Shown here in pieces: positions 1 through 64,000 of a stretch of DNA of 64,000 nt. The notes under the pieces were generated by a model that saw only the letters and a program-made list of their open reading frames with translations, did no database searches and was not told the DNA's origin. The position numbers and the translations under genes are program-made. Source of the DNA: Caldovatus sediminis (GTDB taxonomy: Bacteria; Pseudomonadota; Alphaproteobacteria; Acetobacterales; Acetobacteraceae). The stretch is taken from the NCBI RefSeq assembly GCF_014644455.1, contig NZ_BMKS01000003.1, forward strand, positions 151,930-215,929. The letters are read 5' to 3'. Position 1 is the first letter of the stretch; each line of letters opens with the position of its first letter.

Positions 1-131
1 GCGGTGCTCTCGGCGAAGGCGATCAGCGTGAAGTCCGATCCGCCCGGGCGGTGGCGCAGCTGCACCCCGTTCGAATCATACAGCAGGGCGGCGTCCTTCG
101 TGCCGCGGCGGGTCGTTATGGGCTGGCTCAC
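1..131 (-). CDS. Partial unknown protein (5' end only, runs off left edge)
   Basis: A minus-strand frame opens with GTG at 131 and stays open to the window edge, so only about 43 N-terminal residues are visible. The translation begins VSQPITTRRGTKDAALLYD and includes an RHRPGGSDFTLIAFAE stretch. This looks like genuine protein rather than the Arg/Ala/Pro-rich noise of the shadow frames here. No family was recognised. It would be divergent from the penicillin acylase gene, with a shared upstream region at about 132-299. A purine-rich GAAGGGGGAA lies upstream of the GTG but is spaced rather far away, so the start is uncertain. Confidence 0.4.
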   Translation of the reverse strand, partial: MSQPITTRRGTKDAALLYDSNGVQLRHRPGGSDFTLIAFAEST

Positions 132-299
132 GCCGGGCTGGTTCCCCCTTCGCTCGGATGGCCGCATGCAAGGACACGGCTGCAGGGCGCGGCCCTATCA
201 GGCGCCGGCGGCGCTGTCCAACCCCCGCGCGCGTGGTCGGTCCGGCGGAAGGCGGGACCGGGCTGGTCAAGCGCGCCCGCCCGCGCGATCTACCCGGCC

Positions 300-2882
300 A
301 TGTCGGATGGAGAAGCCCCTCGGCCGCGCCGCCGCCGGCTGCGCCGGATCCTGCTTGCCCTGGCGGGCGTGCTGGCGCTGGTCCCGCTCGGCGGCGCCGG
401 GCTCGTGGGCTGGACCCTGCCCGGGGAAGGGCAGGTCCGGACGGGTCTCGCCGCGGCCGGCCTCGCCGCGCCGGTGCGCATCACCTACGACGGCGCGGGC
501 GTGCCGCTGATCCGCGCGGACTCGGAGCGGGACGCCTGGATCGCGATGGGCTGGCTGCATGCGCGCGATCGCATGTTCCAGATGGACGCGATGCGTCGCG
601 GCGGCGCCGGGCGGCTCTCGGAATGGGCCGGGGAGGGAATGCTGCGCTCCGACCGGTTCGTCCGGCTGCTCGGCCTCGCCCGCCGGGCGGAGGAGGACCT
701 CGCCGCCCTGCCCGAGGAGGTCCGCGACATGCTGGAGGCCTACGCCGCCGGCGTGAACGCCTGGATCGCCGAGCGCGGCCGCTTCGCCGCCCCGGAGTAC
801 CTGCTGCTCGGCCCGCCGGAGCCCTGGACGCCGCGGGACAGCCTGCTCTGGGGGAAGCTGATGGGCCTCTGGCTGTCCGGGAACTGGCGGGTGGAGCTGA
901 GCCGCGCCCGGCTCCTGGCGGCCGGCCTGCCGGCCGAGCGGCTGCGCGACCTCTGGCCCGAGGACGCCAGCGCCGGGCGCCCGGACCTGCCGCCGCGGCC
1001 GGCGCCGGGCGGCGCGGCGCCGGACGGGCGAAGCGATGCCGCCTCGCCCGCCGGGCCGGCGGCGCCCGCTGGCAGCGCCTTGGCGGCGGCGCGGGCGGTG
1101 GCGGGCGGGCACCTGGACCGGCTCGCCGCCGCGCTGCCGGCCTTCCCCGCCGACGCGCCGCTGCCCGCGAGCGCGAGCAACGTCTGGGCGGTGGCGGGCG
1201 CGCGTTCGGCCTCGGGCGGGGCGCTGCTCGCCAGCGACCCCCATCTCGGCTTCGGCGCGCCGATCCAGTGGTACCTGGTGCGGGTCGAGCTCCCCGGCGG
1301 GCGTTTCCTCGCCGGCGCGACCAGCCCGGGCGTGCCGCTGATCGTGATCGGCCGCAACGAGCGCCTCGCCTGGGGCTTCACGACCACGCACTCCGACACC
1401 CAGGACGTGTTCGTCGAGCGTCTCGTCCCCGGGCGGCCGGATCATTACGAGACGCCCGAGGGGCCGCGCCCCTTCCTCGTGCGCGAGGAGCGCATCCGGG
1501 TGCGCGGCATGGCGGAGCCGGTCCCGATGCGGGTGCGCGAGACGCGGCACGGCCCGGTGATCTCCGACCTCGACGCGCCGGGGGGTGTCGGTGACGGCGG
1601 CACGGTGCTGGCGGTGGCGATGGCGAATCTCGCGCCGGGCGACACCGCCGCGGCCGGGCTGCTGGCGCTCAACCGCGCCCGCAGCGTGGAGGAGGCGGCC
1701 AGGGCGGCGGCGCTGATCACGGCCCCGCCGCAGAACCTGACGGTGGCCGACGCGGACGGGCGGATCGCCCTCTATCTGACCGGGCGGGTGCCGGTGCGGC
1801 GTTCCGGCGACGGGACGCTGCCGGCGCCCGGCTGGGACGGCTCGGCGGACTGGCAGGGGTTCCTGCCGTTCCCGGCGCTGCCCCATGTGGTGGACCCGCC
1901 GAGCGGCGTGCTGGCCAACGCCAACAACCGCGTGGCGCCCGCGGAGGGCACGGCGTTCCTCGGCCGCGACTGGTTCGGCGACTGGCGGTTCCGCCGGATC
2001 TTCGAGCTGCTCGGGCGTGCCGAGCGCCTCGATGCGGCGGGCTTCGCGGCGATGCAGACCGACGCGGTCTCGCTCTTCGCGCGCGAGGAGGCGCTGCCCG
2101 CGCTGCGCCGCCTGGTGGCCCCTCCGGGGGCCGGCGGCGACGGCGTCGCGCTTGCGGCCTACCGCCTGGTTCTGGGCGAGGGGAGGGGAGCCGTCGCGGA
2201 CGGAGGCTGGGATGGGCGGATGGATGCCGACCGTCCGGAGCCGCTGATCTTCCACGCCTGGCTGCGCGCCTTCGGCCGTGCCGCGCTCGCCACCGGCGGG
2301 GTGCCGGAGGGGGCGTGGGCGCCGTCCGCGCCGGAGTTCCTGCGCGCCCTGCTGGGCGCGGCGGTCCGCGCCGATTCGGAGCCGGAGGCTGCGGCCTCCG
2401 CGGCGCACTGGTGCGGGCCGGGCGGCTGCGCGGCCCTGGCGCGGGCCGCGCTCGAGGAGGCGGTCGCGGAGCTCAGGGCGCGGCACGGCGCCGACCCGGC
2501 GCGCTGGCGCTGGGGCGAGGCGCATGTGGCGCGGTTCGAGCATCCGCTGCTGCGCTTCGTGCCCGGCATCGCGCCGCTGGTGCGCCTCGCCGTCCCGACC
2601 CCCGGCGACGGCGAGACGATCAACCGCGGCACGCTGCGGGGAGGAAACGGTCCCGACGCCTTCGCCCATGTCCAGGGCGCGGGGCTGCGGATGGTCCTCG
2701 ACCTGGGCGATCCCGACGGGGCGCCGCGCGCGATCATCGCCACCGGCCAGTCCGGCCACCCCTTCTCGCGCCACTGGGGCGACCTGCTGGAGCCCTGGCG
2801 GGACGGGACCATGCTGCGCCTCGGGGGCACGGCCAATCCAACCGCCGGCGGCGCGGCGGCGCGGATCGTGCTCGCGCCGTGA
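300..2882 (+). CDS. Penicillin acylase family protein (Ntn hydrolase)
   Basis: Predicted 860-residue precursor of the penicillin/cephalosporin/acyl-homoserine-lactone acylase family, which cleaves amide bonds after autoproteolysis into alpha and beta chains. An N-terminal hydrophobic segment (about residues 14-38) follows a run of arginines and would act as signal or membrane anchor. An Ala/Pro-rich stretch at about 225-285 looks like the spacer peptide. It ends at the SNVWAVAG motif, whose Ser at about residue 293 is the expected N-terminal nucleophile of the beta chain. Conserved blocks follow (SDPHLGF; GFTTTHSDTQD). I chose the ATG at 300 because upstream codons are low-complexity and the arginine-plus-hydrophobic N-terminus starts there. 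The natural substrate cannot be told from sequence; quorum-signal or beta-lactam acylase are both possible. Confidence 0.9.
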   Translation: MSDGEAPRPRRRRLRRILLALAGVLALVPLGGAGLVGWTLPGEGQVRTGLAAAGLAAPVRITYDGAGVPLIRADSERDAWIAMGWLHARDRMFQMDAMRRGGAGRLSEWAGEGMLRSDRFVRLLGLARRAEEDLAALPEEVRDMLEAYAAGVNAWIAERGRFAAPEYLLLGPPEPWTPRDSLLWGKLMGLWLSGNWRVELSRARLLAAGLPAERLRDLWPEDASAGRPDLPPRPAPGGAAPDGRSDAASPAGPAAPAGSALAAARAVAGGHLDRLAAALPAFPADAPLPASASNVWAVAGARSASGGALLASDPHLGFGAPIQWYLVRVELPGGRFLAGATSPGVPLIVIGRNERLAWGFTTTHSDTQDVFVERLVPGRPDHYETPEGPRPFLVREERIRVRGMAEPVPMRVRETRHGPVISDLDAPGGVGDGGTVLAVAMANLAPGDTAAAGLLALNRARSVEEAARAAALITAPPQNLTVADADGRIALYLTGRVPVRRSGDGTLPAPGWDGSADWQGFLPFPALPHVVDPPSGVLANANNRVAPAEGTAFLGRDWFGDWRFRRIFELLGRAERLDAAGFAAMQTDAVSLFAREEALPALRRLVAPPGAGGDGVALAAYRLVLGEGRGAVADGGWDGRMDADRPEPLIFHAWLRAFGRAALATGGVPEGAWAPSAPEFLRALLGAAVRADSEPEAAASAAHWCGPGGCAALARAALEEAVAELRARHGADPARWRWGEAHVARFEHPLLRFVPGIAPLVRLAVPTPGDGETINRGTLRGGNGPDAFAHVQGAGLRMVLDLGDPDGAPRAIIATGQSGHPFSRHWGDLLEPWRDGTMLRLGGTANPTAGGAAARIVLAP

Positions 2883-3007
2883 CCGGGCGGACGCCGGAAG
2901 GCGGGCGGGGCCGTCACCGTGGCGTGGCGGCGGGGTACCACGGCGAACCGGACGGCGGATGGGCGGTTGATTTGCCACGCCTGCCCGCCGAGACTGGTCG
3001 CGTCACG

Positions 3008-3796
3008 ATGCACCACCGAACCGCCCGCCGACCGCAATTCTTCTATACCACCGCGCCGCTGCCCTGCCCCTACCTGCCCGGGCGGACGGAGCGGAAGATC
3101 GTGACCGAGCTTTCCGGAACCGATGCGGAGGCGCTGCACGACCGCCTCTCGCGGGCGGGCTTCCGGCGCAGCCACAACATCGCCTACTCGCCCGTCTGCC
3201 CGGGCTGCGCGGCCTGCATCCCGATCCGCATCGTCGCCGGCGAGTTCGAGCCGGACCGCGGCCAGCGCCGCATCCAGCGGGCCAATGCCGACCTGGTGGG
3301 CTTCGAGATGCCGGCGCGCGCCACCGCGGAGCAGTTCGCGCTGTTCCAGCGCTACCAGAAGGCGCGCCACGGCGACGGCGACATGGCCGCGATGGGCTTC
3401 TACGACTACCGCGCCATGGTCGAGGACACGCCGATCACCACCGGCATGGTCGAGTTCCGCGACTCCCGCGACCGGCTGCTGGGCGCGTGCCTGACCGACT
3501 GGCTGAGCGACGGGCTGTCCGCCGTGTACAGCTTCTACGAGCCGGCGGAGGGGCGGCGCTCGCTCGGCACCTACGCGATCCTGTGGCTGGTGGCGCGCGC
3601 GAGGGCGCTGCGCCTGCCCTATGTCTACCTCGGCTACTGGGTGCCGGAGAGCCGCAAGATGTCCTACAAGTCGCGCTTCCGGCCGAGCGAGGTGCTGACG
3701 GGCGGCCTCTGGCGCGCGCTCCCCGACCATGCCGGGCGGGACGGGGCGCCGGACCAGTCGCCGACGACCGTCCTGGCGCCCGAGACGACGGGCTAG
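3008..3796 (+). CDS. bpt: Aspartate/glutamate leucyltransferase (bacterial N-end rule transferase)
   Basis: 262-residue protein matching the bacterial ATE1-like leucyltransferase family, which moves leucine from Leu-tRNA onto proteins with N-terminal Asp or Glu and so marks them for ClpAP degradation. Visible family features are the N-terminal FFYTTAPLPCPYLPGR segment, the cysteine cluster SPVCPGCAACIPIR, and the C-terminal half with YLGYWVPESRKMSYKSRF, typical of the acyl-transferase domain. The length is normal for the family (about 240-270). The start is the ATG giving MHHRTARRPQFFY. It is monocistronic by spacing, 125 bp after the acylase gene. The same frame is open far upstream, but that part is Arg/Gly-rich shadow sequence. 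Confidence 0.95.
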   Translation: MHHRTARRPQFFYTTAPLPCPYLPGRTERKIVTELSGTDAEALHDRLSRAGFRRSHNIAYSPVCPGCAACIPIRIVAGEFEPDRGQRRIQRANADLVGFEMPARATAEQFALFQRYQKARHGDGDMAAMGFYDYRAMVEDTPITTGMVEFRDSRDRLLGACLTDWLSDGLSAVYSFYEPAEGRRSLGTYAILWLVARARALRLPYVYLGYWVPESRKMSYKSRFRPSEVLTGGLWRALPDHAGRDGAPDQSPTTVLAPETTG

Positions 3797-3935
3797 GGGC
3801 GGCGCCGGGGCGACGGTCGAGGGGCCGCGCGCAGGGGATCGTCAATGCCTGTCGGGATGGTGTTGCGGGCCGGGGAACGCGGAGGCGCGCCCCGGCGGAC
3901 GACACCGGGTCGTCGCTGAAGAGGAGAATCGCACA

Positions 3936-4931
3936 GTGACCACGAGGTCTGCATGCGGCCGGCGCCCTGCGCTGATCGGCGCCGGCACCGCCATGCTCGG
4001 TGCCGCCTTGCCGGCGCCGGCGCGGCCGTCGCAGGGCTGGAAGCCGCCGCGGACGGTCACCATCGTGGTGCCCTTCGCCGCCGGATCGGGCACCGACGCC
4101 ATCACTCGCATCCTCGCGCAGCAGCTCGAGCCGGAATGGGGGCAGCCGGTCGTGGTGGAGAACCGGGCCGGCGCGAACGGCTCGCTCGCCGCCTCCCAGG
4201 TCGCGCGCGCGGCGCCGGACGGGCTGACCCTGATGATGACGACGAACACGCCGCACGCGGCCAATCCGGCGCTGATGAAGCGGCTGGACTACGACCCCGT
4301 GGGCGGCTTCACGCCGATCGCGCGGGCAGGGAACTACACCTTCTGGCTGGTGGTCGGCGAGGCATCGCCGGTGCGTTCGCTGCGCGAGCTGCTGGACCGG
4401 GCGCGCGCCCGGCCGGGCGAGGTGACCTACGCCTCCGGCAACTCCACCGGGATCGTCGCCGGCGCGACGATCGCGCGGATGGGCGGCGTGGAGATGACCC
4501 ACGTCCCCTACCGCAGCACGCCGCCGGCGATGACCGACGTGATCGCCGGGCGGGTGAGCTGCATGGTGGTGGACGTCTCCGCCTCGCTCGGCCATGTCCG
4601 GGAGGGGCGGCTCCGCGCGCTCGGCGTCACCAGCCGCGAGCGCAGCGCCCTCGTGCCCGACGTGCCGAGCCTGCACGAGGCCGGCCTGCCCGGCTTCAAC
4701 GTGGTCGCCTGGGCAGGGCTGGTGGGGCCGGCGCGGATGCCGCCGGAGGTGGTGGCGAGCATCAATGCCGTCTTCCGCAGGCTCTGGGAGCGGCCGGAGA
4801 CGGTGCAGCGCCTCGCCGGCATCGGCTTCGAGGCCAAGACCTCGACGCCCGAGGAATTCGCCGAGTTCATCCGCGGCGAGATCGCCCATTGGGGCAGCAT
4901 GGTCCGCGCTGCCGGCATCGAGCCGGAGTGA
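3936..4931 (+). CDS. Bug-family tripartite tricarboxylate transporter substrate-binding protein
   Basis: 331-residue periplasmic receptor of the Bug/TctC family. The GTG start at 3936 follows GAGGAG at 3921-3926 and gives a short basic N-terminus and a hydrophobic Ala/Gly segment (about residues 9-27), a plausible export signal. Family signatures are [17 protein letters not shown] near the mature N-terminus, [12 protein letters not shown], the [18 protein letters not shown] ligand-binding region and [18 protein letters not shown]. No TctA or TctB membrane components are adjacent. This is usual for the large orphan receptor sets in Roseomonas/Bordetella-type genomes, where receptors either share a transporter or act as sensors. 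The ligand is unknown. Confidence 0.9.
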
Positions 4932-5142
4932 GGAAGGGGCCGCGGCCGGCGGCGCGCGACCCCGGCGCGGCCCGCCGCCGCGGACATGGCGGAGGGCAGG
5001 GCCCGGACGCCGCCGCCCTCGCGTCCGCGGGATGGCCCTGCGGCGGCCGAGCGGCTACCGTCCGGCGGCCAACCCGGCCGCGGCGTCCTCCACGGATGGG
5101 CGCCGGGGCCGATCGCAACGACGCCCGCTCAGGAACCCCGCC

Positions 5143-6999
5143 ATGCCGCAGTACCGCTCGCGCACCACCACCCACGGCCGCAACATGGCGGGCGCGCGGG
5201 GGCTGTGGCGCGCCACCGGCATGAGGGACGGCGACTTCGGCAAGCCGATCATCGCGGTGGCCAACAGCTTCACCCAGTTCGTGCCCGGCCACGTCCACCT
5301 CAAGGATCTCGGCCAGCTCGTCGCGCGGGAGATCGAGGCCGCGGGCGGCGTGGCCAAGGAGTTCAACACCATCGCGGTGGACGACGGCATCGCCATGGGC
5401 CACGACGGCATGCTCTACAGCCTGCCCTCGCGCGAGCTGATCGCCGACAGCGTGGAGTACATGGTCAACGCGCACTGCGCCGACGCCATGGTCTGCATCT
5501 CCAACTGCGACAAGATCACGCCGGGCATGCTGATGGCCGCGATGCGGCTGAACGTCCCGGCGATCTTCGTCTCCGGCGGGCCGATGGAGGCCGGCAAGGT
5601 GGTGCACCGCGGGCGGAAGCGGGCGGTGGACCTGATCGACGCCATGGTCGCCGCCGCCGACGCCGCGGTGACCGACGAGGAGGTGGGGGTGATCGAGCGC
5701 TCCGCCTGCCCGACCTGCGGCTCCTGCTCCGGCATGTTCACCGCCAACTCGATGAACTGCCTGACCGAGGCGCTCGGCCTCGCGCTGCCCGGCAACGGCA
5801 CCCTGGTCGCGACGCACGCCGACCGGCGGCGGCTGTTCGTCGAGGCCGGGCGCCGGATCGTCGAGATCACCCGCGCCTACTACGAGACCGACGACACGTC
5901 CGTGCTGCCGCGCAGCATCGCCACCTTCGCCGCCTTCGAGAACGCGATGACGCTCGACATCGCCATGGGCGGCTCGACCAACACCGTGCTGCACCTGCTC
6001 GCCGCCGCGCACGAGGCCGGGGTGGACTTCACCATGCGCGACATCGACCGCCTGTCGCGGCGGGTGCCGGTGCTGTGCAAGGTGGCCCCCTCGGTCGCCG
6101 ACGTGCACGTCGAGGACGTGCACCGCGCCGGCGGCATCATGGGCATCCTGGGCGAGCTCGACCGCGCCGGGCTGCTCGACGTCTCGGTCGGCCGCGTGGA
6201 CGCGCCGACGCTGGCGGAGGCGCTCGAGCGCTGGGACGTGCGGCGCACCGCGGACGAGGCGGTGCGCGTGTTCTACCGCGCCGCGCCGGGCGGCGTGCCG
6301 ACCACCGAGGCGTTCAGCCAGAGCGCGCGCTGGGACGCGCTCGACCTCGACCGCGGCGCGGGCGTGATCCGCGACGCGGCGCACGCCTTCTCGGCCGATG
6401 GCGGGCTCGCCGTGCTCTACGGCAACCTCGCCGAGGAGGGCTGCATCGTGAAGACCGCGGGGGTGGACGAGAGCATCCTCCGCTTCGCCGGCCCGGCCCG
6501 CGTCTTCGAGAGCCAGGACGCGGCGGTGACGGGCATCCTCGGCGGCGCGGTGCAGCCAGGCGAGGTCGTGATCGTCCGCTACGAGGGGCCGCGCGGCGGG
6601 CCGGGGATGCAGGAGATGCTCTACCCGACGAGCTACCTGAAGTCGAAGGGCCTCGGGAAGCTCTGCGCGCTGGTGACGGACGGGCGCTTCTCGGGGGGAA
6701 GCTCCGGCCTCTCGATCGGGCACGTCTCGCCCGAGGCGGCGGAGGGCGGGCTGATCGGCCTGGTCGAGGACGGCGACCGGATCGAGATCGACATCCCGGG
6801 GCGCCGGATCCACCTCGCCGTGCCGGAGGCCGACTTGGCGCGGCGCCGCGCAGCGATGGAGGCGAGGGGCGAGGCGGCGTGGCAGCCGGCCGAGCCGCGC
6901 AAGCGGCAGGTCTCGACCGCCCTGCGGGCCTACGCGGCGATGGCCACCAGCGCGGCGCGCGGTGCCGTGCGCGACGTCGATTCGGTGCGGCGGCGCTGA
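5143..6999 (+). CDS. ilvD: Dihydroxy-acid dehydratase
   Basis: 618-residue IlvD, which dehydrates 2,3-dihydroxy-isovalerate and 2,3-dihydroxy-3-methylvalerate in the branched-chain amino-acid pathway. It carries the IlvD/Edd family blocks: [44 protein letters not shown] and [19 protein letters not shown], the last two supplying iron-sulfur cluster cysteines. The C-terminal part has [12 protein letters not shown] and [13 protein letters not shown], typical of the family. The length matches the long (E. coli-like) IlvD type. The ATG at 5143 gives the expected [19 protein letters not shown] start. No other ilv gene is adjacent. Confidence 0.97.
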
Positions 7000-7297
7000 T
7001 CGCGCGGCGGGGATCGGGCCGGCGGTCCGCGGCGGCCGCGCGGCGCGCCGAGCGGCATCGGGCTCCCGCGCGGCGGGGCCAGGTCGGGCGGTGCTGAACG
7101 GACCGGGCGGCCGGCGCGCGCAGAGGAGGCGGCGGCCCGACGGTTCGGGTTGACCCGCCGCGCGGGCAAACACTACCGTCTGCCCAACGCGCCATGCGTG
7201 CGCGGCCCGGCCTGCCTCGGGCGGCCGGGGGGGAGGCGTCCGATGGCCGCAACGCGGCGTGCGACGGCACGGCCATGACCGGTGCGGTCGCGGTCTG

Positions 7298-8254
7298 ATG
7301 TTCACCTACGTCCTTCGCCGGCTCCTGTTCGGCGCGCTGACCGTGCTCGGCGTCTCGGTCGTCGTCTTCGTGATCATGCGGATCCTGCCGGGGGACCCGC
7401 TGGTCGCGATCTTCGGCCCGGACGGCTTCACCAGGCTCACCGAGGAGCAGCGCGCCGGCTACATGGCGGAGCTCGGGCTGAGCGATCCGCTGCCGGTGCA
7501 GTACCTGCGCTGGATGGGCGACATCCTGCGGGGCGAACTCGGCCGCTCCTTCTTCCGGTCCGAGAGCGTGGCCGAGATGATCCTCCGGCGCGGCCCGCTG
7601 ACGGCGCAGATCGCGCTGCTCTCCGTGGTGCTGTCCTGGCTTGTCGGCATCCCGGTGGCGCTGGTCAGCGCGCTCCGGCCCAACAGCCTCGCCGACAACG
7701 TCGCGAGGGTCCTCAGCATCCTGTTCCTGGCGGTGCCCGGCTTCTGGCTCGGCATGCTGATCGTGCTCGGCCTGCTCTTCGCCTTCGGCTACCGCGCGCC
7801 GCTGACCGGCGCCTCGCTGCTCTCCGATCCCTGGACCACGCTGCAGATGATCATCGGCCCGGCGATCGTGCTCGGGCTCGGACAGGCGGCCTACGTCGCG
7901 CGCATGGCGCGCTCCAGCCTGCTCGAGGTGATCCGCGAGGATTACGTGCGCACGGCGCGGGCGAAGGGGCTGAACAGCCGCGCCGTCATCGTCCTGCACG
8001 CGCTGCCCAACGCGCTGCTGCCGGTGGTCACGCTCTCCGGCATCCTGCTCGGCTTCGTGCTCGCCGGCTCGATCCCGGTGGAGCGCGCCTTCGGAACGCC
8101 GGGGCTCGGCTACGCGATGTACACCGCCGTCAGCGAGCGCGACGTGTTCGTGATGCAGAACCTGGTGTTCCTCTACGCCGTGGTGTTCGTCGTCCTGAAC
8201 ATCCTGGTGGACGTGCTGAACGCCTGGCTCGACCCGAGGATCCGCCTGCGATGA
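7298..8254 (+). CDS. Oligopeptide/dipeptide-type ABC transporter permease (DppB-like)
   Basis: 318-residue inner-membrane permease. It starts MFTYVLRRLLFGALTVLGVSVV, with the usual first transmembrane helix and cytoplasmic arginines, followed by the ILPGDPL motif and an extended periplasmic loop. The binding-protein-dependent transport domain has about five further helices and the EAA-loop sequence VIREDYVRTARAKGLNSR, which contacts the ATPases. It is translationally coupled by an ATGA overlap to the second permease. Together with that permease and the divergent ATPase and receptor genes it makes a complete peptide/nickel-class (PepT) importer. The substrate could be a peptide or another medium-size solute. 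Confidence 0.94.
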   Translation: MFTYVLRRLLFGALTVLGVSVVVFVIMRILPGDPLVAIFGPDGFTRLTEEQRAGYMAELGLSDPLPVQYLRWMGDILRGELGRSFFRSESVAEMILRRGPLTAQIALLSVVLSWLVGIPVALVSALRPNSLADNVARVLSILFLAVPGFWLGMLIVLGLLFAFGYRAPLTGASLLSDPWTTLQMIIGPAIVLGLGQAAYVARMARSSLLEVIREDYVRTARAKGLNSRAVIVLHALPNALLPVVTLSGILLGFVLAGSIPVERAFGTPGLGYAMYTAVSERDVFVMQNLVFLYAVVFVVLNILVDVLNAWLDPRIRLR

Positions 8255-9168
8255 GCGTCGCCGCCCCTGCGCCGGAATCCGCATCCGCTGCTGTCGCGTC
8301 CGCCGGGCGGCGGCCGCGGCGCGGCATCGGCGTCGCCCTGGCCGCGTTCGCGCGACGGTCGCCGCTCTCGGCCTTCTGGGGGGTCGTGGCCGCGGCGATC
8401 GTGCTGGTCGCGCTCGCCGCGCCGCTGATCGCGCCGAGCGACCCGCTGGCGGCGAACTTCCGCCAGATGGGAAGGCCGCCGAGCGAGGCCGCTTGGTTCG
8501 GCACCGACCAGGTCGGGCGCGACGTGCTGTCGCGCGTGATCCACGGCAGCCGCGTGTCGCTGACCGTCGCCTTCGGGGCGGTGCTGCTCGGGACGACGCT
8601 CGGCGCGCTCTGGGGCCTCGCCTGCGGCTTCTTCGGCGGGCGGTTCGACCTCGTCAGCCAGCGCGTCATCGAGTTCATGCAGTCCTTCCCGGACCTGATC
8701 CTGGCGATGGCGATCGCCATGGCGCTCGGCGCCGGCACCGGCACGGTGATCGTCGCGATCGCGATCACCCGCATCCCGTTCGGCGGGCGGGTGATCCGCT
8801 CGGTCGTGCTGTCGGTGAAGGAGATGCCGTTCGTCGAGGCGGCGCGGGGGCTCGGCGCGTCGAAGTGGCGGTTGATGTTCCGCCACATCCTGCCGCAGTG
8901 CGTCGCGCCCTACCTGGTCCTGGCGACGGCGCACCTCGGCGTCGCGATCATCATCGAGGCCTCGCTCGGCTTCCTCGGCGTCGGCATCCCGCCGCCCACG
9001 CCGACCTGGGGCAACATGCTGGCGGACAGCCTGAACGCCGGCCTGGTGCCGCCCTGGTGGCTCGTGCTGTTCCCCGGGCTCGCGATCACCCTCACGGTGC
9101 TGGCGTTCAACCTGCTGGGCGACGGGATCCGCGACATGCTGGACCCGAAGCTGCGCGGGTCGGCGTGA
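8251..9168 (+). CDS. Oligopeptide/dipeptide-type ABC transporter permease (DppC-like)
   Basis: 305-residue partner permease. A long Ala/Arg-rich cytoplasmic N-terminus (about 35 residues) precedes the first helix. The N-terminal OppC-type region contains APSDPLAANF and the FGTDQVGRDVLSRVIHGSR motif characteristic of DppC/OppC. The transport domain has EAA-loop residues FVEAARGLGASKWRLMFRHILP and ends LAFNLLGDGIRDMLDPKL, the standard family C-terminus. The start ATG overlaps the stop of the upstream permease by 4 nt. The gene converges with the ATPase genes, with only 15 bp between the two stop codons. Confidence 0.95.
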   Translation: MSVAAPAPESASAAVASAGRRPRRGIGVALAAFARRSPLSAFWGVVAAAIVLVALAAPLIAPSDPLAANFRQMGRPPSEAAWFGTDQVGRDVLSRVIHGSRVSLTVAFGAVLLGTTLGALWGLACGFFGGRFDLVSQRVIEFMQSFPDLILAMAIAMALGAGTGTVIVAIAITRIPFGGRVIRSVVLSVKEMPFVEAARGLGASKWRLMFRHILPQCVAPYLVLATAHLGVAIIIEASLGFLGVGIPPPTPTWGNMLADSLNAGLVPPWWLVLFPGLAITLTVLAFNLLGDGIRDMLDPKLRGSA

Positions 9169-9187
9169 GGCGGCGCCGCGCCCTCAC
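9165..9187. terminator. Short inverted repeat at the convergent stop codons
   Basis: GTGAGG at 9165-9170 pairs with CCTCAC at 9182-9187. The loop is GC-rich, and the two arms contain the stop codons of the convergent permease and ATPase genes. There is no T-run. It could act as a bidirectional stem-loop or be chance in such GC-rich DNA. Confidence 0.3.
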
Positions 9188-10245
9188 CCGGGCTTCGCCA
9201 GCGGGAAGGTCACGCCGCCGTCGTGCAGGTGGCACGCGGCGAGATGCCCGGGCCGGACCTCCCTGAGCGCTGGCGCCTCGCTCCGGCACCGCGCGTGCGC
9301 GTAGGCGCAGCGCGTGTGGAAGTGGCATCCGCTCGGCCGGTTGATCGGGCTCGGCACGTCGCCCGAGAGGATCACGCGCCTGCGCCTGCGCGCCGTCACC
9401 TTGGGGATCGGCACGGCGGAGAGCAGCGCCTCCGTGTAGGGGTGCAGCGGCATCTCGAACAGGCTCGCCCGGTCGGTCAGCTCGACGATCTTGCCGAGGT
9501 ACATCACCGCGACGCGCTGGCTGATATGCTCCACCACCGCGAGATCGTGGGCGATGAACAGGTAGGACAGCCCGTACTCGTCCTGCAGGTCCATCAGCAG
9601 GTTGAGGATCTGCGCCTGGATCGAGACGTCGAGCGCGGAAACCGGCTCGTCGCAGACGATCAGCTCCGGGCCGAGCGCGAGCACGCGCGCGATGCCGATG
9701 CGCTGCCGCTGCCCGCCGGAGAACTCGTGGGGATAGGCGTCCATCTGCTCCGGCCGCAGCCCGACGCGCTCGAACAGCTGCGCCACGCGCTCCCGCCGTT
9801 CCGCCCGCCCGCCGCCGACGCCGTGGATCACCAGCGGCTCGGCGACGATCTCGCCGGCCGGCATGCGCGGGTTGAGCGAGGCGTAGGGGTCCTGGTGGAC
9901 CATCTGCATCCGCCGCCGGAAGGGCAGCATCGCCCGGGCGTCGAGTCGGGTGATGTCCTCGCCGCGGAAGCGGATCTCGCCCGCCGTCGGCTCGAGCAGG
10001 CGGAGCAGCGTGCGGCCGGCGGTGGACTTCCCGCAGCCGCTCTCGCCGACCAGGCCGAGCGTCTCGCCGGGCGCGACGTGGAAGGACACGCCGTCCACCG
10101 CGTGGACCTGGCCCGCGACGCGGCCGAACAGGCCGCGCCGCACCGGGAAGTGCTTCCTGAGGTCGCGCACCTCGACCAGCGCCTCGGCCGGCGCGGCGGG
10201 GACTGCGCGCGCCGGCGACGGCGCGAGGTCGCGCAGCGCGGTCAT
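9184..10245 (-). CDS. Oligopeptide-type ABC transporter ATP-binding protein (OppF/DppF-like)
   Basis: 353-residue ATPase. Walker A GESGCGKS is at about residues 67-74, followed by the Q-loop region [14 protein letters not shown], signature [16 protein letters not shown], Walker [13 protein letters not shown] and switch [12 protein letters not shown]. The C-terminal oligopeptide-transporter domain has the cysteine-containing stretch [16 protein letters not shown] found in OppD/OppF and DppD/DppF proteins. The ATG at 10245 overlaps the stop of the preceding ATPase gene (ATGA), showing translational coupling. Its product should energise the permeases encoded convergently on the other strand. Confidence 0.95.
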
Positions 10246-11312
10246 GCCGCGGCGCCGGGCGCGAGATGCCCGGCGTTCCAACACGCCACGGCGTGGCCGT
10301 CCCCGTGCCGGGCGATCGTCGGCGCGGCCTCGCGGCAGCGCGCGTCGGCCAGCGCGCAGCGCGGCGCGAAGCTGCACCCCGGCGGCAGCCGCAGGAGCGA
10401 GGGGACCAGGCCCTTGATCTCGGCCAGTCGCGCGCGCCGGGGGCCGGCGCCGCCGCGGGCCGCGTCGTCGAGGTGGGGGATGGAGCCGAGCAGGCCGCGC
10501 GTGTAGGGATGCGCGGGCCGGGTGAACAGCGCCTCGACGCTCCCCTCCTCGACCTTCCGCCCGGCGTACATCACGATCACGCGATCGGCGTTCTCCGCCA
10601 CCACGCCCATGTCGTGGGTGATCAGGATCACCGCCATCCCGAGCCGCTCCTGCTGCTCGCGGATCAGCTCGAGGATCTGCGCCTGGATGGTGACGTCGAG
10701 CGCCGTCGTCGGCTCGTCCGCGATCAGGACCTTCGGGTTGCACGACAGCGCCATCGCGATCATCACCCGCTGGCGCATGCCGCCGGAGAGCTGGTGCGGA
10801 TAGGCGGCGGCGCTGCGCTCGGCGTCGGGGATGGCGACGCGGCGCAGCATCCCGACCGCCTTCGCCATCGCGTCGCGCCACGACAGTCCCTGGTGCAGCG
10901 CGATCGCCTCGGCGACCTGCCGCCCGACCGGGTAGAGCGGGTTGAGCGACGTCATCGGCTCCTGGAAGATCATCGAGATCGCGTTTCCGCGAACCCGCTC
11001 CATCTCCGCCTCGCTGAGCGCGAGGAGGTCGCGGCCCTCGAACAGGATCCGCCCGCCGGCGATCCGGCCCGGCGGGCTGGTGATGAGGCGGAGGATGGAG
11101 AGCGCGGTGACGCTCTTGCCGCAGCCGGACTCGCCCACCACGCAGAGCGTCTCGCCCCGGCGCACCGAATAGGACACGCCGTCCACGGCCCTGATGACCC
11201 CCGCCGGGGTGCGGAACTCCGTTCGCAGCCCCTCGACCGCGAGCACCACCTCGCCCGCGGCCCGATGCGGGGCGGCTTCGCCCGCGAGGGCGGCCGACGC
11301 GGCCTGATTCAC
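10242..11312 (-). CDS. Oligopeptide-type ABC transporter ATP-binding protein (OppD/DppD-like)
   Basis: 356-residue ATPase. I chose the GTG at 11312 because GGGAGGAG sits 5 nt upstream and the family core begins soon after it; the frame upstream is Arg-rich and lies in the divergent promoter region. Walker A GESGCGKS is at about residues 60-67, with [44 protein letters not shown] and the His-switch [15 protein letters not shown] following. The C-terminal domain has [17 protein letters not shown]. It is first in a two-gene minus-strand operon and divergent from the receptor gene, so the 145-bp gap at 11313-11457 should hold promoters for both sides. Confidence 0.95.
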
Positions 11313-11457
11313 GTGACTCCTCCCGAGGCCGGCGTGTAGCCTTTTCGCGGGACGGTAACATCGGTGGAACGCCGATCTCAACGTCCATCGATGGTGCCTC
11401 CCGCGCCGAACGAAGAACGGGCCGGTATGGAAAGGCCCACGACAGGGAGGGAAGCCC

Positions 11458-13161
11458 ATGGATGATCCCCGCACGCGGAGCGCGGCGTGGAGCCGCCGGC
11501 GCGTCCTCAAGACCGGACTGCAGGGCGCCGCCGCCACCGCGCTTGGCGCGCACGTCCTCTCGCCCGATGCCGGCCTCGCGGCCGAGATCCCCCTGGAATT
11601 CGACGGGCGCAGCTTCCAGCTCGCCGCGCCCGAGCCGAACCCGAAGCGCGGCGGCGTGCTGCGCTACGGCATCACCAGCCGTCCGCCGCACTTCGACGTG
11701 CACCAGTCCGGCACGGTGAACAACCTCGGCTCTCAGGGCTGCATGTTCGACAACCTGGTCCGTCGCGACCCGCGCGATTCCGGCAAGACGATCATCCCGG
11801 ACCTCGCGCACAGCTGGGAGATCGCGCGCGACGGCCGGACCTACACCTTCCACCTGCGGCGCGACGTGCTGTTCCACGACGGCGCGGAGCTCACGGCGGA
11901 GGACGTGAAGGCGACCTACGACCGCATCGTCCGTCCGCCGAGCGAGATCAGCATCCCGCGCAGCGCGCTGTTCACCGCGGTGAGCGAGATCAACGCCCGC
12001 GACAGGTACACGATCGAGTTCAAGCTGTCCGAGCCGCGCACCGCGAGCTTCATGATGGGCGCCTTCGCCAGCGGCTGGAACGTGATCCTCCGCAAGAAGA
12101 CCCTGGAGGACAACAACTACAACCTCCGCCGCGTCGTCACCTATCCCGGCACCGGCCCGTTCCGCCCCGTCCGGCGGGTGGAGAACGAGGTGTGGGTGAT
12201 GGAGCGGAACCCGAACTACTGGAACCGCGGGCTGCCCTACCTCGACGGCATCGAGTTCTACCACGCCCTGCCGTTCTCGCCGGAGCTCGGCTCGGCGCTG
12301 CTTGCCGGGCGGACCGACTACGCGCGGCTGCTCGACCCCGTCTCGCTGCGGCGCGTGAAGGAGACGCCGGGGATGTCGGGCACGGACTACTACCAGAGCG
12401 TCATCCAGGCGACCTGGGTGAACAACCGGAAGCGCCCGTTCGACGACCCGCGGGTGCGCCGCGCCATGCACCTCGTGCTGGACAAGGCGGTGCTAGTCGA
12501 GGTGGTGAAGGACGTCGCGCCGATGATGGTCGGCGGGTTCATCTACCCGTTCTCCGAGTTCGCGACGCCGCGCGAGGAGCTGTCGCGCAGGCTCGGCTAC
12601 CAGGCCGATCCCGCCGCGGCCGTGCGCGAGGCGCGGGCGCTGCTCGCGGCGGCCGGACAGGCCCGCGGCATCCGCGGCCTCGACTTCGTCATCCGCGACG
12701 TCGCGACGTTCAAGCTCTGGGCGCAGGCGATCCAGGCGATGCTGCAGCAGACGCTCAACATCGAGTGCCGGCTGCGCACCGTGGTGGAGTCGGTGTGGTT
12801 CGACGACGTGCGCTCCGGCAATTTCGACCTGGCGATCGGCGCCATCGTCTCCACGCTGATCGACCCCTCGGACTACTTCAACGCCTGGTACCGCGACGGC
12901 GGTCCGCAGAACTACTCGAACTGGAAGGACCCGCGCTTCGAGGCCCTGGTGCCGCAGATCGACCGCGAGGTGGACCGGGAGAAGCGGCTCGCGCTGATCC
13001 GCCAGGCGGAGGCGATCATGGAGGAGAACCCGCCCCTGCTGCCCGTCGCCTGGGAAAAGATCAACGACGGCTGGTACAATTATGTGAAGGGCCATGTGCC
13101 GTACGAGTACTTCGGGATCTACGACGTCGTGCGGATGGACACCATGTGGCTCGACAAGTAG
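11458..13161 (+). CDS. Peptide-type ABC transporter substrate-binding protein (SBP_bac_5 family)
   Basis: 567-residue extracellular receptor. The N-terminus contains a twin-arginine motif (SRRRVLKTG at about residues 12-20) followed by an Ala/Gly-rich hydrophobic stretch ending near LAAE, so export is probably by Tat. The solute-binding domain has the family-5 hallmarks: [27 protein letters not shown] followed by [28 protein letters not shown], and a C-terminal [19 protein letters not shown] segment. It has a strong Shine-Dalgarno (AGGGAGGG) 6 nt before the ATG. It is divergent from the ATPase pair and belongs to the same importer. The ligand class is unknown; nearby acyl-CoA and aldehyde enzymes might process the imported compound, which is only inference. 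Confidence 0.93.
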
Positions 13162-13187
13162 GGCCCGCCGCAGGCGACCTTCGCGGC

Positions 13188-13203
13188 CGGCCGCAGGCGG
13201 CCG
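13188..13203. terminator. Candidate hairpin between convergent genes
   Basis: CGGCCGC at 13188-13194 and GCGGCCG at 13197-13203 form a perfect inverted repeat separated by 2 nt, so a real hairpin would open to about a 4-nt loop. It lies in the 96-bp gap between the receptor gene and the convergent acyl-CoA dehydrogenase gene. No U-run follows on either strand, so intrinsic termination is not proven. Confidence 0.3.
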
Positions 13204-13257
13204 CCCGGCTGCCGCGGTCGCGGCGCGCGGGAGGCGCCGGCGGCAGGCGCGGATGCC

Positions 13258-14349
13258 TTACGCGGTCCAGCCCTGGAGCGCTGCCGCCTCCTCGCGGCAG
13301 CGCTCGGGCCCGCCGAGGACCTGGCGGTTGAAGCCGATGCGCTTCAGCCAGTAGTGCAGCCCCGACAGGTCGGTGAAGCCCATGCCCCCGTGCACCTCGG
13401 TCGCCATGCGCGCCACCTCGCGGCCGACCTCGTCGAGGTGGGCCTTCGCGTGGCACGCCATCAGGCGCGCCTCCGCCGAGCGCGTGTCCTGCGCGTAGGC
13501 CGCGTGCCAGACGAAGGCGTGGCACGGCTCGAGCATGGTGGCCATGTCGGCGCACATGTGCTTGACGCCTTGGAAGCTGCCGATCACGCGCCCGAACTGC
13601 ACGCGCTGCTTCGCCCAGGCCACCGCCCGGTCGAGCATGGCCTGGGCCGCGCCGAGCGTGTCGGCGGCGAGCACCACGCGGCCCGCGTCGAGGACCTGGA
13701 GCGCCGCGGCGCGCGGATCGGCCGCCGCCTCGAGCACCTCCGCCTCGACGCCGTCGAACGCGACTTCGGCGAGCGGCCTCGTCCCGTCCAGCGTCCGGCG
13801 CAGGGCGACGGAGACCCCGGCGTCGCCCGCGCCCAGGATCGCCGCCCGTCCGTCGGGCAGGTAGACGAGGAAATGCGTGGGCGCGCCCGCGTCCAGCACC
13901 GCCTCCGCAGCCCCGCTCAGCCGGTCCCGGTCGAGCGAGAGCGCCGCCCCGCCGCGTCCGCCGACATAGCCGACGAAGCCCATGGCGATGCGGGCCTCGC
14001 CGCCCGCGATCCGCGGCAGCCAGCGGTCCTGCTGCGCCGCACTGCCGCTGCGGAGCAGCGCGAGCGGCGCCATCGCGACGCTGCACAGGAAGGGGACCGG
14101 CGCCGCGGCTCCGCCCAGGGCCTGCGCGACGACGGCCGCCTCCAGCAGCCCGAGCCCCGTGCCGCCATGCCGCTCCGGCACCAGCAGGCCCTGCACGCCG
14201 AGGTCGAGGAGGCCTCGCCAGAGTCCTTCCTCGCAGCCCGTGCCGGTCGCCGCCTGCGCCCGCACGGCCTCGATGGGGCAGTGGTCGCGCAGGAACGACC
14301 GCACCGACTCGCCGAGCAGCGTCTGCTCGTGGCTCAGCGCGAACTCCAT
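13258..14349 (-). CDS. Acyl-CoA dehydrogenase family protein (small partner)
   Basis: 363-residue flavoprotein of the acyl-CoA dehydrogenase superfamily. The N-terminal helical domain starts MEFALSHEQTLLGESVR, there is a poorly conserved middle beta domain, and the C-terminal helical domain contains KQRVQFGRVIGSFQGVKHMCADM and TEVHGGMGFTDLSGLHYWLKR. The middle domain lacks the classic flavin-contact stretch seen in the neighbouring dehydrogenase. Together with tight linkage (3 nt after that gene) this fits heteromeric alpha2beta2 dehydrogenases, in which one subunit carries fewer cofactor contacts. That pairing is inferred from known FadE pairs. The acyl-CoA substrate is unknown. Confidence 0.88.
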   Translation of the reverse strand: MEFALSHEQTLLGESVRSFLRDHCPIEAVRAQAATGTGCEEGLWRGLLDLGVQGLLVPERHGGTGLGLLEAAVVAQALGGAAAPVPFLCSVAMAPLALLRSGSAAQQDRWLPRIAGGEARIAMGFVGYVGGRGGAALSLDRDRLSGAAEAVLDAGAPTHFLVYLPDGRAAILGAGDAGVSVALRRTLDGTRPLAEVAFDGVEAEVLEAAADPRAAALQVLDAGRVVLAADTLGAAQAMLDRAVAWAKQRVQFGRVIGSFQGVKHMCADMATMLEPCHAFVWHAAYAQDTRSAEARLMACHAKAHLDEVGREVARMATEVHGGMGFTDLSGLHYWLKRIGFNRQVLGGPERCREEAAALQGWTA

Positions 14350-14352
14350 GGC

Positions 14353-15573
14353 CTAGGCCCCCCTTCCGCCGGTGCCCGGGACCCTGGGCTCGCGCGGCAG
14401 GCCGAGGCCGCGCTCGCCGATGATGTTCCGCTGGATGTTCGAGGTGCCGCCGCCGATGAGGAGGCCGATGTCGTAGAGGTAGTCGTTGTTCCAGTTCGCC
14501 GCGTCGTCGTCCTGGGCGTCCTCTCCTTGCGAGAGGGCGGTCAGCCCCTCCGCGCCGAGCGCGTCGACCGCGAGCGCCGAGAGGCGGTGTCCGAGCACGG
14601 TCCCCCCGTACTTCACGATCAGGCGGCGAAGCCCCGGATCCTCGCCCCTCGCCTGGTCGGTGAGCAGGCGGAGGTTGTGGGCGCGCCAGGCCAGGACCTC
14701 GCCCTGCAGCCGGAGCAGGCGCGACCGGAATTCGGCCGCGGCGATCAGCGGGACGCCGTCGACCTTGGTCGCGCGGAGGAGCTCGACGAGCCGCTGCAGG
14801 CGGTGCGTCAGCTTTCCGGCGTCGCCGATCCCCATGCGCTCGTGCTTCAGCGTGATGTTGGCGACGTGCCAGCCATGCCCTCGGCCCATCACGATCTGGT
14901 CCAGCGGCACGCGGACGTCGGTGAAGAACACCTCGTTGAACTCGGCGCGTCCCGTCATGGTGCGCAGCGGGCGCACCTCGATGCCCGGCGTCCGCATGGA
15001 CAGCAGCAGGTAGGACAGCCCCTCGTGCTTCGGCTTGTCGGGCTCCGTGCGGCACAGCAGGAACATCATGTCCGCGTAGTGCGCGGAGCTCGTCCAGATC
15101 TTGTGGCCGTTGACCACGAAGTGCCCGTCCTCGACGACCGCGCGCGTCCGCACCGACGCGAGGTCGCTGCCGGCCTCGGGCTCGGAATAGCCCTGGCACC
15201 AGATGATCTCGCCGCGGATCGTCGGGCGCACCCAGCGCTCGCACTGCTCCCGGGTGCCCACCTCGAGGAGGGTGGGGACGAGCATGCTGATGCCCTGGTT
15301 CATGATGCCGGGATGCACGTTGGCGCGGCCGAACTCCTCGGCGATGATCGCGGCCTCCAGCACGTCGGGCGCGGCGCCGTAGCCGCCGTACTCGCGCGGG
15401 ATCGTCCGCCCGGCGTAGCCGTGCTCGATCAGCAGGCGCTGCCAGTCGAGCGTCTTCCGGTCGGGGCGCTTACGCCCGCCGCCGGTCTTCGGCGAGGCGG
15501 GACCGTGGCGGCGGATGAACTCCCGCACCTCCGCCTGGAAGGCCCTGTGCTTCTCGGAGAAGTTCAGGTCCAT
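14353..15573 (-). CDS. Acyl-CoA dehydrogenase
   Basis: 406-residue acyl-CoA dehydrogenase. The ATG at 15573 has an excellent GGAGGTG Shine-Dalgarno and gives the normal N-terminus MDLNFSEKHRAFQAEVREF. The N-terminal domain contains REYGGYGAAPDVLEAAIIAEE; the FAD-binding middle domain has CQGYSEPEAGSDLASVRTRA and VVNGHKIWTSSAHYADMMF. The C-terminal part reads GGGTSNIQRNIIGERGLGLP, the expected FAD/substrate contact region of this family. It is the first gene of a pair with the smaller dehydrogenase and follows an SMP-30 lactonase gene on the same strand by 26 bp, so all three may be one operon. Confidence 0.93.
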   Translation of the reverse strand: MDLNFSEKHRAFQAEVREFIRRHGPASPKTGGGRKRPDRKTLDWQRLLIEHGYAGRTIPREYGGYGAAPDVLEAAIIAEEFGRANVHPGIMNQGISMLVPTLLEVGTREQCERWVRPTIRGEIIWCQGYSEPEAGSDLASVRTRAVVEDGHFVVNGHKIWTSSAHYADMMFLLCRTEPDKPKHEGLSYLLLSMRTPGIEVRPLRTMTGRAEFNEVFFTDVRVPLDQIVMGRGHGWHVANITLKHERMGIGDAGKLTHRLQRLVELLRATKVDGVPLIAAAEFRSRLLRLQGEVLAWRAHNLRLLTDQARGEDPGLRRLIVKYGGTVLGHRLSALAVDALGAEGLTALSQGEDAQDDDAANWNNDYLYDIGLLIGGGTSNIQRNIIGERGLGLPREPRVPGTGGRGA

Positions 15574-15599
15574 CGTCACCTCCGGCCCGCGCGGCCGGA

Positions 15600-16517
15600 C
15601 TAGCGCTGGAAGTTGAGCCTCAGCCCCGGTTCGGGCCACCGCAGGGCGGCGAGCTCGCCCTTCTCGGACAGCGTGACGTAGGCGGTGCGCATGTCGGGCC
15701 CGCCGAAGCAGATGTTGGTCGGGTGGCTGTCGGGCATCGGCACCTCCCGCACCAGGCGGCCGTCCGGGGCGAAGACGGTGATGCGCCCGGTCACCAGCGT
15801 CGCCACCGCGACGTTGCCCGAGGCCTCGACCGCCAGGCTGTCGAAGCGGCAGAACGTCGGCAGGCCGGCGACGAAGCGCCCGCCGTGCGGCGAGGGGAAT
15901 GGCTGCTTGCGGACGATGCCCGGCGCCTCGACGTCGAACGCCCAGAGGCGCGCCGACTCGGTGTCGGCGACGTAGACCGTGCGCTCGTCCGGCGACAGGC
16001 CGACGCCGTTCGGGCTCAGGATCGGGTAGGCGACCTCCCGGATCGAGGAGCCGTCAGGAAGGGCGTAGTAGAGCCCGCCATGGTCGCGGTGCCCGGCGTA
16101 GCGCTTGCCGAGGTCGGTGAACCAGAAGCCGCCATGGCGGTCGAACACCAGGTCGTTCGGCGCCGAGAGGCGGCGCCCGTTGCATTCGGTGTAGAGCACG
16201 GTGCGCGCGCCGGTCGCCGGGTCCACCCGCGCGATGCAGCCGCCGGCGTAGTCGTCCGACGGCCCCTGGCCCATGAAGTGACCCGGCACGTAGCGGCTGC
16301 CGCCGTTGTCGCAGAGGTAGAGCATCCCATCCGGCCCCATCGCCAGGCCGTTCGGGCCGCCGCCCGCCGGGCCGAGCCGCGTCACCGTTCCGTCGGGGCC
16401 GACACGCGTGATGCGCCCGCCGTTGATCTCGGTGAGGATCACGGAGCCGTCCGGCATCGCCACCGGCCCCTCCGGGAAGCCCAGGCCTCGCGCCAGGATG
16501 CGGATCTCGGCGGCCAT
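15600..16517 (-). CDS. SMP-30/gluconolactonase family protein
   Basis: 305-residue beta-propeller of the SMP-30/gluconolactonase/LRE family, which are metal-dependent lactonases. I chose the ATG at 16517 (MAAEIRILARGLGFPEGP) because GGGGAGA lies just upstream and the family core starts there. Visible signatures are the LGFPEGPVAMPDGSVILTEI metal-ligand region (Glu), GGPNGLAMGPDGMLYLCDNGG, SAPNDLVFDRHGGFWFTDLG and ILSPNGVGLSPDERTVYVAD. Asn and Asp in the last two are the usual divalent metal ligands. No signal peptide is seen, so it is cytoplasmic. Its link with the downstream acyl-CoA dehydrogenases suggests lactone opening in a catabolic route whose substrate is unknown. Confidence 0.9.
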   Translation of the reverse strand: MAAEIRILARGLGFPEGPVAMPDGSVILTEINGGRITRVGPDGTVTRLGPAGGGPNGLAMGPDGMLYLCDNGGSRYVPGHFMGQGPSDDYAGGCIARVDPATGARTVLYTECNGRRLSAPNDLVFDRHGGFWFTDLGKRYAGHRDHGGLYYALPDGSSIREVAYPILSPNGVGLSPDERTVYVADTESARLWAFDVEAPGIVRKQPFPSPHGGRFVAGLPTFCRFDSLAVEASGNVAVATLVTGRITVFAPDGRLVREVPMPDSHPTNICFGGPDMRTAYVTLSEKGELAALRWPEPGLRLNFQR

Positions 16518-17096
16518 GAAGCGTCTCCCCTTCTGGCCGGCCCATCCTCGCGCACCCGCCGGGGCGGTCAAGCGCGCAGGGCGGATGGCGGGGGCCGGGC
16601 GGCCGGAGGCGCGGCGTGCGCCCCCGGGTCGGGAGGGGGCCGGGTCCACGCTGCCCCGCCGCCGGCCGTGGATCGAGCCCCCGCAATCGCGCCAGGCTCC
16701 AACGGCGCGCGTCGTTCGCGGTGCTCCCGCCGTTCACCGCCCGGCGCCCTGGCGCCGGTGTCGCTGCGCGAATGGCGGGGACGCCGCGCGCTCCGGGGCG
16801 CCATGGCGATGGCGAGATCGGGGCGGCCCGCCGGCCGGACCGGTCGGACGCCGCGCCCGGTCCGGCGCCGTGCAGGGCGGCACGGTGGCGGCGTGCGGCC
16901 GCGGCGCCGCCTCGCGGCAGCTCCGGCCTTCCGGCGCGGCGGCGTCCGCCGCGGCCAGGGCGACGGGGCGCCGCGCGGCGCACCGGGACGGCGGACCGAC
17001 CGGCTCGGCGCTCCGGCCGCCGGCCCGCATCCGCCCGGGCCGGTCGGACGAGGGAGTCCCGGCTCGGACCGCGTGGGCGCCTCGTCCGCGCCGCTC
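16518..17096. other. Gene-free gap (579 bp)
   Basis: I see no credible gene: the open frames here are Arg/Ala/Pro/Gly-rich shadows without ribosome-binding sites. The only structure noted is an 8-bp inverted repeat, CCGGCGCC at 16741-16748 and GGCGCCGG at 16751-16758, which could be a hairpin downstream of the aldehyde dehydrogenase gene. It has no T-run. Confidence 0.5.
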
Positions 17097-18608
17097 TCAG
17101 CCCATGTTCACCATGATCGTCTTCTTGTGCGTGAAGTGCTCGAGCATCGCCTCGAGCGAGGCCTCCTTGCCGAGGCCGGACTGCTTGACGCCGCCGTAGG
17201 ACAGGTTCGCCTGCACGACGAGGTTCTGGTTGATCTGCACCAGGCCGGCCTCCAGCCGGTGGGCGAGGTCGAGGCCGATCCTGAGGTTGTTGGTCCAGAT
17301 CGAGGCGGCGAGGCCGTAGTCGGAATCGTTGGCGTCGGCGAGGACCTTCTCCGCGTCGTCGAAGGGGAAGATCGCGGTGACGGGCCCGAAGATCTCCTCG
17401 CGCACCAGCCGGCTCTCCTTCGGCAGGCCCGTGAAGATCACGGGCTGCAGGAAAAGGCCCTTCTTCAGCGCCGGATCGTCGGGCAGGCGGCTGCAGACCA
17501 GCGCCTGCGCGCCGGCGGTGCGCCGGCCCTCCTCGATGAAGCCCCGCACCTTCTCGAACTGCGCGGGCGAGATGATGGTGCCGATGTCGGTCCTCTCGTC
17601 GAGCGGGTCGCCCATCACCATCCTGTCCACCGCGTCCTTCATCGCGGCGACGAAGCGGTCGAAGATCGGGCGCTCGACGTAGATGCGCGAGGCGGCGGTG
17701 CAGCTCTGGCCCTGCCGGGTGAAGCGCATCGAGGTGAGCGCGCCCTGCACCGTCTTCTCGAAGTCGCAGTCGGCGAAGACGATCATCGGCGACTTGCCGC
17801 CGAGCTCGAGCGTGACCGGGATGATCTTCTCCGCCGCCGTCCTGTAGACGATCTTCCCGGTCTCGACCGAGCCGGTGAACGTCACCTTCCGCACCTTCGG
17901 ATGGGCGACGAGCGGCGCGCCGCACTCCGGGCCGAAGCCGGACACCATGTTGAACACGCCGGGCGGCAGGACGCGGTTCAGCAGCTCGCAGATGCGCAGC
18001 ACCGCGAGCGGCGCCTCCTCCGCCGACTTCACGACGACGCTGTTGCCCGCGACGAGCGCCGGGGCGACCTTCAGCGCCATCAGCAGCATCGGCACGTTCC
18101 ACGGGATGATGGCGCCGACCACGCCGAGCGGCTCGCGCACCGTCACCGAGAGGACGTTGGGGGCGAAGGGCACGCTCTCGCCCTTCAGCTCGGAGCCGAG
18201 GCCGCCATAGAACTCGAAGATGTCGGCGACGACGTTGGCCTCGACGCGCGATTCGGTGCGCAGCGCCTTGCCGGTCTCGAGCGCGATCAGGCGCGCCAGC
18301 TCCTCGACATGGGCCTTGAGCACCTGGGCGCACTGGTGGACGAGCGCGCCGCGCCTGCGGGCGGCGAGCTTCGCCCATTCCTTCTGCGCCGCGGCGGCGT
18401 TCTCGACCGCGGCGTCCACGTCGGCGGCGTCGCCCTCGGCGGCGCGCGCGACCTCCTCGCCGGTGGCGGGGTTCACCACGGGGAAGGTCCTGCCGGAGCG
18501 GGCGGGGACGTAGCGGCCGCCGATGAAGTGCGCGCCGGAGAGGGCCTTGGCGAGGGCGAAGGGGTCCGTGGTCGGCGCCTCGGGCGTGGGGTGCGGGCGG
18601 TCGAGCAT
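17097..18608 (-). CDS. NAD(P)-dependent aldehyde dehydrogenase
   Basis: 503-residue aldehyde dehydrogenase, oxidising an aldehyde to a carboxylate in the cytoplasm. The ATG at 18608 follows GGGAGGA and gives a normal-length family member. Cofactor-domain motifs include GVVGAIIPWNVPMLLMALKV and VTFTGSVETGK. The catalytic Glu lies in LELGGKSPMI (about residue 268) and the nucleophilic Cys in GQSCTAASRIYV (about residue 303). The C-terminus has YGGVKQSGLGKEASLEAM, typical of the family. It lies on the same strand as the lactonase and dehydrogenase genes but is separated from them by 579 bp, so cotranscription is doubtful. Substrate specificity cannot be assigned. Confidence 0.94.
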   Translation of the reverse strand: MLDRPHPTPEAPTTDPFALAKALSGAHFIGGRYVPARSGRTFPVVNPATGEEVARAAEGDAADVDAAVENAAAAQKEWAKLAARRRGALVHQCAQVLKAHVEELARLIALETGKALRTESRVEANVVADIFEFYGGLGSELKGESVPFAPNVLSVTVREPLGVVGAIIPWNVPMLLMALKVAPALVAGNSVVVKSAEEAPLAVLRICELLNRVLPPGVFNMVSGFGPECGAPLVAHPKVRKVTFTGSVETGKIVYRTAAEKIIPVTLELGGKSPMIVFADCDFEKTVQGALTSMRFTRQGQSCTAASRIYVERPIFDRFVAAMKDAVDRMVMGDPLDERTDIGTIISPAQFEKVRGFIEEGRRTAGAQALVCSRLPDDPALKKGLFLQPVIFTGLPKESRLVREEIFGPVTAIFPFDDAEKVLADANDSDYGLAASIWTNNLRIGLDLAHRLEAGLVQINQNLVVQANLSYGGVKQSGLGKEASLEAMLEHFTHKKTIMVNMG

Positions 18609-18755
18609 GGCGCGGGGTCCTCCCGAATGGGTCGCGTCGGCGGGACCTTGACCACGCGGCGGGGCGGCCGGCAAGCGTGGCGCCGCCCCGCCGCAGCGGG
18701 CGGCCGCGTGGCGCGGCCACATGCCGGCCGATCGTCGCCCGGCCCGGGGGGAGCC

Positions 18756-20216
18756 TCACGCAGGCGTGCGCGGGCCTGCCTGCCGCGGCGGCGCACGCGG
18801 GGGGAGCTCTCCGGCGCGATGCGGCGCCGCGCGCCACGCCGGCCGGGATGCAAGCGCCGCGCAGAGGGGCAGCAGCCAGACGATCCGCGCCTGATAGCGA
18901 TGGTGCGGCTTGGAGAGCGCCCCCGTGGTGCAGGCGTTGGCCGCAAGCGCGACCAGCACGCTGAGCACGAGGCCGAACCGCGCGGCGTCGCCCTCGCGCG
19001 CGGAAAGCCTCCGGCACGCCGCCAGCGCCGCCGCGACGGACAGCGCCAGCACCGGCAGGTGAAGCGCTCCCGCGGCCGCGGCGAGCGGCAGGAGCTCGCC
19101 CCGGGCTTGCGCTCCCGCCCGGAACCGGTCCCGCTCGCTCGGGGGGAAGGCGTCCCAGATGTCCCAGCCATGCATGCTGCGCAGTTCGGGATAATTCAGC
19201 GTGTCGCCGAGGCGGACCTTGAACAGTTGCGCCACGGCATTGCCCAGGGCCGCGCGCGCCACCGCCAGCGGTTGGTCGCGCAGCGTCGCGGCGACCACCC
19301 CGCGCGCCTCGGGCGCGAGCAGCACGAGGCCATCCGGCCGGTAGGCGCCGGCGGCATCACGCGACGGCGGGCTCTCCGGGCTCCACAGGAACTCGTCGCT
19401 GTCCATCGGCAGGCGGTCGAGGAAGGCGCACAGGTGCCAGCCCGACTCCGGGCAGCGCGCACGAAGCGTCCATGTCGCGGGCCCATCCGCCTGCAGCCGC
19501 GCGAGCAGGAAGACCGAGCCGTGCGCGGCGAGCGTCGGGCGGCCGAAGGCCTGCCAGTTGGCGCCGACCAGGAACAGCATCGCCGCCGCCACCGGCGGGG
19601 CGACCCGCAGCAGGGGCCGCCAGCTCCGGCGCAGCAGCGGCAGCAGCACGACCAGCGCCAGGGCGGTCGGCAGATGCGAGAGATGCGCGGCGATGCCGAT
19701 CGCCGCGACCAGCGCGGTCGAGGCCGTCTCCAGGCGCCCCAGCCGCGTCTCGCCGAAGCCGAGCACGAACAGGCACAGCACGACGACCGGCGTGAAGAAG
19801 TCCGGCATCAGGGTCGCGGCGAACCAGGGGGCGGCCGTCAGGGCGGCGAGCCCCGCCGCCAGCGCGAGGTGCCGGGCCGGGCCGACCTCGCCGCAGGCCA
19901 CGCGCTGGGTCAGCCAGAGCAGGTGCGAGAGGATGAGTCCCTGCGCGACCAGCGGCAGCCAGAGCGTCCTCCCCTGGTGGAACAGGGCGATGAACGGCCC
20001 GTAGACCACGGTCTTGTCCCAGGGCGGCTGGCCGGTGATGGTGTGGACCAGGTAGGAGACGGTGTCGATGAACAGGATCGGATAGCCGTTGACCGCGGCC
20101 GGCCAGACCAGCAGCGCGGCGGCCGCGAGGACCGCGAGCATCCGTGCGGCCAGGGCGCGCCCGGCGGATGGCGGCGGCCTCGGCACCGGTCGCCGGACCT
20201 GGCGGTGGTGGCGCAT
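18756..20216 (-). CDS. Polytopic membrane protein of unknown family
   Basis: 486-residue protein with roughly nine to ten hydrophobic segments. The first is at about residues 23-45 (RMLAVLAAAALLVWPAAV), then NGYPILFIDTVSYL, a chain of helices up to about 220, a soluble loop of about 160 residues, and three more helices near the C-terminus. The topology (early loop with acidic residues, many helices, a large hydrophilic region) recalls GT-C glycosyltransferase-like or oligosaccharide-related membrane proteins, but I see no diagnostic motif and assign no function. The C-terminal tail is Arg/Pro-rich. It is divergent from the CoA-transferase gene, 141 bp away. Confidence 0.8.
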   Translation of the reverse strand: MRHHRQVRRPVPRPPPSAGRALAARMLAVLAAAALLVWPAAVNGYPILFIDTVSYLVHTITGQPPWDKTVVYGPFIALFHQGRTLWLPLVAQGLILSHLLWLTQRVACGEVGPARHLALAAGLAALTAAPWFAATLMPDFFTPVVVLCLFVLGFGETRLGRLETASTALVAAIGIAAHLSHLPTALALVVLLPLLRRSWRPLLRVAPPVAAAMLFLVGANWQAFGRPTLAAHGSVFLLARLQADGPATWTLRARCPESGWHLCAFLDRLPMDSDEFLWSPESPPSRDAAGAYRPDGLVLLAPEARGVVAATLRDQPLAVARAALGNAVAQLFKVRLGDTLNYPELRSMHGWDIWDAFPPSERDRFRAGAQARGELLPLAAAAGALHLPVLALSVAAALAACRRLSAREGDAARFGLVLSVLVALAANACTTGALSKPHHRYQARIVWLLPLCAALASRPAWRAAPHRAGELPPRAPPRQAGPRTPA

Positions 20217-20357
20217 GCGTCCTCCGCGGCCCGCACGAAGGGCCCCCTTCGGGCCGCGGATGTCCGGTCGGCCGCAAGGGCCCTATACCGCAACCCAGCC
20301 GGCCGTAACGCCCCCCGGCCGGGCGAGCAGTGTCGGCAAGCACGGAGTCCACTGGAG

Positions 20358-21566
20358 ATGAGCCATACCCCCACCGGCCCGCTGAAGGGCCTGCGCGTGC
20401 TGGACCTGACGCGCGTGCTGGCGGGCCCGACCTGCACGCAGATGCTCGGCGACCTCGGCGCCGAGGTGATCAAGGTCGAGCGGCCCGAGGCCGGCGACGA
20501 CACCCGCGGCTTCGCGCCCCCCTTCTGGCCGGAGACGAAGGAGAGCGCCTACTTCCTCGGCGTCAACCGCAACAAGCTCTCGCTCACGCTCGACATCGCG
20601 AAGCCCGAGGGCCAGGCGATCGTGCACCGCCTGCTCGAGACCTGCGACGTCCTGGTCGAGAACTTCAAGGTCGGCGCGCTGGCGAAGTACGGGCTCGGGT
20701 GGGAGCAGCTCTCGAAGAAGTACCCCGGGCTGATCTACTGCTCGATCACGGGCTTCGGGCAGACCGGCCCCTACGCGCCGCGTCCGGGCTACGACGCGCT
20801 GATCCAGGCGATGGGCGGCGTCATGTCCCTGACCGGGGAGCCGAACGGCACCCCGCAGAAGGTGGGCATCCCGGTCGCCGACCTGTTCGCCGGCCTCTAC
20901 GGCTGCATCGGCATCCTCGCCGCGCTCAACCACCGGCGCGAGACGGGACAGGGCCAGCACATCGACATCGGCATGCTGGACACGCACGTCGCCTGGCTCG
21001 CCAACCAGGGGATGAACTACCTGGCGACCGGGGAGAACCCGCCGCGGCTCGGCAACCAGCACCCGAACATCGCGCCCTACCAGGAATTCCCGACCAAGGA
21101 CGGCTACATCATCCTCGCGATCGGCAACGACCCGACCTTCGAGCGCTTCTGCAAGGCCTTCGGGCAGGAGCACCTGCTGGCCGACGAGCGCTTCGCCACC
21201 AACCCCCGGCGCGTCGAGAACCGCCAGCTCGTCACCGACACGCTGACGCCGGTGATGCGGTCCAGGACCACGAAGGAGTGGATCGAGGCGCTGGAGGCGC
21301 TGAAGATCGGCTGCGGCCCGATCAACACGCTGAAGGACGTGTTCGCCGACCCGCACGTGCAGGCGCGCGGCTGCGTCGTCGAGATGCCGCACGCGAGCGG
21401 CGCGACGGTGCGGGTGATCGCCAACCCGGTGCGGCTCTCGGCGACGCCGCCCGACTACCGCACCGCGCCGCCGGTGCTCGGCGAGCACACCGAGGCGGTG
21501 CTGCGCGGGATGCTCGGGATGAGCGAGGCCGAGGTGGCGGCGCTGAAGGCGAAGGGCGTCGTCTGA
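20358..21566 (+). CDS. CaiB/BaiF family (class III) CoA-transferase
   Basis: 402-residue CoA-transferase of the formyl-CoA transferase/CaiB/alpha-methylacyl-CoA racemase family. The N-terminus GPLKGLRVLDLTRVLAGPTCTQ and LGDLGAEVIKVERPEAGDDTR are the CoA-binding signatures. GLIYCSITGFGQTGPYAPRPGYD and the catalytic-Asp region HIDIGMLDTHVAW (Asp at about residue 208) follow. The C-terminal part has LKIGCGPINTLKDVFADPHVQAR. An ACGGAG sits about 9 nt before the ATG. The stop overlaps the start of the next gene by 1 nt (TGATG), so an alpha/beta hydrolase is made with it. The acyl donor and acceptor are unknown. Confidence 0.94.
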   Translation: MSHTPTGPLKGLRVLDLTRVLAGPTCTQMLGDLGAEVIKVERPEAGDDTRGFAPPFWPETKESAYFLGVNRNKLSLTLDIAKPEGQAIVHRLLETCDVLVENFKVGALAKYGLGWEQLSKKYPGLIYCSITGFGQTGPYAPRPGYDALIQAMGGVMSLTGEPNGTPQKVGIPVADLFAGLYGCIGILAALNHRRETGQGQHIDIGMLDTHVAWLANQGMNYLATGENPPRLGNQHPNIAPYQEFPTKDGYIILAIGNDPTFERFCKAFGQEHLLADERFATNPRRVENRQLVTDTLTPVMRSRTTKEWIEALEALKIGCGPINTLKDVFADPHVQARGCVVEMPHASGATVRVIANPVRLSATPPDYRTAPPVLGEHTEAVLRGMLGMSEAEVAALKAKGVV

Positions 21567-22435
21567 TGGCGCCCACGGGCGCGCCGCGGCGGGGCGCGCT
21601 GCGCTGGCTCTGCGCCGGCGCGTTCCTGACGCTGCGCTGGTGGGAGTGGGGCCCGCCCGACGGCGCGCCGGTCCTCTGCGTCCACGGCCTGACGCGCACG
21701 GGCCGCGACTTCGACGCCCTCGCCGAGGCGCTGGCCGCGCAGGGGCGGCGCGTGCTCTGCCCCGACCTGCCCGGGCGCGGGGCGAGCGACTGGCTGCCGG
21801 ACCCGGACCTCTACGTGCTGCCGACCTATGTCGCCGCGCTGGCGCATCTGCTGGCGCGGCTCGACGGGCCGGTGGACTGGGTCGGCACCTCCCTCGGCGG
21901 GCTGTGCGGCATGGCGGTCGCCGCGGCGCCCGGCCAGCCGATCCGGCGCCTGGTGCTGAACGACATCGGGCCCTTCGTGCCGAAGGCCGCGCTCGCGCGC
22001 ATCCGCGACTACGTCGGGACCGAGGGCGCGTTTCCCGACCTCGCGGCCCTGGAGGCGCATCTGCGCGCCGTCCACGCCCCCTTCGGGCCGCTCACCGACG
22101 CGCAGTGGCGCCACCTGGCCGAGACCTCCGCCCGGCCGGCGGGGGAAGGCGACGCGCCCGGCGCGGTGCGGCTGCACTACGATCCGGCGATCGCGGCGCC
22201 GCTGCGCGCGACGGATCCGGCGGACCTCGACCTGTGGCCGCTGTGGGAGCGCATCGGCCTGCCGGTGCTGGTCCTGCGCGGCGCGCGGAGCGACCTGCTG
22301 CTGCCGGAGACCGCGGCGCGGATGGCGGCGCGGCCCGGCGTCCGGGTGGCGGAGATCCCCGACGCCGGCCACGCGCCGGCGCTGATGGAGCCAAGCCAGA
22401 TCGGACTGGTGCGCGATTTCCTCTCGGCGTCGTGA
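21566..22435 (+). CDS. Alpha/beta hydrolase
   Basis: 289-residue alpha/beta-hydrolase fold enzyme. The oxyanion region reads VLCVHGLTRTGRDFDALAEAL, the nucleophile elbow is VGTSLGGLCGM (Ser), the acid is probably in the VLVLRGARSDLLLP region, and the His is in DAGHAPALMEP near the C-terminus. No signal peptide is evident, so it is cytoplasmic. The start ATG overlaps the CoA-transferase stop codon (TGATG), which indicates translational coupling and suggests it acts on the same compound, for example as a thioesterase or ester hydrolase. Pairing with class III CoA-transferases is seen elsewhere, but the exact reaction is unknown. Confidence 0.9.
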   Translation: MAPTGAPRRGALRWLCAGAFLTLRWWEWGPPDGAPVLCVHGLTRTGRDFDALAEALAAQGRRVLCPDLPGRGASDWLPDPDLYVLPTYVAALAHLLARLDGPVDWVGTSLGGLCGMAVAAAPGQPIRRLVLNDIGPFVPKAALARIRDYVGTEGAFPDLAALEAHLRAVHAPFGPLTDAQWRHLAETSARPAGEGDAPGAVRLHYDPAIAAPLRATDPADLDLWPLWERIGLPVLVLRGARSDLLLPETAARMAARPGVRVAEIPDAGHAPALMEPSQIGLVRDFLSAS

Positions 22436-22492
22436 GGCTCCGCCGGGCCGGCGGGCCAACCCCGCAGGCGGCGGTGCGTTGCACCGGGCACC

Positions 22493-23605
22493 ATGCCCGA
22501 ACCGGTGCGCCATCGCTTCCTGCCCGCGCCGCCCTTCGTCGGCGGCTTCCTCCAGACGCTCCGTGGCGTCGGCTGGCCGATCCGGCCGGCACTGCCGCGG
22601 CAGGGGCATCGGCTGTGGATCCCGCTCTCCGACGGCGATCGGCTCGCCGCCTGCCTGCATCTGCCGCACGCGGCGCGGCAGGACCGCCGCCGGCCCCTGG
22701 CGCTGCTCGTGCACGGCATGACGGGGACCGAGGACGATCCCTACCTGCGCGCGGCGGCGCGCGCCCTGCTCGAGCGCGGATTCCCGGTGCTGCGGCTGAA
22801 TCTGCGCGGCAACGCGATCTCGCGCCCGCACAGCACGAGCCACTACCACATCGGCCGCGCCGAGGACCTGCGCGACGTGCTGCGCGCCCTGCCGCCCGCG
22901 CTCGCCGGCGCGGGCGTGGCGGTGGCCGGCTGGTCGCTCGGCGGGGCGATGGTGCTGAACCTGCTCGCCCGCCACGCCGACGAGGAGGGCATGCCGCGCC
23001 TGGTCGCGGGCGTCGCCATCTCGGCGCCGCTCGATCCCGCGGCGGCGCATGCGGCGATCGACGCGCATCCGCTGCTCGGGCCGCTGCTGCTCGCGCTCTA
23101 CCGGCGCGAGGTGCTGGCGGTGACGCAGGCGCGCGACCTCGACGAGGCGCTGCGCAGCGCGGCGGCGGAAGCGCGCTCGCTGCGGGAGTTCGAGGCGAAG
23201 GTCTCGGCGCCGCGCTTCGGCTATCCGAGCTACGCGACCTTCGTCGAGCTGATCCGCCCCGACCGCGTGCTGCCGGCGATCCGCGTGCCGACCCTGCTGC
23301 TGCAGGCGGCGGATGACCCGGTCGTGCCGGCGGCCTCGCTGGAGGCCGTGGACTGGTCGCGATGCCCGGCGGTCGTGCCGGTGCTGACCGCGGGCGGCGG
23401 GCATTGCGGCTTCGACGACCTGCGCCTCGTGCGCGACCCGATGCAGACGCGCGTGCTGCTGGCCTTCTTCGAGGGGGCCGCGGAGGAGGCCGCCAGGGCC
23501 GCTCAGGCGAGGGCCGGCGCCATGGCCTCGGCCGCGGCGCACCAGCGCGCGGGGTCGGAGCCGTCCTCCACCGCCCAGGCGGCGGCGAGCGCGGCGCCGG
23601 CGTAG
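22493..23605 (+). CDS. YheT-family alpha/beta hydrolase
   Basis: 370-residue hydrolase of the YheT/ABHD1-3-like group. The N-terminus (FLPAPPFVGGFLQTLRG) resembles the YheT entry region, then LALLVHGMTGTEDDPYLRAAA, LRLNLRGNAISRPHSTSHYH, the nucleophile elbow VAGWSLGGAMVLNLLARH, the acidic residue region LLLQAADDPVVPA and GGGHCGFDD as the His motif. The last roughly 35 residues are Ala/Arg/Ser-rich and overlap the convergent kinase gene on the other strand by 103 nt. I think that tail is a read-through extension rather than a domain. Its role is unknown; YheT proteins are usually considered esterases or lipases. Confidence 0.87.
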   Translation: MPEPVRHRFLPAPPFVGGFLQTLRGVGWPIRPALPRQGHRLWIPLSDGDRLAACLHLPHAARQDRRRPLALLVHGMTGTEDDPYLRAAARALLERGFPVLRLNLRGNAISRPHSTSHYHIGRAEDLRDVLRALPPALAGAGVAVAGWSLGGAMVLNLLARHADEEGMPRLVAGVAISAPLDPAAAHAAIDAHPLLGPLLLALYRREVLAVTQARDLDEALRSAAAEARSLREFEAKVSAPRFGYPSYATFVELIRPDRVLPAIRVPTLLLQAADDPVVPAASLEAVDWSRCPAVVPVLTAGGGHCGFDDLRLVRDPMQTRVLLAFFEGAAEEAARAAQARAGAMASAAAHQRAGSEPSSTAQAAASAAPA

Positions 23606-24369
23606 CCCCAGGCGGCGATCCGCTCGCGGGGGAGGCCGGTCGCCTCGGCAAGCAGCGCGACGCGGCGCGCGGCGCGCGCGGCGGGGCCGGGCGGATCGCG
23701 CAGGAAGGCGGCGGCCTCGAAGGCCGGGTCGCCGATCAGCCCCTTGGGGTCCACCGCCCGCCAGCCCGCCGCGCCGTCGCGCAGGATGTTCCCGGCGTGC
23801 AGATCGCCGTGCAGCAGGACCGGCGGCGGCGCGCCGGCCGCCAGCTCGCGCATCAGCCGCGCGGCGCGGGCGAGCATCGGGCGGGGCAGGGGCCCGGGCG
23901 CCTCCAGCGCCCGGTCGAGCGCGCGCACCCAGCCCGCCGCCTCCGCCAGCACCGCGCCGGGCGGAGGCGGGCGGCGGAGCGCGGCCATCACGCCGGCCGC
24001 CGCCAGCGTCGCGGCATCGTCGTCGCGCGCGGCGAGGTGGCGCAGCGCCGTGCCGGGGGAGAGGCGCTCGATCAGCAGCGCGCCGGCGGGCAGGTCGGCG
24101 GCGAGCAGCCGGGCCGCGCCGCGGCCCGCGAAGGCCGCCAGCGCCGTGGCCTCGGCCTCCAGCGCCTGGCCGGGCGGGGCGAGCTTCAGCACCGCCGCGG
24201 CGCCGTCGGCGCGGCGCACGGCGAAGGTGCGCGCCGCCGTCTCGCCGGTCGCGAGCGGGCCTTCCAGGACCAGCGACCAGCGCGCCTCGGCATGCCGGAG
24301 CCGCGCCGCGAGGTCGCGGCGCCAGGCGGAGGCCCGGCGGGCCAGGCGGGGACTCGCGACGCCCCGCAT
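23503..24369 (-). CDS. Aminoglycoside/hydroxyurea antibiotic resistance kinase family protein (APH(6)-like)
   Basis: 288-residue protein of the APH_6_hur/streptomycin 6-kinase-like phosphotransferase family. The key kinase region is VLLHGDLHAGNILRDG (catalytic HGDLHxGN) followed by WRAVDPKGLIGDPAFEAAAF, the metal-binding DPKGxxGD block typical of this family rather than of APH(3'). The N-terminal lobe has GAAAVLKLAPPGQALEAEA, the ATP-binding Lys. The family includes true streptomycin/hydroxyurea kinases and many chromosomal members of unknown substrate, so a resistance role is possible but not shown. It overlaps the YheT-like gene tail to tail by 103 nt and lies 29 nt before the hemB stop on the same strand. 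Confidence 0.88.
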   Translation of the reverse strand: MRGVASPRLARRASAWRRDLAARLRHAEARWSLVLEGPLATGETAARTFAVRRADGAAAVLKLAPPGQALEAEATALAAFAGRGAARLLAADLPAGALLIERLSPGTALRHLAARDDDAATLAAAGVMAALRRPPPPGAVLAEAAGWVRALDRALEAPGPLPRPMLARAARLMRELAAGAPPPVLLHGDLHAGNILRDGAAGWRAVDPKGLIGDPAFEAAAFLRDPPGPAARAARRVALLAEATGLPRERIAAWGYAGAALAAAWAVEDGSDPARWCAAAEAMAPALA

Positions 24370-24397
24370 GCGGCGGCGCGGGCGGCGCCCTCCGCGC

Positions 24398-27851
<3,454 letters not shown>

Positions 27852-28036
27852 GGCTGTTCCCTCCGTTCCCCTCTCCTTCGGCCGGCCCGGCCCTGCCGGG
27901 ACCGGTCCGCCGCATGCTGGCGGGGCCGGCCGGAGCCCGGCGATCACGTCTCCGGGTGACGGCGGGCGAGGGGCGGGGCGACAAGGACTTGGGCCGCGCG
28001 TTCCACCGCACCACAGGACGTGGTAGGAGGCCCCCG

Positions 28037-28498
28037 ATGACGCCCGCCGAGACCCCGATCGCCCTGGGCGCCGACCACGCCGGCGTCGGCCTGAAGGCCG
28101 TGCTGCGGGAGGCGCTCCGCACCGCCGGCCACCCCGTGCTCGACCTCGGCACCGACGGGGAGGAGAGCGTGGACTACCCCGACTTCGCCCAGGCCGTCTG
28201 CGCCGCGGTGAAGGAGGGCCGCGCCCGCTTCGGCGTGCTGGTCTGCGGCACCGGCATCGGCATCGCCATGGCCGCCAACCGCGACCACGCCATCCGCTGC
28301 GCCGTGGTGCACGACGTGACCTCGGCGCGGCTGACCCGCGCCCACAACGACGCCAACGTGATCGCCTTCGGCGCCCGGCTGACCGGGCCGGAGGTGGCCC
28401 TGGAGGCGCTGCGCACCTTCCTCGCCACGCCCTACGAGGGCGGCCGGCACGACCGCCGTGTCGCCAAGCTCAGCCCGGACTGGATCCCGCCGCCATGA
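28037..28498 (+). CDS. rpiB: Ribose 5-phosphate isomerase B
   Basis: 153-residue RpiB/LacA-LacB family isomerase interconverting ribulose 5-phosphate and ribose 5-phosphate. N-terminal [16 protein letters not shown] carries the phosphate-binding and catalytic HAG motif, [11 protein letters not shown] follows, and the base Cys is in [18 protein letters not shown]-terminal [16 protein letters not shown] is also conserved. TAGGAGG at 28024-28030 lies 6 nt before the ATG. The last 4 nt overlap glyA (ATGA), the usual alphaproteobacterial arrangement, so the gene heads the glyA-thiL transcription block. It is divergent from the cyclase gene, with 185 bp between. Confidence 0.96.
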
Positions 28499-29805
28499 AC
28501 GAACAGAGCCGCCCGGCCGTCGCCCCGGCCCGCCTCTTCACCGCCCCACTCGCCGAGGCCGACCCGGAGATCGCCGAGGCGGTCGCGCGCGAGCTCGCGC
28601 GCCAGCAGGACGGGATCGAGCTGATCGCGAGCGAGAACCTCGTCTCCCGCGCCGTGCTGGAGGCGCAGGGCAGCGTGCTGACCAACAAGTACGCCGAGGG
28701 CTATCCCGGCCGCCGCTACTACGGCGGCTGCGAGTTCGTGGACGTGGCCGAGACGCTGGCGATCGAGCGGGCGAAGCGGCTGTTCGGCTGCGGCTTCGCC
28801 AACGTGCAGCCGCACTCCGGGGCGCAGGCCAACGCGGCGGTGTTCTTCGCCCTGCTGCAGCCCGGCGACGCCTTCATGGGGCTCGACCTCGCCGCGGGCG
28901 GGCACCTGACGCACGGCTCGCCGGTCAACATCTCCGGCCGGTGGTTCCGGCCCGTGCCCTACACGGTGCGCCGCGAGGACCAGCGCATAGACATGGAGGA
29001 GGTCGCACGCATCGCGCGCGAGAGCCGGCCGAGGCTGATCATCGCCGGCGGCAGCGCCTATGCGCGCCACTGGGACTTCGCGCGGTTCCGCGAGATCGCC
29101 GACGAGGTCGGCGCCCACTTCATGGTGGACATGGCGCATTTCGCCGGGCTGGTGGCGGGCGGGGCGCATCCCTCTCCCTTCCCGCACGCGCACGTCGTCA
29201 CCACCACGACGCACAAGACGCTGCGCGGGCCGCGCGGCGGGATGATCCTGACGAACGACGAGGCGATCGCGAGGAAGGTCAACGCCGCGGTCTTCCCCGG
29301 CACCCAGGGCGGGCCGCTGATGCACGTGATCGCCGCCAAGGCGGTCGCGCTGGGCGAGGCGCTGCGGCCGGAATTCCGCGCCTATGCCCGGCAGGTGGTG
29401 GCCAACGCCCGGGCGCTGGCGGAGACGCTGGCGGGGCAGGGGGTCGGCATCGTCACCGGCGGCACCGACAACCACCTGGTGCTGGTGGACCTGCGCCCGA
29501 AGCGCCTGACCGGCAAGGCGGCGGAGGCGTCGCTGAACCGCGCCCACCTCACCTGCAACAAGAACGCCATCCCCTTCGACCCGGAGAAGCCGATGGTCAC
29601 CTCCGGCATCCGCCTCGGCACGCCGGCGGGCACGACCCGCGGCTTCGGGGAGGCGGAGTTCCGCGAGGTGGCGGCGATGATCGGCGAGGTGCTGGACGGC
29701 CTCGCGCGCGCCGACGGGCCGGAGGCCAACGAGGCGGTGGAGCAGGCGGTGAAGGCGCGCGTGCTCGCGCTCTGCCGGCGCTTCCCGATCTATCAGGCGG
29801 CCTAG
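28495..29805 (+). CDS. glyA: Serine hydroxymethyltransferase
   Basis: 436-residue SHMT, making glycine and 5,10-methylene-tetrahydrofolate from serine. Signatures are [59 protein letters not shown] and the PLP-binding [16 protein letters not shown] (Lys at about residue 241). The C-terminal part includes [21 protein letters not shown]. Translation is coupled to rpiB by an ATGA overlap. nrdR follows after 36 bp with its own strong ribosome-binding site. This gene supplies one-carbon units, and its position ahead of nrdR and the riboflavin genes is common in Rhodospirillales. Confidence 0.98.
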
Positions 29806-29841
29806 GGACGGCGGCGGCGCGCTGGAGGCAGGGAGGAGACC

Positions 29842-30294
29842 ATGCGCTGCCCGTTCTGCGGAGGCGAGGACACGCAGGTGAAGGACAGCCGCCCGGCCGA
29901 GGAGGGCGGCGCGATCCGGCGCCGGCGCGCCTGCCCGTCCTGCGGCGCGCGCTTCACCACCTTCGAGCGGGTGCAGCTCCGCGAGCTCACCGTCATCAAG
30001 TCCGACGGCCGGCGCGTGCCCTTCGACCGCGAGAAGCTCGCGCGCTCGATCCGCGTGGCGCTGCGCAAGCGCCCGGTGGACGAGGACCGCATCGAGCGCA
30101 TCGTCAACGGCATCCAGCGGCGGCTGGAGACCGAGGGCGAGCAGGAGATCACCTCGCGCCAGATCGGCGAGATGGTGATGGAGGTGCTGAAGGAGCTCGA
30201 CCAGGTGGCGTATGTGCGCTTCGCCAGCGTCTACCGGAACTTCCGCGAGGCGAAGGATTTCCAGGCGTTCCTGGGGCAGCTCGACGCCGGCTGA
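29842..30294 (+). CDS. nrdR: Transcriptional regulator NrdR
   Basis: 150-residue repressor of ribonucleotide reductase genes. The N-terminal zinc ribbon is visible as [17 protein letters not shown] followed by [13 protein letters not shown] (two CxxC pairs). The remainder is an ATP-cone, beginning [20 protein letters not shown], which senses ATP/dATP. AGGGAGGAG precedes the ATG by about 4 nt. Its length is typical (about 150-160). No nrd genes lie in the window, so its targets are elsewhere. A 127-bp GC-rich gap separates it from ribD. Confidence 0.97.
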
Positions 30295-30421
30295 GGCGAC
30301 GGGGCGGGTCTTCCGCTCGGGGGGCGCGCCCCGGTCCCCGCGACCGGGGCCGCGCGGCGCCCCGGGCCGCGCGCCGCGGCGCCTTGCGGCGGCGCCTCCG
30401 GGGCGGTCTAACCCCCTCCGC

Positions 30422-31543
30422 ATGCCGCCCGCCGCCGCATCCGACGACCTCGCCCACATGCGCGCCGCCCTCGCCCTGGCCCGGCGCGGGCTCGGCAATG
30501 CTTGGCCCAATCCGGCGGTGGGCTGCGTCCTGGTGCGCGACGGCCGCGTGGTCGGCCGCGGCTGGACCCAGCCCGGCGGCCGCCCGCACGCCGAGACCGA
30601 GGCGCTGCGTCGCGCCGGGCCCGAGGCCGCGCGCGGCGCCACCGCCTATGTCACCCTCGAGCCCTGCTCCCACCACGGCCGCACGCCGCCCTGCTGCGAC
30701 GCGCTGATCGCCGCCGGCGTCGCCCGCGTCGTGGTCGCCCTGCAGGACCCGGATTCGCGGGTGAACGGCCGCGGCCTCGACCGGCTGCGCGCCGCCGGGA
30801 TCGCCGTCGAGACCGGCCTCTGCGAGGCCGAGGCGCGGGCGGTCAACGCCGGCTTCATCCGCCGCATCCGCCTCGGCCTGCCGCTGGTGACGCTGAAGCT
30901 CGCCACCACCCTCGACGGCCGCATCGCCACCGCCACCGGGGAGAGCCGCTGGATCACCGGCCCCGCCGCCCGGCGGGAGGGGCATGCGATGCGCGCCCGC
31001 CACGACGCGGTGCTGGTCGGCAGCGGCACGGTGCTGGCCGACGATCCGGACCTCACCTGCCGCCTGCCGGGCATGGCGGCGGTGCCCGCGCTGCGGGTGG
31101 TCGCCGATTCGCGGCTGCGCACGCCGCTCTCCGCCCGGCTGGTCGCGACCGCGCGGCAGATCCCGACCTGGCTCGCGACCCGCCCCGGCCATCCGCCGGC
31201 CCGGCGCGCCCCCTACCAGGAGGCCGGGGTGGAGATCCTGGCCGTGCCGGCGGCCGAGCCCGACGGCGGCCTCGACCTGCGCGCGCTGCTCGGGGCGCTC
31301 GGGCAGCGCGGCGTGACGCGGGTGCTCGCCGAGGGCGGGGCGGCGCTCGCCGCCGCCCTGCTGCGGGCCGACCTGGTGGACCGGATCGCCTGGTTCCACG
31401 CCCCCGGCATCCTCGGGGCCGAGGGGCGGGCGGCGGTGGACCACCTGCCGGTGACAGGGCTGGCGCAGATGCCCAGATTCCAGCGCGTCGCCTCTCGCCC
31501 CCTGGGCGAGGACTGGCTCACCGAATTCGAACGCGGCAACTGA
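30422..31543 (+). CDS. ribD: Bifunctional diaminohydroxyphosphoribosylaminopyrimidine deaminase / 5-amino-6-(5-phosphoribosylamino)uracil reductase
   Basis: 373-residue bifunctional enzyme for the second and third steps of riboflavin synthesis. The N-terminal deaminase domain (about residues 5-140) has the zinc motifs RPHAETEAL (His/Glu) and VTLEPCSHHGRTPPCCDAL (two Cys). The C-terminal reductase (about 150-373) has LVTLKLATTLDGRIAT, SGTVLADDPDLTCR and VLAEGGAALAAALL for NADPH binding. I chose the ATG at 30422 because it yields the usual short N-terminus; a frame open upstream is antisense-like. It begins the ribD-ribE-ribBA-ribH-nusB-thiL cluster. No FMN riboswitch was recognised in the 127-bp leader. 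Confidence 0.96.
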   Translation: MPPAAASDDLAHMRAALALARRGLGNAWPNPAVGCVLVRDGRVVGRGWTQPGGRPHAETEALRRAGPEAARGATAYVTLEPCSHHGRTPPCCDALIAAGVARVVVALQDPDSRVNGRGLDRLRAAGIAVETGLCEAEARAVNAGFIRRIRLGLPLVTLKLATTLDGRIATATGESRWITGPAARREGHAMRARHDAVLVGSGTVLADDPDLTCRLPGMAAVPALRVVADSRLRTPLSARLVATARQIPTWLATRPGHPPARRAPYQEAGVEILAVPAAEPDGGLDLRALLGALGQRGVTRVLAEGGAALAAALLRADLVDRIAWFHAPGILGAEGRAAVDHLPVTGLAQMPRFQRVASRPLGEDWLTEFERGN

Positions 31544-31564
31544 CGAGCGGGGCGCAGGGAAGGC

Positions 31565-32172
31565 ATGTTCACCGGAATCGTCACGGCCCTCGGCATGGTG
31601 CGCGAGGTGCAGCCGATCGGCGGGGGCCACGACCTGCGCCTGGTCGTCGGGGTGGCGCCCGCCTTCCTGCGCGAGCCCGCGCCGGCGGCGCCCGGCGCCT
31701 CGATCGCCTGCTCGGGCTGCTGCCTGACCGCGGTGCAGCTCGGCGACGACTGGTTCGCCGTGGACGCCTCCGCCGAGACGCTGTCCCGCACGACGCTCGG
31801 CCGCTGGCGCGCCGGCAGCCGGGTGAACCTGGAGCGGCCCCTCCGCCTCGGCGACGAGCTCGGCGGGCACCTGGTCAGCGGCCATGTGGACGGGGTGGCG
31901 GAGGTGCTGTCGGCGACGCCCGAGAACGCCTCGGTCCGCTGGCGCTTCCGCGCGCCGGCGGCGCTGGCGCCGCTGATCGCGCCGAAGGGGTCGGTGGCGC
32001 TCGACGGCGTCTCCCTGACCGTCAACGAGGTTGACGGCGCCGTCTTCGGCGTCAACATCATCCCCCACACCAGCGCCGTCACCACCTTCGGCACGCTGCG
32101 GCCGGGCGACGCGGTGAACCTCGAGACCGACGTGCTCGCCCGCTACGTCGCTCGCCTTCTGGAGGCCCGGAC

Positions 32173-32176
<4 letters not shown>
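31565..32176 (+). CDS. ribE: Riboflavin synthase alpha chain
   Basis: 203-residue riboflavin synthase, dismutating two 6,7-dimethyl-8-ribityllumazine molecules to riboflavin. It shows the internal duplication of the family: MFTGIVTALGMVRE at the start, GASIACSGCCLTAVQL in the first barrel, GGHLVSGHVDGVAEVL at the start of the second barrel, and GSVALDGVSLTVNEVDG as the matching half. GGGAAGGC lies just upstream of the ATG, 21 bp after ribD. It overlaps the next gene by 4 nt (ATGA). Naming differs among organisms (ribC or ribE); I use ribE. Confidence 0.96.
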
Positions 32177-33320
<1,144 letters not shown>

Positions 33321-33324
<4 letters not shown>

Positions 33325-33812
33325 GCACGGCCGACAGCCCGGAGCGGCCGCCGCCGCGGATCGAGGGGCCGCCGCCGCGCATCCTCGTCCTGCAGGCGCC
33401 CTATTACCGCGCCGTCATCGAGGGCATGCGGCGCGGCGCCGATGCGCTGCTCGCCGCGGTCGGCGCCGAGGTCGAGACCGCGGAGGTCGCCGGCGCCTTC
33501 GAGCTGCCCGGCGCGCTCCGCCTCGCGCTCAAGGCGCCGCGCGGCCGCCGCTGGGACGGGTTCCTGGTGCTCGGCTGCGTGGTGAAGGGGGAGACCGACC
33601 ATTACGACCACATCTGCCGCGAGGCCTGCCGCGGCGTGATGGACATCGCGGTGGAGACGGGGGTGCCGATCGGCTTCGGCCTGCTCACCGTGCACAGCCT
33701 CGCCCAGGCCGAGGCGCGCTCGCGGCCGGAGGACCGCCACAACAAGGGCGCGGAGGCGGCGAACGCGCTGCTGATGCAGCTTGCCCTCGCCCGGCGCTGG
33801 GGCGTGGCATGA
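33321..33812 (+). CDS. ribH: 6,7-dimethyl-8-ribityllumazine synthase (lumazine synthase)
   Basis: 163-residue lumazine synthase. An N-terminal Pro-rich extension leads into RILVLQAPYYRAVIEGMRRG, then VAGAFELPGALRLAL for ribityl-uracil binding, and VLGCVVKGETDHYDHIC with the catalytic His region. FGLLTVHSLAQAEARS and NKGAEAANALL follow. The start appears to be TTG at 33321: AGGAGG lies at 33308-33313, 7 nt before it; the TTGA overlaps the ribBA stop; and the next in-frame ATG would remove the first core strand. It also overlaps nusB by 4 nt. Product riboflavin precursors pass to RibE. Confidence 0.94.
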
Positions 33813-34351
33813 GCGGGGGCAAACGCCGCAAGCCGTCGCGCGCCGCCGCCGCCCCGCCGAGCCGCCCCCGCACCGGCGCGCGTGTCGCCGCGGTGCAGGC
33901 GCTGTTCCAGGCCGAGCAGACCGGCGACCCGGCCGAGGCGGTGATCGAGCAGTTCGTGCGCCACCGCATCGGCGCGCTGCCGGGGACGGGCGGCTTCGAG
34001 GAAGGCCGCGTGCCGCAGGCGGACGTGCCGCTCTTCGCCGCCATCGTCCGCGCCGCGACGCGCGAGGCCGGGGCGCTCGACCAGGTGGTGCGCGCGGCGC
34101 TCGCCGCCGACTGGCCGATGGAGCGCATAGACCCCGTGCTGCGCGCCCTGTTCCGCGCCGCCGCGGCGGAGCTGCGCGATCCCGCCGGGCCGCCGGCGCG
34201 GGTGGTGATCAACGAGTATCTCGACGTGGCGCACGGCTTCCTCGACGCCGAGGGCGTGCGCTTCGCCAACGGCGTGCTGGACGCGGTGGCCAAGCGCCTC
34301 CGCCCGGCGGAGTTCGCGCCCGGTTCGGCGGCGCGGGACGGGACGGCTTGA
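33809..34351 (+). CDS. nusB: Transcription antitermination factor NusB
   Basis: 180-residue NusB, which with NusE binds boxA RNA and promotes rRNA antitermination. The basic N-terminus (SGGKRRKPSRAAAA) precedes the family core RTGARVAAVQALFQAEQTG. Later blocks include IDPVLRALFRAAAAELRD and VVINEYLDVAHGFLDAEGVRFANGVLD, the typical second half. It is somewhat longer than E. coli NusB (139 aa), as in other alphaproteobacteria. The ATG overlaps the ribH stop (ATGA), and its own stop overlaps the TTG start of thiL. Linkage to ribH and thiL is widespread in proteobacteria. Confidence 0.95.
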   Translation: MSGGKRRKPSRAAAAPPSRPRTGARVAAVQALFQAEQTGDPAEAVIEQFVRHRIGALPGTGGFEEGRVPQADVPLFAAIVRAATREAGALDQVVRAALAADWPMERIDPVLRALFRAAAAELRDPAGPPARVVINEYLDVAHGFLDAEGVRFANGVLDAVAKRLRPAEFAPGSAARDGTA

Positions 34352-35316
34352 GCCTGCCGCCGGAATTCGCGCTGATCGCCCGGCATTTCCGGCCGCTCGC
34401 CGGACCCGGCGCGCTCGACCTGCTCGACGACGCGGCGCTGCTCGACCCGCCGCCCGGGCGCCAGCTCGTGCTGGCGGCGGACGCGATGGTGGAGGGGGTG
34501 CATTTCCTCCCCGCCGACCCGCCGGAGACGGTGGGGCGGAAGCTGCTGCGCGTGAACCTCTCCGACCTCGCCGCGATGGGCGCCGAGCCGCTCGGCTACC
34601 TGATGACGACGAGCCTGCCCCGCGGGGTGGCGGATTCCTGGATCGCCGGCTTCGTCGCCGGCCTCGCCGAGGACCAGCGGATCTTCGGCCTCTCGCTGCT
34701 CGGCGGCGACACGACGGCGACGCCGGGGCCGGCCTGCCTGTCGCTGACCATCCTCGGGACCGTGCCGCCCGGCCAGGCGCTGCGGCGGGCGGGCGCGCGG
34801 CCGGGCGATGCCGTCTGGGTCTCGGGCACGCTCGGCGACGGCGCGCTCGGGCTGCGGGTGCTGCGCGGCGAGCTGCCGGGCGACGCGGAGGGGCATCTCG
34901 CCCGGCGCTACCGGCTGCCGGAGCCGCGGCTGGCGCTCAGCCGGGCGCTGCGCGGCCTGGCGCGCGCGGCGCTCGATGTCTCGGACGGGCTGGTGCAGGA
35001 CCTCGGCCATCTCTGCCGCGCGGCCGGCTGCGGGGCGGAGATCGAGGCGGCCGCCGTGCCGCTCTCGCCGCCGGCGCGCGCGCTGGTCGAGGAGGACCCG
35101 GCGCGGCTCCTCCTCGCGCTCACGGGCGGCGACGACTACGAGCTGCTGTTCGCGGCGCCGGCGGGGGCGGAGGCGGAGGTCGCGCGGCGCGCCGCCGCCG
35201 CCGGCACGCCTGTCATGCGGATCGGGCGCTTCGTCGCCGGCCCCCCGGAGGTTACGGTCCGGGGCCGGGACGGCGCGCCGCTCACCCTGGCGCGCGAGGG
35301 CTGGAGCCACTTCTGA
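34348..35316 (+). CDS. thiL: Thiamine-monophosphate kinase
   Basis: 322-residue ThiL of the PurM/ThiL/SelD ATP-binding superfamily, phosphorylating thiamine monophosphate to the diphosphate. Early motifs are LPPEFALIARHF, LDLLDDAALLDPPPG and LAADAMVEGVHFL (Mg/ATP Asp residues), then VNLSDLAAMGAEPLG and LSLLGGDTTATPG. The C-terminal domain contains LDVSDGLVQDLGHLCRAAG and LTGGDDYELLFAAP. The likely start is TTG at 34348, because TTGA overlaps the nusB stop and the family N-terminus begins within a few residues. No convincing Shine-Dalgarno is seen, so translation probably depends on coupling. It ends the plus-strand block. Confidence 0.94.
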   Translation: MSLPPEFALIARHFRPLAGPGALDLLDDAALLDPPPGRQLVLAADAMVEGVHFLPADPPETVGRKLLRVNLSDLAAMGAEPLGYLMTTSLPRGVADSWIAGFVAGLAEDQRIFGLSLLGGDTTATPGPACLSLTILGTVPPGQALRRAGARPGDAVWVSGTLGDGALGLRVLRGELPGDAEGHLARRYRLPEPRLALSRALRGLARAALDVSDGLVQDLGHLCRAAGCGAEIEAAAVPLSPPARALVEEDPARLLLALTGGDDYELLFAAPAGAEAEVARRAAAAGTPVMRIGRFVAGPPEVTVRGRDGAPLTLAREGWSHF

Positions 35317-35349
35317 GGGCCCTCCCGCCGCTGCCGGGGCGCGGCCGGC

Positions 35350-37005
35350 TCAGCGCGCCGGCGCGGCGAGCCCGGCGGCGGCCTTCAGCGCATCGGTGGT
35401 GTCGAAGTCGCGCAGCACGGCGTCCGAAGCCATCTCCACCTCGACCACCCGGTCCGCGTGGGTGCCGGCCAGGTGGCGGGCGCCGACGTCGCCAGTAATC
35501 GCCATCATCTCCGGCACGAACTCGCGGCTCCACAGCATCGGGTTGCCCTGCTTGCCGCGGAAGGTCGGCATGACGATGGCCCGGCCCTCTTCCGGGTCGA
35601 AGGCGGCGAGCAGCCGGTCGATCATCGCACCCGTGACCAGCGGCATGTCGCCGAGGCAGACCAGCACGCCCTCGGCGTCCGGCGGCAGGGCGCGCAGCCC
35701 GGCCTTGAGGCTGGCCGACAGGCCCTCGGCATAGTCCTCCGCATGGGCGAACAGCACCGGTCGGCCGGTCAGCGCCTCCTCGATCCGCTCGCGCTCGTGG
35801 CCGGTGACGACGATCACCGGCCGGGCGTGCGAGGCGAGGACGTTGTCCACCACCCGCGCGATCATCGGCGTGCCGCGCGGGTCGGTGACGAGCAGCTTGT
35901 TGAGCGGCGCCATCCGCCGCGAGCGGCCGGCGGCGAGCACCAGCGCCGCGATCTTGCGGGGGCGCCGCGGCGCGGTGGCCGGCGGCGGGGTCTTCGGCGC
36001 CTGCTCACGCGGCAGCGGACGGGTCTCGATCTCCTTGAGCAGACCGCCGACCCCCATCGCCATGATGTCGCGCGGCGTCACCGGTACCCCCGCGAAGGTG
36101 CGCTGCAGCACCCAGTCGAAGCCGTTGAGCTTCGGGCTGCGCGCGCAGCCGGGCAGGACGAAGGCGGGGATGTCGCCGATGCGACCGGTGCAGATCAGGT
36201 TGCCGGGATCCACCGGCATGCCGAAATGCTCGACCGTCCCGCCCGCGCGCACGATCGCGGCCGGGCCCACGTCGCGCCGGTCCACCACCGCCGAGGCGCC
36301 GGCGATCAGCAGCAGCTCCGCCCCGGCGCGCTTCAGGCGGTTCAGGGCCTCGGCGACCGCCGGCTCCTCGTGACGGCAGCGCTCGACGGGAAGGAGCGTG
36401 CCGCGCAGCGCCTCGATCCGGGCGCGCGTGGCCTCCACCGCGCCTTCCATGATGCTCTCCTTGAGGCCGGGCAGCTCGGTGAAGACCAGGCCGACCTGGA
36501 GCGGGCGGAACGGCTTGACCTGCAACGCCGGCGCGCCGGAGCGGGCGACCGCCTCGACGACCTGGAGCACCGTGCCGGGGACGGCGAAGGGGATGATCTT
36601 GATCGTCGCGATCATCTCGCGCGGCTCGACCACCGCGTAGGGCGGCAGCGTGGCGACGGTGACCGACTCGTCCACCGCGTTGATGCGGTCGATCCTTCGG
36701 GCGTCGAGGACGAGCAGGCCGGCCGTCTCGGCGAACAGGTTGACCCGGCCGGTCGAGGCGCGGGAGCGGGCGACGAGCGGCGCGCGCAGCGCCTCGGCCA
36801 CGCGATCGGCGGCCTCGTCCTCCGGGACGTCGCCGGTCTCGAGGCGGGCGGCGACGACCTCGCGCCGGCCGGCCTCGCGCAGCGCCGTCAGCGCGCCCTC
36901 GTCGAGCACGGAACCCTTCTTGATGACGCGGCCGCCGGGCAGCCGGACCGTATGGGCGAGGATGGCGCCACGCGCTTCCTCGAGCGGCGTGGGACCGAAG
37001 ATCAT
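35350..37005 (-). CDS. Molybdopterin-binding / NTP-transferase (MobA-like) fusion protein
   Basis: 551-residue two-domain protein. The N-terminal region (about 1-330) is a molybdopterin-binding MoeA/MogA-like domain, with PLEEARGAILAHTVRLPGGR and the substrate loop AELLLIAGASAVVDRRDVGP. A Pro/Ala-rich linker at about 345-362 leads to a nucleotidyltransferase domain of the MobA-like type, starting IAALVLAAGRSRRMAPLNKLL and containing VLVCLGDMPLVTGAMIDRLL and GKQGNPMLWSREF. Such proteins are found with CO dehydrogenase/xanthine dehydrogenase accessory genes and probably make the cytosine-dinucleotide form of molybdopterin. It is last in the Cox-type operon, with an ATGA overlap upstream. Confidence 0.93.
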   Translation of the reverse strand: MIFGPTPLEEARGAILAHTVRLPGGRVIKKGSVLDEGALTALREAGRREVVAARLETGDVPEDEAADRVAEALRAPLVARSRASTGRVNLFAETAGLLVLDARRIDRINAVDESVTVATLPPYAVVEPREMIATIKIIPFAVPGTVLQVVEAVARSGAPALQVKPFRPLQVGLVFTELPGLKESIMEGAVEATRARIEALRGTLLPVERCRHEEPAVAEALNRLKRAGAELLLIAGASAVVDRRDVGPAAIVRAGGTVEHFGMPVDPGNLICTGRIGDIPAFVLPGCARSPKLNGFDWVLQRTFAGVPVTPRDIMAMGVGGLLKEIETRPLPREQAPKTPPPATAPRRPRKIAALVLAAGRSRRMAPLNKLLVTDPRGTPMIARVVDNVLASHARPVIVVTGHERERIEEALTGRPVLFAHAEDYAEGLSASLKAGLRALPPDAEGVLVCLGDMPLVTGAMIDRLLAAFDPEEGRAIVMPTFRGKQGNPMLWSREFVPEMMAITGDVGARHLAGTHADRVVEVEMASDAVLRDFDTTDALKAAAGLAAPAR

Positions 37006-37724
37006 GCGGCTGCCGCCCCGGGGGCCGAAGCGGCCTTCTTCGTGGCGATCGCGGCGCCGCGGCGCACCGCGACGATCTCGGCGAGGATGGAGAGCGCGAT
37101 CTCGGGCGCCGTCACCGCCTCGATGTCGAGGCCCACGGGCGCGTGGATGCGCGCGATCGCGGCGTCGTCGAAGCCCATCTCCTTCAGCCGCGCGACGCGC
37201 TTGGCGTGGGTGCGCCGGCTGCCGAGCGCGCCGATGTAGAAGGCGGGGCTCTTCAGGGCGCGCTCCAGCGCGGGGTCGTCGAGCTTCGGGTCGTGGGTGA
37301 GGGTGACGACCGCGGTGCGCGCGTCGGGGCGCAGCGCGTCCATCGCCTCGTCGGGCCAGTCGGTGGAGAGGGTGACGCCCTCGAAGCGCTCCTCGGTGGC
37401 GAAGGCGCGGCGCGGGTCCACGACGGTGACGGCGAAGCCGAGCCGCGCCGCCATCGGCACCAGCGCCTGGGCGACGTGCACGGCGCCGACGACGATGAGG
37501 CGCAGCGGCGGGTTGTGCGGGTGGACGAACCAGGGCTCGCCGTCGAGGCTCACCGTGCGCGCCGTGTCGTCGCGCAGCGCCGCCGCCGCGGCCTCGGCGA
37601 GCGCGCCCGGGCAGGCGTCGTCGGGCCAGAGGCACTGTCGGCCGTCGGTGAGGCGCGTCAGCAGCGCCACCGGCCGGCCGGCGTCGCGGTCGGCGAGCAG
37701 GCGCTGGAGGATCTCCGGCGTCAC
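37002..37724 (-). CDS. XdhC family protein, C-terminal (Rossmann) part
   Basis: 240-residue XdhC/CoxF-like protein, a chaperone that delivers or sulfurates the molybdenum cofactor of xanthine dehydrogenase-type enzymes. The N-terminal section is short; the Rossmann-type domain starts LRLIVVGAVHVAQALVPMA, and the C-terminus has PAFYIGALGSRRTHAKRVARL and IHAPVGLDIEAVTAPEIALSI, diagnostic for XdhC_C. The GTG at 37724 overlaps the stop of the small XdhC gene (GTGA). The canonical XdhC protein is thus encoded as two cistrons here, a split also seen in other cox/xdh clusters. Confidence 0.91.
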   Translation of the reverse strand: MTPEILQRLLADRDAGRPVALLTRLTDGRQCLWPDDACPGALAEAAAAALRDDTARTVSLDGEPWFVHPHNPPLRLIVVGAVHVAQALVPMAARLGFAVTVVDPRRAFATEERFEGVTLSTDWPDEAMDALRPDARTAVVTLTHDPKLDDPALERALKSPAFYIGALGSRRTHAKRVARLKEMGFDDAAIARIHAPVGLDIEAVTAPEIALSILAEIVAVRRGAAIATKKAASAPGAAAA

Positions 37725-38047
37725 GACAGCTTCTCCACGAAGACCTTGAGCTTGCCGCCGCAGGCGAGGCCGACCTCCCAGGCGCGCTCGTCGCTGATGC
37801 CGAAGTCGAGGAGCTGCGGCGCGCCGGTCGCCATGGTCTGCTTCGCCGCGTCCGCGACCGCGCCCTCGATGCAGCCGCCGGAGACGCTGCCGGCCATCCG
37901 CCCGCTCGCCGTCACCGCCATGCGGCTGCCGGCGGGGCGGGGCGAGCTGCCCCAGGTCTCGACCACCGTCGCCAGCGCCACCGTCTCGCCCGCGGCGCGC
38001 CACGCGGCGGCGGTGCCGAGGACGTCCTCCGAATCGCGGCTGGTCAT
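37721..38047 (-). CDS. XdhC family protein, N-terminal (CoxI) domain
   Basis: 108-residue protein consisting only of the XdhC_CoxI domain. TVALATVVETWGSSPRPAGS and the strongly conserved SGRMAGSVSGGCIEGAV are visible, with a GLACGGKLKVFVEK ending that carries the Cys-Gly-Gly motif. It pairs with the following C-terminal XdhC protein, overlapping it by GTGA, and follows coxE through an ATGA overlap. Expected role: molybdenum-cofactor handling for a hydroxylase together with its partner. It is complete for a single-domain member rather than a truncation. Confidence 0.92.
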   Translation of the reverse strand: MTSRDSEDVLGTAAAWRAAGETVALATVVETWGSSPRPAGSRMAVTASGRMAGSVSGGCIEGAVADAAKQTMATGAPQLLDFGISDERAWEVGLACGGKLKVFVEKLS

Positions 38048-39273
38048 GCGGCCCTCCTCCCGTGCCCGGCGCGCGGCTGCGGAGCGGAGAGGCTCTCGAC
38101 CAGCGCGCGCAGGCTTTCAAGGTTGTGCACCGGGCGGAACTCGTCCACATGGGGGAGCATCGCCCGGATGCCCTGGGATTTGGGTTGAAATCCCGCGTAG
38201 CGCAACAGCGGGTTCAGCCAGATCAGCCGCCGGCAGGAGCGGCGCAGCCGGTCGGTGGCCTCGGCGAGGCCCTTGGCGCCCTCGCGATCGAGCCCGTCGG
38301 TGATCAGCAGCACGACCGCCCCCTGGCCGAGCACGCGCCGGGCCCAGAGGCGGTTGAACCGGGCGAGCGACTCGCCGATCCGCGTGCCGCCGGACCAGTC
38401 GGGGACGGCCTGCGCGACCAGCTCGAAGGCCACCTCGGCGTCGCGATGGCGGAGCTGGCGCGTGACGTTGGTGAGCCGGGTGCCGAACAGGAAAGTGTGG
38501 ACGCGGTCGCGCTCGTTCGTCACGGCGTGCAGGAAGTGCAGCAGGATCTGCGCGTAGCGCGCCATCGAGCCCGAGATGTCGCAGAGCGCGACCAGCGGCG
38601 GCGGGCGGGTGATCCGCCGGCGCCGCGCCAGGGCCAGGATCTCGCCGCCCTCGCGCAGGGAGGCGCGGATGGTGGCGCGCAGGTCCAGGCCGGGGCCGGA
38701 GGGATCGGCGCGGAAGCGGCGGGTGCGGCGCTCGTCGAGCGGCAGGACGAGCCGGCGGATCTCGCGCTTCGCCTCGGCGATCTCGGCCGCGCCCATCGCC
38801 TCGAAGTCCATCCTCTGCAGGCGCTCGCGGTCCGAGACGGTGAGGGTCGCCTCGCGCAGCGGGGGAGGGGGCTCGGCCTCCTGCGGCGGCGGGCGGGGCC
38901 GGTCGGCCATCAGCGCCTCGGCGACGCGGCGGGCGGTGGGCGGCGGGCGCTCCTTCTCCTTGCCGGCCTCGAACAGTTCGAGCGCGGCGGCCTGGCGGCC
39001 GGCCTCGGGGCTGCGCCAGAACAGGGTGAAGGCCTGGTCGAACAGCTCGAAATGCTCGCGGCGGTGGACCATGACGGCGCGCAGCGCGCCATGCACCTGC
39101 GCGCGGTCGGCGAGGTCCACGATCGTCAGCGCCTCGGCCGCGGCGATCGCCTCGCCGGCGCCGACGGGCAGGCCGGCGCGGCGCAGCAGCCGGACGAAGG
39201 CGAGGAGGTTCGAGACCAGGTGACCGCCGCCGACCCCCGCCCGGACGATCGCGCTGGCCGGGGCGAGGGCCAT
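38044..39273 (-). CDS. coxE: VWA domain-containing protein, CoxE-like
   Basis: 409-residue CoxE-family protein. The N-terminal region (about 15-190) is the CoxE-type helical module, beginning SNLLAFVRLLRRAGLPVGAG. The von Willebrand A-like C-terminal domain has the metal-ion-dependent adhesion site DISGSM (Asp at about residue 232, Ser at 234 and 236), GGTRIGESLARFNR and LLITDGLDREGAKG. CoxE works with the AAA ATPase CoxD in assembling the [CuSMoO2] or related active site of CO dehydrogenase-type enzymes. The ATG at 39273 overlaps the stop of coxD by 1 nt (TGATG). Confidence 0.93.
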   Translation of the reverse strand: MALAPASAIVRAGVGGGHLVSNLLAFVRLLRRAGLPVGAGEAIAAAEALTIVDLADRAQVHGALRAVMVHRREHFELFDQAFTLFWRSPEAGRQAAALELFEAGKEKERPPPTARRVAEALMADRPRPPPQEAEPPPPLREATLTVSDRERLQRMDFEAMGAAEIAEAKREIRRLVLPLDERRTRRFRADPSGPGLDLRATIRASLREGGEILALARRRRITRPPPLVALCDISGSMARYAQILLHFLHAVTNERDRVHTFLFGTRLTNVTRQLRHRDAEVAFELVAQAVPDWSGGTRIGESLARFNRLWARRVLGQGAVVLLITDGLDREGAKGLAEATDRLRRSCRRLIWLNPLLRYAGFQPKSQGIRAMLPHVDEFRPVHNLESLRALVESLSAPQPRAGHGRRAA

Positions 39274-40172
39274 CAGGCGGCCGCCGCCTGCTTCGCCTCG
39301 GCCACCAGCCTCGCCGCCTCGGCGCCGCGCAGCCTGGCGATGTCGTCCTGGTACTTGAGCAGCGCGCCGAGCGTCTCGTCCACCGCGGCCGGCTCCAGCT
39401 CCTGGCGGTCGAGGGCGTTGAGCGCCATCGCCCAGTCGATCGTCTCCGCCACGCCCGGCAGCTTGAAGTAGTCCCCCTGCCGCAGGCGCTGGACGAAGGC
39501 GACGACCTCGGCGGAGAGCTTCTCCGGCACGTCGGGGGCGCGGATGCGCAGGATCGCCCGCTCGCGCGCCGCGTCCGGGTAGTCCACCCAGTGGTAGAGG
39601 CAGCGGCGGCGGATCGCGTCGTGCACCTCGCGCGTGCGGTTGGAGGTGATGACGACGACCGGCGGGACCTTCGCCTTGATCGTGCCGAGCTCCGGGATGG
39701 TGATCTGGAAGTCGGCGAGGATCTCGAGGAGGAAGGCCTCGAAGGGCTCGTCGGCGCGGTCGAGCTCGTCGATCAGCAGCACCGCCGGGTCGCCGTCCAG
39801 CGCCTGGAGCAGCGGCCGCTCCTGGAGGAAGCGCCGGTCGTAGATGCCGCGCTCGAGCGCCGCGCGGTCCTGGACCTCGCCGGTGGCCTCGGCGAGGCGG
39901 ATCGCCATGAGCTGGCGCGCGTGGTTCCACTCGTAGGCCGCGGCGGCGAGGTCCATGCCGTCGTAGCACTGCAGCCGCACCAGGCGGCGGGGGAGCTGCG
40001 CCGCCAGCACCTTGGCGATCTCGGTCTTGCCGGTGCCCGGCTCGCCCTCGAGGAACAGCGGCCGGCCCATGCGCAGCGCGAGATGCACCGTGGTGGCGAG
40101 GGCGCGGTCGGCGACGTAGCCGCCGGCGGCGAGCAGGCGCTGGGTCGCCTCGACCGTTGCGGGAAGCGCCAC
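39273..40172 (-). CDS. coxD: MoxR-family AAA+ ATPase, CoxD-like
   Basis: 299-residue MoxR-type AAA+ ATPase. Walker A GEPGTGKT is at about residues 43-50, Walker B is VLLIDELDRADEPFE, and sensor 1 is VVVITSNRTREVHDAIRRR, followed by the lid with WVDYPDAARERAILRIRAP. MoxR ATPases partner with VWA proteins to insert metals or remodel substrate enzymes. Next to coxE and coxG the assignment to CoxD is strong. It starts 4 nt after the coxG stop and is translationally coupled to coxE. No CO dehydrogenase structural gene is nearby. Confidence 0.94.
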   Translation of the reverse strand: MALPATVEATQRLLAAGGYVADRALATTVHLALRMGRPLFLEGEPGTGKTEIAKVLAAQLPRRLVRLQCYDGMDLAAAAYEWNHARQLMAIRLAEATGEVQDRAALERGIYDRRFLQERPLLQALDGDPAVLLIDELDRADEPFEAFLLEILADFQITIPELGTIKAKVPPVVVITSNRTREVHDAIRRRCLYHWVDYPDAARERAILRIRAPDVPEKLSAEVVAFVQRLRQGDYFKLPGVAETIDWAMALNALDRQELEPAAVDETLGALLKYQDDIARLRGAEAARLVAEAKQAAAA

Positions 40173-40176
40173 CGGG

Positions 40177-40935
40177 TCAGCCCACCACGAACAGCAGGAT
40201 CAGGATGATCAGCATCAGCACCGCGCCGATCCAGAACTGCATCGGCAGCCCGAAGGGCTCCATCGCGAAGAACAGCCGGAGCGGCCTCAGGTCGAAGGGC
40301 TCGGCCGGCGGCGGCGCGATCGCACCGGGGCGGGTGCCGGGCACCGGCGGCACGCCGTGCTGCGCGATCGGGCTGGCCGCGAGCCGCTCGCGGTCCGCAA
40401 GGTACTCGGTGTCGGTGCCGGGCACGGGCGTGACGCCGGCCGCCCCGGGCGCCTCCGCACCCGCCGCCGCGCCGGCGACCGCCACCGCCTCGGCCGGGGT
40501 GAGCAGACGGGCGAAGCGGTCGAAGAACTGGTCGGCCATCTGCCGGGCCGTGGAATCGATCAGCCGCGCGCCGAGCTGGGCCATCTTGCCGCCGACCTGG
40601 GCCTTCACCGCGTAGGTGAGCACCGTCTCGGCCGGGCCTTCCTCGCGCAGGGCGACGTCGGCGCCGCCCTTGGCGAAGCCCATCGCGCCGCCCTGGCCCT
40701 CGCCGACGATGGTGTAGGCGTTCGGCGGGTCGAGGTTCTCAAGGCGGACCTTGCCGGTGAACTTGGCCGACATGGGGCCGATCTTCACCGCCACGCGGGC
40801 GGAGAAGGAATCGTCGCCGGTCTTCTCGATCGATTCGCAGCCGGGGATGGAGGCGCGAAGCACCTCGGGGTCGTTCAGGGCCTCCCAGACGCGCTGGCGC
40901 GGCGCGGGGATGCGCCGCTCACCGGTCATCTCCAT
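40177..40935 (-). CDS. coxG: Carbon monoxide dehydrogenase subunit G-like SRPBCC protein
   Basis: 252-residue CoxG-like protein. The SRPBCC fold covers about residues 1-150, with MEMTGERRIPAPRQRVWEAL, PEVLRASIPGCESIEKTGDD and the C-terminal helix ARLIDSTARQMADQFFDRFA. After a Pro/Ala-rich linker, residues about 228-249 form a hydrophobic helix (FWIGAVLMLIILILLFVVG) as membrane anchor; CoxG recruits CO dehydrogenase to the cytoplasmic membrane in Oligotropha-type organisms. Two ATGs are close together. I chose 40935 because GGAGG lies 5 nt upstream and the protein then begins at the family consensus; the alternative is at 40947. Confidence 0.93.
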   Translation of the reverse strand: MEMTGERRIPAPRQRVWEALNDPEVLRASIPGCESIEKTGDDSFSARVAVKIGPMSAKFTGKVRLENLDPPNAYTIVGEGQGGAMGFAKGGADVALREEGPAETVLTYAVKAQVGGKMAQLGARLIDSTARQMADQFFDRFARLLTPAEAVAVAGAAAGAEAPGAAGVTPVPGTDTEYLADRERLAASPIAQHGVPPVPGTRPGAIAPPPAEPFDLRPLRLFFAMEPFGLPMQFWIGAVLMLIILILLFVVG

Positions 40936-41679
40936 GGTCGCCTCCATCTCGCGGCGCGGAACGACCTGCCGGCGGCGCCGTGGCGGGCGGCCGACCGCGA
41001 TCGCGCAGCATGTTCGGGCCGGACACTAGGGCGGCGGGACGGGCCCGGAAACCCCCCGACGGGCGCGATGGGCCGCGGGCATGGACACTTGCGGTTGCGC
41101 GGAGGTGCGTGCTGCGGTCGGGCGCCCCGGCTGGGCGCGGATCGCCGCGACAGGGCAGGAGCCTTTCGGCGCTGCGAGGCACGGCCGTGCCTGACTCCTT
41201 CGCAAAAGGGTGAAACCGTGGGACGCCGTGGCAGGCGCGGCGGAAGCGGGTCCGGTGGGCGCCGGGTTCGCCTCGGCCGCAAGGTCCCCGCCAGGGCCGG
41301 GTCGTGGACCGGCAGGCCGCTGCCCCTCCATGATCGGCGGCAGCACGCCGGACCAGGCGGGCGCGCGACCGTCGCCGGCGAAAGGCTCCGATCAAGACCG
41401 GCGCGGCGCCCGCGGGGTCGGAAGCCCGGCTACGCGAGGATGCGATCGCGCAGCCGCCCGCCGATCGCAACCGGCAGCCGCTCCGGCGCGGGGCTTCGCC
41501 GGACTCGGCTGCGTCGCGGACCCTGCCGCCGGCGGTCGACGATGCGCGGGGACCGGTCCCCGGCGCGCCGCCGGCCGCCGCGGCGCGGCCCGCGCGGCGG
41601 CGGTGCACTCGTGACGCTGCCGATCTTGGTGTAGGAGGGCCGGACGGGGCCCGATCCCGCTCCGGAGAACCGCGCAGGG
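40936..41679. other. Gene-free gap (744 bp) between divergent operons
   Basis: No gene supported; frames are Arg/Ala/Pro-rich and lack ribosome-binding sites. It separates the coxG operon from the plus-strand carrier gene and must hold promoters for both sides. A perfect 16-bp palindrome sits at 41177-41192 (listed separately), next to a locally less GC-rich patch at about 41197-41220. Confidence 0.5.
41177..41192. promoter_or_regulatory. Perfect 16-bp palindrome, possible operator
   Basis: AGGCACGGCCGTGCCT reads the same on both strands, with no mismatch over 16 bases. It lies in the long gap upstream of the carrier gene (start 41680) and behind coxG (start 40935). Such dyads bind dimeric regulators, but it could also be a chance GC-rich palindrome. 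Confidence 0.35.
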
Positions 41680-43089
41680 ATGTACTTCGCCGTGCTCGCG
41701 GCGGCCTCGTTGCCGCTTCTGGTCGCATCGCCCGCGCTCGGGGCGGAGACGGCCGCCGCGCATGGGGGCGGGCTGTCGCCCCTCTGGGGCCTCCCCTTCC
41801 TCGGCGTGCTGCTCTCGATCGCGCTGATGCCGCTCGCGGCGGGGCGGGTCTGGCACCACCATTACGGGAAGATCTCCGCCGGCTGGGCGGCGCTGTTCCT
41901 CGTGCCCTACGCCCTGGCGTTCGGGCCCGAGGCAGCGTGGGAGGAATTCGCCCACGTCCTGGTGCAGGAATACCTGCCGTTCCTTGCCCTGCTGCTCGCG
42001 CTCTACACCACGGGCGGGGGTGTCCTGCTGCGCGGCACGCTGGTCGGCACCCCGGCGGTCAACACCGCGCTGCTCGCCGCCGGCACGGCGCTGGCGAGCG
42101 TGATGGGCACGACCGGGGCCTCGATGGTGCTGATCCGGCCCGTGCTGCGAGCGAACGCGTTCCGGCGGCGCAAGACCCACACCTTCGTCTTCTTCATCTT
42201 CCTCGTCAGCAACATCGGCGGGAGCCTGACGCCGCTCGGCGACCCCCCGCTCTATCTCGGCTTCCTCAAGGGGGTCGCGTTCTTCTGGCCGACCACGCAC
42301 CTGTTCGACAAGTTCCTGTTCTGCGCGGCGCTGCTGCTGGCGGCGCACCACGCGCTGGACCGCCTTGCCTGGGCGCGGGAGCGCCCGGTGCCCCCGCCGC
42401 GCAGCGCGGCGCGCGAGGCGCTGCGCGTCGAAGGCTGGCTGAACGTCGCACTGCTCGGCGCCGTGCTGGCGGTGGTGCTCGGCATGGGGGTGGCGCCGCT
42501 CCGCGAGGTCTCGGTGCTGGGGCAGCCGATCGGGCTCGAGCGGCTGCTCGGCATGGCTGCCTTCCTCGCCATCACGCTGCTCTCGGTGCGCCTCACGCCG
42601 GCCCGACTGCGCGAGCAGAACGGATTCTCCTGGGGGGCGATGGCGGAAGTGGCGAAGCTCTTCGCCGCCATCTTCGTGACCATGGCGCCGGTGCTCGCCA
42701 TCCTGCGCGCGGGGCGCGAGGGGGCGGCCGCGGGCCTCGTCGCCCTGACCTCGACGCCGGAAGGCCAGCCCATCCCGGCGACCTACTTCTGGCTGACGGG
42801 GGCGCTCTCCTCCTTCCTCGATAACGCGCCGACCTACCTAGTGTTCTTCAACCTGGCGGGCGGCGACCCGGCCCGGCTGATGACGCAGGGCGCGCCGACC
42901 CTGGCTGCCATCTCGTGCGGCGCGGTGTTCATGGGGGCCAACAGCTACATCGGCAACGCGCCGAACTTCATGGTCAAGGCGATCGTCGAGGAGCAGGGGG
43001 TGCGGATGCCCTCGTTCTTCGGCTATTGCGCCTGGGCCGCGGCGGTGCTGATCCCGCTCTTCGTCCTCCTCACCCTGCTGTTCTTCTGA
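41680..43089 (+). CDS. Sodium:proton antiporter / citrate-type carrier family protein
   Basis: 469-residue integral membrane protein with about eleven to twelve hydrophobic segments. The N-terminus (MYFAVLAAASLPLLVASPALGAE) resembles a signal or first helix. SLTPLGDPPLYLGFLKG and FLDNAPTYLVFFNLAGG are the re-entrant, Pro-containing signatures of ion transporter superfamily proteins annotated as sodium:proton antiporters or putative citrate carriers, and GTTGASMVLIRPVLRAN is also conserved. Direction and substrate cannot be resolved. It is followed after 16 bp by a methylisocitrate lyase-like gene; the two probably share an operon, so a tricarboxylate or C4/C5 acid substrate is an inference worth noting. 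Confidence 0.87.
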   Translation: MYFAVLAAASLPLLVASPALGAETAAAHGGGLSPLWGLPFLGVLLSIALMPLAAGRVWHHHYGKISAGWAALFLVPYALAFGPEAAWEEFAHVLVQEYLPFLALLLALYTTGGGVLLRGTLVGTPAVNTALLAAGTALASVMGTTGASMVLIRPVLRANAFRRRKTHTFVFFIFLVSNIGGSLTPLGDPPLYLGFLKGVAFFWPTTHLFDKFLFCAALLLAAHHALDRLAWARERPVPPPRSAAREALRVEGWLNVALLGAVLAVVLGMGVAPLREVSVLGQPIGLERLLGMAAFLAITLLSVRLTPARLREQNGFSWGAMAEVAKLFAAIFVTMAPVLAILRAGREGAAAGLVALTSTPEGQPIPATYFWLTGALSSFLDNAPTYLVFFNLAGGDPARLMTQGAPTLAAISCGAVFMGANSYIGNAPNFMVKAIVEEQGVRMPSFFGYCAWAAAVLIPLFVLLTLLFF

Positions 43090-43105
43090 TTCGGAGCCTC
43101 GCGCC

Positions 43106-44026
43106 ATGCCCTACGTGATCGCCGACGACCTGCCGACCGAGCCCGCCGGGGTGCGCTTCCGCAAGCTGCTGGACCGGCCCGAGATCCTGCGGATGCCCGG
43201 CGCGCATCTCGGCATCGCCGCGCTGCTCGCCAGGCGCGCGGGGTTCGAGGCGCTCTACATGTCCGGCGCGGCGATGAGCGCGACGATGGGGCTGCCGGAC
43301 CTCGGCATGATCACGGTGGACGACGTGGCGTGGCACATCCGCCAGGTGGTGCGCGCCTCCGGCCTGCCGGTGCTGGTGGACGGCGACACCGGCTACGGCG
43401 AGGCGCTGAACGTGATGCACATGGTCCGCGCCTTCGAGGAGGCGGGGGCGGCGGCGGTGCACCTCGAGGACCAGCTCCTGCCCAAGAAGTGCGGGCACCT
43501 GAACGACAAGAAGCTGGCGAGCGCGGACGACATGGCCGCCAAGGTGGCGGCGGCGCGCAGGGCGCGGCGGCACCTCTACATCATCGCCCGCACCGACGCG
43601 GCGGCGAGCGAGGGGCTGGACGGCGCGGTGGCGCGCGCGCGGCGCTACCTCGAGGCCGGGGCGGACGCGATCTTCCCGGAGGCGCTGACCAGCGCGGAGA
43701 TGTTCCGCGAGTTCGCCCGCCGCATGCCGGGCGTGAAGCTGCTCGCCAACATGACCGAGTTCGGCCGCACGCCCTTCTTCACCGCCGCGGAGTTCCAGGA
43801 GATGGGCTACGCGATGGTGATCTGGCCGGTCAGCCACCTGCGCGTCGCCGCCAAGGCGATGGAGGAGCTCTACGCCGCCATCCGGCGCGACGGCGGGACG
43901 CACAACATGGTCGGCCGCATGCAGACCCGCGCCGAGCTCTACGAGACGATCGGCTACCACGCCTACGAGGCGCTGGACGCGAGCCTGATCCGGACGGTGG
44001 TGCCGGAGGGGATGCCGCAGCGCTGA
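43106..44026 (+). CDS. prpB: Isocitrate lyase/PEP mutase family enzyme, probably methylisocitrate lyase
   Basis: 306-residue member of the isocitrate lyase/PEP mutase superfamily. Characteristic residues are LPVLVDGDTGYGEALNVM (Mg-binding Asp), AAVHLEDQLLPKKCGHL with the catalytic KKCGH motif, and LYIIARTDAAASEGLDGA. The KKCGH loop and length near 300 fit 2-methylisocitrate lyase (cleaving to pyruvate and succinate), though dimethylmalate lyase or oxaloacetate decarboxylase activities occur in close relatives. No prpC or prpD is adjacent, so the methylcitrate-cycle assignment is moderate. It is 16 bp downstream of the carrier gene. Confidence 0.85.
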   Translation: MPYVIADDLPTEPAGVRFRKLLDRPEILRMPGAHLGIAALLARRAGFEALYMSGAAMSATMGLPDLGMITVDDVAWHIRQVVRASGLPVLVDGDTGYGEALNVMHMVRAFEEAGAAAVHLEDQLLPKKCGHLNDKKLASADDMAAKVAAARRARRHLYIIARTDAAASEGLDGAVARARRYLEAGADAIFPEALTSAEMFREFARRMPGVKLLANMTEFGRTPFFTAAEFQEMGYAMVIWPVSHLRVAAKAMEELYAAIRRDGGTHNMVGRMQTRAELYETIGYHAYEALDASLIRTVVPEGMPQR

Positions 44027-44075
44027 GCCGTGCCCGGCCGGCGGCGCCGCGCGCCGCCGGTGCCGGGGCGCCGGC

Positions 44076-44393
44076 TCAGCCGGACGGGGGGCCGCGCCGC
44101 GGCGCGGGGCCCTGACGGCCGGCGTGAGGACCGCGGCGCTCGTGGATCGTCAGCACTTCGCCGCGCTGACCAGGCGTCATGGAGTCCCAGCGCTGGCGGA
44201 TCGCCGCCTCGTCGAGATCGGGGGTGCCGGCGCGGAAGGCGGCGGTCACGCGGTCCTTGGCGCCGGGGGGCAGGGCGTCGAAGTTCCGCCCCAGCACCTC
44301 CTCATGGCGCGCACCGCGCCTGGTCGCCGGCTGGGCGACGGCAGCGGCGGGCGCGGCCGCCAGGACGAGGCCGAGCAGAAGGCGTCTGTGCAT
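44076..44393 (-). CDS. Small exported protein of unknown function
   Basis: 105-residue protein starting MHRRLLLGLVLAAAPAAAVAQ, a clear secretory signal with a likely AQP cleavage site. I chose this ATG over the longer frame because the signal peptide begins here and AAAGGATGG lies upstream. The mature part has short helix-like repeats (FDALPPGAKDRVTAAF and RWDSMTPGQRGEVL), similar in style to small periplasmic stress or metal-sensor proteins. The C-terminus is Gly/Arg/Pro-rich. No family is assigned. It is convergent with the lyase gene. Confidence 0.7.
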   Translation of the reverse strand: MHRRLLLGLVLAAAPAAAVAQPATRRGARHEEVLGRNFDALPPGAKDRVTAAFRAGTPDLDEAAIRQRWDSMTPGQRGEVLTIHERRGPHAGRQGPAPRRGPPSG

Positions 44394-44534
44394 GGTCAAC
44401 CATCCTTTCCCCGCGCCGCCCGGGGCGCGCGGGCGGGGCATGATAGCCGGTCGGCGCGCCCGGTGGCGCGCCGTCGGATCAATCCTGCTCGCGCAATGGC
44501 GGCGCCGGCCGGGGGCCGGAGGAGGTGGCGCCGG

Positions 44535-45548
44535 TCAGTCGAGCCGCGCGCCCGAGATCTCCACGAGGCGCCGCCACTTCGGGGTTTCCGCCTCGATCAG
44601 CCGCCGGAGCGCCGCCGGGCTCTCGCTCACCACGGTGCCGTAGCCGAGCGGGCGCAGGCGCTCGACGAAGCCCGGCTCCGCCGCCACCGCCTTCAGCGCG
44701 CGTTCGAGCCGCGCCACCACCGGCTCCGGCGTCCCGGGCGCGGTCATGATGGCGTTCCAGGTGACGACCGAATGATCGCCGAGGCCGAGGTCGGCGAATT
44801 CCTTCATCCCGGGCACGTCCGGCAGGCTCGGCACGCGCTCCGCGCTGCTGACGGCGAGCGCCTTGAACCTCCCGCTCTGCACATGCGGCACCAGCGCCGG
44901 CATCACGTCGAACATCATGTCGATCGTGCCGGAGAGCAGGTCCTGGATCGCCGGGCCGCCGCCGCGGTAGGGCACGTGCAGGATGCGCGCGCCGGTCAGG
45001 TGGTTGATCGCCGCGATGTTCAGGTGGCTCGAGGTGCCGGTGCCGGAGGAGCCCATCCTGACCTGCTCCGGGTTCTCCCGCGACCAGGCGATGAGCGCGC
45101 GGAAGTCGGTCCAGCCCCGGCGGCGCGCCGTGTCCGCGTTGACCACGCAGAGCAGCGAGCCGTCGGTGATCTGCGTCACCGGCGTCAGGTCCTTCTGCGG
45201 GTCGAAGGGCATGCGGCTGTGGAGGAACGGAAAGGCGCAGAGCGTGGTGACGCCGATGATGCCAATCGTCGTGCCGTCCGGCGCCGCCTTCGCCACCGCG
45301 TCGGCGCCGAGCATCCCGCCCGCGCCGGCCCGGTTCTCCACCACCACCGTCTGGCCGCCGAGCTGGGCCGGCAGCCGGTCGGCGAGGAGGCGGCCGAGGA
45401 TGTCGATCGCACCGCCCGGCGGGAAGGGGACGATGATGCGCACGGTGCGGCCGCCCGCGATCGGCTGGGCGCGAGCGCCTTCGGCGGCAAGGCCGGCGAG
45501 CAGCGGCGCGGCGGCGGTGCGCAGGAGGATGCGGCGGCGAGCCGGCAT
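44535..45548 (-). CDS. Bug-family tripartite tricarboxylate transporter substrate-binding protein
   Basis: 337-residue Bug receptor. The N-terminus MPARRRILLRTAAAPLLAGLAAEGARA is a basic-then-hydrophobic export signal with double arginines. The mature protein has [62 protein letters not shown] and VSSAERVPSLPDVPGM, all family hallmarks. AAGGAGCG precedes the ATG by about 6 nt. It has no adjacent TctAB genes and is the second Bug receptor in this window, with low similarity to the one at 3.9 kb by eye, so a different ligand is likely. Confidence 0.92.
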   Translation of the reverse strand: MPARRRILLRTAAAPLLAGLAAEGARAQPIAGGRTVRIIVPFPPGGAIDILGRLLADRLPAQLGGQTVVVENRAGAGGMLGADAVAKAAPDGTTIGIIGVTTLCAFPFLHSRMPFDPQKDLTPVTQITDGSLLCVVNADTARRRGWTDFRALIAWSRENPEQVRMGSSGTGTSSHLNIAAINHLTGARILHVPYRGGGPAIQDLLSGTIDMMFDVMPALVPHVQSGRFKALAVSSAERVPSLPDVPGMKEFADLGLGDHSVVTWNAIMTAPGTPEPVVARLERALKAVAAEPGFVERLRPLGYGTVVSESPAALRRLIEAETPKWRRLVEISGARLD

Positions 45549-45643
45549 GGTAGCGCTCCTTCAGGATCGCGGCGAGCCTGCCCGGGCGGCCGGGGCGGAC
45601 GCAAGGGGCGGCAGAGCCGGCGGCACGCCGCCGGCCGGCCGGC

Positions 45644-46078
45644 TCACGCCGCGACGCGCCGGCGCGCCTCGGCGATCACCCGGAGCGCCGCTTCGGTCAG
45701 CTCGTAGCGGGGAAGGTCCGCGGGCGTCGCCCAGGCGACCTCGGTGACGTCGCCGCCGGCACGCACCTCACCGGAGAGCCAGCGGGCGCAGTAGTCGATG
45801 ATGGTGTAGTGGAAGCGGATGGCGCCCTGCTCGTCGCGGCTGATGCCGTCCACCACGGCCAGCAGGTCGAGCGGGCCGACCTCGATGCCGGTCTCCTCGC
45901 GCAATTCCCGCCGCGCCGCGTCCTCGGCCCGCTCGCCGAGCCGCTGCGCGCCTCCCGGGAGCGACCAGGACCCGTCCCGCGGCGGCTTGCCGCGGCGAAC
46001 CAGGAGAACGGCGTCGCCGCGGAAGGCGACGACGCCGATGCCGACCCAGGGCCGGTCCGGGTATTCGCGCCGGCTCAC
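45644..46078 (-). CDS. NUDIX hydrolase
   Basis: 144-residue NUDIX protein. The Nudix box GX5EX7REUXEEXGU is fully intact (Gly43, Glu49, Arg57-Glu58, Glu61-Glu62, Gly64-Ile65), so it should be a Mg-dependent pyrophosphohydrolase. The N-terminus RPWVGIGVVAFRGDAVLLVRR and later segment FHYTIIDYCARWLSGE recall the ADP-ribose/NADH pyrophosphatase-like group. The GTG at 46078 overlaps the DUF4340 gene stop by GTGA and so sits last in the Gld-type transporter operon. The link between a nucleotide-cleaving enzyme and an exporter is unexplained; it may be housekeeping only. Confidence 0.9.
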   Translation of the reverse strand: MSRREYPDRPWVGIGVVAFRGDAVLLVRRGKPPRDGSWSLPGGAQRLGERAEDAARRELREETGIEVGPLDLLAVVDGISRDEQGAIRFHYTIIDYCARWLSGEVRAGGDVTEVAWATPADLPRYELTEAALRVIAEARRRVAA

Positions 46079-47166
46079 TGCGGGGCCGCGGCGGGCGGCG
46101 GTGGCGCGTCGGGGGAGGGTGCGGCGGGCGCCTCGCGCGCCTCCGCATCCCCTGGCGTGGCGGCGGCCGCCTCCTGGCGGCGAAGGTCGTCGAGCCGCGG
46201 CACGAAGGCCTTCTCCTTCCACTGGCCGACCTGGTAGGCCCAGCCGCGCCAGCGCGCGTTGAACCGCGCCGCCTCGTCGTCGCCCTCGGCCGAGAGGCGG
46301 ATCCAGATCAGCTCGCCCGCCTTGTGCAGGCGCACGGTGACGGCGAGGTTGTCGGTGAACTCGAAGCGTGCCTCGCCGAGCGGCTCGCCCGGGATCTCGG
46401 CCTCCGGCTTCACCTCGAGGAAGGTGAGGAACTCGAAGCCGCGCGCCACCTCGTCGAGACTGGTCTCGTCGAGGGCGGGGTGCTCCTGGGGCCGGGTCAT
46501 CTCCAGCTTCGCGTCGGGATCGCCGGCGCGGGCCAGGACCAGCTCGGGCTCCCCGGCGCGGCGGACCACGACCCGGCGCACGCGGTCGTGCGGCAGGTTG
46601 GCGAGGTCGCGGTCGATCCAGAGCTGCGGGTCCGCGTCGACCGGGATGCGGCCCTCGGCGAGCCAGGCCTGGGTCTCGTTCGGGCGGCGCACATAGGCGC
46701 TCTCCGGCACGTTGCCCTGGGTGCGCACGCGGCGGCGGCCCACGATCAGCTCGGCGATCGCGTTGTCCTGCCGGTCCAGGATGCGCAGCAGGGAGGAGGT
46801 GGCGGCCGGCCGCGCCGGGTCCTCGAGGCCGAGCCGGTCGAGGAGCTCCTCGTTGGCGGTGCGCGGCTCGGCGAGGCGGAGCTCGGTCAGGCCGGCCAGC
46901 AGCTCGCGCACGCGCTGAGGGCGGACCGGGTAGTTGGACTTCTCGGGCAGCACCCAGGTCTCGCCCTGGCGGACGATGCGCAGCACGCCGTCGTGGCGCC
47001 GCACCTCGATCGCGGCGGCGTCCTGCAGGCGCTGGGCGAGGCCCGGGAAGGCGAGGGCGCTGCGCGAGGGCTCCGGCGGCGAGGTCGGCTCCGGAGTGAG
47101 GAGGATGGCGGCGCCGACGGCCGCGGCCGCCGTGCCGCCGAGGATGACGAGATGACGTCGCTTCAT
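46075..47166 (-). CDS. DUF4340 domain-containing protein
   Basis: 363-residue protein with an N-terminal membrane anchor (HLVILGGTAAAAVGAAILL at about residues 5-23). The rest is a predicted extracytoplasmic beta-rich region of the DUF4340 type, with blocks VLRIVRQGETWVLPEKSNYPV and ELIVGRRRVRTQGNVPESAYV. The C-terminus is Ala/Pro-rich. DUF4340 proteins regularly follow a GldG-like auxiliary protein and ABC genes, and I infer a periplasmic accessory role in that complex. Spacing is 16 bp after the upstream gldG-like gene. Confidence 0.87.
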   Translation of the reverse strand: MKRRHLVILGGTAAAAVGAAILLTPEPTSPPEPSRSALAFPGLAQRLQDAAAIEVRRHDGVLRIVRQGETWVLPEKSNYPVRPQRVRELLAGLTELRLAEPRTANEELLDRLGLEDPARPAATSSLLRILDRQDNAIAELIVGRRRVRTQGNVPESAYVRRPNETQAWLAEGRIPVDADPQLWIDRDLANLPHDRVRRVVVRRAGEPELVLARAGDPDAKLEMTRPQEHPALDETSLDEVARGFEFLTFLEVKPEAEIPGEPLGEARFEFTDNLAVTVRLHKAGELIWIRLSAEGDDEAARFNARWRGWAYQVGQWKEKAFVPRLDDLRRQEAAAATPGDAEAREAPAAPSPDAPPPPAAAPQ

Positions 47167-47182
47167 CGCCCCGGTCCCCGCT

Positions 47183-49153
47183 TCACGCCCGCGCCGCCGC
47201 GCGGCGGCGGGCGCGCACCACGCCGAGGAAGATCGCGAACAGGGTCAGGAGCGCAGGGACGAGCGCGATGTTCACCGCGCGCAGCCAGCTCTCCAGCCCC
47301 TCGATGTCGCGCCGCAGCTCGAGCTGCACGGCGCGCAGCTCCTGGCGGATGCGCACGATCTCCTCGCGCGCGCGGTCGATCTCCGCACGCTGCTCGGGGG
47401 TGATGACGGCGCCGGTCTGCCCCGCCTGGGCACCCCCGGAGGGGCCCTGGCGCAGCTCGCGCAGCCGACGCTCGGTTTGCTCGAGGGTCTGCTGCAACTC
47501 GCGCTCGCGGGCGCGGAACTTGCGGTCGGCCTCGCGGCGGATGTCCTCGACCAGGGTGAAGGGGCGCAGCGACTCGCCGCGCGAGCGCAGCGAGATCAGC
47601 GCGTCGCCGCCGGCCAGCGTGTCCGCGACGTTGGCGACGAAAGCGCCGTTGTCGGAGATGGGCGTGGCGATCTGCTGGCCGAAGAAGTCCTGGATGCGGA
47701 CCCAGAAGCGGTCCTCGAGGATGTCGGCGTCGCCGACGACGACGAGGTTGGCCGGGCCCTCGGTCCGGGCGCGGTGCGCGGGGAGGTCGGCGGGGCGCTC
47801 CTGGCCCTCGGGCGGGGGCGGCGGGCCGTCCGGGAAGGCCGAGGCGAGCTCGCCGCGCACCCGCGCCGCGATCACGCGGCGCTGCCCGTCGGGCCGGAAT
47901 TCGGCGAGGATCCGGCTGGGGCTGGGATCCTGGCGGACGCGCTCCGCGTCCACCACCATGCTGCGGTCGCTGCTGGTGAGGAGCGGTGTGAACTCGATCC
48001 GCGCACCCTCGCGCGGGCGCACCTCGCCGGCGGAGGCGACGGTGACCTGGCTGAGATCGCCGGTGGCGACGTCGCTACGGTTCAGCGAGTCGCCCTGGAG
48101 GTTGTACCAGGCGACGTAGTCCACCGCCTGCACCCGGTCCTGCGGGCTGGCGCGCACCCGCCAGGCGCCGCGCAGGTCGAGCACCACCTTGTCCGAGGGC
48201 GCCTCGACGCCCCAGGCGTTGAGCAGCCGGTCGAGCGAGGAGGCGGTGGAGGCGGGCGGGCGGCCCAGCGGGGCGCGGCTCGCCTGGCTCTCGGAGTGCG
48301 GATCGGTGAGCGCGAACAGCTTGCCGCCGCGCATGACGAACTGGTCGATCGCGTAGAGCGCGGCGTCCGACAGGTCCTGCGCGTGCGCGACGATGAGGAC
48401 CTGCACCTCGTCCTCGATCCGCTGCACATCGAGCGGGATCTCGCGCACGGTGAAGAACTGGCGGAGCTGCTGCACCACCGCGAAGGGCTGGCCGGCGCCG
48501 CCGCCGCCCAGGCGCATCATCATCGCCCGCGGGTCGCCGTTGAGCGGCAGCGAGGACATCAGGCCGAGCACCGGGCGGCGCGGGTTGGACAGCTCGAACA
48601 CGATCCGGGTCAGGTCGTACTCCAGGAACCGCTCGCGCTCCGGCTGGAAGAAGGGGATGGTGCGCTCGTCGTCGAGCAGGTTGGTGCCGGCGAGGCCGAA
48701 ATAGACCTGCTCCCCGGACTGGTCGAGCGGCACGCCCTGCAGGCCGAAGGCGAGGGCGCGGTCCTCGGTCTCGCTGAACGGCTCGGGGTCGTGGAATTCC
48801 AGCCGGACCTTGCCGCCGGAGACGGCGGCGTATTCCTGGAGCATCTCGCGCACCCGGTCGGCGTAGGCGCCGTAGATCGGCAACTGCGCGCCGAGCTTGC
48901 GCGAGTAGAACAGCCGCAGCGTCACCGGGTCCTGCAGGTTGGCGAGGACCTGGCGCGTGCCCTCGCTCAGCGTGTAGAGCCGCTGCTCGGTGAGGTCCAG
49001 GCGCGCGCGCGGCAGCAGCCGGTCCACCAGCATGTTGACGCCGATGGCGAGCACGGCGGCGGCGAGCAGGGCGAAGGCGGAGGACCAGCCCCGGCGCGCG
49101 GCGGGCCGCGGGGCGGGGCGGGCGGCGGTGTCGGGGGTGGTGGCGGCGCTCAT
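47183..49153 (-). CDS. GldG-like ABC transporter auxiliary protein
   Basis: 656-residue protein of the ABC-type auxiliary family (GldG/ABC_transp_aux). An N-terminal helix at about residues 23-45 (WSSAFALLAAAVLAIGVNML) is followed by a large extracytoplasmic region with ARLDLTEQRLYTLSEGTRQVL and the ThuA/glutamine amidotransferase-like core including EVQVLIVAHAQDLSDAALY. A long coiled coil (about 555-625, rich in Arg/Glu/Gln) precedes a C-terminal helix (ALVPALLTLFAIFLGVV). Together with the permease and ATPase this makes a Gld-like exporter. It was first known from Bacteroidetes gliding motility, but in proteobacteria the function is unclear. Confidence 0.9.
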   Translation of the reverse strand: MSAATTPDTAARPAPRPAARRGWSSAFALLAAAVLAIGVNMLVDRLLPRARLDLTEQRLYTLSEGTRQVLANLQDPVTLRLFYSRKLGAQLPIYGAYADRVREMLQEYAAVSGGKVRLEFHDPEPFSETEDRALAFGLQGVPLDQSGEQVYFGLAGTNLLDDERTIPFFQPERERFLEYDLTRIVFELSNPRRPVLGLMSSLPLNGDPRAMMMRLGGGGAGQPFAVVQQLRQFFTVREIPLDVQRIEDEVQVLIVAHAQDLSDAALYAIDQFVMRGGKLFALTDPHSESQASRAPLGRPPASTASSLDRLLNAWGVEAPSDKVVLDLRGAWRVRASPQDRVQAVDYVAWYNLQGDSLNRSDVATGDLSQVTVASAGEVRPREGARIEFTPLLTSSDRSMVVDAERVRQDPSPSRILAEFRPDGQRRVIAARVRGELASAFPDGPPPPPEGQERPADLPAHRARTEGPANLVVVGDADILEDRFWVRIQDFFGQQIATPISDNGAFVANVADTLAGGDALISLRSRGESLRPFTLVEDIRREADRKFRARERELQQTLEQTERRLRELRQGPSGGAQAGQTGAVITPEQRAEIDRAREEIVRIRQELRAVQLELRRDIEGLESWLRAVNIALVPALLTLFAIFLGVVRARRRAAARA

Positions 49154-49159
49154 GGGGGA

Positions 49160-49891
49160 TCAGTCCGCCTTGCGGTGGTCCACGGCCACCGCGTTCGCGA
49201 ACAGCCAGAAGGCGATGAAGCTGGCGAAGAACACGAGGTCGCGCAGCGCGATCACGCCGCGCTGGAAGCCGGCGAAGCGCTCCGTCACCGAGAACTGGCG
49301 CGCGACCTCGGCGAGCGCCGGGATGCGCTGCGAGAGGAACTCCGTCACCACCGGGCTGCCGGCCGCGGCGAAGACGAAGCAGACGGCGACGGCGAGGACG
49401 AAGGCGATCACCTGGTTCTTGGTCAGCGCCGAGAGCGCCGCCCCGACCGCGAGGTAGGCGCCGGCGACGAGCAGGCAGCCGCCATAGCCCGTGAGGATCA
49501 CGCCGTTGTCCGGGTCGCCCAGCACGTTCACCGTGATCCAGAGCGGGAAGGTGAGGGCGAGGGCGATGGCGCAGAACGCCCAGGCGGCGAGGAACTTGCC
49601 GAGCACCGCCTGCCACTGCGCGATCGGCAGCGTCAGCAGCAGCTCGATCGTGCCGAGACGGCGCTCCTCGGCCCAGAGGCGCATGGTGATCGCGGGGACG
49701 AGGAACAGGAACAGCCAGGGGACGAAGTTGAAGAAGGGCTGCAGGTCGGCCTGGTTGCGCGCGAAGAAGCCGCCGAGGGTGAAGGTGATCGCCCCGGACA
49801 GGACCAGGAAGATGACGATGAAGACATAGGCGACGGGGGTGGCGAAGTAGCCCGTCAGCTCCCGCCGCGCGACGGCGAGCGTGGCGCCCAT
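49160..49891 (-). CDS. ABC transporter permease (GldF-like, ABC-2 type)
   Basis: 243-residue ABC-2 type permease with about six helices. It begins MGATLAVARRELTGYFATPVAYVFIVIFL, the typical cytoplasmic arginine-rich entry followed by the first helix, and contains RLWAEERRLGTIELLLTLPI, the conserved GTIE coupling region. Its C-terminus runs VFFASFIAFWLFANAVAVDHRK. It is separated by 1 nt from the upstream ATPase gene and by 6 nt from the downstream gldG-like gene. The three proteins should form one complex in the inner membrane. Substrate unknown. Confidence 0.92.
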   Translation of the reverse strand: MGATLAVARRELTGYFATPVAYVFIVIFLVLSGAITFTLGGFFARNQADLQPFFNFVPWLFLFLVPAITMRLWAEERRLGTIELLLTLPIAQWQAVLGKFLAAWAFCAIALALTFPLWITVNVLGDPDNGVILTGYGGCLLVAGAYLAVGAALSALTKNQVIAFVLAVAVCFVFAAAGSPVVTEFLSQRIPALAEVARQFSVTERFAGFQRGVIALRDLVFFASFIAFWLFANAVAVDHRKAD

Positions 49892-49892
49892 G

Positions 49893-50654
49893 CTAGGCGG
49901 CCTCCGTGGCGGCGAGTTCCGGTTCGCGGGCGCCGCCCGGGCCGAGGGTGAGCTCGCGGAACACCTCGTCCAGCGTCATGCCCGGCGCCTCCAGGGCGCG
50001 CGGCGTCGCGTCCACGACGACGCGGCCGCGGGCGATGATGACGGCGCGGGTGCAGACGGCGGCCACCTCCTCGAGGATGTGGGTGGAGATGACGATCGCC
50101 TTCTCCGGCGCCATGCTGCGGATCAGTTCGCGCACCTCGTGCTTCTGGTTGGGGTCGAGGCCGTCGGTCGGCTCGTCCATCACCAGCGCCGGCGGGTCGT
50201 GCAGCAGCGCCTGGGCGAGGCCGACGCGGCGCTTGAAGCCCTTGGAGAGCGTCTCGATCGGCTGCAGGCGCACGCCTTCGAGCGCCGTCAGGCGCATCGC
50301 GCGGGCGACGCGGTCCCTGGCCTCGCCGCCGCGATAGCCGCGCACGCGCGCGACGAAGCCGAGGAAGCCGGCGACGGTCATCTCGGGATAGGTGGGCGCG
50401 CCCTCCGGCAGGTAGCCGAGGCAGCGCTTCACCGCGACCGGCTCGTCCGTCACGTCGTGGCCGCAGACGCGCGCGGTGCCGGCGCTCGGCGTGACGAAGC
50501 CGGCGAGCATCTTCATCGTCGTGGACTTCCCGGCGCCGTTCGGGCCGAGGAAGCCGACGACCTCGCCGCGGTCCACGGTGAAGGAGACGTCGTCCACGGC
50601 GGTGAAGCTGCCGAAGCGCTTGGTGAGGCGCTCGATCTCGATCAGGGCGGGCAC
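49893..50654 (-). CDS. ABC transporter ATP-binding protein (GldA-like)
   Basis: 253-residue ATPase of the ABC-2 exporter class. Walker A GPNGAGKS is at about residues 37-44, then the Q-loop region GYLPEGAPTYPEMTVAGFL, signature LSKGFKRRVGLAQALLHD (Lys-Gly variant, as in GldA/NosF-like ATPases), Walker B ALVMDEPTDGLDPNQKHE and switch ISTHILEEVAAVC. The GTG at 50654 has AGGGGGA about 8 nt upstream; a second GTG at 50675 is adjacent to a purine run but too close to it. It is first in a minus-strand exporter operon that continues to the NUDIX gene. Confidence 0.93.
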   Translation of the reverse strand: MPALIEIERLTKRFGSFTAVDDVSFTVDRGEVVGFLGPNGAGKSTTMKMLAGFVTPSAGTARVCGHDVTDEPVAVKRCLGYLPEGAPTYPEMTVAGFLGFVARVRGYRGGEARDRVARAMRLTALEGVRLQPIETLSKGFKRRVGLAQALLHDPPALVMDEPTDGLDPNQKHEVRELIRSMAPEKAIVISTHILEEVAAVCTRAVIIARGRVVVDATPRALEAPGMTLDEVFRELTLGPGGAREPELAATEAA

Positions 50655-50791
50655 GGCGCGGTCCCCCTGGGTCACTCCCCCGTCGGGCGCCGGATTTACA
50701 TTGGCGTGAGGGCATTGCAACCCCCCGCTCCGGCGCCGCGACGGCCTGCGGCCGCAACGACTCGCCGCGCGGCACGGCCGGCGACGAGGGG

Positions 50792-52936
<2,145 letters not shown>

Positions 52937-52973
52937 GGGGCTCTATATGCCAGCCCGAGCCCGATCCGCCGAC

Positions 52974-53258
52974 ATGCCCGACACTACCGAACTCGACGCC
53001 CGCCGCCGCCGCCTGCTGTTCCGCGCCCGCCACCGCGGCACCAAGGAGGCCGACCTGCTGATCGGCGGCTTCGTGGCCCGCTGCATCGCCACCCTCTCCG
53101 ACTCGGAGCTCGACGAGCTCGAGGCGGTGCTGGAACACCCGGACGTGGACCTCGCCGACTGGCTCTCCGGCCGCCGCCCCGTGCCGGCCGACCGCGACTC
53201 GCCCATGCTGCGCCGGATGGCGGCGGAGGTCGCGGGGCGGGGGATGGCGGGCGGATGA
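52974..53258 (+). CDS. sdhE: Succinate dehydrogenase assembly factor 2 (SdhE)
   Basis: 94-residue SdhE/SdhAF2 family protein, which assists covalent flavinylation of succinate dehydrogenase SdhA. The conserved RGxxE motif is present as HRGTKEADLLIGGF, with C-terminal LSDSELDELEAVLEHPDVDL and LADWLSGRRPVP typical of the family. I chose the ATG at 52974 as it gives the usual short N-terminus; no obvious Shine-Dalgarno precedes it, and a longer form from 52935 or 52947 cannot be excluded. It overlaps mfd by 4 nt (ATGA), as commonly seen in alphaproteobacteria. Confidence 0.92.
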   Translation: MPDTTELDARRRRLLFRARHRGTKEADLLIGGFVARCIATLSDSELDELEAVLEHPDVDLADWLSGRRPVPADRDSPMLRRMAAEVAGRGMAGG

Positions 53259-56200
53259 GCGCCGGCCTGACCGTCCACGGCGCGCCCGAGGGCTACGACG
53301 CCCTGCTGATCGCCCGCCGCCGCGCCGAGACCGAGGCGCCGGTCCTGCATGTCTGCCGCGACGACGCGCGCATGGCCCGCGTCGCGGAGGCGCTCGGCTT
53401 CTGGGCGCCCGAGATCGAGGTGCTGCGCTTCCCGGCCTGGGACTGCCTGGCCTACGACCGCGTCTCGCCGAACCCGGGGATCGTGGCGGAGCGCGTCGCC
53501 ACCCTGACGCGGCTGCTGGAGCCCGCGGGGGAGAGGCCGCGCGTCGTCGTCACCACGGTCAACGCGCTCGTGCAGAAGGTGCCGCCGCGCGAGGTCTTCC
53601 GCGGCGCGACGATGCAGCTCCGCAAGGGCGGCCGCGTCCAGCCGGAGCGGCTGCTCGCCTTCCTCGAGGCCAACGGCTACGGCCGCGCCGGCACCGTCAT
53701 GGAGCCCGGCGAGTACGCCGTGCGCGGCGGCATCATCGACATCTTCCCGGCCGGCGAGCCCGATCCCGTCCGCCTCGACCTGTTCGGCGACGAGATCGAG
53801 AGCCTGCGCCGCTTCGACACCGGCACCCAGCGCAGCGGCAAGGCGCTGGAGGAGCTCTGGCTGCGCCCCGTGGGCGAGGTGTTCCTCGACCCGGAGAGCA
53901 TCGCCCGCTTCCGCACCGGCTACGTGGACCTGTTCGGCGCGGCGGCGACCGAGGACCCGCTCTACGTCTCGGTCAGCGCCGGGCGGAAGCATCCCGGGAT
54001 GGAGCACTGGGCCGGGCTGTTCCACGCGCACATGGAGACGCTGCTCGACTACCTGCCGGGGGCGAGCGTCAGCCTCGACCACCAGGCGGAGGAGGTGCTG
54101 GCGGCGCGGCTCGAGATGATCGCCGACCACTACGAGGCGCGCCGCGCGCCGGTGCGGATCGGCGAGGGCGAGGTGCCCTACCGTCCGGCGCCGCCGGATC
54201 GGCTCTACCTCGACCGCGCGGGCTGGGAGGCGATGCTCGCCGGCGGGCCGCTGCTGAAGTTCACGCCCTACGCCCGGCCCGAGGGCGCCGAGGGGATGGA
54301 CGCCGGCGGGCGGCCGGGCCCGCTGTTCACCGACATCCGCGCCGCCGGCCGGAACGTGTTCGCGGCCTATGCGGAGCACGCGCAGGCGGCGGTGCGGGCG
54401 AAGCGCCGCCCGATCGTCGCCGCCTGGACGCGCGGCTCGCGCGACCGGCTCGGCAACCTGCTGCGCGAGAACGGGGTCGCCGCGACCAATGTGGACGACT
54501 GGAAGGCGGCGCGCGCGCTGCCCGAGGGGGTCGTCGCGCTGATCGTCCTCGGCCTGGAGCGCGGCTTCACCGCGCCGGGCCTGTCGGTCGTGGGCGAGCA
54601 GGACCTGCTCGGCGAGCGCCTCGCCCGCCCGCCGCGCCGGCGCCGGCGCGCCGACCAGTTCATCGCCGATGCCACCGAGATCGCCGAGGGCGACCTCGTC
54701 GTGCACCAGGACCACGGCATCGGCCGCTACGAGGGCCTGGAGACGATCGAGGTCAACGGCGCGCCGCACGACTGCCTGCGCATCCTCTACGACGGCGGCG
54801 ACAAGCTCTTCGTCCCGGTCGAGAACATCGAGGTGCTGTCGCGCTTCGGCTCCGACACCGCGGGGGTGGCGCTCGACAAGCTCGGCGGCGTCTCCTGGCA
54901 GCACCGCAAGGCGCGGGCCCGGCAGCGCATCCGGGACATGGCCGCGGCGCTGATCCGCGTCGCCGCCGAGCGGAGGATGAAGGAGGGCCTGCTCGCCGCG
55001 CCGCCGGCGGGCCCGTGGGACGAGTTCTGCGCCCGCTTCCCCTTCGCCGAGACCGAGGACCAGCAGCGCGCCATCGCCGACGTGCTGGAGGACCTCGCCG
55101 CCGGCCGGCCGATGGACCGGCTGGTCTGCGGCGATGTCGGCTTCGGCAAGACCGAGGTGGCGCTGCGCGCCGCCTTCGTGGTGGCGATGGCCGGGGCGCA
55201 GGTGGCGGTGATCGTGCCGACGACGCTGCTCGCGCGCCAGCACTACCGCACCTTCGCCGCGCGCTTCGAGGGCTTCCCGCTCAAGGTCGCGCAGCTCTCG
55301 CGCCTGGTCTCGGCGAAGGAGGCGGCGGCGGTGCGGGCGGGCCTCAAGGACGGCTCGGTGAACATCGTCGTCGGCACCCACGCGCTGCTCGCCAAGGGGG
55401 TCGAGTTCGCCAACCTCGGCCTGCTGATCGTGGACGAGGAGCAGCACTTCGGCGTCGCGCACAAGGAGAAGCTGAAGGCGCTGAAGAGCGACGTGCACGT
55501 GCTGACGCTGACCGCGACCCCGATCCCGCGCACGCTGCAGCTCGCGCTGACCGGCGTGCGGGAGATGAGCGTGATCGCGACCCCGCCCGTGGACCGCCTC
55601 GCCGTGCGCACCTTCATCATGCCCTGGGACGGGGTGGTGCTGCGCGAGGCGATCCAGCGCGAGCGGTTCCGCGGCGGCCAGGTGTTCTGCGTCGTCCCGC
55701 GCATCGAGGACCTCGAGACGACCGCCGTGCGGCTGCGCGAGATCGTGCCGGAGGCGCGGCTGGTGACCGCGCACGGCCGGCTCGCCGCGACCGAGCTCGA
55801 GCGCGTGATGACCGAGTTCGGCGACGGCAAGCACGACATCCTGCTCTCGACCAACATCATCGAGAGCGGGCTCGACATGCCGGCGGTGAACACGCTGATC
55901 GTGCACCGCGCCGATCTGTTCGGGCTGGCGCAGCTCTACCAGCTCCGCGGCCGGGTCGGGCGCGGCAAGCTGCGCGGCTACGCCTACCTCACCTGGCCGC
56001 AGGGGCACCGCCTCTCGCCCGCGGCCGAGAAGCGGCTCGAGGTGATGCAGACGCTCGACAACCTCGGCGCCGGCTTCACCCTGGCGAGCCACGACCTCGA
56101 CATCCGCGGCGCCGGCAACCTGCTCGGCGAGGAGCAGTCCGGCCACATCCGCGAGGTCGGCATCGAGCTCTACCAGCAGATGCTCGAGGAGGCGGTGGCG

Positions 56201-56704
56201 GAGCTGCGCGCGGGGCAGGGGCGGCGCGCCGAAACGGAGCGCGACTTCACGCCGCAGATCAACCTCGGCCTGCCGGTGCTGATCCCGGAGGATTACGTGC
56301 CGGACCTGCCGGTGCGCCTCGGCCTCTACCGCCGCATCGGCGCCCTCGACTCCGACAAGGAGGCGGACGCGATGGCGGCGGAGCTCGCCGACCGCTTCGG
56401 CCCGCTGCCGGAGGAGGTGGAGAACCTGCTCGCCGTCGTCTCGATCAAGCGGCTCTGCCGCGAGGCGGGGGTGGAGAAGCTGGACGCCGGGCCGAAGGGG
56501 ATCGTCATCAGCTTCCGCCGCAACCGGTTCGCCAATCCGGGCGGGCTGATCGCCTGGGTGCAGGCGCAGAAGGGCCAGGTGAAGCTGCGTCCGGACCACA
56601 AGCTCGCGGTGGTGCGCGAGATGGACCTGGCGAAGCGGGTGAAGGCGGCGCGGGACCTGCTCGCCGCGCTGACGCGCGTGGCGCGGCAGGCGCGGGCGGC
56701 CTAG
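53255..56704 (+). CDS. mfd: Transcription-repair coupling factor Mfd
   Basis: 1149-residue Mfd, which displaces RNA polymerase stalled at lesions and recruits UvrA. The N-terminal UvrB-like region (to about 340) has FPAWDCLAYDRVSPNPGIVAER, the RNA polymerase-interaction domain begins EGDLVVHQDHGIGRYEG (about residue 480), and the translocase core has Walker A GDVGFGKT (Lys at about 632), the DEEQ box VDEEQHFGVAHKEKL and LTATPIPRTLQLAL. It also has the QLRGRVGRGKLRGYAYLTW helicase motif, and the TRCF C-terminal domain ends after about residue 1140. Length is normal. It is translationally coupled to sdhE. Confidence 0.98.
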   Translation: MSAGLTVHGAPEGYDALLIARRRAETEAPVLHVCRDDARMARVAEALGFWAPEIEVLRFPAWDCLAYDRVSPNPGIVAERVATLTRLLEPAGERPRVVVTTVNALVQKVPPREVFRGATMQLRKGGRVQPERLLAFLEANGYGRAGTVMEPGEYAVRGGIIDIFPAGEPDPVRLDLFGDEIESLRRFDTGTQRSGKALEELWLRPVGEVFLDPESIARFRTGYVDLFGAAATEDPLYVSVSAGRKHPGMEHWAGLFHAHMETLLDYLPGASVSLDHQAEEVLAARLEMIADHYEARRAPVRIGEGEVPYRPAPPDRLYLDRAGWEAMLAGGPLLKFTPYARPEGAEGMDAGGRPGPLFTDIRAAGRNVFAAYAEHAQAAVRAKRRPIVAAWTRGSRDRLGNLLRENGVAATNVDDWKAARALPEGVVALIVLGLERGFTAPGLSVVGEQDLLGERLARPPRRRRRADQFIADATEIAEGDLVVHQDHGIGRYEGLETIEVNGAPHDCLRILYDGGDKLFVPVENIEVLSRFGSDTAGVALDKLGGVSWQHRKARARQRIRDMAAALIRVAAERRMKEGLLAAPPAGPWDEFCARFPFAETEDQQRAIADVLEDLAAGRPMDRLVCGDVGFGKTEVALRAAFVVAMAGAQVAVIVPTTLLARQHYRTFAARFEGFPLKVAQLSRLVSAKEAAAVRAGLKDGSVNIVVGTHALLAKGVEFANLGLLIVDEEQHFGVAHKEKLKALKSDVHVLTLTATPIPRTLQLALTGVREMSVIATPPVDRLAVRTFIMPWDGVVLREAIQRERFRGGQVFCVVPRIEDLETTAVRLREIVPEARLVTAHGRLAATELERVMTEFGDGKHDILLSTNIIESGLDMPAVNTLIVHRADLFGLAQLYQLRGRVGRGKLRGYAYLTWPQGHRLSPAAEKRLEVMQTLDNLGAGFTLASHDLDIRGAGNLLGEEQSGHIREVGIELYQQMLEEAVAELRAGQGRRAETERDFTPQINLGLPVLIPEDYVPDLPVRLGLYRRIGALDSDKEADAMAAELADRFGPLPEEVENLLAVVSIKRLCREAGVEKLDAGPKGIVISFRRNRFANPGGLIAWVQAQKGQVKLRPDHKLAVVREMDLAKRVKAARDLLAALTRVARQARAA

Positions 56705-56740
56705 TCGGCCTGCGGGACGTCCCGGTCGGCGGGCGTCGCC

Positions 56741-57055
56741 TCAGCTGTTCGCCGCGGCCGCCCGCAATGCCGCCAATGCCCGCCGGCCGGGGTCGCGCGC
56801 TCCGGATACCCGGTCGAAGCCGCCGCGCAGCGCCTCCCGGACGGCGCGTTCCGCCTCGATCTTGCGGTTCGCGCGCGCTGGCGCGCCGCAGCAGCGGGAC
56901 GGGCGGACACCAGCCCTGCAGGGAAGGCTGCAGCAGGAACCCGCCGCCCGCAGCGGGGAGGAGGGCGCAGCGCCGGTCCACCGCCAGCGCCAGGATCGCG
57001 CCGGCGCAGGCGAGGAAGCCGCATTCGCCTCGATGACGCGCCCCGTGTCCAACTC
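56741..57055 (-). pseudogene. Frameshifted remnant of a small YgaP/DUF2892-like membrane protein
   Basis: On the minus strand one frame reads GFLACAGAILALAVDRRCAL then FLLQPSLQGWCPPVPLLRR (about 57025-56883), a hydrophobic segment followed by a Cys-Pro motif. The continuation IEAERAVREALRGGF with DRVSGARDP lies in a different frame (about 56860-56741, stop TGA at 56743-56741). Upstream, ELDTGRVIEANA (57055-57020) is again in that second frame. The segments would form one sensible protein only if about two compensating single-base indels are removed. The GWCPPVPLL region resembles DUF2892-type membrane proteins, from memory only. A sequencing error is an alternative. No other gene is seen at 56705-57294. 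Confidence 0.4.
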
Positions 57056-57294
57056 GCGATCGGGCGCCGCGAGCCGGTTCCGCACCCCGCTCGGGGAGGT
57101 CTCGCGGCCTTTGCGGCCCGCCGGCGGTGTGCTCGGCGATCTCGCCGTTGACGTGCGCAGCGGTGCTGTGCGCGGAGCGCTCCGGGGTGGCGGGCAGGAG
57201 GGGCGTCGGGGGGCTTCCTGCCGGCTGGGCACCGCCTCGCCGGCCGCAACGCGCCGGCGGCCGGGCGGGGTCCGCGCCCGCCGGCGGGGCCGGC

Positions 57295-57954
57295 TCACTC
57301 CTCCACCAGTGCCACGTCGAGCAGCCGCTCCAGCACCTCGGGCTCCTGCGCGCCGGCGATGGCGTTGCGGCCGCCGATGACGAAGCAGGGCACGCCGTTG
57401 ATGCCGAGCCGGTGCGCGCGGAGGTTGTCGGCGTGCACCTGCTCCGCCTCCGCCCCCGTGGCGAGGTGGCGGCGCGCGGCAAAGGCGTCCAGCCCGACCG
57501 CGGATGCGATCGCGGTCAGGGTGTCGTGGTCGCCGATGTCGGCGCCCTCGGCGAAGTAGGCGAGGAACAGGGCGTCCACCAGCGCGTCCGCCAGCCCCTC
57601 GCGCGCGGCGAGGCGGACCAGGCGGTGTGCGTCCAGGCTCTGCGGCACGCGGCGGATGCGGTCGAACCGGAAGGGCACGCCCTCGGCGCGGCCGAGCTCG
57701 GCGATGGTGGCGTGCAGGCGCCGGGCGCGCTCCTCGCCGCCGAACTTGCGCACGAAGTAGTCCTGCCGCGGCACGCCTTCCCGCGCCATGTCGGGGTTCA
57801 GCAGGAAGGGCCGCCAGTGGATCTCGGCGAGGACGTCCGGGCGCGCGCGCAGCGCGCGGCGCAGCCGCCGCGTGCCGAGGAAGCACCAAGGGCAGACCAG
57901 GTCGAAGACGACCTCGATCGGCAGACGCGCGCGGGGCGGGGAGAGCAGGTTCAC
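57295..57954 (-). CDS. DsbA family oxidoreductase (FrnE-like)
   Basis: 219-residue thioredoxin-fold protein of the DsbA/FrnE/2-hydroxychromene-2-carboxylate isomerase superfamily. The N-terminus IEVVFDLVCPWCFLGTRRLRR carries a CPWC redox motif at residues 21-24. Later segments are WRPFLLNPDMAREGVPRQDYF and, at the C-terminal redox-fold edge, HRLGINGVPCFVIGGRNAIAGAQ with the cis-Pro loop. No signal peptide is seen, so it is cytoplasmic, like other FrnE proteins. The start is a GTG at 57954 with AGGATG upstream. It is divergent from the amino-acid binding protein gene. Confidence 0.9.
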   Translation of the reverse strand: MNLLSPPRARLPIEVVFDLVCPWCFLGTRRLRRALRARPDVLAEIHWRPFLLNPDMAREGVPRQDYFVRKFGGEERARRLHATIAELGRAEGVPFRFDRIRRVPQSLDAHRLVRLAAREGLADALVDALFLAYFAEGADIGDHDTLTAIASAVGLDAFAARRHLATGAEAEQVHADNLRAHRLGINGVPCFVIGGRNAIAGAQEPEVLERLLDVALVEE

Positions 57955-58186
57955 GGTGGCGCATCCTATCCGGCCGGCGAGGCGGCGGCCAACGCCCAAT
58001 CGGATCGCCCCGGGGCGCGCCGCCGCATCAGGCGCTTGCCCGCGCGCGCCGGCCGCCGGCAGGATCCCAACTCGCGCCGCGCGCCGGACGGGTCGGTCGC
58101 CCCGGCCGGCCGCAGGCGTGACGGGCGCGCCGACCCTATCGAGAAGCCAGCCGCCCGAGGGAGTCAGAACGTCGAAGGAGGATCGC

Positions 58187-59236
58187 ATGGCCCGGGCCCG
58201 TCGCCGCCGCCGTTGGTCCGGCCTTCTCGCCGGTGCCGCGGCCATGCTGCTCGCCTTCGCGGCGGCGCCGCCGGCCGGGACGCAGACGGCCGCCGACACG
58301 CTCGGCGCCGTCCGCGCGCGCGGCATCCTGAACTGCGGCGTCGCGCCGTCCACCGCCGGCTTCGCCCAGCCGGACAGCCGCGGGGTCTGGCGGGGCATCG
58401 ACGTGGATTTCTGCCGCGCGCTCGCTGCGGCGGTGCTCGGGGATGCGGACAAGGTCCGCTTCGCCCCCTCCACGCCGCAGCAGCGATTCGCCATGCTGCA
58501 GTCGGGCGAGATCGACGTCCTGATCCGCCAGACCACCTGGACGCTCACGCGCGAGGCGCCGCTCGGCCTCGCCTTCGCCGGAACGAAATTCCACGGCGGC
58601 CAGGGCTCCCCGGTGAACCGCGCCTCCGGCATCGCCTCGGCCCGCCAGCTCGACGGCGCGACGGTCTGCGCGCAGCCGGGGACGACGACCGAGCCCGACC
58701 TCGCCGACGACTTCCGCGCCAACAACATGCGCTTCACGCCGGTGGCGATCGAGACGGCGGAGGAGATCCGCGCCGCCTGCGTCGCCGGGCACTGCGACGT
58801 GTACCCGACCGGCGCCTCGGCGCTCGCCTCCTTCCGCGCCATCCAGGAAGAGAACGCGGAGCGCTGCGCGCTGCTGCCCGAGATCATCTCCAAGGAGCTG
58901 CTCGGCCCGGCGGTGCGCAGGGGCGACTGGCGCTGGTTCGACATCGTGCGCTGGACCTACTTCACCCTGCCGACGGCGGAGGATCTCGGCACCACCAGCC
59001 AGGACCTGGACGGATTCGCCGACAGCCGGAACCCCGAGGTCCAGCGGTTCATGGGGCGCAGCGGCGGCCTCGGGCGCTCGCCCGGGTTCGGGAACGACTT
59101 CGCGGTGCGGATCGGCCGCCAGCTCGGCAGTTGCGGGGAGGTGTCGGAGAGCAACATCGCCCCGCTCGGCATCCAGCGCGGCATCAACGACCTCTGGACC
59201 CGCGGCGGGCTGCACCACGTGCCGCCGATGCGCTGA
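58187..59236 (+). CDS. Amino-acid ABC transporter substrate-binding protein (AapJ-like)
   Basis: 349-residue periplasmic receptor of the SBP family 3 (general L-amino-acid type). The ATG has an ideal GAAGGAGGATCGC leader. An arginine-rich N-terminus and hydrophobic segment (about residues 11-28) form the signal. The mature part has GAVRARGILNCGVAPSTAGFAQ, VDFCRALAAAVLGDADKVRF and VLIRQTTWTLTREAPLG, all typical of AapJ-like receptors, plus RTTEPDL-type ligand loops and a C-terminal LGIQRGINDLWTRGGLHHVPP. No cognate permease or ATPase is in the window, so it is an orphan receptor here. Confidence 0.92.
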   Translation: MARARRRRRWSGLLAGAAAMLLAFAAAPPAGTQTAADTLGAVRARGILNCGVAPSTAGFAQPDSRGVWRGIDVDFCRALAAAVLGDADKVRFAPSTPQQRFAMLQSGEIDVLIRQTTWTLTREAPLGLAFAGTKFHGGQGSPVNRASGIASARQLDGATVCAQPGTTTEPDLADDFRANNMRFTPVAIETAEEIRAACVAGHCDVYPTGASALASFRAIQEENAERCALLPEIISKELLGPAVRRGDWRWFDIVRWTYFTLPTAEDLGTTSQDLDGFADSRNPEVQRFMGRSGGLGRSPGFGNDFAVRIGRQLGSCGEVSESNIAPLGIQRGINDLWTRGGLHHVPPMR

Positions 59237-59325
59237 TCGGGGGGCGGGGGCGCGGTCCGCCGCGGCGCCGCGCGCCCGCCCGACGGCCATGGCCGCGCGC
59301 AGGGATCGAAGGGAGAGCAAGAGAA

Positions 59326-60927
59326 GTGACGAGCAGGAGCAGGCGGCTCGGCGCCGCCTTCGCGTGCGCCGCCTTCGGCGCCGCGTGCCTCGCCGCCGGC
59401 GCGGCGGCGCAGACGCCGCGCACCCTGACCATCGGCGCGCAGACGCCGCCCAGCGCGATGGACCCGCACTACCACAACACCACCAACAACAACATGGTGC
59501 TGCGGGGCCAGATCTTCGAGGCGCTGTTCGATCTGGACACGAGGGCGCGGCGCCATCCGCGCCTCGCCGAGAGCCTCACCCCGCTCGACGACCTGACCTG
59601 GGAGGTGAAGGTCCGCCAGGGCGTGCGCTTCCACGACGGCACGCCCTTCGAGGCGGACGACATCGCCTTCACCTTCGCCCGCGTCCCCACCGTGCCGAAC
59701 AGCCCGGCGCTCTTCACCCCCGCGGTGCGCACCATCGCCGCGGTCGAGGTGGTGGACCCGGGGACGGTGCGCCTCCGGCTGCGCGAGCCGAATCCGCTGC
59801 TGCCCTGGGACATGACCGGGCCGGTGATCCTCTCCCGCCGCGTGCACGGGCCCGGCTGGCCCTCGACGGCGGAGTTCAACTCCGGCCGCCTCGCCATCGG
59901 CACGGGGCCCTACCGCTTCGTCTCCTTCACCCACAACGAGCGCGTCGAGCTCGCGCGCAACCCGACCTACTGGGGCCCGGCCGAGCCCTGGGAGCGCGTG
60001 GTGTACCGCTACATCCCGCAGGCCGGATCGCGCGTCGCCGCGCTGCTGACCGGCGAGGTGGACCTCATCGACTACGTCCCGGTGCAGGACATCCCGCGGC
60101 TCGAGCGCGACGCGCGCTTCGCCCTGTTCTCCGTGGACAGCGTCACCTTCGTCTACCTGTTCCCCGATTCGATGCGCGACACCTCGCCGCAGGTGTCCGA
60201 CAAGCAGGGCCGGCCGCTGCCGCGCAACCCGCTCGCCGACCGCCGCGTGCGCGAGGCGCTGTCGCTCGCGATCAACCGCGAGGCCATCGCGGAGCGGCTC
60301 TACCAGGGCCAGGCGCGGGCGGCCGACCAGTTCGCCGCGCCGGTCGCGGAGCACCGCGTGCCGAACCTGCCGCCGCTGCCGCACGACCCGGCGCGGGCGC
60401 GGGCGCTGCTCGCCGAGGCGGGCTACCCGAACGGCTTCCGCCTCACCATCCACGGGCCGAACGGGTTCTTCCCGCTCGACGACAGCCTGCTCCAGGCGAT
60501 CGCGCAGGCCTTCACGCGCATCGGCATCGAGACCCAGGTGCAGGCGCTGCCGCCGGCCAACCTGTTCACGCGGGCGACGAACCGCGAGTTCTCGCTGTTC
60601 ATGACCTATTTCAGCTCCTACCTGACGATCAATCCGCTGCGCAACGTGGTGATGACGCAGAACCGGGAGCTCGGCTTCGGACCCTTCAACCGCCAGCGCT
60701 ACTCGAACCCGGCGGTGGACGAGCCGGCGCGGCAGGCGCTGACGACGATGGACGAGGAGCGGCGGGAGGCGCTGACGCAGCAGGCGGCGCGCGCGCTGCT
60801 CGAGGACAAGGGCGTGCTGCCCGTCATCTTCCTGCGCAACACCTGGGCCGGGCGGCGCGACCGCGTGGTGTACGACCCGAGCCCGATCAACCACACCGCC
60901 GCGATCCACGCCCGGCCGGCGGAGTAG
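59326..60927 (+). CDS. Peptide-type ABC transporter substrate-binding protein (SBP_bac_5 family)
   Basis: 533-residue receptor. The GTG at 59326 has GGGAGAG about 10 nt upstream. The signal region is SRSRRLGAAFACAAFGAACLAAGAAAQ-like, with Ala/Cys-rich hydrophobic core and AQT cleavage near residue 29. Family blocks are TLTIGAQTPPSAMDPHYHNT, VKVRQGVRFHDGTPFEADDIA, FTHNERVELARNPTYWGP and PLADRRVREALSLAINREAI. The adjacent gene order places it between an amino-acid receptor and an M20 deacylase. It has no local permease, unlike the receptor at 11.5 kb. Confidence 0.91.
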   Translation: MTSRSRRLGAAFACAAFGAACLAAGAAAQTPRTLTIGAQTPPSAMDPHYHNTTNNNMVLRGQIFEALFDLDTRARRHPRLAESLTPLDDLTWEVKVRQGVRFHDGTPFEADDIAFTFARVPTVPNSPALFTPAVRTIAAVEVVDPGTVRLRLREPNPLLPWDMTGPVILSRRVHGPGWPSTAEFNSGRLAIGTGPYRFVSFTHNERVELARNPTYWGPAEPWERVVYRYIPQAGSRVAALLTGEVDLIDYVPVQDIPRLERDARFALFSVDSVTFVYLFPDSMRDTSPQVSDKQGRPLPRNPLADRRVREALSLAINREAIAERLYQGQARAADQFAAPVAEHRVPNLPPLPHDPARARALLAEAGYPNGFRLTIHGPNGFFPLDDSLLQAIAQAFTRIGIETQVQALPPANLFTRATNREFSLFMTYFSSYLTINPLRNVVMTQNRELGFGPFNRQRYSNPAVDEPARQALTTMDEERREALTQQAARALLEDKGVLPVIFLRNTWAGRRDRVVYDPSPINHTAAIHARPAE

Positions 60928-61032
60928 CGGCTCGCGCCTTGACGCGCGCCCGCGCGCGGGGCGAGGCTCTGGCGCCGACGGACGCCGCGCCCCGGCGCGC
61001 GGCATCCGTCCGCCGGAGGGACCACGCCCCGC

Positions 61033-62328
61033 ATGCCCGATCCCGCCCTGCTCGCGCGGCTCTCCGCCGCGGTGGACGCCAATTTCGACGCCGAGGTGGC
61101 GTTCCTCGCCGATCTCGTCCGCTTCCCCTCGACGCGCGGGAACGAGGCGCCGCTGCAGGACTGGCTGGCGCGGCAGTTCGCCGCGCGCGGCTACGCCGTG
61201 GACCGCTACACCCTCGCCGAGGTGCCGCTCGCGGCGCACCCGAAGGCGAGCCCGATGGTGGACGCCCGCGCCGACGCCTCCGTGCAGGTGGTGGCGACCC
61301 ATCGCGCGCGGGACCCGGCCGGGCGCAGCCTGATCCTCCAGGGCCACATTGACGTGGTGCCGGAAGGCCCGGCCGCGATGTGGACCCATCCGCCCTACGC
61401 CGCCACGATCCGCGACGGCTGGCTCTACGGGCGCGGCGCCGGCGACATGAAGGCCGGCGTCGCGGCGATGGTGTTCGCGCTGGACGCGATCCGCGCCGCC
61501 GGGCTCGAGCCCGCCGCCGACCTGCACCTGCAGACCGTCACCGAGGAGGAGAGCACCGGCAACGGCGCGCTCTCCACCCTGCTGCGCGGCTACCGCGCCG
61601 ACGCGGTGCTGATCCCGGAGCCCACCGGCGGCGCCATCACCCGCTGCCACACCGGCACGCTCTGGTTCCGCCTGCGCGTGCGCGGCGTGCCGGTGCATGT
61701 CGCCGTGGCGCAGACCGGGACCAACGCGATCCTCTCGGCGCTGCGCCTGATCCAGGCGCTGCAGCGCTACACCGCCGCGCTGAACCGCGCGGCGAAGGCG
61801 CATCCCTGGTACCGGGACGTGCCCGATCCGATCAAGTTCAATCCCGGCATCATCCGCGGCGGCGACTGGGCCAGCAGCACGCCCGCCTGGTGCGAGGTGG
61901 ACTGCCGCATCGGCCTCCTCCCCGGCACCGAGGTTGCGGAGGCGCGCCGCGGCGTCGAGCGCTGCATCGCCGAGGCGGCGCGGGACGACGCCTTCCTCGC
62001 CAACAACCCGCCGCGGATCGAGTGGCACGGCTTCCTCGCCGACGGCTACGTGCTCGAGCCGGGCAGCGAGGCGGAGCGCGTCCTCGCCGCGGCGCACGCC
62101 CCGGTCTTCGGCGCGCCGATGGAGGAGCGGCGCAGCACGGCGGTGAACGACACGCGCTTCTACGGCCTCTACTTCGGCATCCCGGGCCTCTGCTACGGGC
62201 CGCGGGGCGAGGGGGCCCATGCCTTCGACGAGCGCGCCGACCTTGCGCATCTGAGGAAGACGACGCTCGTCCTCGCCGCCTTCATCGCCGACTGGTGCGG
62301 GCTGCGGCCGGCGCGCGGCGCGGGGTGA
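61033..62328 (+). CDS. ArgE/DapE-family (M20) deacylase
   Basis: 431-residue M20 metallohydrolase. The metal ligands appear in LILQGHIDVVPEGPAAMW (His, Asp), YGRGAGDMKAGVAAMVFAL (Asp), QTVTEEESTGNGAL (catalytic Glu-Glu) and ADAVLIPEPTGG (Glu), with a C-terminal GPRGEGAHAFDERADLAHL His. The dimerisation domain lies between about residues 210-330. This is the acetylornithine deacetylase/succinyl-diaminopimelate desuccinylase class, cytoplasmic. Following a peptide-type receptor, it probably acts on an imported N-acyl amino acid or dipeptide, which is inference. The start ATG follows GGAGGGACC, about 7 nt away. Confidence 0.93.
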   Translation: MPDPALLARLSAAVDANFDAEVAFLADLVRFPSTRGNEAPLQDWLARQFAARGYAVDRYTLAEVPLAAHPKASPMVDARADASVQVVATHRARDPAGRSLILQGHIDVVPEGPAAMWTHPPYAATIRDGWLYGRGAGDMKAGVAAMVFALDAIRAAGLEPAADLHLQTVTEEESTGNGALSTLLRGYRADAVLIPEPTGGAITRCHTGTLWFRLRVRGVPVHVAVAQTGTNAILSALRLIQALQRYTAALNRAAKAHPWYRDVPDPIKFNPGIIRGGDWASSTPAWCEVDCRIGLLPGTEVAEARRGVERCIAEAARDDAFLANNPPRIEWHGFLADGYVLEPGSEAERVLAAAHAPVFGAPMEERRSTAVNDTRFYGLYFGIPGLCYGPRGEGAHAFDERADLAHLRKTTLVLAAFIADWCGLRPARGAG

Positions 62329-62477
62329 CGCATGGCCGCCCACCCCGGGCGGGGTTCGCCGTTCGGCGGACCGCGGCCGCCCGGCGATCCGTGTGGCGGC
62401 CCGCGTCGGCCGGGCGGCGGCGACGTCGGAGAGCGCATGGCCGGGGATCCCGCCGCGGCGCCTCCTCCCCGCCGTGC

Positions 62478-62729
62478 TCAGGCGTCGTCACGGCCGCGGC
62501 GCGGGTCGCCGCGATCCCGGCCGTTCCAGGCCTCGGTGCGCCGCCGGCCCCGCATGTCGCCGTGGTCGTCCTCGATCACGAGCGTGTCGACGCGGGTGCG
62601 GCGGCCGGCCGAGCAGTTCGAGGAGGAGTCCGAGGACTGGCTCCCGGCCATCGCCGTGGAACCGGCGAGGCTCGCGAGGGCGAGGCCGCCGAGGGCCGCG
62701 CCGAGGCCGTGCCGTCTGCCGTCGCTCAT
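62478..62729 (-). CDS. Small putative exported protein
   Basis: 83-residue protein starting MSDGRRHGLGAALGGLALAS with a hydrophobic segment and AMAG cleavage-like site near residue 32. The mature portion is Ser/Asp/Arg-rich and has one Cys; VDTLVIEDDHGDMRGRR is its most structured stretch. A GGGAT lies upstream but spacing is poor. It is convergent with the M20 deacylase gene. No family recognised; in this GC-rich DNA a small gene of this type stays uncertain. Confidence 0.5.
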   Translation of the reverse strand: MSDGRRHGLGAALGGLALASLAGSTAMAGSQSSDSSSNCSAGRRTRVDTLVIEDDHGDMRGRRRTEAWNGRDRGDPRRGRDDA

Positions 62730-63335
62730 GGCCGATCCCGCAATCGCTCTTGTGTCCTGGCGGCGCAGTCTCGGCGCGCGGGCAGGCCGCCGTGCGGCCG
62801 AACGGTGGCGCGCCAATGGCATGGCGCCTCCGCCTGTCCGGCCGGACCGGACCTTGCGGCGGCGACCGCGGGGTGTCCGCCCCTCCGTCCGTGGAGATTC
62901 CGGCCGCCGGGCGAGGCGAGGGAGCGCAGCCGGGCCTGCGTTCCCGCCCGTCCGGGGCGCGTCCCCTCCGGATCGGCGAGGAGGCGGTCGCGCATCGCGA
63001 ATCCCGGGTCCGCCCCGGCGCGTCGGCGCCGCGGGGGTCGGGCGCGTCGTCGCGGGGCGGGCGCCGGCGACCCGGCGGCCAACCGGGCCCGCAGGCCGGT
63101 TCCGGAAAGCCCTTGCCGATCCCCTATCCGCGCCGGCCGCCGCGGTGCCCTGGCATGGCCCGGCAGCCCGGTGGCGGCGCCGGTGCCACGACCCGTCGCC
63201 TCGGCTCCCTCCCATGCTCCCGCAGCGCGGCGGGGGCGCCAACGAAGGCGAGGAAGGCGGCGATGACAGCAGGATGCCGGCCAGGACCGGCAGCCAAGCG
63301 GTCATGGCGGGAGCGGCGGCCGGCATGGCGGGGGC
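62730..63335. other. Gene-poor gap (606 bp)
   Basis: No confident gene. On minus at about 63305-63124 a short frame (MTAWLPVLAGILL) switches frame to VIAAFLAFVGAPAALREHG; see the finding. Other frames are Arg/Ala/Pro-rich. Confidence 0.45.
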
Positions 63336-63566
63336 CTACTCCGCGGGCGGCGGCACGACCGGCAGGGCCGGCGCGTAGGGCCCGATCCGCAAGATCTCGT
63401 TGCGCAGCAGGGCGACACGATGCGCCGGCGCGTGGCGGGTGGTGCCATCCGGCGCGCGGGCGACGACGTAGCGCCAGACGGTGATCCGGCCCTCGGCGAC
63501 GAGCCGCCGGGCGATCCGCTCCACCTCGGGGCCGGTGCCGAAGCGGTCGAGTTCGGCGTCGGTCAT
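63336..63566 (-). CDS. Small hypothetical protein
   Basis: 76-residue protein reading MTDAELDRFGTGPEVERI, then ARRLVAEGRITVWRYVVARA and a Pro-rich C-terminus. Codon usage and residue mix look like real coding sequence rather than a shadow frame: mixed acidic/basic residues and hydrophobic alternation. No Shine-Dalgarno is obvious before the ATG at 63566, and the same frame continues upstream without a start, so the true start could differ. Function unknown. Confidence 0.5.
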   Translation of the reverse strand: MTDAELDRFGTGPEVERIARRLVAEGRITVWRYVVARAPDGTTRHAPAHRVALLRNEILRIGPYAPALPVVPPPAE

Positions 63567-64000
63567 TACCGATGACCGACGCCGACCGAAGGTGGCCTCG
63601 CTGCCGCCGTCGACGGCCTTGAAGAGGCGCCCGGCGTGGCGCGGGCGGGCTGGGCGCGGGCGAACCCGGCGGCCATCGCCGCGGCGGCGATCCCGCCCGC
63701 AGCCGCATGGCAGCCGGACGGGTGGCGGCGGAGGCGGCGGGTCCGGTCATGGGAGCGGCGCCCTTCGGGGCGCGGCCGGATCGGCGCGACGCGCGCCGCC
63801 GCCCCCCGCAGGATGCCGCCGCGCGGTTTCAGCCGTGTGTTGCGGGCCGCCGCCGGGGCATTGGCGGCGGCAGAGCGCAATGGCACATAGCCGCGGGGGG
63901 TACGGGCCGGCCGGCGGCGCCGCCGCCGATTCGGCGGGCGGGGCGGACGAGGCGAGGTCTTTTCTGGGGTCGCGTCTCCCCCCAAATCAGTGCGGCGCCC

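Follow-up and report, generated by a model that had tools for sequence, protein, structure and literature searches.

An orphan form II cox accessory operon in Caldovatus sediminis and its likely role as a maturation hub for many large subunits

The window studied here is a stretch of 64,000 nucleotides from the Caldovatus sediminis contig NZ_BMKS01000003.1 (positions 151,930 to 215,929). In it, six genes are located on the minus strand in the order coxG-moxR-coxE-xdhC(N)-xdhC(C)-MocA fusion (Table 1). The frame check shows all six to be intact with no internal stops, joined by four overlaps and one 4-base gap; the overlap is 1 base between moxR and coxE, and 4 bases at each of the next three junctions. 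An earlier note on this DNA had described six overlapping or near-overlapping minus-strand genes in this order, which is borne out by the intact frames and the matched domains.

Table 1. Features of the accessory operon and its upstream side (positions in the window)
Feature	Position	Strand	Details
coxG	40177..40947	-	256 aa; CoxG/SRPBCC domain; PF06240 3e-39
MoxR-type AAA ATPase (CoxD-like)	39273..40172	-	299 aa, GTG start; AAA_5 3.9e-11
CoxE, VWA-domain protein	38044..39273	-	409 aa; PF05762 (VWA_CoxE) 3.8e-73
XdhC N-terminal half (XdhC_CoxI)	37721..38047	-	108 aa; PF02625 1.8e-28; 4-base overlap with coxE
XdhC C-terminal Rossmann half (XdhC_C)	37002..37724	-	240 aa, GTG start; PF13478 1e-45; 4-base overlap
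MocA-like nucleotidyltransferase fusion	35350..37005	-	551 aa; NTP_transf_3 3.2e-37, residues 354-516; 4-base overlap
coxG/moxR junction	40173..40176	.	site of coxS-coxL-coxM in outgroup L104, of coxS-coxM in relative G028
Divergent CitMHS_2-family transporter	41680..43089	+	PF16980 3.9e-174

The Pfam scores of COXG, VWA_CoxE, XdhC_CoxI, XdhC_C and NTP_transf_3 are well above the cut-offs, while the MoxR protein matches NCBIfam MadB_ATPase with 2.6e-79, under the family cut-off. In CoxG, the domain and a hydrophobic C-terminus are both present, residues 238-256 being the most hydrophobic 19-residue stretch (mean KD 3.0) and a probable membrane anchor. The last gene had been described as a molybdopterin-binding/nucleotidyltransferase fusion. 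Its nucleotidyltransferase part matches NTP_transf_3; against the TIGR03310 equivalog (MocA) the protein scores 145 bits, below the cut-off of 186. The N-terminal half has no Pfam match, and none among the best 25 of 28 NCBIfam matches. The label "molybdopterin-binding" for this half is supported only by the annotation of Microvirga, in which an XdhC pair adjoins two distinct genes, one for a "molybdopterin-binding protein" and one for a "nucleotidyltransferase". The fusion protein of Caldovatus aquaticus is 91% identical to that of the window. No convincing gene is found between coxG and the transporter at 41680, a distance of 732 bases from the first ATG of coxG and 744 from the second, in agreement with the empty 744 bp reported before.

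MoxR, VWA-CoxE, XdhC-family and CoxG genes are found together, and the operon corresponds to the accessory part of a cox cluster of form II (xanthine-oxidase family). No match to the large subunit (L), the iron-sulfur subunit (S) or the FAD subunit (M) occurs in the window's stretch, which holds neither a linked coxS-coxL-coxM set nor an xdhA-xdhB cluster to go with xdhC. The absence of structural genes described in the earlier note is true of this stretch; in the genome the set is present elsewhere, coxSLM being located on contig C2. That note had also left open which enzyme is served, and here the outgroups decide: coxS-coxL-coxM lies directly upstream of moxR-coxE-xdhC-xdhC-mocA at L098, L102 and L104 (two loci from Azospirillum, one from an alphaproteobacterial MAG), and the L proteins of L094, L098, L102 and L104 fall together with the host L012 in one 14-row lineage of the tree (support 100/98). 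L012 is the L gene on C2, in the order S-L-M and with an AYRGAGR loop, so the orthologous SLM enzyme is present in the genome. Since the operon-linked L of the outgroups is orthologous to L012, the ancestrally served enzyme is identified. Form I CO dehydrogenase is rejected as the client: its motif, which the note had proposed to look for, is missing at all ten own L loci, and the AYxCSFR loop is absent from all frames of these loci as well as from the 78 tree rows. The separation of the operon from structural genes recurs in many relatives, and structural genes occur in 5 of 80 related loci over the sequence covered (59 of the 80 loci are longer than 15 kb). An assembly gap is also rejected as the reason for the missing genes, because coxG abuts moxR without them in many relatives, among them one- and four-contig genomes (L191, L190).

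By profile matches, the host genome has 10 L genes against 4 S and 3 M, and six of the L genes have no S/M set of their own. These six further L genes without S/M partners lay beyond the view of the earlier note. Homologs of the operon proteins are absent within about 9-10 kb on either side of the ten L loci (on one side only for L013, which is near a contig end), which answers the question, raised in that note, of whether the L genes have accessory genes of their own. L017 is rejected as a truly partnerless L, its same-genus ortholog L136 being arranged M-S-L; the matching host M-S pair is on contig C4, with domain identities of 80% and 93%. Comparison of four own orphan form II L genes with their same-genus orthologs gives dN/dS of 0.17-0.44, and L014, L018 and L019, which were scanned, each carry all three Pfam domains of the L subunit. 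In the five L016-type proteins, Gln takes the place of the catalytic Glu, so that some of the orphans may be inactive as hydroxylases. Outside the operon, a single host gene scores as XdhC above the cut-off; it stands alone and unlinked on contig C9 and could serve some L proteins. A second MoxR/CoxE pair (C3, near 262 kb) is set aside, since neither XdhC nor structural genes adjoin it.

Ten genomes are examined in detail. All 39 form II L genes outside the L012 lineage (39/39) lack a neighbouring S or M over the flank read, which in relatives covers about 4.5 kb on either side of the matched domain and less at some contig ends, and 34 of the 39 keep the catalytic Glu. Overall, 48 of 91 L loci are orphans (48 of 86 when only the ten genomes are counted), L181 being included though it is near a contig start. 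The 78 tree rows are the 91 loci minus 13, namely L021 and L173-L182 of IorB type and the partial L101 and L166. The orphan L are united in a single clade only by the careful tree (91/94, below that tree's own star), while the quick 78-row tree places the L012 lineage among them. Orthologous orphan sets extend over several genera. The reverse situation, an L012-matching S-M pair with no adjoining L, is found in five relatives. In G028 the cluster reads coxG-S-M-moxR-coxE-xdhC-xdhC-mocA with L missing, and its L012-type L is unlinked from the operon, as in six others; in G002, G004, G059 and G077, of which G002 and G077 belong to one genus, the same S-M type has no L over about 7-10 kb on either side. 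G077 (5 contigs, listed as 100% complete) has 6 L, 5 S and 5 M: four L have their own S/M, so that the one remaining S-M pair is left with two L of the orphan clade, an L012-type L being absent.

Besides L, no partner gene common to all members is found in five orphan sets (L014, L015, L016, L018 and L019 types), though the same test recovers, as a control, the regions of S and M next to most orthologs of L012. An AcrB-type pump accompanies 5 of 8 L014-type genes and one other gene 2 of 8; one gene is found with 1 of 8 of the L018 type; for the L019 type three genes each accompany 2 of 4 members and two others 1 of 4, and L016- and L015-type neighbourhoods have nothing in common but L. The L020-type set (n=2) is outside the five sets judged. 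Family-wide, an excess of at least two L over S occurs in 45 of 49 genomes with the fusion gene versus 2 of 31 without it. These counts over 80 genomes are raw for phylogeny and genome size; the fusion gene is taken as present above 250 bits, a threshold set in this analysis, with fragmented matches and those at contig ends included (G008, G018, G022, G042, G068), and split matches make the L counts too high (in one set, 81 rows stand for 76 genes). Against the association, G039 shows 8 L matches and G067 shows 10, both without a fusion gene over the threshold, and CoxE is absent in the former and weakly matched in the latter; both are draft assemblies in which gaps are possible.

These results suggest, rather probably in our view, that one maturation operon and one shared S-M pair serve many interchangeable L subunits. 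The suggestion draws on the linkage in outgroups, the orthology of L012, the surplus of L genes in the host, the partnerless L and lone S-M pairs of the relatives, the inventory of G077, the family-wide contrast, the dN/dS ratios and the neighbour test without a common partner. From the gene content and conservation observed, the operon is likely a hub that matures many L subunits, acting as a general maturation and docking unit; that one S-M pair is physically shared among the orphan L proteins we infer from gene counts, orthology and linkage. With roles taken from relatives, the MocA-like enzyme would produce the cytosine form of the molybdenum cofactor, the XdhC halves would hold the sulfurated cofactor and place it in the enzyme, MoxR and CoxE would activate the folded apoenzyme in an ATP-driven step, and CoxG would dock the enzyme at the membrane, where it would reduce quinone. 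One client would be the coxSLM enzyme of contig C2; others, most likely, are five or more scattered form II L subunits without S/M, which would borrow the single form II S-M pair, so that many substrate heads may be supported by one electron-transfer pair and one maturation operon. The full picture, a modular molybdenum hydroxylase with one S-M pair, one maturation/docking operon and at least five interchangeable, unlinked form II L subunits per cell, we hold with even confidence for and against.

By plain relocation, the operon would serve only the host coxSLM on C2, and the orphan L would use something else or be non-hydroxylases. This agrees with the orthology of the operon-linked outgroup L to L012, and with the finding of both the fusion gene and the L012-type S-M pair in 10 of the 10 genomes examined in detail. 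However, an L012-type L is missing from G077 although the operon and the S-M pair are present there, the S-M pair of G028 lies within the operon and apart from its L012-type L, and the host offers the orphans only the lone C9 XdhC and a MoxR/CoxE pair without XdhC, so that we regard relocation as unlikely. It is still less probable that the orphan L are matured here and act without S/M, through another electron acceptor or in non-redox chemistry. Such single subunits would fit the conservation of the orphans, the complete L domains in L014, L018 and L019, the varied neighbourhoods and the lineage with Gln for Glu; but no alternative partner is common to any whole orphan set, and the S-M pairs kept without an L would be left unexplained. 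Decay of the orphan L as paralogs, with the operon a relic, can hardly be credited: losing partners often precedes gene loss, but the orphan sets are orthologous across several genera, dN/dS is 0.17-0.44 in the four same-genus comparisons of the host's form II orphans, the catalytic Glu is mostly retained, and the operon genes are intact.

Known systems share parts of this organization. On plasmid p3 of Azospirillum lipoferum 4B, S-L-M and two small genes are annotated ahead of MoxR, VWA, XdhC and XdhC. The accessory gene kinds and their order are the same here; unlike on p3, the S-L-M genes are carried by a different contig, and coxG directly adjoins moxR. In a Ruegeria coxG-S-L-M set, no MoxR, CoxE or XdhC is annotated within 7 kb, showing that the separation is not peculiar to this bacterial family. 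CoxF is an XdhC-like protein. For the form I CO dehydrogenase of Oligotropha carboxidovorans, the abstract of PMC4240915 assigns CoxD, CoxE and CoxF to maturation of the metal site and CoxG to recruitment to the membrane. The AAA ATPase CoxD, the VWA protein CoxE, CoxF and CoxG have their likes in our operon, whereas the L proteins here are form II with AYRGAGR-type loops lacking the Cys of the form I motif, and gene order and location differ. The ring-hydroxylating dioxygenases of sphingomonads have many catalytic heads and one common ferredoxin/reductase set, a similar working principle in an unrelated enzyme family and an analogy only.

CoxL-like proteins other than form I are very numerous: according to one survey, 119,560 CoxL-like proteins occur in 26,690 marine genomes, 1,924 of these proteins being form I, and the role of form II is termed unclear (PMC13203968); its activity is termed unresolved in another paper (PMC13240472). 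Among the matches listed from the open-access literature, no paper on orphan form II L subunits or a shared S-M pair is found. If many of the CoxL-like proteins that are not form I turn out to be orphan heads with an S-M core in common, physiology would be misread from gene counts, and activity should be sought with L, the common S-M pair and the maturation operon combined. A new substrate would then require only one new L gene, and losing one operon would silence several enzymes together. In addition, the CitMHS_2-family transporter adjoins coxG in 40 of the 80 related loci, coxG itself being present in 56.

The XdhC and MocA proteins, the former here in two halves and the latter a fusion, have generally known roles in maturation. 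The observation of an earlier note, that six minus-strand genes of Cox/XDH type form one tight operon, stands: all six reading frames are intact, moxR and coxE overlap by 1 base, the next three junctions overlap by 4 bases each, and coxG is separated from moxR by a gap of 4 bases. The C-terminal end of CoxG is a strongly hydrophobic stretch, as expected if it serves as a putative membrane anchor. PMC4240915 describes maturation of the CO dehydrogenase metal site by CoxD/E/F and membrane recruitment helped by CoxG, and PMC13240472, citing Kropp et al. 2025, presents CoxG as a quinone-binding membrane protein.

Coordinates of the operon and of further features in the host genome
Feature	Location	Coordinates	Strand	Remark
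Maturation operon	window	40947 down to 35350	minus	order coxG, moxR, coxE, XdhC N-half, XdhC C-half, MocA-like fusion
CitMHS_2-family transporter	upstream of operon		divergent	
Two transporter-like stretches	L012	about 4.9-8.1 kb		upstream of host coxSLM
AcrB-type pump gene	L014	5872-9024		directly upstream of orphan L
L016	contig C5	241 kb		large subunit with Gln
Likely M-S pair of L017	contig C4, L106	about 7.0-8.8 kb		
Stand-alone full-length XdhC	contig C9, L022	8843-9700		285 aa; no structural molybdenum genes adjoining
Second MoxR/CoxE-type pair	contig C3 near 262 kb, L023	about 10.0-12.3 kb		no XdhC or structural genes adjoining

The enzyme served had been called unknown; outgroup linkage and orthology tie the operon instead to a form II coxSLM enzyme encoded elsewhere in the genome, at the locus L012. 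Among the best 80 of 577 loci encoding relatives of the fusion protein, five (L094, L098, L101, L102 and L104) have structural genes (for the large, small or medium subunit: L, S or M) with the operon. The gene order of L098, L102 and L104 is S-L-M-moxR-coxE-xdhC-xdhC-mocA, with a CitMHS_2-family transporter and coxG preceding S in L104, and in L094 and L101 the L and M genes sit further upstream of moxR. At the other 75 loci the stretches examined show no L, S or M; 59 of the 80 are longer than 15 kb. A lineage of 14 rows joins the L proteins of L094, L098, L102 and L104 with host L012 (tree support 100/98); the host genes are on contig C2, arranged S-L-M as in form II. Since S-L-M is linked to the operon in the outgroups and their L groups with that of the host, the simplest ancestral unit would be coxG-S-L-M-moxR-coxE-xdhC-xdhC-mocA; from the outgroups we infer the direction, namely that the S-L-M part left the operon within the host's family.

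In the host genome (4.80 Mb, 43 contigs, listed as 98.55% complete), family searches give eleven L matches in ten genes, with four S and three M. CoxG has one strong and one weak match, XdhC above the cut-off occurs in the operon and once on C9, and CoxE in the operon, on C3 and as a partial match on C9. On the proposed checks of the active-site motif and of dedicated maturation genes, the form I motif AYxCSFR is absent from all frames of the ten L loci, and none of the ten shows homologs of the operon proteins (E 1e-4; L013 is near a contig end). As the L loops are without the Cys of this motif, plain molybdenum hydroxylases, not Cu-Mo enzymes, would be the expected clients. Seven of the L genes have no S or M nearby; for L017 on C7, however, a likely M-S pair is found on C4, the C4 and C7 counterparts being linked as M-S-L in a same-genus genome (L136), so that six remain without a partner set (L014, L015, L016, L018, L019 and L020).

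All L matches of nine relatives were taken with flanks (76 loci), and together with the ten host genes make 86. In the flanks fetched, 48 of these show neither S nor M (orphan L), 26 show the two together and 12 show S alone. In a quick tree of 78 rows, after 13 of the 91 were left out, the form II clade comprises 53 rows. A careful tree of these 53 and four outgroup rows divides form II between the L012 lineage of 14 rows, where 12 have S/M or M and 2 are orphans, and a group of 39 that are orphans throughout, with moderate support (91/94); the quick tree differs in nesting the L012 lineage among orphans. In both trees, the only L with S/M among the 53 rows are members of the L012 lineage. 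The orphans form several ortholog sets common to different genera, and 34 of the 39 retain the catalytic Glu; the five exceptions, with Gln, are the entire L016-type set (L016, L126, L130, L134 and L162), possibly a lineage of pseudoenzymes or of altered chemistry. The L016 loop reads AYRGAGK, ending in Lys. Within-genus dN/dS is 0.17 for L014, 0.18 for L018, 0.23 for L019 and 0.44 for L016, with 0.17 for L012; L015, having no same-genus ortholog in the set, gives 0.55 against L144 (58% identity, dS 0.7).

Across 80 family genomes, with the fusion gene scored as present above our own threshold of 250 bits, genomes having it show a median of 11 L versus 6 S matches, and those without it 2 versus 2. 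L exceeds S by at least two in 45 of 49 genomes with the fusion gene versus 2 of 31 without (Mann-Whitney p 2e-12, phylogeny and genome size ignored), the exceptions being G022, G059, G075 and G077 with the gene and G039 and G067 without. A CoxE search of nine genomes found no match in G039, G022, G075 and G055, and only a weak one in G067; G022 and G075, counted with the fusion gene, thus have no CoxE match, and one L match each, as G059 has genome-wide. An excess of conserved partnerless large subunits points to a shared, modular system, and makes the case more than an ordinary one.

Three orphan L proteins scanned (L014, L018 and L019) hold molybdenum-subunit domains only, so an iron-sulfur partner should, judging by domain content, be needed for passing electrons. 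The L012-type S-M pair would be the natural candidate, and we infer that orphan L physically share it. Such pairs are also kept without L. The operon of G028 reads coxG-S-M-moxR-coxE-xdhC-xdhC-mocA, with L gone from between, in a genome with eight L genes, seven of them orphan; L012-type S-M with no L in the fetched flanks also occur in G002, G004, G059 and G077 (S 85-91% and M 55-75% identical, over the domains, to the S and M of L012), G002 and G077 being of one genus. The most telling case is G077, which has six L, five S and five M, with four L having S and M of their own. Only one S-M pair and two orphan-clade L (L139 and L142) are left, with no L012-type L, so the leftover S-M and L must pair with each other if both are functional.

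Asking which host-locus genes recur beside orthologs, we find no gene besides L common to all members of the L014-, L018-, L019-, L016- or L015-type sets; the L020 set, of two members only, yielded no result, and the L012 set, as positive control, gave back the S region at 7 of its 8 loci and the M region at 6. The AcrB-type pump gene is common to 5 of 8 loci orthologous to L014. The stretches just upstream of the host's coxSLM are shared by 6 of the 8 loci orthologous to L012; by their sequence they look like a peptide-type ABC transporter, which may hint at the substrate.

Outside the family, a plasmid search with L018 (best 25 of 171 records listed, five examined; the plasmid gene table describes itself as incomplete) shows a lone L amid unrelated genes on an Azospirillum thermophilum plasmid. 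In Azospirillum lipoferum 4B the annotation has S-L-M linked, followed by two small genes and, after these, MoxR, VWA, XdhC and XdhC. In Microvirga, coxG-S-L-M-MoxR-VWA adjoins divergent XdhC, XdhC, molybdopterin-binding and nucleotidyltransferase genes; a second L there, lone at first sight, is accompanied by an M and an S. In Ruegeria, coxG-S-L-M stands with no MoxR, VWA or XdhC in the (incomplete) annotation up to 7 kb away. On a Neorhizobium petrolearium plasmid (L209), a UbiD gene stands between two L genes; one coxG-S-M set adjoins them and UbiX is nearby, an arrangement which suggests an aromatic-acid pathway.
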